Positions 1 through 64,000 of a stretch of 64,000 nt of DNA are shown here, piece by piece; within the stretch, counting starts at the first letter, position 1; each line of letters begins with the position of its first letter. Under the pieces are notes generated by a model. It was not told the DNA's origin. It did not search any database and was given only the letters and a program-made list of their open reading frames with translations. Position numbers and translations under genes: made by a program. The DNA is from Progne subis subis. Taxonomy: Eukaryota; Chordata; Aves; Passeriformes; Hirundinidae. The DNA is taken from positions 1 through 64,000 of the forward strand of contig JAKJHU010000671.1 of NCBI GenBank assembly GCA_022316685.1. The letters run 5' to 3'.

Positions 1-345
1 TTCTTGAATTGGGTCGGTGGTCTCGAATTGGGTCAGTGGTCTCAGAGGATGAAGTCAGGAGAGTCTCCATCAGGTCTCTGTGACCCTCTGGCACGATCCA
101 AGGTCCCCTGCTTGGTGATTGATTGATTGATACCAAGTCCGGGTGCTGGCCATTGTTCTTACTGGTTTCAATTTTTCTTATGACAGTTCACTTACTCCAC
201 TTTTTCTATAAAAAAGCTCATAATAAAACAGTTAGCTCTAGCTTGGGCATCTAATAATCATTAACCTACCATTTACTGATCTAACTGACATCTTGATCAA
301 TATAAATGGCTTCTAACCCTTAGCTAAAATTTAAACTCTATAAAA
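1..345. other. Unassigned AT-rich sequence
   Basis: No coding frame or clear repeat identity was seen. There is a short GATT tandem run around 116-130 and an AATAAA-like motif near 221. It could be the edge of an interspersed element that starts outside the window. Confidence 0.3.
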
Positions 346-1440
346 TCATGTTTCAGGGGGCCATGGCTGGAGGAAAGGAGTGACTGGGAGAGCTGCGAGG
401 GCTGGGAAGGGGGTTTGGGAGTTCCAGGATGGAGAAAAGGGGGCTCTGGGGGTGGGAGAGGCGGGATGGCCGGGAAAGGGGTGCGGGGGTTGTTGGTGCC
501 GGATAAGGGGGTGCAGAGCGGAACCCGTGCCCGGGAATGGGCGTTCCGGGGGATGGCGGCGGCCAGGAATGGGGCTTGAGGGGCTCCTGGGTGCTCCGGA
601 ACGGGCGATCAAAGAGTGCCGGTGCCGGGGGTCCCCCTCAGCTGTGGCCGCCCTCCCCTGGTCCCTCAGGAGCGCCCCAGCCCCAGCCCCGGAGCCATGG
701 CGCTGCTCCGCTGCGGCCCCGCCCACAGCCCCGGCCCCGCCCCCAGAGCCGGCTCCGGCCCCGCCATTGGCGCCGCCAGGGGCCGCTGGAGGCGGCAGTG
801 ACGTCACCGCGGGCCGGGCAGATCCCGGCGGCGCAGCGCGGGGAAGGCGGAAGCCAAAGTGCCCGAGGGAGCGCGGCGGAGGGCACGGCGGAATTCCAGG
901 CGATTCCCCCGCATCCCCTGCTGCCATCCCCCGGGACCCTCCTCGCCCACGCCCTGCGGGACCCCCGCGCCGGGCTGTGCCCCACTGCCGGGCCCTGCGC
1001 TCAGACTCTGCCTGGAAGCCGCTGGCTTCGGCCCGAAGCGGGGGAAGCCCCGCGATCCGCGGATCCATTTTTCCCTGCGGCTGCGGGTCCCAGCCCCGGC
1101 GGAGCGGGACTGGGCGCGGGCACTGCGATCCCTGATTCCCAGTGTCCTGCTCTGGCTCTCTCGTGATCTCTCCCTTTCCTCTGGGTGTTCGTGAATCCCA
1201 GGGCGGCTGGAGAGCCCCGTGCGCAGTTCGGGTTTCCCAGGAAAGGGAGGCCTGGGGATGGTGCCCCCGGGAATGGGGGTGCGGGGGTCCCCGGGGTGAC
1301 GGAAACAGGGGATCCGGGGGCTGGGAGAGGAGGATCCCCGGGAAAGGGGGTGCAGGGCGGTGTCGGTGCAGGATACGGGGGTGCGCGGGGGTCCCAGAGC
1401 TGGGTCAGGAGATGCGGGGGGGTCGCAGTGCCCAGGAATG
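346..1440. promoter_or_regulatory. CpG-island-like promoter region with CRE
   Basis: This is a strongly GC- and CpG-rich block with several GC boxes around 715-770, an inverted CCAAT element near 764 (CCATTGG) and a perfect palindromic cAMP-response element TGACGTCA at 799-806. These are features of a TATA-less CpG-island promoter. The outer parts are G-rich imperfect repeats that grade into the minisatellite beginning near 1455. Open frames cross it on both strands, but their composition is explained by GC content and none resembles a known protein. The transcript it would drive cannot be identified from the window. Confidence 0.5.
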
Positions 1441-1454
1441 GGGATTCCAGGGGG

Positions 1455-3065
1455 GACATGGGAGTGACTGGAATCATGCTGGAGTTGACTGGGAGTCACT
1501 ATGAGCACCTGGAATCATGTTGGAAGCTACTGGGAACAACAGGGAGTGAGTGGAAGCACATGTAGGGCAGCTGGCATATACTGGGATTTACTGGGAGTGA
1601 CTAGGATAGTACTGGGAGTGACTGGAACCATACTGGGTGATGGGGAGCAACTGGGACCATGCTGGGAGCAAATGGCATCGTACTGAGAGTGACTGGGTTC
1701 ATAGTGGAATCATCCTGGGAAGGACTGGAGCCAGAGCAGCAGTGACTGAGATGATACTGGGCGTGACTGGAACCATGCAGGAGTGAATGGGAACACCTGG
1801 AACCATGCTGGATTATAGTGGGATCACACTGGGAGTGACTGGGACTGTACTTTGGGCAACTGCCAGAGACTGGGATCATGCTGGAGGGAACTGGGAGTGA
1901 CTGGGAAAGACTGGGATCATTCTCAAGTAACTAGAGACTTACTGGGGCAACTGTGAGTGACTGGGAATGACTATGAGCATGCTGAGGGCAACTGGGATAT
2001 ACTGGGAGTGTCTAGAAACACACTGGAGGGACTGGAACAACACTGGGAACAGCCGGGACCATGCTGGGAATGACTGGGACCACGCTACAGGAAACTGGGA
2101 GTGACTGGATTATACTGGGGGCAACTGGGAGTGACTGGGACCATGCTGAGAGGGACTGGGACTGTTCTAGGGGAAACTGGGATGGTACTGGGAGCAACTG
2201 GGAACAACTGGAACTATGCTGGGGCAACTGAGATTATACTGGGATCACAGTGGGAACAGCTGGGTCCATGCTGGGGAGAACTCGGATTACTCTGAAGGTG
2301 ATGAAAATCATACTGGGACTGACTGGGAGTGGTTGTGAGCAAGTGGAATCATGCTGACAGAAACTCAGAGGAGGTGGGAGTGACTGGGAGCATGCTGGGG
2401 GTGACTGGGATGTACTGGGAGAGACAGGGAGTGACTGGGATCATACTGGAGGCTACTGGGTCATGCTGGCATTGACAGGGAACAACTGGGATCACACTGG
2501 AAGCTACTGGCATCACACTGGGAGTGACTGGAATTAGGTTGCAAGTGACTGGCATCATATTGAGAGTAACTACAATCACACTGGGATTAGAGTGGGTGTC
2601 AATGGACCCTGACTGGGGGTTACTGGGAGATATCAGGCCCATGGTGGCAGCCAAGTCGGGACACACGGGAAGGAACTGGGAGCAACTGGGAAAAACTGGG
2701 GACAAGTGAACCAAACTGAGGTAACTGGGAGTGCCTGGGAATGACTATGAGAATGTCCATGGCCACTGGGATATACTGGGAGTGTCTGAGACCATAGGGG
2801 TGGTGACTGGGACCAAACTGGGAGAGACTGGCTATGTGCTGGGGGAAACTGGGACCATGCTGGGGACACTGGGAGCAAGTGGGAGTGACTGGGGCCCTGC
2901 TGGGAGAGACTGGGATCTACTGGGAGTGCCTAGGACTATGCTTGGGGCAACTGGGAGAACTGGGAACACACTGGATGAATGTGGGAGGAACTGGGAGCAA
3001 CTGGGACCGTGCTGGGGGCAAATGGCATGGTAAGAGGGAATGACTGGGAGTGGCTGGGCTCATAC
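1455..3065 (+). repeat. Degenerate 21-bp minisatellite, array 1
   Basis: This is a tandem array with an approximate 21-bp unit of the form GGNATCATACTGGGAGTGACT, in which CTGGGA recurs about every 10 bp. Translation of the complement gives a 7-residue period (I-P-V-T-P-S-x). The last 700 bp are almost identical to 15355-16000, including a non-repeat patch near 2600-2670. The same family recurs at about 14940-16165, 21318-22665, 50278-50445 and 53785-55040. The short open frames inside are artefacts of the unit. Confidence 0.85.
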
Positions 3066-3547
3066 TGGTAGCACCCACTTCCAGCACCAAGACTCCCAAA
3101 CCCCTTTCCCAGCCAATCCCACCCCTCCAGCCCCAGCAGCCCTTGCCGGGGTCCCGGCAATCCCAGGGCTCCCCCCCTCTCTTGGGCCCCCTGCTTTGCA
3201 CTTCTGGGGCTCTCCTTTCTCCAGGGTCCCACACAGGGAAGCCGCAGCTCTCCCTGGGCTCCCCAAACCCGGTGTCCCCCCGCCGGTCCCGCTCGCTCCC
3301 CACGTGGCCCCGGCAGAGCTCGGAGGGCGCGGCCGGGGAAGCCCAACCCCCACCGCGGGGGGACCCGCATCCCCCCGGCCCACACCGGGGTTCTGCTGCC
3401 ACCGGGACCCCCCAAAAACACATCCTGGGGAGCTCCTGATGTCTCCAACAGGAGAATCTGCTGTTCAGCTTTGGAACCCTGCAAGCTCCAAACATCCCAC
3501 CCCAAAAACCCCAAACCCAGGGACCCCCCGGGATATTTGGGTCCTGT

Positions 3548-3835
3548 CCGCAATGGATGGGGGCTGGGTTGTTTCTGTTCCTGCTTCCCTCAGTGTGGGC
3601 TGGAGGTGATCTCCACAGAGCGGAGTTTCTGCTGGGGTCTCCGCAGCGCTCCTTGTTGCTCTTGGCTCGGATCAAGGTTTTCTGTGGTGATAATGGGAGG
3701 CAGGTCATGTCCATCCTCCCCCCTTATGGGGGTGCCCTGATGGTCTCCATCCGTGCTTAGCTGGGTGCTGGGCTGGAGGTGGTCTCTGTGGAGCGGAGTC
3801 TGTGCTGGGGTCTCTGCAGCCCTCGTTGCTGGGCG
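3548..3835 (+). repeat. About 180-bp imperfect tandem repeat
   Basis: Two diverged copies of a roughly 180-bp unit are recognisable by GGCTGGAGGTGATCTC-like and GCGGAGTTTCTGCTGGGG-like blocks. Related units occur at about 12115-12610 and 60675-61170, and inverted at 49540-49815. No coding function is supported; stop-free stretches differ between frames and copies. Confidence 0.5.
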
Positions 3836-3865
3836 GAAAGTGCGGAGCGGTGGGGAGAGGAGAGA

Positions 3866-3960
3866 GGAGAGGGAGAGGGAGAGGGAGAGGGAGAGGGAGA
3901 GGGAGAGGGAGAGGGAGAGGGAGAGGGAGAGGGAGAGGAGAGGGAGAGGAGAGGAGAGGA
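3866..3960 (+). repeat. (GGGAGA)n microsatellite, left arm
   Basis: This is a purine-only hexanucleotide tract of roughly 11-12 pure units plus imperfect edges. It lies about 100 bp from the CCAAT/GC-box promoter. The inverted copy at 49366-49512 is longer, about 18 units, so the tract changed length after duplication. Confidence 0.9.
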
Positions 3961-4024
3961 GCTGAACGCGGTTCCGCCCGCTCCGTTCCGCCGGTGCCGC
4001 CGCCGATTCCCAAACCCTGTGTAA

Positions 4025-4200
4025 GCCCCGCCTCCCTTGACGACAGCCAATGGGCGTCCAGGAACAGCCTGAGGGGCGGAGCAAGCGGCGTTCCACGGTG
4101 GGAACCAACAGACAGGGGGCGTGACCAGAACACCACCGAGCGATCTGATTGGTCGGGAGGCGGAGGGTTCGAAAAGGGGCGGGGCTCGGGCCCGGGGTCA
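4025..4200. promoter_or_regulatory. CCAAT/GC-box promoter
   Basis: A CpG-rich 175-bp stretch holds CCAAT at about 4050 (AGCCAATGG), the opposite-strand form at about 4147 (TGATTGG), and several GGCGGG/CCCGCC boxes. It is preserved in the inverted arm at about 49140-49330. It could serve transcription in either direction. On the plus side a short transcription unit ending at an AATAAA near 4554 is possible. Confidence 0.5.
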
Positions 4201-4540
4201 CCCCGGGATTTTGGGAGCAGCTCCAGGTGTCCCCAGTCCCTCTCCAGCTCTCCTGGAGCCCCTTCACGCCCTGCAAGGGGCTCTGAGCTCTCCCTGCATC
4301 CTTCCCTTCTCCAGGGGAACATTCCCAGCTCTCCCAGCCCGGCTCCAGAGGGGCTCCAGTTCCTCTGGGCTCGCCCCAGCAGCTCCCATCCTGCAGCTGG
4401 GCTCTCACCTGAGCGGGGCCCAGGGGCAGAATCCCCCCGCAGCCGCTGCCCACGCTGGGGCTCAGCCCAGGGCACCTTTGGCCTCATGTCCAGCCTCTCA
4501 CCCACCCGCACGGTGCCCATGGCGGGAGCTGTGCAGGTGA
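4121..4540 (+). CDS. Candidate short reading frame, 139 aa, function unknown
   Basis: An open frame starts inside the CCAAT/GC-box promoter and ends about 14 bp before an AATAAA signal near 4554. It is Pro/Ser/Ala-rich, with no domain, signal peptide or membrane segment recognised. The inverted copy (48786-49205 minus) keeps the same length with only a few substitutions, and the partial copy B (25097-25411 minus) keeps the C-terminal part open with the same stop. The copies are recent, so an intact frame is weak evidence of coding. A long frame is also open on the opposite strand here. A non-coding transcript is at least as likely. Confidence 0.2.
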   Translation: MTRTPPSDLIGREAEGSKRGGARARGHPGILGAAPGVPSPSPALLEPLHALQGALSSPCILPFSRGTFPALPARLQRGSSSSGLAPAAPILQLGSHLSGAQGQNPPAAAAHAGAQPRAPLASCPASHPPARCPWRELCR

Positions 4541-5169
4541 CATCATTGACACCAAATAAACCATCTCGCTCTGTTTCTTTTATTTTTTAACTCGGTCCTG
4601 GTCACTCTCAGTTATCATTTTTAGAATCGCGTTTCTTTGGCAAGGCGAGGGCTGGCAGAGCCGTGCAGGTGCAAACAAAAAAGGACGAAAACCCGCAGAA
4701 ATCAGCCGTGGAAAAGGGTTCCAGCAACTCTGTGATGCTTTGGGGGAACTTCAGCCTTTGGCACTGGTTAAAGGTGCATCTAGGGCGGCTCAATTATGCT
4801 GGGCTGGGGTCTCTGGGGGTCCCAGCCCCATCCCAGGGGTGCCCAGGCAGCTCCCTCAGCATTCCTGTCGGGATAGGTGCTCTGGAGCAGGGCAATCCCC
4901 TCCTGGCTGGAGAATTCACTGAGGACAGGGACAGGAGCTTGGGAAGGGGCTTCAAAGTCAGGAAAGTGGGCAACTGGGGGACTCCTCAGGGTTTCAGCAC
5001 CCTCCCACCCTGGAGAGGGAATCCTCCAGGGTTCTGGGTTCTCCAGGGCTGTTTCCCTTGGAAACATGGAATTCTGTGGAATTCTATGGCATCTGTCATC
5101 GTGCTGGTGTCAGAGGAGCTCACAGCCCCAGCCAGGCGAGCGCATTTCTGCCTGGCTGCTGCCTTTGGA

Positions 5170-5265
5170 CACGGCTGGACGGGGCTTGGAGCACCCCGGG
5201 ACAGTGGCAGGTGTCCCTGCCACGGCAGGGCTGGCACTGCCTGGGCTTTAAGGTCCCTTCTGTAA
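5170..5265 (+). mobile_element. CR1 retrotransposon 3' tail fragment
   Basis: The order of blocks (GGGGCTTGGAGCA, GGTGTCCCTGCC, GGCAGGG, CTTTAAGGTCCCTTC) matches the conserved 3' end of avian CR1 LINEs in plus orientation. The same fragment is present inverted at about 48055-48145, so it predates the inverted duplication. Confidence 0.7.
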
Positions 5266-5575
5266 GAGTCGCTCTGAAGTTCCCCTCATTTGCCTCACGA
5301 TCATTGCGAGGACCCCAAGGACCCCACTGCAGTTCTGGCCTGCTCGAGGTGGATGCTTGCCAATCGTCTGCAGGTGCATTTTCCTGTGTCACCACGCCAC
5401 GGTGCACTGGCTTTGAGCAGTGTAATGGCAGTTTCTGTGCCTGAAGATTGCACCCGCTTCACGCTCCCTGCTTCACGACAATAGCCTATGAATTTCCCCA
5501 CCTCTTGGCCAAGGGAACTTTCTGGGGTAACTTGGTGGTCCCCCACGGAAAATCCCTCACCTGCTTCACAGCCAC

Positions 5576-6135
5576 TGTGACAGATGGAGATCAAAGCCCC
5601 CTCCCAAGGACTGAGACTGAGACCTCTGTACGAAGCCCCTCCCAAGGACTGAGACACGAGACCCGTATAACCCCAGTACGGGGCTGGGGCTGACTTAACC
5701 AAAGTGAGATGTTTGCCTGCAGGTGTGGTCCTTGGACCAAGAAGACAATGGCTCTCACTTACTGCTGAGAACATGGGCTACCTGTTCCCCCTTGGTAGCT
5801 TCAATAGACTTATTACTTGTTCCCCCTGCAATGAAGGACTATAATAAAAACCCCTGAGTTAACCAGAGATTATGAGAGACTCTCCCCGACATGACAGGTG
5901 GATCCATCGCCCGGACCACGAGGACTTCATCTCCACCTTTGGTAGCTATATCCCCCTTTCCTCTCTCGCTTTCTCTATCTCTCACTCTCTTAATCCCTCT
6001 ATCGCATTTGCTGTGGTCAATCAATAAAAGGTGCATTTGTTTTGATTAATACTGAAATCCCCTCTGTGTTGTGTTTTGCACTCTGAGATCAGTAAATGAA
6101 CCATCTCCTCCCGCTTGTACGAGCGGATCGTGACA
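5576..6135 (+). mobile_element. Solo LTR, copy A
   Basis: This 560-bp element begins TGTGACAG and ends ATCGTGACA. It has a TATA-like TATAATAAAA at 5840-5849 and a polyadenylation signal AATAAA at 6023-6028, followed by an R/U5-like stretch. An inverted copy of the same 560-bp length lies at 24291-24850. Both are joined at the same point to the 3' side of a zinc-finger gene. Copy C of the gene lacks the element at the matching site. No matching target-site duplication is visible, because the outer flank has been rearranged. Confidence 0.75.
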
Positions 6136-6229
6136 CCAGGGCACTGCCCAACGTGGGACCTCCAGTGGAGGATGGAGTTGGAGCAGAGCACGAAGCTCTT
6201 CCTGCACTGGGGGCACTCACAGGGCTTCC
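6136..6229 (-). pseudogene. Relict zinc finger 3' of the ZNF1 stop
   Basis: Just downstream of the ZNF1 stop codon the sequence still encodes a finger-like module (C-x2-C, F, H-x3-H with W before the last histidines), here in a different frame from the gene. The same relict follows the stop in copies B and C. It is best read as a former last finger now in the 3' untranslated region. Confidence 0.6.
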
Positions 6230-7240
6230 TTACCGGTGCCTCAGTTGGTGTCTGGTCATGTGAGACCTCCGTGAAAAGCTCTTCCCACACTGGCGACACT
6301 CGTGGGGCCTCTCCCCGGTGTGGATGAGCCGGTGTCTGACGAGGGTGGAGTTCTGAGTGAAGCCCTTCCCACAGTCAGGACAGCGGAAGGGCCTCTCCTC
6401 TGTGTGAATCCGCTGGTGTACGAGGAGATTGGAGCTCGTGCAGAACCTCTTGCGGCATTTATCACACTCATAAGGCCTCTCCCCAGTGTGGGTCCTCTGG
6501 TGGCGGATCAGGGCCCAATTCTGTATGAAGCTCATCCCACATACATCACACTCGTGGGGCCTCTCCCCGGTGTGGATGTGCCTGTGGGTGATGAGGGTGG
6601 AGTTGAGCTTGAAGCCCTTCCCACAGTCGGGGCAGCGGAAGGGCCTCTCCTCTGTGTGTGTCTGCTGATGTTCAAGGAGCTGGGAGCTGATCAGAAACCC
6701 CTTCCCACACTCAGAACACTTGTAGGGCCTCTCCCCAGTGTGGATCCTTTGGTGTACAGTCAGGTAGCTATGGCGCCTGAAGCACTTCCCACATTCCCCA
6801 CACTTGTATGGCCGTTCCCCAGTGTGGATCTTCTGGTGCTGAGTTAGGCTGGAGCTCTCTCTGAACCTCTTCCCACATTCCCCACACTCATAGGGCCTCT
6901 CCCCTGTGTGGATCCTCTGGTGACAGATCAGCCTGGAGCTCTTCCTGAAGCTCTTCCCACATTCCCCACACTCGTAGGGCCGTTCGTCTGTGTGAATCCT
7001 CTGGTGGAGAAGCAGGTCGCTCCGCCAGCTGAAGCTCTTCGCACACCCAAAGCACTTGTGGGGCTTCTCCCCATCATGAAGCTGCTCATGGACCACCAGG
7101 TCTGAGCTCTGGCTCCATCTCTGGCCGCCTTCCTGGCACAGGGTGGCTCTTTCCTCCTCAGATCCTCGTGATCTGCTTGTGCAGTCTCTTCTCACGAGGG
7201 ATCGCCAGGACTTTTCCTCCCCGTTGGATTCCTGCCCCAT
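6230..7240 (-). CDS. C2H2 zinc-finger protein ZNF1 (ten fingers)
   Basis: This is a 336-residue frame from the ATG at 7240. It has an acidic/Arg-rich leader of about 60 residues, then ten C2H2 fingers in tandem joined by TGERP(Y/F)-type linkers. All ten keep the Cys2His2 spacing, and the last ends RHQLRHR before a TAA stop. Such proteins bind DNA in the nucleus, and the differing residues at helix positions -1, 3 and 6 imply a distinct target. The frame extends upstream with no further ATG. In the sister copies this methionine is threonine and coding begins on a separate leader exon. Here that exon has been lost at a junction near 7292, so the gene is 5'-truncated and may depend on the acquired ATG. 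No KRAB or SCAN domain is seen. Confidence 0.8.
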
Positions 7241-7292
7241 GGAGCCGCTCAAAACGGCCTCTTCCACGAGGATCTGCCGTGGGGATTTGTCC

Positions 7293-8060
7293 CGGGACCA
7301 AGACTGACACCGCTACCGGCACTGGGACCTGGACTGCGCTGAGATCAACATTGAGACCAGGACTGAAGCCAGCAAAGAAGGGCTCAAAAGTCACCAAAAA
7401 CACCTTTCCAGAGACCTAAAATGGCAGAAAATGGCCCCCAAATGATCAAAAACTGACTAGAAATTATCCCAAAATTACAATAAATGGCTCAAAATGACAC
7501 AAAATGCCCAAAAAATGACTAAAAGTCCCCTTTAAATGTACACAAAATGAGAGAAAATTGCCCCAAATTACCCAATATGACAGAAAACACCATAAAAGTG
7601 GCCAAAAATGGCCGAAAAGTGACCAGAAATGACTCAGAAGTGACAGGAAATTCCCCAAAATGCTGCAGGATGGAGGAGAGCCTGGAGGAATACAGAGTTC
7701 CAAAAATTCAAAATATTGTCCAAATTTGCATCAAAACGCAAAATTGAAAACAAAAAATGAAAGGAGCATTAAAAGGGCTATAAGAAAGGAAAATCTTGAA
7801 AATTTTGCCAAAAATGCCAATAATATTCCCCAAATTTCAAAAAATTCACCAGACCAAACAAAAAACATCCAGAGAATGAAGAAAAAAACCCAAAAAAACC
7901 CGTAAAAAACCCACGACACACACAAAAAACCACCCAAATAACCAACAAAAACCAAATTAAAAAATCCATTGAAATGCCCAGAAATATATTAAAAAATCTC
8001 CCCAAAAATCTCCTAATTTCCACCCGAATTCCAAAAATCCCTAAAAATTCCCAGAATTTC
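7293..8060. repeat. Hexamer-repeat remnant and AT-rich degenerate repeats
   Basis: The segment opens with about 100 bp of GGTCTC-like hexamer repeat (complement) and continues as A-rich imperfect repeats of AAAATGGC/AAAATGAC type. It matches 56008-56715 directly and 19660-20290 inverted. No coding frame is credible. Confidence 0.6.
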
Positions 8061-8066
8061 CTACAC

Positions 8067-8145
8067 TTGCTCTTGATGAAGGGCTGCAGCAGGTAGGACT
8101 TGCTGGTGCTGGCGCTGCCAATCACCAAGAACTTGAAGAGGAAAT
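8067..8145 (-). pseudogene. RAB4B: RAB4B-like exon 2 (P-loop exon), copy A
   Basis: Translation gives [13 protein letters not shown] followed by a P-loop region, the N-terminal GTPase segment of Rab4 proteins; GSA at the start of the loop fits RAB4B rather than RAB4A. The exon is preceded by CAG and followed by GTGTAG. In this copy the P-loop lysine motif GKS reads SKS and a conserved Cys is Tyr, so nucleotide binding would be impaired. The matching first exon (9014-9029) has a stop. Later RAB4B exons are absent, so this is a captured gene fragment. Confidence 0.75.
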
Positions 8146-9013
8146 CTGGAAAAAAATTCCCACATTTGGACTCATATTACCAAGATTTCCTACATTTGGA
8201 CCTAAAATCCCCCAAATTTCACATGTTTGGATACAAAATTCCCCCCCAAATCCTCCCTAGAGATCTCAAAATTCCAACTCTTGGACATGAAATCCACCAA
8301 ATTCCTGCATTTGCCTCAAAATTCAAAAAATTCCCCAATAGAAACCCCAAAATTACCACATTTAGACCCCAAGAACTCCCCATACAGAGCCCAAAATTCA
8401 AAAAAATTCCCTTGAAGGATCCCAGAATTCCTCTAAAGAGATGCTGAGATCCCGCAGACCCCCAATGACCCTTTATTGGCTTCCCCAGACCCCTGTAGAG
8501 CCTCTAGAGCACCCCGAGACCACCCAAAATCCCCTAGGGACTCCCAGAGGCCCCTAGAGACCCCCCCAGATCCCCACAGGGACACCCAGGCCCCCCTGGA
8601 CCCTCTATAGATTCCCCAGAGATCCCCCATAGCGCCCTCAGACCCTCTCTGGAGACCCCTAGACCCCCCCCAAATCCCCCATAGGGACCCACAGACACCC
8701 CCAGACCTCCCGGAACTGCTAGAGGCTCCCCCAGACCCCTATAGATCCCCAATAGACCCCTCAGACCCACAAAACCCCTATAAAGACCCCCCGACCCCAT
8801 TTAGGGACCCCCCGAGTCCCTTTACGGACTCCTCTCGACTCTCTAGAGACGCCCCCCCCCCCCCCCCCCCCGCCCGACACCTAAAGAGCCCCTAAAGCCA
8901 CCCATACACCCTTAGGGACACCTAGACCTCCCTAAATCCCCTAGAGACCCCCCAAATCCCCTAGAGAGACCCCCAGGCCCACTCAGACCCCGAGAGATCC
9001 CCCATTGCCCCAC
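8146..9013 (-). repeat. Intron-like spacer with GGGGTCTCTAGGG-type minisatellite, copy A
   Basis: This lies between the two RAB4B-like exons. Near exon 2 it is AT-rich with TTTGGAC-type imperfect repeats, and from about 8450 to 9000 it is a degenerate C-rich array (complement GGGGTCTCTAGGGG). A run of 20 C at 8852-8871 is unique to this copy. Confidence 0.65.
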
Positions 9014-9029
9014 CTTAGGTCTCGCACAC
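9014..9029 (-). pseudogene. RAB4B: RAB4B-like exon 1 coding end, copy A
   Basis: The complement reads GTG TGC GAG ACC TAA G followed by a GT donor, where Rab4B would have ATG, GCx, GAG, ACC, TAC, G. Both the initiator methionine and the Tyr codon are lost (TAA), so no Rab protein can start here. Confidence 0.65.
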
Positions 9030-9320
9030 GCGGGAGCCCCGTCGGGGACCAGGAGCAAAGATGGCGGCACACCGGGGAAGCCACTTCCGAGCAGTCTGCG
9101 CATGCGCCGGAGACAACGCGCCAGCAGATAGGCGGGGCTCAATGGAGAAGAGAGCTGCGGCCAATGAAAGCGCAGGGAAGGAATGAAATGAGGCGGGCTC
9201 AGGGAAAGCGCAGGGCCCGGCAGGGGAAAGGGGCGGGGCCAAGGAAAGGGCGGGAACGAGGAGAGTGGGCGTGGCCAAGGGGACCGCCCTCCTCCAAGGG
9301 CTCGCTTTGCCCGAAAATCA
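9030..9320 (-). promoter_or_regulatory. RAB4B-derived housekeeping promoter, copy A
   Basis: A CpG-rich segment upstream of the exon 1 remnant contains a perfect NRF1 palindrome GCGCATGCGC at 9098-9107, a YY1-like GCCGCCAT on the minus strand at about 9060, a CCAAT box near 9160 and GC-box tracts near 9220-9270. It is repeated at about 18350-18620 (inverted) and 57740-58010. Confidence 0.6.
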
Positions 9321-10735
9321 CCCAAAAGAGTCTGAAATCTCCGGCACCGAGACCGAGATCAGCACCAGAACCGACACCAGCACCAAGACTGAGACCGACA
9401 CCGGAACCGAGATCGGCACCGCTCTGGCCGCAGCAATAGGACCGAGACCGAGACCAAACCCGGCACCAGAAGCGGTGCAGGGACCAAGACTGACACCAAG
9501 AGCGACACTGGGACCGGCACCGGGAATGCTTTGGAACCGGCACCGGTGGCGGGAGCGCTCCAGGACTGCTCCAGGACTGCGGCCAGAACCGAGACCGGGA
9601 GCACGCCAGGACTGAGACCAAGAGCGGCACCGGAAACCAGCACCGAGACTGGAACTGCTCCGGGACCGAGACTGAGATTGGCACTGGGAGCACTCCGGGA
9701 CCAAGACCGGCACCGGCTCCGGTACCGGGAACGCTCCGAGACAGAGTCCGAGACCGAGACTGAGACCAGGAGTAGAACGGGAAGCGGCACCGGCACCAAG
9801 AATGGCACGCTCCGGGATCGAGATCGACACCGGGACCGGAATCAGCACCGGAGCGCTCCGGGACTGAGACTTGAGACTGGAGGCGGCACCGGGACGGGGA
9901 TCGGACCCCGAATCGCTCCGGGATTGGCTCCAGGATCGCTCCGGGACCGCCGCGTTCGCTCCGGGCAGTTTTGGCCGCACACCCGGGCGGCACTGGGAGG
10001 GAGCCCTGGGCCGGGCGGGACCGCCTCGGTTCGCGTCGTTCCGCTGCAGCCATCCCGCTCCATATGATCCCAGTTTGTATGATCCCAGTCTCTGTGGTTC
10101 TGATCCATGCGCTGCCAGCCTGTGAAATCCCAGTCCGTGTGATCCCAGTGTGTACAATCCCAGCCTACAAGGTGCCAGTCCGCATGATCCCAGTCTGTCT
10201 GGTCCTGCATGGCACACACTCCAGGGCTGCCAGGCTCGGTGCCAGGCCCGGTTTCAGTCCCGGCCTCAGTCTCGGTCTCGGATCAGTGCCGGTCCCAGTG
10301 TCGGTACCACTGCCTGTCTTGGTCCCGGAGTGCTCTCAGTGCCAATCTCATTCTCGGTCCCAGTACCAGAGCGGTGCCAGTCTCGTTGCTGGTTCCGGTG
10401 CCGCTCTTGGTCTCAGTCTTGGTCCCAGTGCCAGTTCTGTTGCCGGTTTCAGTCTTGGTCTCAGTCTCAGTCCCGGTGCCTGTGCAGTGCCGATCTCAGT
10501 TCTGTCATTGGTTCTGGTCCTAGTGTTGGCCCGGCTCCCGGAGCAGTGTCGGTGTCGGTTCTGGTGTCGGTTCTGGTGTCAGTTCTGGTCCCAGTGTTGG
10601 TCTCAGTGCCGGTCCCAGAGCAGTGCCACTCTTGGTGCCAGGCTCAGATCCAGTGTCGGTCTGAGTCTTGGTGCTGGTGCCGGTTCTGGTGCTGATCTTG
10701 GTCTGGTCTCTGTCTCGGTTGTGGTCGCGGAGATT
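9320..10735. repeat. Hexamer-period minisatellite with embedded 15-bp units, copy A
   Basis: This is a long degenerate array in which GGTCTC/GGTGCC/GGTTCT-type hexamers (or their complement) recur with a 6-bp period. Orientation changes around a central patch at about 10060-10220 that is built of 15-bp units (gatcccagtctgtxx). Several frames of up to about 300 codons are open, but only because the periods are multiples of three. Copies lie at 16930-18320 (inverted) and 58040-59200. Confidence 0.8.
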
Positions 10736-11079
10736 TTAGGCCAGTTTGGTGATTTTAGGCAAAACTGGGGACGCTTAGGGGGGATTTTAGGCACCTTTGA
10801 TTGATTTTTGGCCAAATCTGGTGGGGTATAGTCCAATTTGGGTGATTTTTGCATAAGCAAGACAGTTTTACAGTGGATTTTAGATAATTTTAGATGAATT
10901 GAAGCCTATTTGCTTGGGGTTTAGACCCATTTGGGTGATTTTAGGCCAGATCTGGTGGGTTTTACAGGGGACTTTCGGTCCTTTGGGTGATTTTAAGCCA
11001 AACCAGGTATTTTCAGGGTGGATTTTACGACCTTTGGTGAGATTGAAGTGTGATTTGAGGGCATTTTTGCGTGGGTTTT
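10736..11079 (+). repeat. TTTTAGGC-type degenerate repeat, copy A
   Basis: Imperfect repeats of GATTTTAGGCCAAATCTGGTGGG type. The corresponding blocks are 16290-16930 (inverted) and 59205-59634. The block in C is about 110 bp longer near 59290-59400. Confidence 0.6.
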
Positions 11080-11629
11080 TGTGAAAAGAGCATATTATAT
11101 GGCTCTACGCAAGATATTTACTATATGTATTATGTTTATTGATTAGTAATGTTGTATTAATATTTTGATAGTATGGTAAATGTAGTTTTTTAGTTAAAAT
11201 GTAGTTTTTATATACCAACCACAGGAAATGTAAATCTTTCAGAGAAAAAAAAAATATGACTTCCTTATCAGAAGAGACCAACTTCTCCTGCCTTGCTCAG
11301 ACCCAAAAAGACACCACAGAGATTAAGGGGAAAAAAGTGACACTAACCAGAGAGAATTCTTTGTTTGAATGGAATTTATGCATCAAGTATGAAATGTATG
11401 AATATTCAACAGGCTATTGCTTTTAAGAGATATTCCTTTGTTAACGGGCTCCTTCTTCAGAGCTTTTTGCTCGGGAAGGCACCCAGACATCTGTTACTTT
11501 GTTTTTATTGTCTCCTATTGTCCTAACCCTAATTGTTCAATTTCTTTATTACCCTAATTCGATTTTATAACCATTTTTATTACTATTGAACTTTTAAAAT
11601 TTTAAAACAAGTGATTGGCGTTTTTCACA
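11080..11629 (+). mobile_element. Probable solo LTR, copy A
   Basis: This 550-bp element starts TGTGAAAAG and ends CGTTTTTCACA, a near-perfect terminal inverted repeat. The left boundary coincides with the point where copy B (inverted, near 16555) continues without it, so B is an empty site on that side. The C copy at 59635-60184 has the same length. No target duplication is evident. Confidence 0.6.
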
Positions 11630-12700
11630 GCCCTGACCTCAAATCCAGCCCCAGTTCCAGACCCTTCCTAAAGCCGCAGCCCTAAACCCAAGGCCACGTT
11701 TAACGCTGACCTTACACCCAGCCCCGATTCCATGAATGTGCCTCCTGAGGGGAACTTTGGGCCGTGAGTTGAGCTCAGGGACCTTGAGCTGAGGCTCAGG
11801 TGACACCATTGTCCAGTGATCCCAGGTCTAGGGAGAAGGAAGCAAGGCTGAGGGAGAAGAATGAATGCAAAAAGCCAAGCGCAGAGCTGTGCTGAGAATC
11901 ATCCCTGGATTTTTCTACTTAATCTCTCTGCCACTCTCTTGTTTCCCCCCCACCTTTTTCGGGGCTCTCCGACTATCACAGATCTGAGGAGGCCCAGGGA
12001 GGATCACTCTCCCTCTTATCACTTCCTCTCCGTCCTCTTCCCTTAAATGTGGGGGGTCGGATGGTCCCTGTCCCTCCATTCATTGGGGTGACCTCCTGAG
12101 AATCCCCTGGCGTGAGAGGGACAGAGGCACCGGGTGCTCTCCGTCCTCCTCAGCTTCCTGAGGGGGGCCAGGTTCATCTCCATCCTCCACTCTGGGGGTC
12201 AGCTCATGTCTGTCCTCCTCGTCCGCAGTGGATGGGGGCTGGGTCGTTTCTGTTCGTGCTGTCCTTGGCCATGGGCTGGAGGAGGTCTCTGGAGCGGAGT
12301 TTCTGGTGGGGTCTCCGCACCTTTGTTTTTGCTCTTGGCTAGGATCAAGGTCTATGGTGGGGATGAGGGGATCAGCTCATCTCTGCCCTCCTCTCCTCGC
12401 TGCTGCTCCTCCGCTATGGAAGGGGCGGGTGGTGTGTGTCCTCATTTTCTGTGGGAATTTGGGCCATCAGCTCATGTCTGTCCTTGTCCCCGCAGTGAAT
12501 GGGGCTGGGCTGTCTCCATTTGTGCTTCCCTTAGTGTGGGCTGGAGGTGCTCTCTGTGCAGCGGAGTTTCTGCCAGCGCAGCAGTCAGCACCCGAGAGAA
12601 TGGGAGACGCGGCCGGCGCTGCCGGCACCCGGGACTGCGGGACATCACATCCTGCCAGCTTTCAGGGGAATGGCTTAAATCATGGAGCGTGACAACTTCC
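11630..12700. other. Gene-free duplicated segment with about 180-bp repeats
   Basis: Moderately GC-rich sequence shared with 60185-61265. Related 180-bp units recur at 12115-12610. A 243-codon frame at 12134-12865 overlaps another open frame and its C copy has a different end, so it is not treated as coding. Confidence 0.4.
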
Positions 12701-13470
12701 CCGGACATGCTTTGTGAAACAGAAGGTTTAATAAAGGAAAATAGTAAACATAAACAGAAAAATAAAATGCAAGTCGAACACAGTGCAGAGACCATCCTGA
12801 CACTGTTACGGCAGTCCCAAAAAAGCTCTTTGGTTCTTTTGTGTAATCCCTTTAGTACTGAATAGTCTAGGTGGGTTCCACTGGCAAATTGCCAGTAAGG
12901 AAAGGTACAAACTTTGAAGGACAGTGACAAGGTCCAACAGGTGCTTCTCTCTTGGCATTGAGCCAATTACAAAGAGAAATACACAGAACTTTCTAGTTTG
13001 GTTTCCTTTTATGTTTCAGGTCAACTGAACCCCTTTTCCTTATACAGAAATGCTGACTCGGGAGTGGGGGGTGCATGACTCCAAGAGGGGACCCTGACAA
13101 TATCCCAAAATGCTGCTGCTGCCCCGCACCATGTGGCCTCAGGCAGAGCCGAGTGGGGCGGGTGGTCGGGGCCGGGGAGACCCTTCCTAGCGGCGTGCCC
13201 CCTCTCAGCCCAGCCTCTGCGAAAGCGCAGCAGCAGCGACAGAGACGGCAAGAGAGGGGAGCGTGCGAAGCCTCAGGCAACTACAAAGCACAACAGAAGC
13301 GGCACCGCGTTCCCTGCCTCCCCCAGCACAGCAAAATTCACCCGGTAAAGCGTGGCCAACATCTTGTAAGCTGGGAAAGCCCTACCAGCCACTGCCACCG
13401 CTCCTACAACAGCCCCAACTCCCGTCTGCTGCGGGCCCTCGTACGCTGAGACTGTACTAGAGAAAAACCT
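12700..13470 (-). other. LTR-like tail and GC-rich segment
   Basis: On the minus strand a TTTATTAAACC element lies near 12727 with a GTCACGCTCC-like stretch just beyond, resembling the 3' part of an LTR. 13080-13470 is GC-rich without a recognised gene. The sequence is shared with C. Confidence 0.3.
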
Positions 13471-14700
13471 AACTACACGTGATACGGAGGATGTTTATGG
13501 ATATAAAAATACAAGATTTTAGAAGCAGCTTTTGGTGATTTTGTAGAAGTAGAGAAACAGCTTGTACTGAGAACACATAGAAGATTCGCTATGAAGCCTG
13601 GTTGTTAGGTAGTTACTGAGTAGAAGTCATACAGGTAAGATGTATAATGTTGGAACTCAGCAAAGCGGGACCTAGGGATTTGTCACAAATAGACAAAGCA
13701 GAACTTTGTGGCTTGAATCCAGCAAAATCAAGCTCCTAATTTTTGGCAAGAGCAAAGTGACCTGAAAAAGAGCCAAACCTCCACTGTGCCTGCCCAGAAG
13801 CGAAGATCAACCTGAGGAAGACATCGGCCTTCCTCCCAAGAGCCCAGCTCAGGAGCACCAGGAGCTGTGACAGCTAATTAGAATACAAAGCGAGAGAAGG
13901 CGGGGAATGGGCGGGTGGGGAGGTGTGGGTTTGTGGGATCAATGTGTATTTAAACCTGGACCTTGCTCTGACCAGGGACGCACGCTTTGGAGGAGACATC
14001 CCCCGTGTGTCCCAGCTGGACAGAAAACATACCTGCTGTACAATTTCTAATTGTAAAGTCCTTATTCTACGCTTCCCACGAGTAACCCCATCCTGAGGGG
14101 CCCCGAGCAGCGCCGCGCCCCCCACACCGGGCCCGGAGAGCAGAGCACGGGCAGGATGGCCGCGGGGAGCGGCGGGCGTCCCTCCCAGCCACGCTGCCAC
14201 AGCCCACTGCCCGTGGGAATGCAGATGGTCAACAGGCAGAAAAAACCCAGAAAGGACTCACCACAGAATTATGCTTTCAACAATCGGACACAACAAATAG
14301 TCACCATTAAAACAAATATCCGTTCTAATACTGTTTTTAAATACTCTCAACAGTTTAGTCCTAACTGTAGTAAACTCTCTTCTTTCAGGTGTGCATTGAA
14401 GTTACAATATAATGCTATGTGATATTTAAAATTGGTTTAATTTGAAATTTCTTCTGTTAAAATTCAATCATTTACATGCTGTTTTTACCCTCCAAGAAAA
14501 AGGCAAGCACCAAGATATTTATTTTTCTCTTCCAAAAATCCTACCATTTCAGTTACAGCATTTCAACAAAGCATTTTCATGCTAAAAATTACTAACAGCC
14601 ACCTTTCAGATGTCACTCATGCCAACTCCTCTTAAAATCAACAGCAATTTCTAAAACTAAAAGCAAGTCACTTGGACTAACTGATTTGGCTAACAGGAGT
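13471..14700. other. Gene-free segment, possible old LTR
   Basis: Around 13850-14000 there is a TATA-like TATTTAAA near 13950 and a stretch AATACAAAGCGAG resembling the LTR at 63096 (CATACGAAGCGAG). This may be an older relative of that LTR. The rest is AT-rich with no gene recognised. At 14490 it carries the empty site for the provirus inserted at 63096. Confidence 0.3.
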
Positions 14701-14718
14701 TAAACCTTCTTTCCTCTC

Positions 14719-14806
14719 AGATAAACATGAAAAGCCTCATCCAGAAGAGGCTCTTCAAGCCCTCACTGGATAAAGAGGCCCTTCAGCAGCAGCAGACCCT
14801 GAGTGA
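14719..14806 (+). CDS. Candidate isolated exon, function unknown
   Basis: A good polypyrimidine tract and CAG (…TTTCCTCTCAG) are followed by an open 88-nt segment with ATG at 14727 and a donor G|GTAAAA. The translation is basic and Gln-rich (MKSLIQKRLFKPSLDKEALQ…). No family was recognised and no partner exon was found. The C copy is interrupted before this point. Confidence 0.25.
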
Positions 14807-14939
14807 TGGTAAAACATATGGGCAGTTTAAAGTTTCACCTGATTCCTTTTGCTCCAAACACACATTTTGTTCCTGTTCTAATTGTTCAACAAAGAAAGGT
14901 GAAAAGGTGTGGGGTGGGTGTACACCCACTTCAGAGATG

Positions 14940-16165
14940 ATGAACATGCTGAGTGCAACTGGGATATACTGGGAGGGTCTGGAACCATACTGGGGGGGAC
15001 TGGAACAACACTGGGAACAGCTGGGACCATGCTGGGAATGACTGGGACCATGCTACAGGAAACTGGGAGTGACTGGATCTACACTGGGGCAACTGGGCGT
15101 GACTGGGACCATGCTGAGAGGGACTGGGACTATTCCAGGGGAAACTGGGATCATACTGGCAGGAACTGGGAACAAGTGGAACTATGCTGGGGCAACTGGG
15201 ATCATACCGGGATAACCATGGGAACAGCTGGGTCCATGCTGGGGAGAACTGGGATCAAACTAAGGGTGATGGGAATCATACTGGGATTCAATAGAAGTTT
15301 TTGTGAGCAACTGGAATCATGATGAGAGCACCTGGGATGAGGTGGGAGTGACTGGGAGCATGCTGGCTGTGACTGGGATATACTGGGAGAGACAAGGAGC
15401 AACTGGGATTATACTGGAGGCTACTGGGGTCATGCTGGCATTGAAATGGAGCAACTGGGATCACACTGGGAGCCACTGGCATTAGACTGGAGTGACTGGG
15501 AGTGACTGGAATTAGGCTGCAAGTGACTGGCATCATATTGAGAGTAACTACAATCATACTGGGATTAGAGTGGGTGTCAATGGACCCTGACTGGGGGTTA
15601 CTGGGAGATATCAGGCCCATGGTGGCAGCCAAGTGGGGACACACGGGGAGGAACTGGAGCAACTGGGATAAAACTGGGGCAAGTGAACCAAACTGAGGTA
15701 ACTGGGAGTGCCTGGGAATGACTATGAGAATGTCCAGGGACACTGGGATATACTGGGAGTGTCTGAGACCATAGGGGTGGTGACTGGGATGAAACTGGGA
15801 GAGACTGGCTATGTGCTGGGGGAAACTGGGACCATGCTGGGGACACTGGGAGCAAGTGGGAGTGCCTGGGGCCCTGCTGGGAGAGACTGGGAATACTGGG
15901 AGTGCCTAGGACTATGCTCGGGGCAACTGGGAGAACTGGGAACACACTGGACGAATGTGGGAGTACCTGAGAGCAACTGGGACTGTGCTGGGAGTAAATG
16001 AAATCACAATGGAATGACAAGGAATGACAAGGAATGACAAGGAATGAGAGGAAGTGACCAGGCCCATACTGGGAGTGACTGGGCTCATATTGGGAGTGCC
16101 GAGGAAAGTCGAACCACACAGCAGGGGTAACTGGGCACATACTGGGAGCAGCCACTTCCAGCACC
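14940..16165 (+). repeat. Degenerate 21-bp minisatellite, array 2
   Basis: Same family and orientation as 1455-3065, with near-identity over the distal 650 bp. A private GGAATGACAA decamer tandem (about four units) lies near 16012-16046. Confidence 0.85.
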
Positions 16166-16289
16166 AAGACCCCCAAGACCGGGGTCAAGGAAAGGGCGGG
16201 AACTGTGAGGGAAAGGGGCAGGGTGAGGGACAGGGCAGGAATTCTGAGGGGAAAAAAGTGCGGCCAAGGCAACACATGGTCTTAAAAGG

Positions 16290-16930
16290 GCCCATTTTAG
16301 CTAAGAATCACACAAAAGGGTCTTAAAAAATTACCCAGAGGGGCCGAAAATCCACCCTAAACCCAACCAGGTTTGGCTTCAAATCACCCAAAGAGGCTTG
16401 CAATCCCCACCAAGTAGATTTCAATAACAGAGGGGCCTAAAATCCACCCTAAATCCATAATTTGGCCTTAAGTCAGCCAAAGTGTTAAAATCATACAAAG
16501 GAGTCTAAAATCCAACCAAGGAGGCGTAAAATTGCCCAAACTGGTTGAAAACCCATGCAAAAATGCCCTCAAATCACCCTTAAATCTCACCCAAGGGCAT
16601 AAAATCTACCCTGAAAATACCTGGTTTGGCTTAAAATCACCCAAAGGGACCTGATATCCACTGTAAAACCCACCAGATTTGGCCAAAAATCACCCAAATG
16701 GGTCTAAACCCCAAGCAAATAGACCTCAGTTCATCTAAAAGGATCCAAAATCCACCCTAAAACAGCCCAGCTTATCTAAAAATCACCCAAATTGGACTAA
16801 AATAATCCAAAATTATCTAAATTCCACCCTAAAACCCACCAGGTTTGACCAAAAATCATCCAAAGGTGCCTAAAATCCCCGCTAAGCGTCCCCAGTTTTG
16901 CCTAAAATCACCCAAACTGGCCTAAAATCT
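16290..16930 (-). repeat. TTTTAGGC-type degenerate repeat, copy B
   Basis: Inverted counterpart of 10736-11079 and 59205-59634. It continues past the point where A and C carry an LTR, showing the uninterrupted state. Confidence 0.6.
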
Positions 16931-18320
16931 CCACGACCACAACCAAGACAGAGACCGAGACCAAGATCAGCACCAGCAGAACCGGCACCAGCACCAAGAC
17001 TAGACTGACACCGGATCTGAGCCTGGCACCAAGAGCGGCGCTGCTCTGGGACCGGCACTGAGACCAACACTGGGACCAGAAAACACCAGAACCGACACCG
17101 ACACTGCTCCGGGAGCCGGGCCAACACTAGGACCAGAACCAACGACAGAACTGAGACCAGCACTGCACAGGCACCGGGACTGAGACTGAACCAAGACTGA
17201 AACCAGCAACAGAACTGGAACTGGGACCAAGACTGAGACCAAGACCGGCACTGGAACCAGCACTGAGACTGGCACCGCTCTGGTACTGGGACCGAGAATG
17301 AGATTGGCACTGGGAGCACTCCGGGACCAAGACAGGCAGTGGTACCGACACTGGGACCGGCACTGATCCGAGACCGAGACTGAGGCCGGGACTGAAACCG
17401 GGCCTGGCACCAAGACTGGCACCCTGGAGTGTGTGCCATGCAGGACCAGACAGACTGGGATCATGTGGACTGGCACCTTGTAGGCTGGGATTGTACACAC
17501 TGGGATCACACGGACTGGGATTTCACAGGCTGGCAGCGCATGGATCAGAACCACAGAGACTGGGATCATACAAACTGGGATCATATGGAGCGGGATGGCT
17601 GCAGCGGAACGACGCGAACCGAGGCGGTCCCGCCCGGCCCAGGGCTCCCTCCCAGTGCCGCCCGGGTGTGCGGCCAAAACTGCCCGGAGCGAACGCGGCG
17701 GTCCCGGAGCGATCCTGGAGCCAACCCCGGAGCGATTCGGGGTCCGATCCCCGTCCCGGTGCCGCCTCCAGCCTCAAGTCTCAGTGCCGGAGCGCTCCCG
17801 GTGCTGATTCCGGTCCCGGTGTCGATCTCGATCCTGGAGCGGTGCCATTCTTGGTGCCGGTGCCGGTTCCCGTTCCACTCCTGGTCTCAGTCTCGGTCTC
17901 GGACTCTGTCTCGGAGTGTTCCCGGTACCGGAGCCGGGCCGGTCTTGGTCCCGGAGTGCTCCCAGTGCCAGTCTCAGTCTCGGTCCCGGACAGTTCCAGT
18001 CTCGGTGCTGGTTTCCGGCGCCGCTCTTGGTCTCGGTCCTGGCGTGCTCCCGGTCTCGGTTCTGGCCGCAGTCCTGGAGCAGTCCTGGAGCGCTCCCGCC
18101 GCCGGTGCCAGTTCCAAAGCATTCCCGGTGCCAGCCCCAGTGTCGCTCTTGGTGTCAGTCTTGGTCCCTGCACCGCTTCTGGTGCCGGGTTTGGTCTCGG
18201 TCTCGGTCCCAGTGCCAGTCCCAGAGCGGTGCCGATCTCGGTTCCGGTGTCGGTCTCGGTCTCGGTGCTGGTGTCGGTTCTGGTGCTGATCTCGGTCTCG
18301 GTGCCGGAGATTTCAGACCC
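16931..18320 (-). repeat. Hexamer-period minisatellite, copy B
   Basis: Inverted counterpart of 9320-10735, with the 15-bp patch at about 17440-17595. Open frames near 285-300 codons are repeat artefacts. Confidence 0.8.
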
Positions 18321-18349
18321 TTTTGGGTGATTTTAGGGCAAAGCGAGCC

Positions 18350-18621
18350 CTTGGAGGAGGGCGCGTCCCCTTGGCCACGCCCACTCTCCTCCTCGTTCCC
18401 GCCCTTTCCTTGGCCCCGCCCCTTTCCCCTGCCGGGCCCTGCGCTTTCCCTGAGCCCGCCTCATTTCATTCCTTCCCTGCGCTTTCATTGGCCGCAGCTC
18501 TCTTCTCCCTTGAGCCCCGCCTATCTGCTGGCGCGTTGTCTCCGGCGCATGCGCAGACTGCTCGGAAGTTGCTTCCCCGGAGTGCCGCCATCTTTGCTCC
18601 TGGTCCCCGACGGGGCTCCGC
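18350..18621 (+). promoter_or_regulatory. RAB4B-derived housekeeping promoter, copy B
   Basis: GC boxes near 18410-18430, a CCAAT box on the opposite strand at 18487-18491, a perfect NRF1 palindrome at 18545-18554 and a YY1-like GCCGCCATCTTTG near 18585. The order and spacing are those of a TATA-less housekeeping promoter directly upstream of exon 1. Confidence 0.6.
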
Positions 18622-18637
18622 GTGTGTGAGACCTACG
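18622..18637 (+). pseudogene. RAB4B: RAB4B-like exon 1 coding end, copy B
   Basis: Reads GTG TGT GAG ACC TAC G with a GT donor. The Glu-Thr-Tyr and split Asp codon match Rab4B, but the initiator is GTG and no upstream ATG restores the frame. Confidence 0.65.
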
Positions 18638-19572
18638 GTGGGGCAATGGGGGATCTCTCGGGGATCCTGAGGGGTCTGAGTGGGCCTGGGGGTCTCTCTA
18701 GGGGATTTGGGGGTCTCTAAGTAATTTAGGGCGGTCTGGAGGTCGCTAAGGGGTTTGGGGGGGCTATAGGGGCTCTATAGGGATCTGGGGGTCTCTAGGG
18801 GTCCAGAGGAGTCCGTAAAGGGGCTCGGGGGGTCCCTAAATGGGGTCGGGGAGTCTCTATAGGGGCTTTGTGTGTTTGAGGGGTCTGTTGGGGATCTATA
18901 GGGGTCTGAGGGGAGCCTCTAGCGGTTCCGGGGAGGTCTGAGGTTGTCTGTGGGTCCCTGTGGGGGATTTGGGGGGTCTAGGGGTCTCCAGAGAGGGTCT
19001 GAGGGCGCTATAGGGGATCTGTGGGGGATCTATAGAGGGTCCGAGGGGGGCTGGGTGTCTCAATAGGGGATCTGGGTCGGGGATCTAGAGCAGCTCTGGG
19101 AGTCTCTCGGGGGAATTTTGGGGCGGCTCGGGGTGGTCTATGGGGGCCTGGGGGTCTATAGAGGGGATCCGGGGGTCTCTAGGGGGGATTTGGGGGGATC
19201 TCGGGGTGCTATAGAGGCTCTCTAGGAGTCTGGGGGAGCCAATAAAGGATCCAGGGGGGTCTGGGTGGCTCTCAGTATCTCTGTAAGGAGATTCTGGGAT
19301 CCTTCAAGGGAATGTTTTTGGAATTTGGGGCTCTGTACGGGGAATTCTTGGGGTCGAAATGGGGCAATTTTGGGTTTTCTATTGGGAAATTTTTTGAATT
19401 TTGGGGCAAATGCAGGAATTTGGGGAATTTCAGGTCCATCTGTGGGTATTTTGAGATCTCTAGAGAGGTTTTGGGGGAATTTTGTGTCCAAACATGGGAA
19501 ATTTGGGGAAATTTAGTTCCAAATGTAGGAAATCTTGGCAATTTGGGTCCAAACGTGGGATTTTTTTTCCAG
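18638..19572 (+). repeat. Intron-like GGGGTCTCTAGGG minisatellite, copy B
   Basis: Intron-like spacer between the two RAB4B-like exons. 18660-19260 is a G-rich degenerate array with many runs of three to five G, and 19260-19560 is AT-rich. It ends in a run of T and CCAG, a good splice acceptor. Confidence 0.7.
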
Positions 19573-19651
19573 ATTTCCTCTTCAAGTTCCTGGTGATTGG
19601 CAGCGCCAGCACCGGCAAGTCTTGCCTGCTGCAGCCCTTCATCAAGAGCAA
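19573..19651 (+). pseudogene. RAB4B: RAB4B-like exon 2 (P-loop exon), copy B
   Basis: This 79-nt exon follows TTTTCCAG and is followed by GTGTAG. G from exon 1 plus AT gives Asp, then [19 protein letters not shown], keeping an intact P-loop GxxxxGKS. Divergence from Rab4B begins after LL. No further Rab exons are found downstream. Confidence 0.75.
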
Positions 19652-20285
19652 GTGTAGGAAATTCTGGGAATTTTTCGGGATTTTGGGAATTCTGGGAGGT
19701 CGGGGGATTTGGGAGGGGATTTTTAAATATATTTCTGGGCATTTTAAGGGTTTTGTTGCTTGTTTCTTTGATTGTTTTTTTGTTTTTTATTTTCTGGGTG
19801 TTTTTTTGTTGGGTTTGCGGAATTTTTTGAAATTTGGGGAATATTGCAGGCATTTTTGGAGGAATTTTCAAGGCTTTTTTTTTTAGCTCTTTTGTTGCTT
19901 TTTTCAGTTTTTTTTTTAATTTTGCTTTTTTGATGCAATTTTGGGCAATTTGAATTTTTGGAATTCTGTGTCCCTCCAGGCTGTCCTCCATCCTGCAGTA
20001 TTTTGGGGCATTTCCTGTCACTTTGAGTATTTTTGGTCACTTTTGGCCATTATGGCCATTTTTGTGCATTTTCTGTCATATTGGTAATTAGGGCAATTTT
20101 GTCTCATTTTTGGTACATTTAAAGGGGATTTTGGTCATTTTTTACTATTTTGTGTCACTTTGAGCCTTTTTTGTAATTTTGGGATACATTTCTAGTCAGT
20201 TTTTGATCATTTTGGGGCCATTTTCTGCCATTTTTTGGTCTCTTGAGGGGTGTTTTGGTGACTTTTGAGCCCTTCTTTGCTGTCT
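19652..20285 (+). repeat. AT-rich degenerate repeat, copy B
   Basis: Inverted counterpart of 7400-8060 and 56080-56720: T-rich imperfect repeats, no gene. Confidence 0.5.
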
Positions 20286-20740
20286 TCAGTCCCGGTCTCA
20301 GTGTTGATCTCAGCGCAGTCCAGGTCCAGTGCCGGTAGCGGTGTCAGTCTTGGTCCCGGAGTGCTCCCAGTGCCAGTCTCAGTCTGGGTCCCAGTCCCGG
20401 AGCGGTGCCAGTCTCGGTGCTGGTTCCGGTGCCGGTCTTGGTCTCAGTCTTGGTGCCAGTGCCAGTTGTGGTGTCAGTTACGGTCTTGGTGTCAGTCCCG
20501 GTGCCGGTGCCTCTGTGGCGCCGGTCTCAGTTCCGGTGTACTGGTTCCGGTCCTGGTCCTGGTGCTGCAGCGGTGCCGCTCTCAGTTCTGGTGTCGGTTC
20601 TGGTCCCAGTCTTGGTCTCGGTGCCCGTCCCAGAGCAGCGCCGCTGTCGGTGCCGGTCTCGGATTCGGTGTGGTCTGAGTCTTGGTGCTGGTGCCGGTTC
20701 TGGTGCTGACCTTGGTGTGGGTCTCAGTCCAGGTGCTGGA
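20286..20740 (+). repeat. Hexamer-period minisatellite, ZNF side of B
   Basis: GGTCTC/GGTGCC hexamer array matching 55620-56060 inverted. Only a small remnant survives beside ZNF1. Confidence 0.75.
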
Positions 20741-21310
20741 GATTTTAGGCCCATTTGGGTAATTTTGGGCCAAAGCGTGTTGCGTTGTGGTTTTTGGGAG
20801 TGGAGCTGAAGCCCAGAGCCGATAAGCCTCTGCGGTGGAAAGGCCGCTTGGGGAAGCTCAGGCGAAGCAGTCAAGCTCACACATGCACACACGCCACGTG
20901 GGCAGCTCAGCAAGGAGAGGCCAGAAGGCCTTTGCCCTGGATCAGTTCCAGCCAGGTTTATTTCCAGAAGCCCAAGGGGAATCCAGATTGGAAAGGGGAG
21001 CACGTGTGCCGGTCTGCAGCTCAAGTGTGAGCTTCAGCAGCCCAAGACCTTGAGGCACGGGGGCAGAGCAAAGGGCAGGAAAGGTCAGTGTCCTCTAGGG
21101 AAAAGGGGGCCAGTCCCCGGGAACCCCAAACCAATGGAGACACAGAGGAAAGGAGAACCCAAAGGGCCAGGGGAATCAGGGAGGGGAGAAACTGAGGCAA
21201 ACCATCGTGTCCAGAGCCCCATTGGGAAGTTCTCTGTCTCAGGCTGGGCAGGTGACTCTATGATGTGTCCTGCCAAGGCCAGGCCCTAGGTATTATGGCA
21301 AGGGGCTGCA
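20741..21310. other. Non-repetitive duplicated segment
   Basis: Matches 55065-55615 in inverted orientation. A minus-strand AATAAA lies at about 20957-20962. No coding frame was recognised. It is absent from copy A because of the deletion at 7292. Confidence 0.45.
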
Positions 21311-21317
21311 GGGACTC

Positions 21318-22665
21318 CACATTCAGCATGATTCCAATTGCTCACAGCCACTCCCAGTCATTCCCAGTATGGTTCCCGTCGCCCTCAGTGTGATCCCAGT
21401 TCTCCCCAGCATGGGTGCAGCTGTTCCCACTGTGACCCCAGTAGGATCTGTTTCCTGCAGCATTAGTTCCAGTTGTTCCCAGTTCCTTCCAGTGTGATCC
21501 CAGTTTCCCCTGGAATAGTCCCAGTCCCTCTCAGCATGGTCCCAGTCACTCCCAGTTGCCGCCAGTGTAGATCCGGTCACTCCCAGTTTCTGTAGCGTGG
21601 TCCCAGTCATTCCCAGCATGATCCCTTCTGTTCCCAGTGTTGTTCCAGTCCCCCAGTATGGTTCCAGACCCTCCCAGTATATCCCAGTTGCCCTCAGCAT
21701 GCTCCTAGTCATTCCCAGTCACTCCCAGTTCCCAGTAAGGCTCTAGTTACCTGAGAATGATGCCATTCTTTCGCAGTTACTACCAGTCACTCCCACTATG
21801 ATCCCAGTTGTGATCTCAGTCCCCTCAGCATGGTTCCAGCACCTTCCAGTTGATCCCAGTTGCTCCCAGTGTTCACATTTTCCTGCCAACATGGGCTCAG
21901 CAGCTCCCAGTAACCCTCAGTGAGGATCCAGTCACAGCCACTGTAATCCCAGTGGCTCCCAGGATGATCCCAGTGGGACCCGTAGTCACTCCCAGTATGG
22001 TTCCAGTCACTTCCAGTATGATCCCAGTGAGTCAGGCTAAAATCTCAGTCACTCCCAGTATGATCCATTGCACCCAGTCACTCCCAGCATGGTTCCATCA
22101 TGGCCAGCACCTTTCCAGTCTCTCCCAGTCTGACTCCAGTATGATCCCAGTCTCTGCCAGTACTATTCCACTCACTCCCAGTATGATTCCAGTCACGTGC
22201 AGTCTAATTCCAGTCACACCCAGTGTGATGCCAGTGGCTCCCAGTGTGATTCCCAGTTGCTCCCTGTCAATGCCAGCATGACCCCAGTAGCCTCCAGTAT
22301 GATTCCAGTGACCCCCTGTCTCTCCCAGTATGTCCCAATCACCCCTTGCATGCTCCCAGTCACTCCCACTTCATCCCAGTTGCTCTCAGCATGAGTCCAG
22401 TTGCTCACAGCAATTCCCAGTCTTTCCCAGTATGATTCCCATCATCCTCAGTGTGATCCCAGTTCTTCCCAGCATGGGCCCAGCTGTTCCCACTGTGATC
22501 CCAGTATGATCCCAATCTCCCCCATCAAAGCTGAAGTTGTTCCCAGTTCCTCACAGTATTATCCCAGTTGCCCCTGGAATACTCCCAGTCCCTCTCATCA
22601 TGTTCCCAGTCACTCCCTGTTGCCCCCAGTGTAGATCCACTCACTCCCAATTGCCTGTTTTTTAT
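21318..22665 (-). repeat. Degenerate 21-bp minisatellite, array 3
   Basis: Same 21-bp family as array 1 in opposite orientation, paired with 53785-55040. It lies directly upstream of the ZNF2 leader exon. Confidence 0.85.
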
Positions 22666-22753
22666 GGGCCCCAGATGCCCAGTGACTTCTAGAGATGGTC
22701 TTGGGCAGAGAGACCTTCAAACTCAACGTGCTCATCCCTTGTTCTCCCCCCAG

Positions 22754-24195
<1,442 letters not shown>

Positions 24196-24290
24196 GGGAA
24201 GCCCTGCGAGTGCCCTGAGTGCAGGAAGAGCTTCGTGCTCTGCTCCAACTCCATCCCCCACTGGAGGTCCCACGTTGGGCAGAGCCCTGG
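24196..24290 (+). pseudogene. Relict finger 3' of ZNF2
   Basis: Directly after the TAA, in the same frame as the downstream fingers, codons encode CECPECRKSF…H-x3-H. It is a finger outside the present coding end, and the linker lacks the usual TGEKP form. Confidence 0.6.
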
Positions 24291-24850
24291 TGTCACGATC
24301 CGCTCGTACAAGCGAGAGTCGAGATGGTTCATTTACTGATCTCAGAGTGCAAAACACAACACAGAGGGAATTTCAGTATCAATCAAAACAAATGCAACTT
24401 TTATTGATTGACCACAGCAAATGTGATAGAGGGATTAAGAGAGAGAGATAGAGAAAGCGAGAGAGGAAAGGGGGATATAGCTACCAAAGGTGGAGATGAA
24501 GTCCTCGTGGTCCGGGCGATGGATCCACCTGTCATGTCGGGGAGAGTCTCTCATAATCTCTGGTTAACTCAGGGGTTTTTATTATAGTCCTTCATCGCGG
24601 GGGGAACAAGAAATAAGTCTATTGAAGCCACCAAGGGGGAACAGGTAGCCCATGTTCTCAGCAGTAAGTGAGAGCCATTGTCTTCTTGGTCCAAGGACCA
24701 CACCTGCAGGCAAACATCTCACTTTGGTTAAGTCAGCCCCAGCCCCATACTGGGGTTATACGGGTCTCGTGTCTCAGTCCTTGGGAGGGGCTTCGTACAG
24801 AGGTCTCAGTCTCAGTCCTTGGGAGGGGGCTTCGATCTCCGTCTGTCACA
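24291..24850 (-). mobile_element. Solo LTR, copy B
   Basis: 560-bp inverted counterpart of 5576-6135, with the same termini and the same junction to the ZNF 3' side. Confidence 0.75.
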
Positions 24851-25410
24851 GTGGCTGTGAAGCAGATGAGTGCCAAAGGCTGAAATTCCCCCAAAGCATC
24901 ACAGAGTTGCTGGAACCCTTTTTCCCACGGCTGATTTCTGCGGGTTTTCATCCTTTTCTGTTTGCATCTGCACGGCTCTGCCAGCCCTCACCTTGCCAAA
25001 GAAATGCGATTCTCAAAAATGGTAACTGAGAGTGACCAGGACCGAGTTAAAAAATAAAAGAAACAGGGCAAGGTGGTTTATTTGGTGTCAATGGTGTCAC
25101 CTGCACAGCTCCCGCCATGGGCACCGTGCGGGTGGGTGAGAGGCTGGACATGAGGCCAAAGGTGCCCTGGGCTGAGCCCCAGCGTGGGCAGCGGCTGCGG
25201 GGGGATTCTGCCCCTGGGCCCCACTCAGGTGAGAGCCCAGCTGCAGGATGGGAGCTGCTGGGGCGAGCCCAGAGGAACTGGAGCCCCTCTGGAGCCGGGC
25301 TGGGAGAGCTGGGAATGTTCCCCTGGAGAAGGGAAGGATGCAGGGAGAGCTCAGAGCCCCTTGCAGGGCGTGAAGGGGCTCCAGGTGAGCTGGAGAGGGA
25401 CTGGGGATCA
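24851..25410 (-). repeat. Partial inverted copy of 4230-4770
   Basis: Carries the AATAAA end and the C-terminal part of the 139-codon frame in inverted orientation. Relative to copy A it lacks about 4765-5562. The match ends at about 25405, where unique sequence begins. Confidence 0.65.
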
Positions 25411-27965
25411 AGGGAATGCCGGGGAGTCCGTTTTGCTTTGCTGATCAGGGGTCATCCAGCGATGGGGGACTCCTTCTCAGGTCACAGCCACTAAATAAAG
25501 CTGCTTCGGCGGACCCCCGTACTTCTTGCACTGGTCTAAAATGCGACTACAGTCCTGGATTTTACTTTGGTTCCCTGCTTTTCAGAGTCTCTTGTTCTTG
25601 AGTTGTTCCCAGAATTCCAGTGTTCTTTTTATTTGCATATTCAGACACTATCCGGTGAATGCGAGCAGAGATACAGGTAATAAGGTGAATTCTTAATTAA
25701 CAAACAAGTAAATAAGGCGATAAATCAATATTAAAACAGGAATAAGGCAAATTCTTTATACAGAAATAGCATTAACAATCTTAATGGACTTACTTAACAA
25801 TTAAGTAACTAAAACATAGATTATTTGAATAGAATTTATTTATAACACAAGCACAGACTGCCTCTGTGGAGGATGGGTGTTTTCACAGAAACAAGGTGTT
25901 TTCAAGTCCAGCCATCACCCAAACACAGCTGTGTCTAAATCCAGCCCTCTCATCAGGAACAGCCAGGGCAAAAGAAATCAATCCCTCCAGCCCACTGGGG
26001 ACACTCTGGGCATTGCCCTGTATATGATAAGCTCTTATTGACATCAGGTTTCTGTTTGGAGAGTTTGGGCTCCTCTCAAATAAAAAACCAAAACCAAACA
26101 GAAAGGTAAATGCACAAAGGATCTGGCTAATCCCAAGCGCTGGTGGGCACTGAAGACCTCAAAACATTTCAGAAGGCCACACACACAGGGAATCAGCATC
26201 TCTGCGATAACTTCAGGTAGCACTCTGAATTTCTGCCATGTTTCTACTGCTTCTCAGACTCCCTTGCAAATATCAGCAGGTTCAGAGCCCAAACCCTGCA
26301 TTTTGCAAGGACTGCAAGATGAAGCTGGCAGAGGTTGCCGAGATGCAGAGGTAAAATCCAAACTCAAATGAGTCCCTTGAAGTGGCTCCCACGTGTGACT
26401 GAGGGCACTGCTTAACGAGAGCCTATCCACCCTCCCTGCAAGAACATCTATCACTGAAAACCCCAGGCTTCTGAAATAATTTGGGGAAAATCTCGGTCAT
26501 GAAGGCACTCCACCAAAGGTGGGGGCTTTCCAGGGGACATCAGCACACCTCTCAGGGTGGGCAGGGGCCTCCCTGTGCAGAGCTCTGTCTCCCAACTCGC
26601 TGAGAGAGCAGTGCGGCAAAGCCAAGATTTTGGCTGCAGCAGGAGGGTGAGCTGTGCCGAGCGAGGACCTGAATCAGAAGCCTCAGAGTGCTCAGAAAGC
26701 CCTCACAGGTAGGTATGGATCATTCCTCTTTGGTTCAGGTGCAAACAGGGCATTTCGAGTAACGTTTTGCACCCATCCTGGCTTCCTCAGGCCTTACAGA
26801 GCCCAAGGCAGCAAAGAAAGGCTTGGAAAAATCCATTCATTCCATAAAAAACAGTGTTGGGAAAGCAGGAGGTAGCAAAGCACTGGCGAAAGCACACAGT
26901 GCATATGATGTAAAATTGTTTAATTGATATACTGCAAGATATTGTTCTAATGGCAGGAGGGAGAAGAAATAATGATCACCTAACTCATTATTAATGTTCA
27001 TTTTCTTTTCCAGCATTGCCAAGTGGGTTGAGTAATTATTAAGCATGACAGCTGGTCTTTAATATATCAGCTATAGATTCCAGTCACAGCAGTCTAGTTT
27101 AATAATTGGGTTTCTTTCTCCTTCATTTTGACTAAGAGCGTACTTTTAGCAATTATTAAAATTCATCGTAGCACAAAAACAAACCATTTGAAACCTCACC
27201 AAAAATGGCAGCACAGCAGAGATCTGCTTAGCATTTAGTGGAGAATTCAAAACAGCTTCTTGGAAGACATGGAGCAGCTTCTCTGGTAACTTTTTCAACA
27301 GCCACAATGGGAACGTGGACACCCGGTGAAAGCCAAGAGTGCTCCAGGTGAGCCAAGGCAGTGTCCAATAGGCTGCTGTCACTAAAAAAGTGCATTCAGA
27401 TTGCACAGGAAATTCCCTCTGAAAATGCAAATGCACGTGTGGCTCTTTAGCTCCAGGTAGTTCAGCCAAGCCATGGCAGGTTACCAGCACAGGCAGAAGG
27501 TTGTTTTAACGCTGCATCACCAAACTGTCCTGGAGATTTCACAGTCTGCCTTGGAATGGCAGAAGGTGCCAATGGACACAGCTTCTGCTGTGAGGAACTT
27601 AAAATCCTCCTTGCTCATCTTGCGGACTCTGTAAAGACAAAGTTTAACTTCCAGCATGAGCTCATTGAGCCCAAAACCTAGAGGCATCAGGGCAGCCAGC
27701 AGAAATCCTGCACATTCCCACCGCACCAGAAAGGAAGGGCTTATTCCAGGACTGACAGTTAGGCAAGATTTTGAGGGGTGAGAGAATTAATTCTAAACTA
27801 TAGAATGAAAAGAGAAAACTTGAGAAAAGCCTGGTGTTTATAGTTCCTGGAGAAAGGACAGCAGGACTGTGAGCTCACCATGGAGGCAGCCCTGTGTGCG
27901 TGATGCAGGCATTGATACCGCTGTAGACTTGGAATCTGTCCACAAGTGAAAATAAAAGCCAGAAT
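25411..27965. other. Unique gene-poor sequence
   Basis: AT-rich single-copy sequence. Short frames on both strands show no recognisable domain or splice structure. No RNA gene seen. Confidence 0.4.
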
Positions 27966-28165
27966 AATCACAGAATCACAGACTGGTTTGGTGGGAAGGG
28001 ACCTCAGCCCATGCAGTCCCTCTCCTGCCATGGCAGGGACACCTTCACTGTCCCAGGCTGCTCCAAGCCCCAATGTCCAACCTGGCCTGGGACACTTCCA
28101 GGGATCCAGGGGCAGCCACAGCTGCTCTGGGCACCTGTGCCAGGGCCTGCCCATCCTGCCAGCCA
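27966..28165 (-). mobile_element. CR1 retrotransposon 3' end
   Basis: AATCACAGAATCACAGA followed by TTTGGTGGGAAGGGACCT, GCCATGGCAGGGACACCTT, GGCTGCTCCAAGCCCC and CCTGGCCT is the reverse complement of the conserved CR1 3' region of birds. Confidence 0.9.
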
Positions 28166-29465
28166 AGTAGCTGGTTCCACAGACACCAGGAGCTGCCTCA
28201 CTCTGCAGCAGGCTGCAGGAAAACATCTGCAGAAACATGAGCCACAGAATCCACCACAGGCTCCTGCTGCACACACTGCCACACTCCTCTCAGGAGACAG
28301 CTCTCAAAAGCAGTCCCACAGTGCTCCTGCTGCCCAGGAGGAGCTGGGAAAGGGCTGTGCCCTGGCTGCAGCCTTGGCAAGAGCTCAGCAGGAGCCCTCG
28401 GCGTCACCACAGCCCAAGAGAAGGAACAAGGAGAGAATTTCTCTTTGCCCTTTGAAGCTGAGAAGTGACCAGTTTGTGTCTGAACAGCACTTCCCTCACA
28501 CCTCCCCACATTATCTAAAAGTAGGAGGCTTGGCAATTAAGCAACCCTCAGATTAATAACTGAGAAAAGCTAATGGCTGGGAAGATGCCAAAGGCTTCCC
28601 TCACAGGACCGTGGGGTGATGCGTTGTTTTGGAGCTGGCAGATAAACCAGGCCACAACCACCTCATCCCCTGGCCATCATTTAAGAGCCAGGAGGAAATG
28701 ACTGGAAGCGAGGAAACACCAATTTACTGGAAGTTTTGCTCTGGAACTCCTGTGGCACAGAGCCCCAGGCTTTCCTGCACGATGCTTTATTGTTCCACAG
28801 GCTGTTATGGCCGTGCTCAGCTGCTGCACAGCCCGTCCATCGTTCAGCTGAGCAGCCTGAGCCTGGGAACACCAGAGAACATGATCAGAGCACGGGGAAT
28901 GCTGCTCTCATCGGTGGTTCGCAGAGTTGTCTGGATAAACGAGCATCTGGGAAAAGAAACACGATGTATGTGTAATTAATCTACTTAGAACTTGTTGTAA
29001 ATTAATCATATTGAATATTAAAACTGCTTCCTAGTCTCATGTGAAACAAAAGAATTCCTCGGTGTTTTCATCTGATCTTACTAGAAATGATGACGCTGGG
29101 CTTTGCTCTCCACCTCTCCTGCTCTCACCTCTTGCACTGCCAGGAAAGTGCTAAACAATGGATTGCCAGCTCCCTGCAGCAGAGAGCTGATCTTGTGGGC
29201 CCTCTGACACACAGAGGAGGCAGTCAGAGCACCAGGCTCTTTGGAGGCTACAATCCTGTGTCTCCAGGCTGTTCACAGCAGCTGTCCCAGGTAAGAGCTG
29301 AGCAGCTGCACAGATGACCCGAGGTCCGTGGAGAGCTTTAAATCCCACAGATTTTGTTCATGTGTCAAATCTGGGCTCTGTTTCCTGTGCTCACCCCATA
29401 AACTCCACAGGTGAACTCAGTAAAAATGGCAGCGCAGAGATCCCTGCAGATCAGCTGAGTGCAGA
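28166..29465. other. Unique sequence, nothing identified
   Basis: Short open frames only. No repeat or gene recognised. Confidence 0.4.
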
Positions 29466-29535
29466 TCAGGTCAAAAGATTGGACTCTCTGACCTTGGAGA
29501 TCCTTTCCAGCCTTGGTGATGCAGTGACTCTCTAA
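29466..29535 (+). mobile_element. Short CR1 3' tail
   Basis: AGATTGGACTCTCTGACCTT, CCTTTCCAGCCTTGGTGATG and a terminal CAGTGACTCTCT match the last 70 bp of CR1 with its imperfect 3' octamer repeat, in plus orientation. Confidence 0.7.
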
Positions 29536-31388
29536 ATAGAAGCTGCTGTTTTGCTCCTACTGCATTTGTGTCATAGCTTGTGAATCCATCCCTTCAGAAC
29601 ATCAGCTGGACAAGAATTGCTCTCCAGGCAGCTTCTCACACAGGAGAGGGATGGGCAATAGAAACCACTTTGTAATGTTTTTATAAAGGTGTATTTATTC
29701 TTTTCTAGGAAAATTTTGGAATCAAGTGCTGTAGCACAAACACATTTTTTTACAATAGCCCCTCACGTCTACTTTTTCTGCAAAGCAAACTGGGTGCTGA
29801 ATGCCACCCACGCATGAATTAGAGACCAGTTGGCCAAAATTTCCCTTTCTTACCTCCAGTCCAGCTTTAGCCATGACTGCACCCTCAGAAACCATAGGGC
29901 AATGGAAGAATTTATCCTCTTAGCAGCATTAATGCAAGACCATTGTCGATGAAATTTTATATTCTAATTAATCCCTGGCCCCCAGGGATGCTCCAGAGTT
30001 ACCTGGCTGTTCAGAGGTGTCCCAGCTCCTTCAAACACGACAGCACCAGCCAGGACATCTCATTCACGGCCCATGGCAACAGAAACCCACTGCTGCAAGG
30101 CTCTGATGCCAGTGGGCACACTACAGAGCAAGATAATCCTCGCCAGGGCTTGGAGGAGGAGTTCTGCCTTGAACTCACCTGAAGCTGATCAATAGCTGCA
30201 CCCACAAAACTGGTTTTGTTGGTGCCCGTCAGAAATAAGGAGAAGGATTTCTCACGTGAAGGAACTCCTGCCGACCGTGAGCTATTTGAACTCATGTCCC
30301 TTGTCCCTTTCCCAGGTCTGCTGTGTGAGGAGCCACCTCCAGAGCGCTGCCAGACACCCTGGGGCCACCAGCCCCTTGCTGGAAGGCTCCCAGCCAGGTG
30401 CTGCCAGCTCTGCCTGTGCTGGGGATGTCACCTGCTGTACACACACCTCATCAAAGCCTTGTAAACCCCAGGCACTGCAGTGGTGTGTGTGCATTACTAT
30501 CAAGCTATGTCACTGCTTCCATAATAAAATTCTTTCAGCGGGTTGTAAGTCAGGTATAAAACTCTCCTTGGGCTAAAACTTGGCGCACGCACATGTGCAA
30601 ACACACTCACACAGCCTGCTTTCTGGGAAGGGGAGAGATTGTGCATTACTTCTGAGTTCTGCACGGAGGAAGAGGGTTTTTTCAGGGGGTGTTCTCGCGG
30701 GGAGAAGCCGCAGAGCTCCCGCAAGGCCAGTGGGGACAGCAGAAACTGCTGGAAGTGGGACAGCCACAAACCTGCCCTTCACTGCCATGCCAGCCTCCTC
30801 CTTTCCACCTCCAGCTCCGGGAAAGGGGGATGGAGGGCATCTTCTCTGCTCTTTGGGATGGTTAGGGGAAGGTTGCCTGTCTTCCAAGCTCCTTCTGAAA
30901 CTCAGAGGGTACAGGGACACTTCAGAGCCCGATGCATCTGCCGCTTCAAGGGAGGAGTCCTTGGAAGCTCACCGGGGCTAAACCCATCCTTTGCAAGAGC
31001 TTGGATGCTGCTATTACTGCAAACTGCAGAGGGAAAACGTGTTAGCAGTGCCAGGAGTGTCCTGGGACATGACTGCAAAGAGTGCAAGTCGCAGGGCTCA
31101 CAGGCGTCCCTCCTGCGGGGCCCTGCGAGCTCGGCAGAAGGCGAAATCGTGCTGCTGGCAGCTGCATCCAACAGTGCTAGTACGTTTAGTGGGAAGAGGG
31201 GAGGGATTTTTAAGAAGCATCAAGAAAAAAGGAGCCTCCTGCTGTCTCTTGAAAGCTGAACAAGCTCTGTGTGGGGCTAGAGACTCCCAGCAGCAGAGTG
31301 GGGCACTGCCTGGTGTAACCACAGCATCCTTCAGATCGGCCGCAGCTGCCGGTGTCTGTACACTTGACCTTTTGTAATAAACAGTATT
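29536..31388. other. Unique sequence, nothing identified
   Basis: Several frames of about 100-200 codons at 30573-31259 overlap each other on both strands. None has a recognisable domain. Confidence 0.4.
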
Positions 31389-32178
31389 GTTATAAATACG
31401 ATAGACCAAATTTTTAGAAATCAAAATTTAGAATTTTATTTGAGAGACAAAATGACAGTCTCGGACAGCCACAGTTAAAAGGACAGCGTCGAGCCCGGGA
31501 CTGGTGCTGGGTGAACCACGATAACACACTCTGCCAGTATGTTACCCCCCAAGTTCACATTTCTGGCTTGAAGCTGTCCCTTTTTATACACTGGATCGCT
31601 GAGAAAAATCGGGGCTCCGATGTTCTCCCCGTCCACGGCGACTTCATTAACTATTCATGTTCGGGGGTCGGGTGTTCTGAATAGTTTTTCCTGTGTAGAC
31701 AATGGTCTTAATCGTCGAGCCCAGGTGTGTCGTAGATATTGTAATGTCCGGAGGAGGTGGATGAGATATGGATCTGATGTGATCATTTGGTTCCTGGGCT
31801 GCTCATCTCCTTCTTCCGTTGTTTTTGTGTTCTTTTCAGGGTTTCCCGGCAGAGGCATTCCCGTGTCCCTTTTGGCATCATTCGTAACATAGATCTCGTG
31901 TCCTTTTTCTTGCACTGTGCTGTCAGCAGAAATATCTCATACCCCTCCCCGTATGGTTTCTATCTCAGTTTTCTTGTAACATATTTGGGTAGATACAAAA
32001 CCTATATTTCATATGGGTGTATTACAATACAAACATATTCCAAACATGAATTAACTTTAGGACATTTATCACAGTAAGGACATTTCCTTCGTGCTTACTT
32101 CACAAGTCTATTAAGGAACACACCAAACTCAAGGCAGTCATTTGCTGTGACGCTTTGTTCCCTGAATAACACAACACT
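31389..32178 (-). mobile_element. Probable solo LTR
   Basis: On the minus strand a TATAAAAAGG box (near 31587-31596) is followed about 160 bp later by AATAAAATTC (near 31431-31440) and a short tail ending TATAACA. This is the order expected of an LTR. The 5' boundary near 32178 (TGTTGTGTTATTC) is uncertain and no target duplication was found. Confidence 0.45.
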
Positions 32179-33887
32179 CCACCTTTGTGTCAGTGTTCCT
32201 CTGGTTTGCTGGGTCAAAATCCATGTCTGGCCCGAGGGAGGTGAGTCCTTTCCCCGGGTGCTTCCACTCGTGCTGCAGCTGCAGCCCCCAGGATGATCAA
32301 CATACAGAAAGAACATGAGAAACTATAACAACCTATTACCATAGAATCAGGTAATAAAAAGGCGAGTGTGATTAACAGTAAGGGTATTCTTATTTCATCT
32401 CATGCAACTATACTTAGTGATATCAGTGGTTGGAGCGTTGCTATCCATCCTCCCAATGAGAAATGATCTGGTTACACCATGTGCACTCAGGAAAACGTAA
32501 CAGCTCCATCTTTTCAGGGAGCCGGCAGCACCAGGACCTCAGTGGCTCTTTCACACAGCAGACCTGAGCACACAGCTTGCTCCAGCTCCAAGCACAGGCT
32601 GATCCCAGCCTAAGAACTCCTGAAGGCTAAAGTATTAGAAATATCATTACAACAGGACCTCTGATGGCTATCATGAGATAATCATCACACATCTGGATTT
32701 TTAAGACACGGGGCACAGTCTGGTGCTTTCCAGTCCCCGGTGACATGACCTAATAGCAGCACACCCCTGGAGCCGCGCTGATGGAGAGCTCTGTGCTGGG
32801 GAAGGAGGCACCGCTGGGCGGGGACAGCACGCAGCCAGCAGCTCGTGGCTGTGGTTTACACAAAGCAGTTTGTGTCTTGGAAACAGAGTTCTTTTCCTTC
32901 AGCGGTAGGGAGCCAGAAGATGCACGGAGCAGCAGCAGAACAGAGAACATCTTGGTGCAAAGCAGGAGCCTTCCGGCGCAGAGTGCTCCCATGGTGGCTT
33001 TTGAAATGAAGAGGTGTAGTGAATGTGGAGGGGTAAATGAGGCCAGGAAAATCTTTTGCTGTACGAATGAACTCCCTACTATTTGTGTTGAAGAGGTTCC
33101 AGAGATGTTGCTCTGGAGCTGGCTCCTTCTGGGCAAATAATTCTTCCCAAATGGAGGTGGTGCCACGTTTTCATTCCTGGCCCTGCCTGTCACTATCTGG
33201 CCTTTCCTCAAAAGCTCCGGCTTCAGTCCAATCCTCTGCCTTCTGAGCAGCAGCAGCAAAATTAAAATGGTCCTTATCATTTAAATCAAATGATTTGACT
33301 ATTTTAATAACTGATTAAATCAGCTCCCTCCTGATCTAATGGTGTTGGTGTCTGGGAACAGTGCAACCAGGACCAAGGTGCTGAGCACAGGCTGCAAAAC
33401 CTGCTGCAAACACTCAGGTAGTTCCATCCCCCATTTTCCTCATGCTCCTCCTGCACCTGTGCTGGGGGAGCCAGGCTGTGTATGCCCTTTGAGCAGAGAT
33501 GAATTTTTGGGATCAGCTGCCTAATGGCAAGGAGGTGCCAAACTCTTCGGGTCACTGGTGTCCTCTGCCTGCCCTGCAATTCATGGCCACAAACCATTTC
33601 TCTCGCCTCTTATTTCTTCTCCCTCTGCCACTACTTCAGCTTCTCAAACCCTTTCCTTCTTCTCCTCCCGTCTGGATGGGGCAGAATCTTCTGTTCCCTT
33701 CCCAAAGGAAGGGCTCATTTTCCTTCTCCACTTTTCACACCTGGTTTATTTCTTCCATGTTCTGGAAGATGCACTGGAGGATGGACAATGGATGGATGGA
33801 CATCATGGATGGAGGATGGACATCAGAGAGTGACCCAAGTTATTTACACAAAGAGAAATTAGGTTCTGTTATCACTGGCTGGTTTAG
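32179..33887. other. Unique sequence, nothing identified
   Basis: No gene or repeat supported. A short GGAT-rich tandem stretch lies near 33776-33830. Confidence 0.35.
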
Positions 33888-34262
33888 AATCATGGAATCA
33901 TAGAACCCTAAAGGCTGGGAAAGGCTTTTACAATCATCCAAACATCATCCACCACCACCACCTTGTTCAGCACTAAACCAAGTGCCATATCAACGTGTCT
34001 TTTGAACACTTCAGGCATGCTGACTCCACCACTGCCCTGGGCAACCTGTTACAATGCTTTGCAGCCTTTTCCATGGAGAAATTTTCCCCAATTTCCAAAT
34101 CTGAGGCCAAATTTAATTTGTAAGTTGAGGCCATTTCCTCTTGTCCTGTCCCTTGTTTTTGGGGATCAGAGCCCCACTTGGCTCCACCCTCCTGTCAGGG
34201 AGTTGTGGAGAGCCAGAAGGTTCTCCCTGAGCCTCCTTTTCTCCAGGCTGAACAACCACAGT
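33888..34262 (-). mobile_element. CR1 retrotransposon 3' region
   Basis: GAATCATGGAATCATAGAA, GGGCAACCTGTTACAATGC, TTGAGGCCATTTCCTCTTG and CTTTTCTCCAGGCTGAACAA are the ordered conserved blocks of an avian CR1 3' end read in reverse complement. It is older than the copy at 27966. Confidence 0.9.
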
Positions 34263-36372
34263 TTGGAGCTGACTCAGAGGAACCAACAGATCTGTTTTAG
34301 GCTCTGCTAGACGATTCCTGGCTGCTCTTAGTCAGTAAAAACCATAAAACAAATCAGATATGCCCAGCAGCTCAGCATGGTGAGTTGTGCTAGGAAAGAG
34401 CCCTCTCCAGACCCCAACGGCACAAGCACCAGCATCAGATTCTGCCTGGGAAAACCACTGTGAATTCCTCCCTCAGCTTCTGCAGCTGAAAGAAGAACTG
34501 ACCCACATTAACCAAATCTTCACAGGGGGCACATTTTTTCTCCTACTGTTTCCAAACAAAAAGCAAACATGAACAGTGAGAAATTATTCCATCTCTACGA
34601 ATGAGTGGCAGCATGAGAACATCAGCAATATGTTAAGAGAAAATCTGCCTGGTACACTGAATTACGCTTTTCCTGGAGTGAAGCAAGAACCCTTGTGATT
34701 GAAAAACTCCCTTTCCAGGCTGAGAAATTGTTTTTATTAAGTATTACATATATATATAATATCCCAAAAATGAGCCAGGAAAGTAGTGGTAATAATTCCT
34801 CCCCAATGCCTCTGAAATTAAGCCACACTTTGCCTATTTTTTTTATTTATTTTGGAGTGCATGTATACGCAATATTGCAAACATATCCCCGTGGCAGACG
34901 TGTGCAATGCGTGCTGCGCTGCCCAGCCGCTGCCTCTGTCATGCCAGGACCTGCTGCTGCACACCCAGGGGCTGCAGGCTGGGCAGGGCTGGGCCGTGGG
35001 GGTGCTCCCCTGCGTGGCCTCCCCTCCACATCCCTGCCAGAGCCGTGGGCAACTGCCCGCGGCCACCAAGTGCGCTCGGAACCCACCGCTGCTGCTGGAC
35101 GTCTTGGTGCTGAGGCCCCGAATCATCTCTCACTCGGTCGTGCTCCCAAAAAAAGGAGGAACGGGGCCTCAGTGGCCTAAAGAGCTGCCCACGGAACCAG
35201 GGGGACCTGGACGAGGGGCACTGCAGAAGTGGCACGGGAGGACATCCAGGCAGGCTGCGGGGGGCTGAGGCTGGGGCGATGGAAAATCCGCAGTGGGAAG
35301 GAAACAACACAGTCTCTGGTGTTTTGAAACACAGCTAAAGTTTTTCTGACTATGAGTCACCAATGGTAGGCTGTGAAATTCCTGATACCCATCTGGCCCT
35401 TGGGGCTGAGCCCTGGGATGAACCTCAGGAAGGAGACCTGGGAGAGATCCTGGAGTTAGCCGGGGTCCCCAGTGTCACAGCAGAGCCCTGGGGTGGGATC
35501 CCACCCCCCAAACACAAGACCAGGAGGGATGCTGCAGCAGTGCCTGCACCAGGAGCTCCCTTGGGAAGCAGCAGCCACATGCAGCGATTCTCAATTCTCT
35601 CGGCACCGCAAGGTGAGCAGGAGGAGTTTGGCTTCAGCAGACACATACCCTGAGCCAGCCCAGCCTCACGCTGGGCCAGGGAGAGCAGGAGAGCACAGAG
35701 TGCCAGGGAGAGAGGCCCAAAGCGGGTGTCTCAGCAGCAGGAGCAGCGCTGCTTGCTGCAGGCTGGGCACCAGCCCTGCAGGGCTCTCTCACCCCAGCTG
35801 AGAGGAATGCCTCAGGCAATAGCCAGGGAGCAGCAGCCCTGGGGGCTGCAGACCCCCCCTCCACTGTCCCTGCAGCCAAGGACCAGGAAAAGAAAGCAAA
35901 CAGCAGTGGAGCAGAGTGTTTTCTTTCCATTACGAGGCCCACAGGACAGCAAGCTGTTGTGTATAAAGCTGTCAGTATAGAGACAGGAGTGACCCAATGG
36001 TCGCAGCTGCTCTGGGAGCCCTTTGCAGAGCAAGCTGTGTGCAGGGCCAGCATGGTGTGGGCAGGCAGGAGCCAGGCAGGGGCTGCTGTGACCAGCGGCG
36101 GGGCCCCGAGGGGCTGGGGGAGCCCATGCTGAGCGTCCCTGGGCTGAGGGCACATTTCCTTCACTGGGATCACCTGGGCCTGCACCTCCTCCAGTGGCAG
36201 GGCCCCAAAAAGAGCAAGCCATCAAGAGCATCTCCAGGGGCACAGCCTGAGCAGCAATGTCAGCAGGCAAAACAAAGGTTTTGTTCAGCCATGGCCATTT
36301 CATGAAGACAAACATTTACAATCAAGGCAGTCCATTAGTACAGATGGGGGTACACTCTGGGGATACAGCTAA
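34263..36372. other. Unique sequence, nothing firmly identified
   Basis: GC content rises after 34850. Overlapping frames at 34852-35268 and 35363-35653 lack recognisable domains or supported splice sites. Confidence 0.35.
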
Positions 36373-36750
36373 GGCCATGAGGTCAGAGCAGGGCTCTGAG
36401 GTCACAGCAGTGCCCTGAGGTCACAGCAGGGCTCTGAGGTCACAGCAGGCTCTGAGGTCACAGCAGGGCTCTGAGGTCACAGCAGGGCTCTGAAGTCACA
36501 GCAGGGCTCTGAGGTCACAGCAGGGCTCTGAGGTCACAGCAGGCTCTGAGGTCACAGCAGTGCTCTGAAGTCACAGCAGGCTCTGAGGTCACAGCAGGGC
36601 TCTGAGGTCACAGCAGGGCTCTGAGATCACAGCAGGGCTCTGAGGTCACAGGCTCTGAGGTCACAGCAGGCTCTGAGGTCACAGCAGGGCTCTGAGGTCA
36701 CAGCAGGGCTCTGAGGTCACAGCAGGCTCTGAGGTCACAGAGGTCCCAGA
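36373..36750 (+). repeat. 18/19-bp minisatellite of AGGTCA half-sites
   Basis: About 20 tandem copies of GAGGTCACAGCAGGGCTCT (19 bp) or the same with one G fewer (18 bp), with a few single-base variants. Each unit contains AGGTCA, the consensus nuclear-receptor half-site. The array ends about 155 bp upstream of the ATG at 36907. Confidence 0.9.
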
Positions 36751-36906
36751 GCCCCGTGGTTGCACAGCACCACAACGACCCAGCAGTTGGTCCTTGACCA
36801 CAACTGCAGCGGCAGCATCGGCGGCAGCAGCGGTGCTGACATTTGGAAGCGTTGTGCAGACAGTGGTTGCAGCAAGAGCAGCAGGACTGACACAGGGCGA
36901 GGCACC

Positions 36907-39900
36907 ATGGCCCTTGCTCTGCGCCTGCTCCTCCTGCTCCTCCTGGCTGTGGCCCTGCCTGCCAGGACTGCCCAGGCTGCTCCATGGCGAGCGCAGGGAG
37001 CAGGTGAGCCGGCGGCCTGGATCCCCTTTCCCAGGACAGCGCTCCCTTCTCCCCAAGAAGCCTTGGGGCTGGTTTTGCCCCGGGCTTTAGGGAGGGTTTC
37101 CTCTGTGGAAATGAGAGAGCCCCAGGGGCCCTGGGCTGCTCCAGCCACCCCTGCAGGGATGGTGCACAGGGCCTGCAAAGAGTGTGCAGAGTGAGCAGAG
37201 CCAGCCCAGAGCTCCCCAGGCCCCTGGGCAGCTTTGGACCTGTCCATGGACATCGGCCTCCCACGGCCTTCCCCGACCCCCTGGCAGTGCCCAGTTCCCT
37301 AAGGCAGAAGGGGATCCCAGCACACATGGAAATGGTTCTCATCCGTGCTCCCTTCTAGATTGGGATCGCACCTTGCATTTTCTGGATACCATGATGAATG
37401 GCATCATGAAACTCTTGGAGAATGCTGAAGGCAAGTTCTCAGTGTGCCTTTCCTGTCACAATAATCCTGTCAGTGTGGCTAGAGCTCTCCCATGTGCCAT
37501 TTCCCTTAACATGATCTCATGGCTGAAGGGTTCCAGAAACCTTGCCCTGCTCCCTTCTGGAGCCCTGAGTGATCCCCAGGATGGCTGTCAGTGGGAGGAA
37601 GGAGCATTTAGCTGTCACTGCTCTTCCCTTGTGCAGTGCCAGGGTGTCCTTCTGTGTGCTCTGTGCAGCCACGGAGAAGAGCAGAGAGGGAAGGGGCCTG
37701 GCCCAGGGCTGTGCCCCGGGGCTGTGCCTTGTGCTGCTCCTTTGCCAGCCCCAGGGAGCCTGAGGATCTCCTATGGGAGCTCCATGGGGATCTCTTCTGT
37801 CCTGCCTTTCTTTGCAGTCAAGCCTCTTGGTGAAGGTGATCTGGATTACCAACCCACGTCCAAGACAGAGCCTCTGGGAGATGCTGAGGGTAGGTTCAAG
37901 CATTTCCCCCTGGCAGAGCTGCCAGCTCAGAGCCCACAGCACGGCCAGGGGGCATTCCTGCTGGTGCTAGGACAGAATCATGCCCATGTGTGCCCTCGCC
38001 CTGCACGATCCCCTCACCGCTCCTGCGCCTCAGTGCTACTTGTGCACATCAGCAGAGGTGACAGAAGTTTCTCTGAATGTTGAGTTACAGATGTGTCTGC
38101 AGGGAGGACTTCTCCAGCTCCTTTGCTGGTTGCTACACACAAGCCCAGCTCCCATCACAGGGGTGAGTAGTGTGGCCCTGCTGACCCCACAGGCTGAGCA
38201 CTGGCTTTGTGGGATCCATTCCTGGCAAATGGAAACTCTTTGCTCTAAGGTCCTCCGACAGGGAAATACAGAGCTACAGGACTCAAGAAACCCCAGGAGT
38301 CATCCAAACCCATGCAGCAAACGTTGAAGGAAATACTTCAGAGACAACAAGGTGGGTGCATGTCCCTGAGCCTTCTCCTGAGGCTCAGCAGTCGGGGCCT
38401 TTCTCTGCACATCTGGACACGCCGGGCCTGGCACAGCGGGAAGGGATCCATGGCAGCCTGGCTGCCCCGTGCTGCTTTCCCACCCTGCAGGGCTGTTTCC
38501 CGGCCTGGCCTGGCTGCAGCTTCTCCCCAGGCTCTGCAGGAAGGCATTTGGCATCAGCTGACAGGGAGCCCAAACTGCCCCATGGGCCATGCACACCCTG
38601 AGAGCCCCTGCCCTTCCCCTGTGTCCCAGCAGCCCAAGTGGGGCACCTCTTTGGACGAGGGAGGCTCTGGCCCAGCCCCCAGAGTTTCTGCCTTTTCCTG
38701 ATGCTTTTCAATGTCTCCAACAAGCATTGCCTCCTGTGGATGCCCACTCCCCCATGTTGAATGTTTCCATCTAATCCAGCTGTGCCTCTTCCTTTCTCAA
38801 AGAGTTGGATCAAAAGTCTGTGCCGAAGGAGGAACTTCCCGGAGGAAGCAGCAGCTCGGTGGCAGCCTCTGCTGCAGAAAGGAAGGAGATGGCAGACACA
38901 AACACAGTCACAGACGCAGAGAATGCCAGAGCAGGTAATTGCTGTGCCAGGCTCAGCCCTCTCTGGGGCTGTGTGGCAGCAGCTCTTCCCCCAGCTCCAG
39001 CCTTGCAGGGCCCCGCAGCAGCCAAAGCTGGAGGCACCTCGGCTTCGAGGCCTGCGGAGCTCGCTGACGGCCCCTGGGAAACGGGACTGGTGCCCGAGGT
39101 GCCTCCCGCTGCAGCTGCTCCCGGAGCTGGCCCTGAGCGCCCAGAGGCCCAAGGCACAGGAGCAGCCCCGAGCGGGAGCCCTGCCGCCAGCCCAGGGCCA
39201 GAGCCAGCCCTGGCTCCCGGCTGGGCAGGGGCTGCGCTGGGTCCTGACAGGGCCTGACTCCGTCCCCTCGGGCTGCCGGAGCTGTCCCACCATGGGGACA
39301 GGTGAAATGAGGGAATGTTTTGGCTCAGCCTGCTGGAGATTTTCTTGGTGCTTTATGGAGGGTTTCTTCTGTGGAAATGAGAGAGCCCCAGGGGCCCTGG
39401 GCTGCTCCAGCCACCCCTGCAGGGATGGTGCACAGGGCCTGCAAAGAGTGTGCAGAGTGAGCAGAGCCAGCCCAGAGCTCCCCAAGCCCCTGGGCAGCTT
39501 TGGCCCTGTCCGTGGACATCTGCCTCCCACGGCCTTCCCCGACCCCCTGGCAGTGCCCAGTTCCCTAAGGCAGAGGGGGATCCCAGCACACATGGAAATG
39601 GTTCTCATCTGTGCTCTCTTCTAGATTGGGAACGTGACATGGATTATCTGGAAATGATGGCGAATGGTGGTTTGAAATCAGTACCAGAGGCTGAAGGCAA
39701 GTCTGCAACACACCTTTTATGAGAGAATCATAAGTTTCAGTCCAGGACGATCTCCCCCATGTGCCATTTCCCTTAACATGATCTCAAGGCTGAAGGGTTC
39801 TGGAAACCTTGCCTTACTCCCTTCTGGAGCCCTGAGTGATCCCCAGGATGGCTGTCAGTGGGAGGAAGGAGCATTTAGCTGTCACTGCTCTTCCCGTGTG

Positions 39901-40102
39901 CAGTGCCAGGGTGTCCTTCTGTGTGCTCTGTGCAGCCACGGAGAAGAGCAGAGAGGGAAGGGGCCTGGCCCAGGGCTGTGCCCCGGGGCTGTGCCTTGTG
40001 CTGCTCCTTTGCCAGCCCCAGGGAGCCTGAGGATCTCCTATGGGAGCTCCATGGGATCTCTTCTGTCCTGCCTTTCTTTGCAGCCAAAACACTCGGTGAA
40101 GG
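36907..40102 (+). CDS. Novel multi-exon secreted-protein gene, cut by a provirus
   Basis: Proposed exons: 36907-37003, 37359-37430, 37818-37889, 38280-38351, 38803-38934, 39625-39696 and the start of one at 40084. Exon 1 has a strong Kozak ATG and encodes MALALRLLLLLLLAVALPAR, a clear signal peptide probably cleaved near TAQA. Every junction is phase 1, and four internal exons are exactly 72 nt (24 residues); one is 132 nt. Two use GC donors (G|GCAAGT). The modules are acidic and partly amphipathic, have no cysteines and match no family I recognise. A 2.27-kb unit is tandemly duplicated, so 39625 and 40084 are second copies of 37359 and 37818. The seventh exon is interrupted by an LTR at 40103 and no 3' end is seen. 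All splice sites are predictions; the 38280 exon and the AAAG acceptor at 38802 are the weakest. Confidence 0.6.
37088..40102 (+). repeat. 2.27-kb tandem duplication (two units, second truncated)
   Basis: 37088-37836 aligns with 39354-40102 at an offset of about 2266 bp. Intronic parts differ at about 3% (8 of 268 before the first exon) and 2% before the second. Unit 2 is cut by the provirus before the equivalents of 38280-38934. Confidence 0.85.
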
Positions 40103-40770
40103 TGTCCTGGTTTGGAGGCAGATTTTGGGGAAAACCCCTGTATAGGATCCCCCTGGGAAGCAAACCCAAGTGGCCCTTCCCTACAACCAGTCCAAAAAAA
40201 AAAAAACCTCATTGGAGAAAAGTGGAAAAAACTATTTTACTAAACAAATAAATCGCATGCAAGTATAAAGGATGAATAATATGAAACAATAAAACCTCTC
40301 CTTCTGGAGTGAGATGGCAAATTGAGAAAGTCCTTGCTGTGGGTGGAGCTCGGCTCTCTCTCAGTCTCTCATCAGTCCCAGTCCCTCCGGCGCTGCTGGA
40401 AAATGCCGAGGTCCAGGCCCCGGTGGGCCGCAGGTGCAGCCCCCAGTGCTCCCCTGGGTTTTCAGTCCAGAGCAGGTTTAAACAGTTCCAATAAAAAGGA
40501 AAAAAACAGTCCAGGGAACTTCTCTGCCTTTGCTAGCTGAAACTAACTAAAAGCAAAAAAAAAAAAAAAATCTCTATTCCTGCAGTCTCTCCAAGCCTCC
40601 GCCAAACACCCCGTCCGCAGAAGAATGTGGAGGAGTCAGGCAGTTTTCTCAAAACAAACTCTGCGCTTCTCCTTGCTCTTAGAACCAGTCTTAAAGGCAC
40701 AGGACTCAATATACAGCACAAACAGAACAGACGATTGGGGATACAAGCATCATAAAGTTACCCTAGGACA
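40103..40770 (-). mobile_element. 3' LTR of the ERVL-like provirus
   Basis: 668 bp on the minus strand, beginning TGTCCTAGGGTAAC and ending at the point that interrupts the seventh exon of the secreted gene. It is related to the solo LTR at 45285-45916 by start (TGTCCTRGGGTRAC) and end sequence. A purine-rich tract (TAAGGGGAGGAA, plus-strand 40771-40782) directly precedes it, as expected of a polypurine tract. Confidence 0.75.
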
Positions 40771-40782
40771 TTCCTCCCCTTA

Positions 40783-41333
40783 TCCCCATATCATCAATTT
40801 ACTAAATCTAATATATACTTGTTACCCTGGTTTTTCTGAATTTTTAAATTAGCCTTTTGAATTTCATAATGGAGTCAGATCTTTTAGCTACTGTACAATA
40901 TTAGAGCACTTTTCTACCTTTCCCACAAGATGTAACAGAAACAAATCCTTTGTTTTTCATTCTTTGTCCTTTGTTTGCATATTTCTAACCTGAAAAACAA
41001 CTGTAACTGACAGTTGGTCTGGCCACTGAGGCTGAGGGGTGGAAACCCCAAAAGGCCAATCTTCAACTAGACCCACAAATGTATAAAAAGTAAAGAATAA
41101 ACAAAGAGGCTCCCTTCCTCTTCCGCCTCTCTCCGCTCTCGGAGCAGTGAGCTGGAATCTGAAGGACCTCTGCATTGCAAAGATAACCTTGTCTACACGT
41201 GATTGCTTTGTGTGTCTCGGTGACATATACTCTAGCTCTACACACACATACATCTATATAAAAACAACATGCAATATACAACTACATACAGTGGCAGTAC
41301 CATTCAGCACACAGCAATAATTACACACGGTTC
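40783..41333 (-). mobile_element. Provirus 3' region without env
   Basis: Between the integrase stop and the polypurine tract lie about 550 bp with no envelope-like frame. Absence of env fits an ERVL-type (class III) element, though decay cannot be excluded. Confidence 0.5.
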
Positions 41334-42581
41334 TCACCCAACAATCAAATCTCCCTGGGGTACACATCGTGTGGTTCCATCTTTCTGCATTACCCACCAT
41401 GTGCAGCCTGGTCCCTGAGCAAAGACAATCCCACGGATGGGATCCTCTGTACTTGAAGCAGAATTGATCCAAACGGTCTTCCCTAACAAACCTCTTACCT
41501 GTACTACTGGGACTTTCTCTCCATCTACTGTATGTAGGGACTCAGATTGGGCGGGACCTGCTCGGCTGGTGGAACCTCGGGTGTTAACTAACCAGGTGGC
41601 CTTTGCTAAATTAATCTCCCAGTTCTTGAAAGTCCCCCCACCCAGTGCCTTCAAAGTGGTTTTAAGCAGGCCATTGCACCGTTCAACTTTCCCGGCTGCT
41701 GGCGCATGATAAGGAATATGGTACACCCACTCAATGCCATGTTCTCTAGCCCAGGTGTTTATAAGGCTGTTCTTGAAATGAGTCCCGTTGTCAGACTCAA
41801 TCCTCTCAGGGGTACCATGTCTCCACAGGATTTGCTTTTCAAGGCCCAGGATGGTGTTCCGGGCAGTAGCGTGAGGCACAGGGTAGGTCTCCAACCATCC
41901 AGTGGTGGCTTCCACCATGGTCAGCACATAGCGCTTGCCTTGGCGGGTTTGGGGAAGGGTGATGTAGTCAATCTGCCAGGCTTCCCCGTACTTATACTTG
42001 GACCATCGCCCACCATACCACAGGGGCTTCACCCGCTTGGCCTGTTTGATGGCAGCACACGTCTCACAGTCATGGATAACCTGAGAAATACTGTCCATGG
42101 TTAGATCCACCCCTCGGTCTCGTGCCCACATATAGGTGGCATCTCTGCCCTGATGGCCCGAGGCATCATGGGCCCATCGAGCTAGGAACAACTCTCCCTT
42201 GTGTTGCCAATCTAAGTCTATCTTTGACACCTCTATCTTTGCAGCCTGATCTACCTGCTCGTTGTTTCGGTGCTCCTCATTAGCCTGGCTCTTGGGGACA
42301 TGGGCATCTACATGAGGGACTTTGACAGGTAGCTTCTCTACCCTAGTGGCAATGTCCTTCCACTCATCTGCAGCCCAGACTGGCTTTCCCCTACGCTGCC
42401 AATTGGCCTTTTTCCACCTGTCTAGCCAACCCCACAGAGCATTGGCCACCATCCACGAATCAGTGTAGAGGTAGAGCTTTGGCCACTTCTCTCTTTCAGC
42501 AATGTCTAGGGCCAGTTGAACAGCTCTGAGTTCAGCAAGTTGGCTTGACCCACCTTCTCCTTCAGTGGCTTCTGCAACCTG
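41334..42581 (-). pseudogene. pol: ERV pol, integrase and end of RNase H
   Basis: Open from the opal codon at 42582-42584 to the stop at 41334. It contains the end of RNase H (YTDSW motif), an HHCC zinc-binding module (H-x4-H … C-x2-C) and an integrase core with Asp in QIDYITLP, Asp in ESDNGTHF and Glu in GKVERCNG, i.e. the D,D-35-E triad. The integrase part is intact. It would insert proviral DNA, but upstream stops prevent a full polyprotein. Confidence 0.85.
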
Positions 42582-42584
42582 TCA

Positions 42585-42920
42585 TGTGGGGCTCCATACA
42601 GCTGCTTTCCACTTCCGGTTCATCCCTACAATGTGGCAGGAACTGTCAGTGAAAAGAGCATAGCGTGTTTCTTCTGCTGGCAGTTGCTTGTATGGTGAAC
42701 CTTATTCGGCACATGTCACTTGTTCCTGCTCCTCTTCATCTGTGAGTCCAAAGTTTTCACCTTCCGGCCAGTTTGTAATTATTTCCAAAATCCCAGGGCG
42801 ATTTGGGTTTCCAATGCAGGCACGCTGAGTGATGAGGGCAATCCATTTGCTCCATGTGGCGTCGGTGGCATGATGGGTGGAGGGAACCTTTCCTTTAAAC
42901 ATCCACCCCAGCACCGGTAG
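42585..42920 (-). pseudogene. pol: ERV pol, connection/RNase H segment with stops
   Basis: In frame with the RT upstream and integrase downstream but broken by TGA at 42921-42923, TAA at 42702-42704 and TGA at 42582-42584. An RNase H-like start (TDSSC) is recognisable. The three breaks show the element is not autonomous. Confidence 0.75.
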
Positions 42921-44174
42921 TCAAGGTGCCAGCAGGAGTTGTGTTTCAGTGCCTACTACTTCTGAGGCAGCTTGAACTCCTTCATAGGCGGCCAAGATTT
43001 CCTTCTCTGTTGGAGTATAGTTGGCTTCGGACCCTCTGTAGCTTCGGCTCCAGAATCCCAGTGGTCGGCCCCGAGTCTCCCCAGGCACCTTCTGCCAAAG
43101 GCTCCAGGACAGGCCATTGTTCCCGGCTGCTGAGTAGAGCACGTTCTTCACATCTGGTCCCGTCCTGACTGGGCTAAGGGCTACTGCATGAGCGATTTCC
43201 TGCTTGATCTGGGCAAAGGCTTGTTGCTGTTCAGGGCCCCAGTGGAAATCGTTCTTCTTGCGGGTGACCAGGTAGAGAGGGCTCACAATCTGGCTGTACT
43301 CAGGAATGTGCATCCTCCAGAAACCTATGGCGCCTAGGAAAGCTTGTGTTTCCTTCTTGCTGGTTGGTGGAGACATTGCTGTGATCTTATTAATGACCTC
43401 AGTGGGAATCTGCCGCCGTCCATCTTGCCACTTTACTCCCAGGAACTGGATCTCTCGGGCAGGTCCCTTGACCTTGCTCTGCTTGATGGCAAAACCAGCT
43501 TTCAGGAGAATTTGGATGATCTTCTCTCCTTTCTCAAACACTTCCATTGCCGTGTTCCCCCACACAATGATGTCATCGATATACTGTAGGTGCTCCGGAG
43601 CCTCACCCTTTTCCAGTGCAGCCTGGATCAGTCCATGGCAGATGGTGGGGCTGTGTTTCCACACCTGGGGCAGTCGGTTCCAGGTGTACTGCACGCCCCT
43701 CCAGGTGAAAGCAAACTGAGGCCTGCATTTTGCAGCCAGAGGAATGGAGAAAAATGCATTAGCAATGTCAATTGTGGCGTACCATTTTGCTGCCTTGGAC
43801 TCCAGCTCGTACTGGAGTTCCAGCATGTCCGGCACAGCAGCGCTCAATGGTGGAGTCACTTCGTTCAAGGCACGGTAGTCCACAGTCAATCTCCATTCTC
43901 CGTCAGACTTGCGCACAGGCCAGATGGGGCTGTTGAAGGGTGAGTGGGTTTTGCTGACCACCCCTTGGCTCTCCAGCTCACGGATCATCTTGTGGATGGG
44001 GATCACGGCATCTCGATTTGTCCGGTACTGTCGGCGGTGCACCGTCGAGGTGGCAACTGGAACTCGTTGCTCTTCTACCTTTAGGAGTCCTACTGCAGAT
44101 GGGTTCTCCGACAGTCCAGGCAAGCTATTCAATTTCTTAATGCCCTCTGCCTCCACAGCTGCTATTCCAAAAGC
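42921..44174 (-). pseudogene. pol: ERV pol, reverse transcriptase
   Basis: About 410 residues of reverse transcriptase with palm Asp in IDIANAFFSIPL, catalytic YIDD, and thumb/connection regions (FLGVKWQDGRR, KKETQAFLGAIGFWR). The usual LPQG motif reads LPQV. The part is open but ends at TGA 42921-42923. The enzyme would copy proviral RNA in a Gag particle. An in-frame TAG at 44175-44177 separates it from the protease. Confidence 0.85.
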
Positions 44175-44516
44175 CTACCTGAGTCCTTTAGAGTCTTTGT
44201 AATAACCATTCCGGAGGAAGTCTATGCCCAAAATACACGGGGCCCCTGAGCCAGTCACAATTGGATGTTTCTGCCACTCCTTCCCGGTCAGGCTCACCTC
44301 AGCTTCTAGCAGAGTCAATTCCTGTGATCCCCCCGTCACCCCGGCAATGGAAATAGGTTCTGTCCCCACATATTCCGATGGTATCAGTGTACACTGCGAA
44401 CCAGTATCAACTAAAGCTTCGTATTTCTGTGGCTCTGATGTGCCAGGCCATCGAATCCACACCGTCCAATAGATCCGGTTTTCCCGTGCCTCTCCCTGGC
44501 TAGAGGCAGGGCCCCT
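44175..44516 (-). pseudogene. pro: ERV aspartic protease
   Basis: A retropepsin of about 100 residues with the catalytic LVDTGSQ motif, a glycine-rich flap-like region (GVTGGSQ) and the C-terminal ILGIDFL motif. It is in the same frame as Gag upstream and RT downstream, separated from each by an amber codon (44517-44519 and 44175-44177). Confidence 0.8.
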
Positions 44517-45284
44517 CTAGCACTGGTCATTATTCCCTTCCTGGGCATACATGGTAGAGGTTCCTTCACAGGGATCTGACATATCCTCACTTCTATAATA
44601 CCTGGCAGCTTGGTCATGTGATGTCGAGGCTACCTTCATCTTAGTGGAACCCCCTCGGTTAGTGTTTCTCTCCTTGAGCTCACGCACCCGTGCTGCCAGG
44701 GCAGAAGTGGGTTTCCCATGCCACCTTCCCATGTCTTCCCCATGGTCACTCAGAAAGAACCACAGGTCAGCTCGTGGGGTGTACCCTCTCTCTCTAGCTG
44801 GGGGCCGTTGAGCTCTGACTCTGGGGCCTGTAACTCGCACCGGTGCCACACAGGAACTGTTCCTCCTCATCTTCTCCCTCACCTCCCTTATCTCCTCTGT
44901 CACCTCCTCCATCTTCTCTCTGAGTTCCTTAACCATGGCAGAGACCTGAGCCTGCATTGGGCCACTGATCATGCTCTCATAATTTCTAAGCTTGTTGGCT
45001 ACAGAACCCACTGTCTCTCGTTTGTTATCGGCATTAATTGTTGCAATGAAGGTGGCGTATTGAGATGGTCCTAGAGTTGCCAGGTTCCACAGCATTTGCC
45101 CTGTGCACCTGACTTTGTCGGGGTCATTATCATGCTGTCCACCCCTCCCAAAGAGTACCTCCAATACTGCCACTTCTCTCAGCTGTTGGATCCCTTCCTC
45201 AAGGGTCTTCCAGCGCATTCTATGATGGTGCTCCTGCATTCTGTCTCTGTGGACAAACCTCTCCCTTACACATTAAAAGCCGCT
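44517..45284 (-). pseudogene. gag: ERV gag, C-terminal part
   Basis: About 240 residues open from 45239 down to TAG 44517-44519. It has a helical capsid-like region, a coiled-coil stretch rich in Glu/Arg (REKMEEVTEEIREVREKMRR) and a basic tail. No CCHC zinc knuckle is seen, as is usual in ERVL/spuma-type Gag. It is separated from its N-terminal half by the solo LTR at 45285-45916, and the two halves are also out of frame next to that site. Confidence 0.7.
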
Positions 45285-45916
45285 TGTCCTGGGGTGACTG
45301 TGTATCCCCAACCGTCTGTTGGGTGCAGAGGGGAGGGCAAGCGCGGTTTGTTTTTCCCCAGGAAAACTCTGCTCATCGGAGTGACCTTGAAGTGGGGGAG
45401 TTGGAACTCGGCAAGAGGAAAGAAGCTCTGTTGTTTTTTTTCCCCGGCAGTTAGTTAGTTTAGTGCTAGCGTAGTTAGACACTGTAGAATAGCTGAAGCT
45501 TTTTACTTTTTTTTCTTTTTCTTTCTTTTTTTTCCTTCCTTTTTTCTTTTTTGCCTTCTCCTCAGAACTGTTCCAACCTCTCCGGACTAAGGACCTGGGG
45601 AAGCACCGGGGGCCTCCACAGGGGACCCACCCCACCAAGACCAGCCCTGCACATCTCCTTTTCTCCCAATGCCAGTGGAGACGGAGCGGTGGAGCACAGT
45701 GACAATCTTCAAGAGGAGACTTCCTTTAAGTTTGTTATCCCTCCGTAAGCAGCACAAAGCTCTTGTCATCGGGTATTGTGCTGGGAGTGCTTTGCCTGTT
45801 TAATAAACAGGTTTTTTCCACTTCTCTCTGAGGAAGTCTTTTCCCGAACCGGTTGGGGGAGGGGAGGGGGGGCCCCTTGGGAGGATTTCTCCCAAAATCT
45901 GCCTAAAACCACCACA
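45285..45916 (+). mobile_element. Nested solo LTR with 5-bp target duplication
   Basis: 632 bp, TGTCCTGGGG to ACCACCACA, flanked by CCGCT at 45280-45284 and 45917-45921. A polyadenylation signal AATAAA lies near 45801. It lies in opposite orientation to the host provirus and belongs to a related LTR family. Confidence 0.9.
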
Positions 45917-47099
45917 CCGCTCCCAAAGGGAAAGGGGCCCTGGCTCCCTTACAAATACCTGATTCACACCTGAGTCCTGGGTCAAGGGTCCCAAATTCCT
46001 TGCCTCACTACTATCTAGTTGCACGCCTGTACCTATAAGGTCCCAGACCCGAACTAACCAGGCTGTATAAGCCTCACGTCCCCGTCGTGCAAGATCTTTT
46101 TGCAGATTATGGAGACTTTCATATGTCAGGGACTCGGTGATGATCTCAACCTCTGAGTCCCCCGCGGGTTGTGAGGGCCCTCCTTTCTTATCCTTGTTGC
46201 CTGGGTGCTCTGATTTCACCTTGTACTTCTTTGTTTCCACAGGGGCCACTGCTGCTGGCTGTGGCTGCCCCTGTGGTTCAGCTGGAACCTGGACGGTTGT
46301 GACGTCTGTGGGTTCCGCTGCTGCACCATCAGACTCTCCTTTGTCGGGGCAGGGGGAGGGTTTCCCAGCAGCTGGGGCTAATGAGGCTACTACAGGGGCA
46401 AGGTACTCCCTCAGCATCTCACCTATCTCCTTCACCCAATCTGGGTGGTTTATTCCTGAGGCAGGCTGTGGGATGGGCTCAGGCTGTGGGGCAGGCTCAG
46501 GCTGTGGGGCAGGGTCAGGCTGTGGGGCAGGGTCAGGCTGTGGGGCAGTATCCTTATTCTCTAGGGGAGGTATCAGGGTGGTTACCCAGTCCAGTCTCCC
46601 TTTATCTCTAAATGCTACACAGAACAGGCATACCAGCAACACCAGCCACTGTATGATGTCATTAACATTCAAAGATTTGAACCCTTCAAAGACTGGTGGG
46701 GTAGGCCCAAAGAGCTGGGTGAAGGGTTGGGAAAAGGTTTCCCCTGGTGTCATTTCCTCACAGTATGTACCGTTGTTAAAGTAACTCCAGAAACACACAG
46801 TCAGTGTATGATAGCCCTGAATCCATGTGCCTGCCTTCCAGAGGAAATTAAAAATCCACGATTTCCTCACTTTGTTAGCCCATATAGCAAACTGGATGAC
46901 AGCCACAGTAACCTTAGTTACAGGGCCCATGTTTAGAAAAGGCCCTGCAAATGGGAGGAATACGGCCACACCCACATGCCACCCGAACCAGACAAAGGCA
47001 GACCACATGATGCCCAGTACACAACAATGTAGGCACTTAGGAACTGTTATTCCTTTTTCTCTCAATGCCCTCGTGCCCCACGAATTGGAGCCCAAATTC
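45917..47099 (-). pseudogene. gag: ERV gag, N-terminal part with hydrophobic segments
   Basis: This is open through the whole interval; the frame runs into LTR sequence at both ends, so its true start is lost. Hydrophobic stretches lie at about 46928-47035 and 46607-46657, with a weaker one between, and an N-x-T site near 46770. Then comes a Pro/Gln-rich region with a 6-residue repeat (APQPDP/APQPEP) at about 46480-46550, and a helical part near the break. It precedes the capsid-like region. Membrane segments in a Gag N terminus are unusual. Confidence 0.6.
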
Positions 47100-47737
47100 T
47101 GTCTTGGTTTGAAAAGACAGTTGTCTGCTAAGGAGAGGCAGGCCTCTCTAGGAAATGAGGAATTCAAATCTTTCCCTCCGTGTTATTGTAATTTGGAAGA
47201 TTAAAAACATAAACTTTCCAGTCAGAGCTATGGGGAAAAGGAATAACAGTCCTTTACTAGTAAATATAACAGGACAGACAAACAACAACAGCACTTATAA
47301 TAACAGTAAAACAGAACCAAGAACCCCGAGGGCAAAGGGTGGAAACTCCGGCGCTGATGGCTGGAAGCGGTGGATTGTCCTCGGCAGGCAGGGGGGTGTC
47401 CTGGCAGGTGAAGTGGGCAGTGCTGGAGAACCCGCAGCGGCTCGACCCAGGTTGACCCAGAATCCAGCAGGACAGCGAAGAAACTCCGAATTCCTGGGCA
47501 CCCCAACAGATGGTAGAATTCCCAGGACCAAACTCCTCCGTTAACTGTGGACTCCAGGCAGCCAGCAGTCGCTCGATCCGTGCTCCCCGGAAGACTGAGA
47601 GCAGTGAATCCACACCTCAGCTCTCCCGGGAGCCTCCTCCCTCCCCCAAAACCAAGTGATCAACTACTTTTGTCAGGTTAAGCACCCCTTAACTATCAGT
47701 ACTTAAAAGTCTCCTAGCAACTCATGGGGGACGGAAA
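47100..47737 (+). mobile_element. Solo LTR truncating the provirus
   Basis: Begins TGTCTTGGTTTG. AATTC lies just before it (47095-47099) and again at 47738-47742, suggesting a 5-bp duplication, although the 3' terminus then lacks the canonical CA. The provirus 5' LTR and leader are not found to its right: 23 bp later the inverted arm starts at 47766. Confidence 0.6.
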
Positions 47738-48785
47738 AATTCTACAGGAGAACTTAACCCTCAAAAGGGATTTTCCGTGGGAGACCACCAGAGTTACCCC
47801 AGAAAGTTCACTTGGCCAAGAGGTGGGGAAATTCATAGGCTATTGTCATGAAGCAGGGAGCGTGAAGCGGGTGCAATCTTCAGGCACACAAACTGCCATT
47901 ACACTGCTCAAAGCCAGTGCACCGTGGTGTGGTGACACAGGAAAATGCACCTGCAGACGATTGGCAAGCACCCACCTCGAGCAGGCCAGAACTGCAGTGG
48001 GGTCCTCGGGGTCCTCGCAATGATCGTGAGGCAAATGAGGGGAACTTCAGAGCGACTCTTACAGAAGGGACCTTAAAGCCCAGGCAGTGCCAGCCCTGCC
48101 ATGGCAGGGACACCTGCCACTGTTCCGGGGTGCTCCAAGCCCCGTCCAGCCGTGTCCAAAGGCAGCAGCCAGGCAGAAATGCGCTCGCCTGGCTGGGGCT
48201 GTGAGCTCCTCTGACACCAGCATGATGACAGATGCCATAGAATTCCATAGAATTCCATGTTTCCAAGGGAAACTGCCCCGGAGAGCCCCAGAATCCTGGA
48301 GGATTCCCTCCCCAGGGCAGGAGGGTACTGAAACGCTGAGGAGCCCCCAGTTGCCCACTTTCCTGACTTTGAAGCCCCTTCCCAAGCTCCTGTCCCTGTC
48401 CTCAGTGAATTCTCCAGCCAGGAGGGGATTGCCCTGCTCCAGAGCGGCTATCCTGACAGGAATGCAGAGGGAGCTGCCTGGATACCCCTGGGATGGGGCT
48501 GGGACCCCCAGAGACCCCAGCCCAGCATAATTGAGCCGCCCTAGATGCACCTGTAACCAGTGCCAAAGGCTGAAATTCCCCCAAAGCATCACAGAGTTGC
48601 TGGAACCCTTTTCCCACGGCTGATTTCTGCGGGTTTTCCTCCTTTTTTGTTCGCACCTGCACGGCTCTGCCAGCCCTCGCCTTGCCAAAGAAATGCAATT
48701 CTCAAAAATGATAACTGAGAGTGACCAGGACCAAGTTAAAAAATAACAGAAACAGGGCGAGATGGTTTATTTGGTGTCAATGATG

Positions 48786-49205
48786 TCACCTGCACGGCTC
48801 CTGCCATGGGCACCGTGCGGGTGGGTGAGAGGCTGGACATGAGGCCAAAGGTGCCCTGGGCTGAGCCCCAGCGTGGGCAGCGGCTGCGGGGGGATTCTGC
48901 CCCTGGGCCCCGCTCAGGTGAGAGCCCAGCTGCAGGATGGGAGCTGCTGGGGCGAGCCCAGAGGAACTGGAGCCCCTCTGGAGCCGGGCTGGGAGAGCTG
49001 GGAATGTTCCCCTGGAGAAGGGAAGGATGCAGGGAGAGCTCAGAGCCCCTTGCAGGGCGTGAAGGGGCTCCAGGAGAGCTGGAGAGGGACTGGGGACACC
49101 TGGAGCTGCTCCCAAAATCCCGGGGTGACCCCGGGTCCGAGCCCCGCCCCTTTTAGACCCCTCCGCCTCCCGCCCAATCAGATCGCTCGGTGGTGTTCTG
49201 GTCAC
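48786..49205 (-). CDS. Candidate short reading frame, second copy
   Basis: Same length and start/stop positions as the frame at 4121-4540, with three to four amino-acid differences (for example Arg/Gln and Leu/Pro near the C terminus). It has the same uncertainty: function unknown, possibly non-coding. Confidence 0.2.
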   Translation of the reverse strand: MTRTPPSDLIGREAEGSKRGGARTRGHPGILGAAPGVPSPSPALLEPLHALQGALSSPCILPFSRGTFPALPARLQRGSSSSGLAPAAPILQLGSHLSGAQGQNPPAAAAHAGAQPRAPLASCPASHPPARCPWQEPCR

Positions 49206-49365
49206 GCCCCCTGTCTGTTGGTTCCCACCGTGGAACGCCGCTTGCTCCGCCCCTCAGGCTGTTCCTGGACGCCCATTGGCTGTCGTCAAGGGAGGCGGGG
49301 CTTACACAGGGTTTGGAAAGCGGCGGCGGCGGCACCGGCGGAACGGAGCGGGCGGAACCGCGTTC

Positions 49366-49512
49366 AACTCCTCTCCTCTCCTCTCTCCTCTCCTCTCCTC
49401 TCCCTCTCCCTCTCCCTCTCCCTCTCCCTCTCCCTCTCCCTCTCCCTCTCCCTCTCCCTCTCCCTCTCCCTCTCCCTCTCCCTCTCCCTCTCCCTCTCCC
49501 TCTCCCTCTCCT
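49366..49512 (-). repeat. (GGGAGA)n microsatellite, right arm, expanded
   Basis: On the plus strand (CTCTCC)n with about 18 pure units, against 11-12 in the left arm. Confidence 0.9.
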
Positions 49513-50277
49513 CTCCCCACCGCTCCGCGCATTCCGCCCAGCAACGAGGGCTGCAGAGACCCCAGCACAGACTCCGCTCCACAGAGACCACCTCCAGCCC
49601 AGCACCCAGCTAAGCACGGATGGAGACCATCAGGGCACCCCCATAAGGGGAGGAGGATGGACATGATCTGCCTCCCATTATCACCACAGAAAACCTTGAT
49701 CCCAGCCAAGAGCAACAAGGAGCGCTGCGGAGACCCCAGCAGAAACTCCGCTCTGTGGAGATCACCTCCAGCCCACACTGAGGGAAGCAGGAACAGAAAC
49801 AACCCAGCCCCCATCCATTGCGGACGAGGACCCAAATATCCCGGGGGGTCCCTGGGTTTGGGGTTTTTGGGGGTGGGATGTTTGGAGCTTGCAGGGTTCC
49901 AAAGCTGAACAGCAGATTCTCCTGTTGGAGACATCAGGAGCTCCCCAGGATGTGTTTTTGGGGGGTCCCGGTGGCAGCAGAGCCCCAGTGGGGGCCGGGG
50001 GGATGCGGGTCCCCCCGCGGTGGGGGTTGGGCTTCCCGGGCCGGGCCCTCCGAGCTCTTGGACCAGCGGGGGGACACTGGGTTTGGGGAGCCCTGGGAAA
50101 GCCTCAGCTTCCCTAAGCAGGACCCTGGAGAAGGAGAGCCCCAGAAGTGCAAAGCAGGAACCCCGAGACGGGGGAGAGCCCTGGGATTGCCGGGACCCCG
50201 GCAGGAGCTGCTGGGGCTGGAGGGGTGGGATGGCCGGGAAAGGGGTTTCGGGGTCTTGGTGCTGGAAGTGGCTGCTC

Positions 50278-50745
50278 CCAGTATGATCCAAGTCTCTCCC
50301 AGCAGGGCCCCAGGCACTCCCACTTGCTCCCAGTGTCCCCAGCATGGTCCCAGTTCCCCCCAGCACATAGCCAGTCTCTCCCAGTTTGGTCTCAGTCACC
50401 ACCTCTATGGTCTCAGACACTCCCAGTGTATCCCAGGACTGAAACAGGCACCAGCACCGAGACTGGCACTGCGTCTGGACCGAGATTGAGACTGGGACCA
50501 GAACCGCTCCGGGATCGAGCTCGGCACCGGGACTGGAATCAGCACCAGGAGCGCTCCGGGACTGACACCGAGGTCAGAACCGGGACCAGGATCAGACCCA
50601 GAATTGCTCCAGGATTGGCTGCAGGACTGCTGTGTTCGTTCCACAGCAGTGGAATGGAACATTTGGCCGTGCCCTTGGGTGGGGCTGGGAGGGATCCCCA
50701 GGCAGGGCAGGAACGCCTCAGTTCACATCGTTAGAGTGCAACCAT
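50278..50745. repeat. Short 21-bp and hexamer repeat remnants
   Basis: About 165 bp of the 21-bp family (minus orientation), then about 180 bp of hexamer-type array, then about 100 bp of GC-rich flank similar to 9960-10050. Confidence 0.6.
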
Positions 50746-51270
50746 CCTGGTCCATATGATCCCAGTTTGCATGATCCCATTCTCTAGGGTTCTGATCCAG
50801 ATGGTCCCAGCCTGTGAAATCCCAGTCCATGGGATCCCAGTGCGTACAATCCCAGTCTGTACAATCCCAGTCCATGTAATCCCAACCCATACAATCCCAG
50901 TCTGTGCAATCCCAGTCCAGGTGAACCCAACCCATACAATCCCAGTCTGTAAAATCCCAGTCCAGGTGAACCCAACCTGTACAATCCCAGTCCATGTAAT
51001 CCCAGCCCATACAATCCCAGTCTGTACAATCCCAGTCCATGTAATCCCAACCCATACAATCCCAGTCTGTACAATCCCAGTCCATGTAATCCCAGCCCAT
51101 ACCATCCCAGTCTGTACAATCCCAGTCTATAAGGTCCCAATCTGCATCATCTCAGTCTGGATGTTCCTGATCCATTCGGTCCTGGTCTGTGCAGGCCCAG
51201 TCTGTAGGATCCCAGTCCATGTGATCCCAGTCTGTGGGAGCCCGGTCTGTCTGCTCCTGCATGGCACATA
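50746..51270 (+). repeat. 15-bp minisatellite with 45-bp higher-order unit
   Basis: AATCCCAGTCTGTAC, AATCCCAGTCCATGT and AATCCCAACCCATAC alternate as a 45-bp higher-order unit repeated several times, with diverged 15-bp units at the edges. One plus frame (5-residue period IPVxx) and three minus frames are open because no unit contains a stop in those frames. Diverged relatives lie at 10060-10220, 17440-17595 and 58540-58700. Confidence 0.9.
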
Positions 51271-51556
51271 CTCCAAGACTCTGGAATTCCAGTTCCCAGC
51301 AAGGAAAAGCTGTTCCAGCCCTTGAAGGCAAAGCTCTGAATAAGGGGGCAAAAGCAGAGTGGAGCAAGATCCTACAGTGACATTTCACTGCCAGTCTCCA
51401 GAACTTCATCCATGCTTGTTGTAGCTCCTGCATTGGGAATTAAATCAGGGCAGGGTCATTGGTGGGAGCTGCCATGGGTCGAGGGAGACACTGAGAGACA
51501 AACAGAGCAGGCAGAGAGAGGCACGAGAGAAAGGAGAACACAAACACTGAGAGGAA
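51271..51556. other. Unassigned flank
   Basis: No gene or repeat recognised. Confidence 0.3.
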
Positions 51557-52039
51557 TGACAAGATTTGTCTTTACAAACAAGCCCTGGGTCTGCTGGTAG
51601 ATCAAACTAGCACTGAGAGATGAGAGAAACAATGGGAAGGATTCTACTGATTGATGAATGGAAAAGAAGATACTTGCCTTTACAAACAAACCATAAGTTT
51701 GTAAATGAAATTGAATATTGAAAGATGAAAGCAACAATGGGGAAAAACCCATAAATCCTATAAAAATTAAAAATTAGGGAGTTATACAGTAAAGGGGAAT
51801 CTTAGGCATTTCGGGAAGTCTGTACCTCTCAAGTACCTCAGCCAATGGGGAAACAGAGAGGGAAATGCGGACAGGAAATTATTAGGATAAAAAAGGAGGC
51901 TGCATCCTCCGGAAAACTGAGAGACCCCAGGGGAAATGCCCCATGGCCTCTCCCTTTATTCGAATAAAGTAAAAGGACTCCTCTGTCTCCTTTTTGGACA
52001 TAAACCTCTGGTGTGCGTGGATTAATTTTCCTAACAACA
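51557..52039 (+). mobile_element. Solo LTR of ERVL-like type
   Basis: Begins TGACAAGATTTG. It contains two imperfect copies of a roughly 100-bp upstream block (TTTACAAACAA … GAAACAATGG), TATAAAAATT near 51757, AATAAA near 51961 and a terminal CCTAACAACA. The order is that of U3 repeats, TATA box and polyadenylation signal. No target duplication found. Confidence 0.65.
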
Positions 52040-52480
52040 CAATCAGCTGAGAAGGTGGCACTCTGAAAACAGAACTGACACTGACTGAAAAGGAATGGGA
52101 CAGAAATCAATAACCCTGAATGTTTGATTGACTATCAAATACATCCCACTCACCCAGCCCCACACAATCCTAATCCCATTGCTCCAAATTTGGATCCCAC
52201 ATCTCCCAATCTCCTTCCAACCCCATCTCACCCTGGAAGCTGTGGAATCGAGTAAGTTTGGTATGGGATTGAGTTTTTCTGAGGTAGGAACAAGCCATTT
52301 GGGGTGGGATTGAACCCTGTCAGTTAAATGTGAGTTGTTCTCAGTGGGATTGGAGTGGTTTTGAGGTGACAGACCAATTCCTCTTGGCTTCTGGAGTGCA
52401 AAGAGAGGTAGAAGAGAAAAAAATTAGAGCCAAAAAAAGGATAAGCAGCCAGGTGTCTTCCCAACATGGACCACAGGGAA
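52040..52480. other. Unassigned sequence
   Basis: AT-richer unique sequence between the LTR and the ZNF3 3' side. No gene seen. Confidence 0.3.
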
Positions 52481-52489
52481 TGTGGGTCA

Positions 52490-52600
52490 CCAGGGCTCTC
52501 ATGCAACCTCCAGTGGGGGATGCAGTTGGAGCAGAGCACGAAGCTCTTCCTGCACTCAGGGCACTCACTGGGCTTCCCTTACTGGTGCCTCCATTGGTGT
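52490..52600 (-). pseudogene. Relict finger 3' of ZNF3, no LTR beside it
   Basis: The same post-stop finger module as in copies A and B. The sequence beyond it (AGAGCCCTGGTG) continues into ordinary sequence, where A and B switch into the 560-bp LTR. Confidence 0.6.
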
Positions 52601-52604
52601 CTGG

Positions 52605-53653
52605 TCATGTGAGACCTCCGTGAAAAGCTCTTCCCACACTGGGGACACTCGTGGGGCCTCCCCCAGTGTGGATGCGCCGGTGGGTGGAGAGCGTGGAGTT
52701 CCGTGTGAAACCCTTCCCACAGTCGGGGCAGCGGAAGGGCCTCTCCTCTGTGTGTGTCTGCTGATGTTCAAGGAGCTTGGAGCTGGTCAGAAACCCCATC
52801 CCACACTCAGAACACTTGTAGGGCCTCTCCCCAGTGTGGATCCTTTGGTGCATGGTCAGGTAGCTACGGCGCCTGAAACACTTCCCACATTCCCCACACT
52901 TGTATGGCCGTTCCCCAGTGTGGATCTTCTGGTGCTGGGTTAGGTTGGAGCTCTGTCTGAACCTCTTCCCACATTCTCCACACTCATAGGGCCTCTCCCC
53001 AGTGTGGATCCTCTGGAGGCAGATAAGGCTGGAGCTGTGGCTGAAGCTCTTCCCACATTCCCCACACTCATAGGGCCGTTCGTCTGTGTGAATCCTCTGG
53101 TGGAGAAGCAGGTCGCTCCGCCAGCTGAAGCTCTTTGCACACCCAAAGCACTTGTGGGGCTTCTCCCCATCATGAAGCTGCTCATGGACCACCAGGTCTG
53201 AGCTCTGGCTCCATCTCTGGCCGCCTTCCTGGCACAGGGTGGCTCTTTCCTCCTCAGATCCTCGTGATCTGCTTTTGCAGTCTCTTCTCACGAGGGATCG
53301 CCAGGACTTTTCCTCCCCGTTGGATTCCTGCCCCGTGGAGCCGCTCAAAACGGCCTCTTCCACGAGGATCTGCCGTGGGGATTTGTCCTCCCTGGTCTCC
53401 ATGCTCAGCTCCTTGTCTGGGGGAGGAAGGACAAGGAGAGGATGGGATTTGCCTCCGTGCCAGAGGGAAGGGGAAGGAGATCCCCTCAGTGCGTCCCCGG
53501 CAGGACGGCGTCGGCTGCGGGGTTGTCCTGCAGCCGGGGCCATGCTGGGCTGGGAGATGGAGCAGGAGAGAGGGGGAAAGGGGCACTGACTTCCTCCTCA
53601 CCTGCCTGGCTGTCCTGGGGCACCTTCCTCTTCCTCACAGCCTCCTCCTCCAT
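52605..53653 (-). CDS. C2H2 zinc-finger gene ZNF3, shortened
   Basis: The leader exon codes from ATG 53653 down to 53602 (exon to 53684). A 185-bp GT-AG intron follows, then the finger exon 53416-52605, giving 287 residues. Six finger modules remain. Finger 2 has Leu in place of its first zinc-binding His (SLICLQRIH), so it probably does not fold. One base is missing in the linker after finger 6, replacing the last finger with a 20-residue tail and stop. Compared with copies A and B a block of three fingers is missing, bounded by two [14 protein letters not shown] fingers as expected from unequal recombination. It would be a nuclear DNA-binding protein if expressed. It is open throughout but may be decaying. 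Confidence 0.7.
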
Positions 53654-53784
53654 CCTGTGAAGGTTTGGGAATTGGAAATCCTGTCTGGGGGGAGAACAAG
53701 GGATGAGCATGTTGAGTTTGATGGTCTCTCTGCCCAAGTCCATCTCTAGAAGTCACTGGGCATCTGGGGTCCATAAAAACAGGC

Positions 53785-55040
53785 AATAGGGAGTGAGTGG
53801 ATCTACACTGGGATCAACTGGGAGTGACTGGGAACATGATGAGAGGGACTGGGACTATTCCAGGGGCAACTGGGATAATACTGTGAGAAACAGGGAACAA
53901 CTGGAACTTTGATGGGGGAAATTGGGATCATACTGGAATCACAGTGGGAAAAGCTGGGTCCATGCTGGGAAGAACTGGGATCACACTGAAGGTGATGGGA
54001 ATCATACTGGGATTGACTGGGAGTGGCTGTGAATAACTGGAATCATGCTGAGAGCAACTGGGATGAAGTGGGGGTGACTGGGAGCATGCAAGGGGTGACT
54101 GGGACATACTGGGAGAGACAGGGGGTCACTGGAATCATACTGGAGGTTACTGGGGTCATGCTGGGATTGACAGGGAGCAACTGGGAATCACACTGGGAGC
54201 CACTGGCATCACACTGGCAGTGACTGGAATTAGACTGCAAGTGACTGGAATCCTACTGGGATCATACTGGGAGTGACTGGAATAGTACTGGGAGAGACTG
54301 GAAAGATGCTGGCCATGATTGGAACCATACTGGGGGTGACTGGGTGCAATGGATCATACTGGGAGTGACTGAGATTTTAGCGTGACTCACTGGGATCATA
54401 CTGGAAGTGACTGGAACCATACTGGGAGTGACTACGGGTCCCACTGGGATCATCCTGGGAGCCACTGGGATTACAGTGGCTGTGACTGGATCCTCACTGG
54501 GGGTTACTGGGAGCTGCTGGGCCCATTGTGGCAGGAAACTGTGAACACACTGGGAGCAACTGGGATCAACTGCAAGGTGCTGGAACCATGCTGAGGGGAC
54601 TGAGATCACAACTGGGATCATACTGGGAGTGACTGGGAGTAACTGGGAAAGAATGGCATCATTCTCAGGTAACTAGAGCCTTACGGGGGCAACTGGGAGT
54701 GACTGGGAATGACTGTGAGCATGCTGAGGGCAACTGGGATATACTGGGAGGGTCTGGAACCATACTGGGGGAACTGGAACAACACTGGGAACAGAAGGGA
54801 CCATGCGGGGAATGACTGGGACCACACTGCAGGAAACTGGGAGTGACTGAATCTACACTGGGAGCAACTGGGCGTGACTGGGACCATGCTGAGAGGGACT
54901 GGGACTATTCCAGGGGCACCTGGGATCATACTGGGATCACAGTGGGAACAGCTGCGACCATGCTGGGGAGAACTGAGGGTGATGGGAATCATACTGGGAT
55001 TGACTGGGAGTGGCTGTGAGCAACTGGAATCATGGTGAGT
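53785..55040 (+). repeat. Degenerate 21-bp minisatellite, array 5
   Basis: Pairs with 21318-22665 in the palindrome, upstream of the ZNF3 leader exon. Confidence 0.85.
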
Positions 55041-55618
55041 GTGGAGTCCCTGCAGCCCCTTGCCATAATACCTAGGGCCTGGCCTTGGCAGGACAGATCA
55101 TAGAGTCACCTGCCCAGCCTGAGACAGAGAACTTCCCAATGGGGCTCTGGACACGATGGTTTGCCTCAGTTTCTCCCCTCCCTGATTCCCCTGGCCCTTT
55201 GGTTTCTCCTTTCCTCTGTGTCTCCATTGCTTTGGGGTTCCCGGGGACTGGCCCCGTTTTCCCTAGAGGACACTGACCTTTCCTGCCCTTTGCTCTGCCC
55301 CCGTGCCTCAAGGTCTTGGGCTGCTGAAGCTCACACTTGAGCTGCAGACCGGCACACGTGCTCCCCTTTCCAATCTGGATTCCCCTTGGGCTTCTGGAAA
55401 TAAACCTGGCTGGAACTGATCCAGTGCCAAGGCCTTCTGGCCTCTCCTTGCTGAGCTGCCCACGTGGCGTGTGTGCATGTGTGAGCTTGACTGCTTCGCC
55501 TGAGCTTCCCCAAGCAGCCTTTCCACCGCAGAGGCTTATCGGCTCTGGGCTTCAGCTCCACTCCCAAAAACCACAACGCAACACGCTTTGGCCCAAAATT
55601 ACCCAAATGGGCCTAAAA
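55041..55618. other. Non-repetitive duplicated segment
   Basis: Inverted counterpart of 20741-21310, with AATAAA near 55399 on the plus strand. It could be the 3' end of a transcript, but no coding part is recognised. Confidence 0.4.
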
Positions 55619-56060
55619 TCTCCAGCACCTGGACTGAGACCCACACCAAGATCAGCACCAGAACCGGCACCAGCACCAAGACTGAGACCGACACCGAATC
55701 CGAGACCGGCACCAACAGCGGCGCTGCTCTGGGACGGGCACCGAGACCAAGACTGGGACCAGAACCGACACCAGAACTGAGAGCGGCACCGCTGCAGGAC
55801 CGGGACCAGGACCGGAACCAGTACACCGGAACTGAGACCGGCGCCACAGAGGCACCGGCACCGGGACTGACACCAAGACCGTAACTGACACCACAACTGG
55901 CACTGGTACCAAGACTGAGACCAAGACCGGCACCGGAACCAGCACCGAGACTGGCACCGCTCCGGGACTGGGACCCAGACTGAGACTGGCACTGGGAGCA
56001 CTCCGGGACCAAGACTGACACCGCTACCGGCACTGGGACCTGGACTGCGCTGAGATCAAC
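55619..56060 (-). repeat. Hexamer-period minisatellite, ZNF side of C
   Basis: Pairs with 20286-20740. Its far end (from about 56008) is the sequence to which ZNF1 is directly joined in copy A. Confidence 0.75.
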
Positions 56061-56722
56061 ACTGAGACCGGGACTGAAGACAGCAAAGAAGGGCTCAAAA
56101 GTCACCAAAAACACCCCTCAAGAGACCAAAAAATGGCAGAAAATGGCCCCAAAATGATCAAAACCTGACTAGAAATGTACCCAAAATTACAAAAAATGGC
56201 TCAAAATGACAGAAAATAGTAAAAAAATGACCAAAAGTCCTCTTTAAATGTACCCAAAAATGAGACAAAATTGCCCTAATTTACCCAATATGACAGAAAA
56301 CGCCACAAAAATGGCCAATAATGGCCCAAAAGTGACCAAAAATAACTCAAAAGTGACAGGAAATGCCCCAAAATACTGCAGGATGGAGGACAGCCTGGAG
56401 GGACACAGAATTCCAAAAATTCAAATTGCCCAAATTGCATCAAAAAAGCAAAATTAAAATAAAAACTGAAAAAAGCAACAAAAGAGCTAAAAAAAGAAAA
56501 GCCTTGAAAATTCCTCCAAAAATGCCAGCAATATTCCCCAAATTTCAAAAAATTCACCAAACCCAACAAAAAACACCCAGAAAATAAAAACAAAAAAACA
56601 ATCAAAGAAACAAGCAACAAAACCCTTAAAATGCCCAGAAATATATTTTAAAAATCCCCTCCAAAATCCCCCGACCTCCCAGAATTCCCAAAATCCCGAA
56701 AAATTCCCAGAATTTCCTACAC
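56061..56722. repeat. AT-rich degenerate repeat, copy C
   Basis: Direct counterpart of 7400-8066. No gene. Confidence 0.5.
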
Positions 56723-56801
56723 TTGCTCTTGATGAAGGGCTGCAGCAGGCAGGACTTGCCGGTGCTGGCACTGCCAATCACCAAGAACTTGTAGAGGAAA
56801 T
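56723..56801 (-). pseudogene. RAB4B: RAB4B-like exon 2, copy C
   Basis: 79-nt exon with intact P-loop GSASTGKS and flanking CAG and GTGTAG. Phe 4 of the exon is Tyr (DFLYKF). No later Rab exons. Confidence 0.75.
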
Positions 56802-57722
56802 CTGGAAAAAAAATCCCACGTTTGGACCCAAATTGCCAAGATTTCCTAGATTTGGAACTAAATTTCCCCAAATTTCCCATGTTTGGACACAAAATTCCCC
56901 CAAAAACCTCTCTAGAGATCTCAAAATACCCACAGATGGACCTGAAATTCCCCAAATTCCTGCATTTGCCCCAAAATTCAAAAAATTTCCCAATAGAAAA
57001 CCCAAAATTGCCCCATTTCGACCCCAAGAATTCCCCGTACAGAGCCCCAAATTCCAAAAACATTCCCTTGAAGGATCCCAGAATCTCCTTACAGAGATAC
57101 TGAGAGCCACCCAGACCCCCTTGGATCCTTTATTGGCTCCCCCAGACTCCTAGAGAGCCTCTAGAGCACCACAAGTCCCCCCCAAATCCCCTCTAGAGAC
57201 CCCCAGGCCCCCATAGACCACCCCGAGCCGCCCCAAAATTCCCCCGAGAGACTCCCAGAGCCGCTCTAGATCCCCGCCCCAGATCCCCTATTGAGACACC
57301 CAGCCCCCCTCGGACCCTCTATAGATCCCCCACAGATCCCCTATAGCGCCCTCAGACCCTCTCTGGAGACCCCAAGACCCCCCCAAATCCCCCACAGGGA
57401 CCCACAGATAACCTCAGACCTCCCCGGAACCGATAGAGGCCCCACTCAGACCCCTATAGATCCCCAATAGACCCCTCAAACCCACAAAGCCCCTATAGAG
57501 ACTCCCCGACCCCATTTAGGGACCCCCCCGAGCCCCTATACGGACTCCTCTGGACCCTCTAGAGACCCCCCAGACCCCTAGAGAGCCCCTATAGACCCCC
57601 CCCCAAACCCCTTAGCGACCTCCAGACCGCCCTAAATTACTTAGAGACACCCCAAATCCCCTAGAGACCCCCAGGTCCACTCAGACCCCTCAGGATCCCC
57701 GAGAGATCCCCCATTGCCCCAC
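56802..57722 (-). repeat. Intron-like minisatellite, copy C
   Basis: Counterpart of 8146-9013 and 18638-19572, without the 20-C run of copy A. Confidence 0.65.
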
Positions 57723-57738
57723 CGTAGCTCTCCGACAC
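57723..57738 (-). pseudogene. RAB4B: RAB4B-like exon 1 coding end, copy C
   Basis: The complement reads GTG TCG GAG AGC TAC G and GT. The initiator is again GTG; Thr is Ser. Confidence 0.65.
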
Positions 57739-58010
57739 GCGGGAGCCCCGTCGGGGACCAGAAACAAAGATGGCGGCACTCCGGGGAAGCAACTTCCGAG
57801 CAGTCTGCGCATGCGCCGGAGACAACGCGCCAGCAGATAGGCGGGGCTCAAGGGAGAAGAGAGCTGCGGCCAATGAAAGCGCAGGGAAGGAATGAAATGA
57901 GGCGGGCTCAGGGAAAGCGCAGGGCCCGGCAGGGGAAAGGGGCGGGGCCAAGGAAAGGGCGGGAAGGAGGAGCAGAGTGGGCGTGGCCAAGGGGACGCGC
58001 CCTCCTACAA
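57739..58010 (-). promoter_or_regulatory. RAB4B-derived housekeeping promoter, copy C
   Basis: NRF1 palindrome at 57807-57816, YY1-like and CCAAT elements and GC boxes as in copies A and B. Confidence 0.6.
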
Positions 58011-58039
58011 GGGCTCGCTTTGCCCTAAAATCACCCAAA

Positions 58040-59204
58040 AGGGTCTGAAATCTCCGGCACCGAGACTGAGATCAGCACCAGAACCGACACCAGCACCAAG
58101 ACTGAGACCGACACCAGAACCGAGACCGGAACCGCTCTGAGACCGAGACTGAGATTGGTACTGGGAGCACTCCGGGACCGAGACCGGCACCGCCTCCGGT
58201 ACCGGGAACGCTCCGAGACAGAGTCCGAGACCGAGACTGAGACAAGGAGTGGAACGGGAACCGGCACCGGCACCAAGAATGGCACCGCTCCGGGATCGAG
58301 ATCGACACCGGGACCGGAATCAGCACCGGGAGCGCTCCGGGACTGAGACTTGAGACTGGAGGCGGCACCGGGATGGGGATCGGACCCCGAATCACTCCGG
58401 GATTGGCTCCAGGATCGCTCCGGGACCGCCGCGTTCGCTCCGGAGAGTTTTGGCCGCACACCCGGGCGGCACTGGGAGGGAGCCCTGGGCCGGGCGGGAC
58501 CGCCTCGGTTCGCGTCGTTCCGCTGCAGCCATCCCGCTCCATATGATCCCAGTTTGTATGATCCCAGTCTCTGTGGTTCTGATCCATGCGCTGCCAGCCT
58601 GTGAAATCCCAGTCCGTGTGATCCCAGTGTGTACAATCCCAGCCTACAAGGTGCCAGTCCGCATGATCCCAGTCTGTCTGGTCCTGCATGGCACACACTC
58701 CAGGGCTGCCAGTCTCGGTGCCAGGCCCGGTTTCAGTCCCGGCCTCAGTCTCGGTCTTGGATCAGTGCCGGTCCCAGTGTCGGTACCACTGCCTGTCTTG
58801 GTCCCGGAGTGCTCCCAGTGCCAATCTCATTCTTGGTCCCAGTACCGGAGCGGTGCCAGTCTTGGTGCTGGTTCTGGTGCCGGTCTTGGTCTCAGTCTTG
58901 GTCCCAGTTCCAGTTCTGTTGCCGGTTTCAGTCTTGGTATCGGTCTCAGTCCCGGTGCCTGTGCAGTGCCGGTCTCAGTTCTGTCGTTGGTTCTGGTCCT
59001 AGTGTTGGCCCGGCTCCCGGAGCAGTGTCGGTGTCGGTTCTGGTGTCGGTTCTGGTGTCGGTTCTGGTCCCAGTCTTGGTCTCAGTGCCGGTCCCAGAGC
59101 AGCGCCGCTCTTGGTGCCAGTGTTGGATCCGGTGTCAGTCTCAGTCTTGGTGCTGGTGCTGGTTCTGGTGCTGATCTTGGTCTCGGTCTCTGTCTCGGTT
59201 GTGG
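58040..59204. repeat. Hexamer-period minisatellite with 15-bp patch, copy C
   Basis: Counterpart of 9320-10735; the first part is about 240 bp shorter than in A. The 15-bp patch is 58540-58700. Confidence 0.8.
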
Positions 59205-59634
59205 TCGTGGAGATTTTAGGCCAGTTTGGGTGATTTTAGGCAAAACTGGGGACACTTAGCGGGGATTTTAGGCACCTTTGATTGATTTTTGGCCAAACCT
59301 GGTGGGTTTTAGGGTGGATTTTAGGTAATTTTGCATTATTTTAGTCCCATTTGGTTGATTTTAGGCAAAATCTGGTGGGATATAGTCCAATTTGGGTGAT
59401 TTTTGGATAAGCAAGGCAGTTTTACAGTGGATTTTAGATAATTTTAGATGAATTGAAGCCTATTTGCTTGGGGTTTAGACCCATTTGGGTGATTTTAGGC
59501 CAAATATGGTGGGTTTTACACAGAACTTTTGGTCACTTTAGGTGATTTTAAGCCAAACCAGGTATTTTCAGGGTGGATTTTACGACCTTTGGTGTGATTG
59601 AAGTGTGATTTGAGGGCATTTTTGCGTGGGCTTT
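59205..59634 (+). repeat. TTTTAGGC-type degenerate repeat, copy C
   Basis: As in copy A, with about 110 bp of extra repeat at 59290-59400. Confidence 0.6.
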
Positions 59635-60184
59635 TGTGCAAAGAGCATATTATATGGCTCTACGCAAGATATTAACTATATGTATTATGTTGTATTGATT
59701 AGTAATGTTGTATTAATATTTTGATAGTATGGTAAATGTAGTTTTGTCGTTAAAATGTAGGTTTTATATACCAACCACAGGAAAATATAAATCTTTCAGA
59801 GAAAAAAAATTACGACTTCCTTATCAGAAGAGACCAACTTCTCCTGCCTTGCTCAGACCCAAAAAGACACCACAGAGATTGAGGGGTAAAAGTGACACTA
59901 ACCAGAGAGAATTCTTTGTTTGAATGGAATTTATGCATCAAGTATGAAATGTATGAATATTCAACAGGCTATTGCTTTTAAGAGATAATCCTTTGTTAAC
60001 GGGCTCCTTCTTCAGAGCTTTTTGCTCAGGAAGGCACCCAGACATCTGTTACTTTGTTTTTATTGTCTTATATTGTCCTAACCCTAATTGTCCATTTCTT
60101 TATTACCCTAATTCGATTTCTATAACCATTTTTATTACTATTGAACTTTTAAAATTTTAAAACAAGTGACTGGCGTTTTTCACA
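59635..60184 (+). mobile_element. Probable solo LTR, copy C
   Basis: 550 bp, TGTGCAAAG to TTTTTCACA, same length as 11080-11629. Confidence 0.6.
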
Positions 60185-63095
60185 GCCCTGACCTCAAATC
60201 CAGCCCCAGTTCCAGACCCTTCCTAAAGCCGCAGCCCTAAACCCAAGGCCACGTTTAACGCTGACCTTACACCCAGCCCCGATTCCATGAATGTGCCTCC
60301 TGAGGGGAACTTTGGGCCGTGAGTTGAGCTCAGGGACCTTGAGCTGAGGCTCAGGTGACACCATTGTCCAGTGATCCCAGGTCTAGGGAGAAGGAAGCAA
60401 GGCTGAGGGAGAAGAATGAATGCAAAAAGCCAAGCGCAGAGCTGTGCTGAGAATCATCCCTGGATTTTTCTACTTAATCTCTCTGCCACTCTCTTGTTTC
60501 CCCCCACCCTTTTTCGGGGCTCTCCGACTATCACAGATCTGAGGAGGCCCAGGGAGGATCACTCTCCCTCTTATCACTCTTCCTCTCTGTCCTCCTCCCT
60601 TAAATGTGGGGGGTCGGATGGTCCCTGTCTCCCTCCATTCATTGGGGTGACCTCCTGAGAATCCCCTGGCGTGAGAGGGACAGAGGCACCGGGTGCTCTC
60701 CGTCCTCCTCAGCTTCCTGAGGAGGGCCAGGTTCATCTCCATCCTCCACTCTGGGGGTCAGCTCATGTCTGTCCTCCTCGTCCGCAGTGGATGGGGGCTG
60801 GGTCGTTTCTGTTCGTGCTGTCCTTGGCCATGGGCTGGAGGAGGTCTCTGGAGCGGAGTTTCTGGTGGGGTCTCCGCACCTTTGTTTTTACCCTTGGCTA
60901 GGATCAAGGTCTATGGTGGGGATGAGGGCATCAGCTCATCTCTGCCCTCCTCTCCTCGCTGCTGCTCCTCCGCTATGGAAGGGGCGGGTGGTGTGTGTCC
61001 TCATTTTCGGTGGGAATTTGGGCCATCAGCTCATGTCTGTCCTTGTCCCCGCAGTGAATGGGGCTGGGCTGTCTCCATTTGTGCTTCCCTTCGTGTGGGC
61101 TGGAGGTGCTCTCTGTGCAGCGGAGTTTCTGCCAGCGCAGCAGTCAGCACCCGAGAGAATGGGAGACGCGGCCGGCGCTGCCGGCACCCGGGACTGCGGG
61201 ACATCACATCCTGCCAGCTTTCAGGGGAATGGCTTAAATCATGGAGCGTGACAACTTCCCCGGACATGCTTTGTGAAACAGAAGGTTTAATAAAGGAAAA
61301 TAGTAAACATAAACAGAAAATTTAATAAAGGAAAATAGTAAACATAAACAGAAAAATAAAATGCAAGTCGAACACAGTGCAGAGACCATCCTGACACTGT
61401 TACGGCAGTCCCAAAAAAGCTCTTTGGTTCTTTTGTGTAATCCCTTTAGTACTGAATAGTCTAGGTGGGTTCCACTGGCAAATTGCCAGTAAGGAAAGGT
61501 ACAAACTTTGAAGGACAGTGACAAGGTCCAACAGGTGCTTCTCTCTTGGCATTGAGCCAATGACAAAGAGAAATACACAGAACTTTCTAGTTTGGTTTCC
61601 TTTTATGTTTCAGGTCAACTGAACCCCTTTTCCTTATACAGAAATGCTGACTCGGCAGTGGGGGGTGCATGACTCCAAGAGGGGACCCTGACAATATCCC
61701 AAAATGCTGCTGCTGCCCCGCACCATGTGGCCTCAGGCAGAGCCGAGTGGGGCGGGTGGTCGGGGCCGGGGAGACCCTTCCTAGCGGCGTGCCCCCTCTC
61801 AGCCCAGCCTCTGCGAAAGCGCAGCAGCAGCGACAGAGACGGCAAGAGAGGGGAGCGTGCGAAGCCTCAGGCAACTACAAAGCACAACAGAAGCGGCACC
61901 GCGTTCCCTGCCTCCCCCAGCACAGGAAAATTCACCCGGTAAAGCGTGGCCAACATCTTGTAAGCTGGGAAAGCCCTACCAGCCACTGCCACCGCTCCTA
62001 CAACAGCCCCAACTCCCGTCTGCTGCGGGCCCTCGTACGCTGAGACTGTACTAGAGAAAAACCTAACTACACGTGATACGGAGGATGTTTATGGATATAG
62101 AAATACAAGATTTTAGAAGCAGCTGTTGGTGATTCTGTAGAAGTAGAGAAACTGCTTGTACTGAGAACACATAGAAGATTCGCTATGAAGCCTGGTTGTT
62201 AGGTAGTTACTGAGTAGAAGTCATACAGGTAAGATGTATAATGTTGGAACTCAGCAAAGCGGGACCTAGGGATTTGTCACAAATAGACAAAGCAGAACTT
62301 TGTGGCTTGAATCCAGCAAAATCAAGCTCCTAATTTTTGGCAAGAGCAAAGTGACCTGAAAAAGACCCAAACCTCCACTGTGCCTGCCCAGAAGCGAAGA
62401 TCAACCTGAGGAAGACATCGGCCTTCCTCCCAAGAGCCCAGCTCAGGAGCACCAGGAGCTGTGACAGCTAATTAGAATACAAAGCGAGAGAAGGCGGGGA
62501 ATGGGCGGGTGGGGAGGTGTGGGTTTGTGGGATCAATGTGTATTTAAACCTGGACCTTGCTCTGACCAGGGACGCACGGTTTGGAGGAGACATCCCCCCG
62601 TGTGTCCCAGCTGGACAGAAAACATACCTGCTGTACGATTTCTAATTGTAAAGTCCTTATTCTACGCTTCCCACGAGTAACCCCATCCTGAGGGGCCCCG
62701 AGCAGCGCCGCGCCCCCCACACCGGGCCCGGAGAGCAGAGCACGGGCAGGATGGCCGCGGGGAGCGGCGGGCGTCCCTCCCAGCCACGCTGCCACAGCCC
62801 ACTGCCCGTGGGAATGCAGATGGTCAACAGGCAGAAAAAACCCAGAAAGGACTCACCACAGAATTATGCTTTCAACAATCGGACACAACAAAGAGTCACC
62901 ATTAAAACAAATATCCATTCTAATACTGTTTTTAAATACTCTCAACAGTTTAGTCCTAACAATAGTAAACTCTCTTCTTTTCAGGTGTGCATTGAAGTTA
63001 CAATATAATGCTATGTGATATTCAAAAATGTGGTTTAATTAGACAATTTTTTCTGCATAAAACTCATCATCATTTACATGCTGTTTTTACCCTCC
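60185..63095. repeat. Distal part of direct duplication C
   Basis: High-identity counterpart of 11630-14493, including the GC-rich part and possible old LTR. No gene. A private 35-bp tandem duplication lies at 61286-61355. Confidence 0.7.
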
Positions 63096-63773
63096 TGAGA
63101 CATTAATTTTGAGGATCTAAGGATTTTTTAGGAAAGTTAAGATAGTAAGTTGCTGAATTAGCTGAAGTAGATAGGTAATCTTTGTTAGCAGTTAACAGAA
63201 GCCGGATCTTAGATAAGCTACCCTGGATCTTGTAACTCATTTCTTGTCAGGTTTATGTTTATGTAGCTGTGTTTGTAATGAAAAACAAAATGTGGTAAAT
63301 AGGACATAAGATAGCTGCAGATTTCCTGCTTAAAGGACCCATTGAACACAGGAAACTGTAAATTCTACCAAGGATCCATTTGTCATGAATGCATTGAAAA
63401 GGTAGAAAGGTCAGGACGAGGAAGACTCATCTTACTTCCTCATTTTGGGTGACCCCTCCCCAGAATAGACCCCCGACTCATTTTAAGAAACAAAGTACGC
63501 ATGCTTAATAGCCTCTTTGCCAATTAGCATACGAAGCGAGGAATGGGAGGTGACAGGGGTATGAATATGTATTTGTATTTTGGATATTCAACACTTTTGT
63601 AAATAAAAGACTTTGTAATTACCTGTGAAATTCGCAGTGCGAATTAGGGAAATATCCCACATGCTGCCCGGCCGTAATAAACATACACTTTCTAACTTAA
63701 AACTTAGAGAGTTTTTGTCCGTCACAGTTGGGTATCGATACTAGATCAATACCCATATTTCTTTAATAAGTCA
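63096..63773 (+). mobile_element. 5' LTR of a provirus leaving the window
   Basis: Starts TGAGACATTA exactly where copies A and C stop matching and ends AATAAGTCA. AATAAA signals lie near 63603 and 63677. It is followed by a primer binding site, so it is the 5' LTR of a provirus rather than a solo LTR. Confidence 0.85.
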
Positions 63774-63776
63774 TTT

Positions 63777-63794
63777 TGGCGAGCCAGGCAGGAG
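63777..63794 (+). other. Primer binding site, tRNA-Arg type
   Basis: TGGCGAGCCAGGCAGGAG, three bases after the LTR, is complementary to the 3' end of vertebrate tRNA-Arg(ACG) with one mismatch as I recall that tRNA. Confidence 0.65.
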
Positions 63795-64000
63795 ACTGCT
63801 CTCTCTGGCCGTGGGGCCAGCGGGGTCCAGGACCCCTCTGGGCGCCCACCTGGAATTTTCTGGGAAGAGGGCTCCTGCGGTCCTGCTGACTACCCGGGGA
63901 AAGACCAGAACCTGCTGGAACTAAGGACAAAAGGTGTGTTTATATTTGAAAATAGGTACCTTGGTATAGGCAGTTGGTAAGACACTGAGAGACGTCTCGT
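63795..64000 (+). mobile_element. Proviral leader, incomplete
   Basis: GC-rich leader downstream of the primer binding site. No coding frame can be judged before the window ends. Confidence 0.5.

Follow-up and report, generated by a model that had tools for sequence, protein, structure and literature searches.

Divergent exons beside near-identical introns probably belong to old exon classes in a passerine gene family

The window, meaning the whole 64,000-nucleotide stretch that was analysed, contains on its forward strand a gene made of a signal-peptide exon, a unit of five exons (A, B, V, C and D) and the beginning of a second unit (A' and B'). The second unit is interrupted within B' by part of an endogenous retroviral element lying on the reverse strand. 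A minisatellite precedes the signal exon, and its motif is also found upstream of relatives of this gene, in fewer copies. The features are as follows.

36378..36740, forward strand: 19-bp minisatellite (TGAGGTCACAGCAGGGCTC, 19.6 copies), upstream of the signal exon
36907..37003, forward strand: exon 1, signal-peptide exon (MALALRLLLLLLLAVALPARTAQAAPWRAQGA)
37086..37358, forward strand: homogenised intron end preceding A, unit 1 (9/273 differences from unit 2)
37359..37430, forward strand: exon A, class A1, 72 nt, phase 1, GC donor
37431..37483, forward strand: intron start within the divergent A block (23/53 differences)
37484..37817, forward strand: A-B intron, homogenised (8/333 differences)
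37818..37889, forward strand: exon B, 72 nt, phase 1
38091..38162, forward strand: exon V, 72 nt, phase 1, absent from the first-pass annotation
38262..38351, forward strand: exon C, 90 nt, phase 1
38803..38934, forward strand: exon D, 132 nt, phase 1
39352..39624, forward strand: homogenised intron end preceding A', unit 2
39625..39696, forward strand: exon A', class A2, 72 nt, phase 1, GC donor
39697..39748, forward strand: intron start of class A2, in the divergent block
39749..40083, forward strand: A'-B' intron, homogenised
40084..40102, forward strand: initial 19 nt of exon B', up to the retroviral interruption
40103..44156, reverse strand: part of an endogenous retroviral element interrupting B' (inferred start 40103)
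41334..42452, reverse strand: integrase open reading frame
42921..44156, reverse strand: reverse transcriptase open reading frame

Reading continues without interruption from the signal exon, by way of A, B, V, C, D and A', as far as a stop codon (40143-40145) just within the retroviral element. AATAAA motifs lie on the gene strand at 40247 and 40288. A short predicted protein without membrane anchor is a possible product of this interrupted copy. Exons A, B, V, C and D of the window are all of phase 1, so that skipping or adding exons keeps the frame. Our first gene model, which was without exon V, included a sixth coding exon (39001-39257). We now regard this stretch as probable intron, because in relatives D is followed by more units and P0018 is read straight through the same stretch. 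Further reverse-strand open reading frames reach to about 47167 and are a candidate extension of the retroviral element.

The gene belongs to a family. Modules located in about 200 kb of the genome to which the window belongs showed a common gene plan, in which a signal exon is followed by 2-5 A-B-V-C-D units and then by a transmembrane exon; some units are without one or more of the five exons. Several family genes stand in tandem in each of the clusters K1-K4, where the A-to-A spacing is mostly 2.1-2.3 kb and in places 1.6-1.7 kb, and the intron alignment holds from unit to unit and from gene to gene. In the window gene, phase-1 A/B/V/C/D exons come after the family's signal exon (MALALRL...AQAAP). 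Passerine LOC proteins show the same signal exon and modules, and their full-length members add a transmembrane exon. Two transmembrane modules were searched in the 64-kb window (the contig runs on to 133,603 bases), and no C-terminal transmembrane exon was found on the strand of the gene; the only match, a weak one (47%), is upstream of the gene at 27001, on the opposite strand. We file the window copy as a truncated family member. The first-pass annotation had described a secreted protein, which agrees with the window copy in that it is interrupted before any transmembrane exon, but not with the full-length relatives, which have this exon at the C-terminus.

Public protein databases were searched with two queries, about 8,000 candidates being scored each time. 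The provisional window protein found 44 related proteins, and P0029 found 162, of which 120 were listed. The provisional protein, which was the query for the first search and for Pfam and the Protein Data Bank, contained the doubtful sixth exon and left out V. Species-named matches among those listed came from 19 genera, which we take to be passerines (oscines plus manakins). Nearly all listed relatives are uncharacterised LOC proteins, and P0097 is labelled mucin-4-like. The provisional protein had no match in Pfam and two chance-level matches in the Protein Data Bank (E 0.63 and 0.95). None of five relatives compared with Pfam rose above the curated cut-offs (two without match, three below the cut-offs); precomputed Pfam labels stand on two listed relatives, P0028 and P0070. 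For the relative P0015, structure prediction was of low quality (mean pLDDT 51.3, pTM 0.26). A description of the family was not recognised in the literature searched, as judged by titles and abstract starts. Songbird-unique genes are the subject of one paper, as far as its available text goes (PMC4377847). The family, whose members are predicted to be type I membrane proteins of passerines, is apparently undescribed.

The two A exons of the window differ strongly. Pairwise alignment of 37359-37430 with 39625-39696 showed 27 unlike sites out of 72 (37.5%; 13 transitions and 14 transversions), and 10 of the 24 residues match. The intron upstream differs between the two units at 9 of 273 positions, and the A-B intron past its first 53 nt at 8 of 333 (2.4%), giving 17/606 for the flanks together (Fisher test against the exon, p = 6.5e-18). 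Within the first 53 nt of the intron downstream, 23 positions differ (p = 1.4e-17 against the flanks). At the start of the B pair (37818-37836 versus 40084-40102), 5 of 19 nt are unlike. Both A copies retain the AG acceptor, the GC donor (GCAAGT), phase 1 and the length of 72 nt, and almost every other A exon examined shows these features as well. The strong contrast between exon and intron in this pair is thus real. These counts reproduce the first-pass annotation closely: it had given about 27 differences in 72 nt, 8 in 268 bp of upstream intron, 5 of 19 nt for the next exon pair with about 2% in the 288 bp before it, matches at about half of the 24 residues, the kept frame, phase and splice sites, and divergence reaching about 60 bp into the following intron. 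It had also ascribed the pair to a 2.27-kb tandem duplication. The two copies do lie one repeat period apart, but they are not the product of a lone recent duplication, as the same period recurs in K1-K4.

To interpret the contrast, we compared A exons throughout the family. The statistics for A classes used 40 of the 57 units found, after dropping 12 units of cluster K3 (analysed apart), one with an incomplete upstream flank, two of other A types and two from K5, which nearly duplicates the window. Outside K3, 44 A exons were comparable, and all but two of them (42) fall into three classes: A1 with 17 members (window copy 1), A2 with 19 (window copy 2) and A4 with 6. Within a class, exons diverge about as much as their flanks for A1 (0.067; flanks 0.059 and 0.036) and A2 (0.054; flanks 0.051 and 0.055), and somewhat more for A4 (0.101; flanks 0.057 and 0.059). 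Between classes, the exon reaches 0.392 for A1/A2 (flanks 0.065 and 0.048), 0.438 for A2/A4 (0.057 and 0.062) and 0.246 for A1/A4 (0.068 and 0.053). Exon divergence exceeded twice that of the flanks in all 492 between-class pairs, versus 53 of the 288 within-class pairs. Flank divergence was low (about 5-6%) whatever the exon class, though the introns retain a partial class signal.

A sliding-window comparison, of the kind proposed by the first-pass annotation for the two units, revealed a block with sharp edges. In 12-column profiles, divergence climbs at the exon start and drops about 54 nt into the following intron; for A1/A2 it is 0.01-0.04 before the exon, 0.19 in the first exon window and then 0.29-0.70, with a window of 0.00 at the conserved donor, another at the block end, and 0.03-0.11 beyond. 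A genome search with exon A1 listed 40 places, and the exon is identical over its 72 nt at 10 of these, the window among them (copy numbers are lower bounds). In cluster K3, exons differ by 0.34-0.42 and upstream flanks by 0.068-0.129, so the upstream pattern repeats in a separate cluster. The downstream flank of K3 is unhomogenised between types x/y and x/z (0.60-0.63) and stands at 0.16 for y/z, but these flanks may not correspond, since type x is without a following B exon.

The classes are also found in other birds. A search of the modules in bird proteins, likewise proposed in the first pass, showed A1, A2 and A4 in Hirundo predictions at 21/25, 25/25 and 19/25 residues, versus 8-13/25 when the same modules are compared with other classes. 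Exon 2' together with the intron start is nearly unchanged in Hirundo gene predictions (30/32 residues). None of the Hirundo proteins compared is matched exactly over its full length by the loci examined, which are a small part of the 1.17-Gb genome, and their best family stretches agree at about 91-94%; this hints that the window and Hirundo are different species. A4 was further found in Vidua (17/25 residues). The age of the classes beyond swallows rests on A4, because the best matches of A1 and A2 outside Hirundo reach only 12/25 and 16/25 residues. An assembly artefact, in which repeats were collapsed or joined into chimeras, is a possibility to be weighed for such a large and near-identical family, and unit 1 of the window agrees with contig C2658 at 99-100% at every intron anchor, so that C2658 may be a duplicate contig. 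The A1 and A2 blocks nevertheless recur in units on several contigs and in proteins of another record, and we regard this explanation as extremely improbable.

Class order is not constant between genes. A4 comes first in three of four K1 genes and last in three genes of K2 and K4, and A2 precedes A1 in one K1 gene; of the 10 genes or part-genes examined in K1, K2 and K4, 8 have A2 immediately after A1. These data bear on cassette exchange, by which an A2 block from another gene would have been copied into a duplicated unit that originally had A1. The discrete blocks with sharp edges, the numerous donor loci and the variation in order from gene to gene would fit such an event, but with A1 and A2 adjacent in most genes, a single recent swap is unnecessary for the window pair. 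We consider it rather unlikely. The first-pass annotation had itself named cassette exchange, or conversion of the flanking sequence, as a caveat to its reading, and this caveat agrees with the evidence.

Its main reading was accelerated exon evolution, as known for venom and for reproductive or immune secreted proteins: exons recently duplicated by the 2.27-kb event would have outpaced their introns under positive selection. The ratio of exon to intron divergence in the window agrees with this. However, dS (0.82) is above dN (0.47) in the window pair (dN/dS 0.57), the excess is not confined to coding sequence but takes in the adjoining intron to an equal degree, and exons of the same class differ at about the intron rate. 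The identical A1 exons, the recurrence of the classes in Hirundo and the repeat period found throughout K1-K4 all speak against a lone recent burst. Among 30 copies of K1, K2 and K4, A1/A2 had dS 1.25 and dN 0.46 (dN/dS 0.37), and A2/A4 had dS 1.49 (dN/dS 0.38), so the synonymous sites of both comparisons are near saturation. Recent selection-driven change should leave synonymous sites quiet, and acceleration is therefore rejected, with very little probability left to it. In its favour, dN (0.33) exceeds dS (0.18) for A1/A4 (dN/dS 1.80), but the consensus counts of 13 nonsynonymous versus 1 synonymous changes are not significant (p = 0.44). The V exons have a dN/dS of 1.46, or 1.51 when one frameshifted copy is dropped.

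Within classes, dN/dS is 1.19 for A1 and 1.08 for A2, which gives little sign of present purifying selection; A4 has 0.42 on 15 pairs. The between-class values of A1/A2 and A2/A4 imply past constraint. For the other exons dN/dS is 0.71 for B (0.72 before frameshifted copies were dropped), 0.94 for C and 0.83 for D (16 in-frame D exons). Some frameshifted exons also occur in clusters K1, K2 and K4. Taken together, the nearly saturated synonymous sites, the recurring classes and the dependence of exon divergence on class indicate that the exons represent old lineages and that it is the introns that are young.

We next consider what keeps the introns similar. Within cluster K1, divergence of the intron before A (preA) is 0.046-0.067 and that of the A-B intron 0.065-0.070, with little dependence on whether units share a gene or a class. 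This uniformity fits ongoing exchange among units. Recent amplification is an alternative source of young introns. A GENECONV-like run test gave two globally significant pairs among 442 for the A-B intron (global p 0.005, both between-class), and none among 452 preA pairs or 268 pairs of the B-V intron; at pairwise p up to 0.05, 59, 44 and 2 pairs were found, respectively. Direct evidence for conversion tracts is thus weak. The nearest neighbour of a unit in another cluster shares its A class with a frequency of 0.72 (preA) and 0.56 (A-B), versus 0.36 and 0.37 after shuffling (40 units), and this excess over random means that mixing is incomplete.

Exons B (0.143), C (0.112) and D (0.114) are more divergent than the introns (0.028-0.085), while V (0.086) is not clearly above them. 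This matters for a neutral version, in which class identity would be unselected, blocks that diverged by chance would resist conversion by heterology, and unequal crossing-over would shuffle them. Within-class dN/dS near 1 for A1 and A2 and the inconstant class order are consistent with it. Exons B, C and D, at only about 11-14% apart, should still be convertible yet exceed the introns, so their excess leans to selection keeping units different, and the past constraint between A classes also argues against neutrality. We regard the neutral version as possible but doubtful. The within-class values of the A exons, for their part, do not show selection for unit difference.

The retroviral junction at about 40103 is common to 18 of 23 loci or clusters examined, on contigs of 39 to 266 kb; these loci were picked by similarity to exon A1, so the fraction is not a genome-wide share. 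Of the other five, clusters K1, K3 and K4 are without the junction, as is C78 in the stretch examined, while the piece of C1478 ends short of the site. Thirteen loci (L029-L041) and the pieces of C2002 and C1478 served for the junction check only, and those with the junction also for the analysis of retrovirus-bearing copies. The simplest reading of the shared junction is a single insertion followed by amplification of the disrupted gene. In the 18 junction-bearing copies, exons A to D and A' are 1.4-2.6% apart and introns 0.5-5.7%, and comparison of exon with intron divergence gave no sign of exon constraint among them. In ten of the 18, one or more of the examined exons is frameshifted; the other eight, the window included, are open across the examined exons, with V judged by length only and the signal exon covered in a minority. 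The window copy is a truncated, probably non-functional member of this amplified, retrovirus-interrupted lineage. The first-pass annotation had named dN/dS near 1 with stops in orthologues as evidence against its reading. The within-class values of A1 and A2 and the frameshifted copies resemble this, but come from paralogues and not orthologues.

Our results make it highly likely that the A exons are old, distinct classes around which the introns have been homogenised, and that the window pair is an A1 block beside an A2 block. Gene conversion, unequal crossing-over or both, acting among units and genes, would keep the introns alike. The A blocks would be spared either because conversion into them is selected against, or because heterology halts the tracts, or through both; homogenisation would then stop at the block edge, and old exon differences would stand out beside young-looking introns. 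Whether selection protects the A blocks is in our judgement evenly balanced, and protection through a heterology barrier alone is a tentative option that we rate lower. Selection for distinct A classes is plausible. More speculatively, the family might work as a kit for surface proteins, in which near-identical introns serve as recombination platforms, old phase-matched classes are re-ordered, and a short form of one member, left without membrane anchor by the retroviral insertion, has been amplified with some copies open; we hold this to be improbable.

Similar patterns are known elsewhere, as far as the available text of the sources goes. In exon 5 of the human and macaque red and green opsins (PMC3924837), introns are likewise homogenised by conversion and divergence peaks over a kept exon. 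That case involves two genes and one exon of known function, whereas here there are many units, both inside single genes and across genes, and at least three exon classes, and the peak takes in about 53 nt of intron, unlike that of the opsins. Bovine CEACAM32 and CEACAM1 (PMC7042247) show a similar profile in a surface-protein family, as is predicted here; they have Ig domains, GENECONV support and a selection analysis, whereas our family has no recognised domain and the run test supports conversion weakly. The nearest case to the idea of the first-pass annotation is accelerated segment switch in exons (ASSET) in snake three-finger toxins (PMC2474615), where conserved introns also lie beside sharply differing exon segments. 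There, exon segments are described as being exchanged for distinctly different ones; here, whole exons of recurring classes differ together with adjoining intron. The phenomenon thus appears to be already known elsewhere, and the gene family to be new to the literature searched.

In conclusion, a high ratio of exon to intron divergence can stem from homogenised introns rather than from fast exons, and a naive view of such duplicates would infer strong positive selection. The family is large in passerines, has no recognised domain or name, and comes with many predicted isoforms and tandem clusters. It offers dozens of natural replicates per genome for measuring conversion, selection and exon shuffling.

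A single retroviral insertion junction within exon B', the B exon of the second unit (40103 onward in the window), was common to 18 of the 23 loci compared, which were chosen by similarity to exon A1 and so give no genome-wide share. The contigs bearing this junction are 39-266 kb long.

The A exon is followed by a GC donor (GCAAGT), at window positions 37431 and 39697. The GCAAGT donor was also found in nearly all units and classes examined, including the related gene cluster K3, and the GC dinucleotide was present at the donor of both A exons in all retrovirus-bearing copies (18/18).

Besides the gene, the window carries the following repeats:

36378-36740, 19-bp minisatellite upstream of the signal exon, containing AGGTCA
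47766-48500 versus 4824-5557, inverted repeat between two far-apart parts of the window, 96% identity
6276-7073, zinc-finger-like repeat array
23336-24252, zinc-finger-like repeat array
52777-53135, zinc-finger-like repeat array

The AGGTCA in the minisatellite is a motif known as a nuclear-receptor half-site. Copies of GAGGTCACAG were counted over the 900 bp 5' of each signal exon. There were 4-7 copies at each of ten signal exons of the related clusters K1, K2 and K4, and 16-25 copies in the window, its near-duplicate K5 and the further loci K6 and K7. The minisatellite was expanded in 4 of the 5 retrovirus-bearing copies with a signal exon in the sequence examined, the exception being K2 (signal exon 31368, four copies of GAGGTCACAG).

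An open frame at 28782-28964 shares 96.7% identity with residues 2-62 of a Hirundo protein (P0013); it apparently has no relation to the A-B-V-C-D gene family.

Because the same B' junction recurs at 18 loci, the simplest reading of these sequences is that the disrupted gene and the adjoining retroviral sequence were amplified together.
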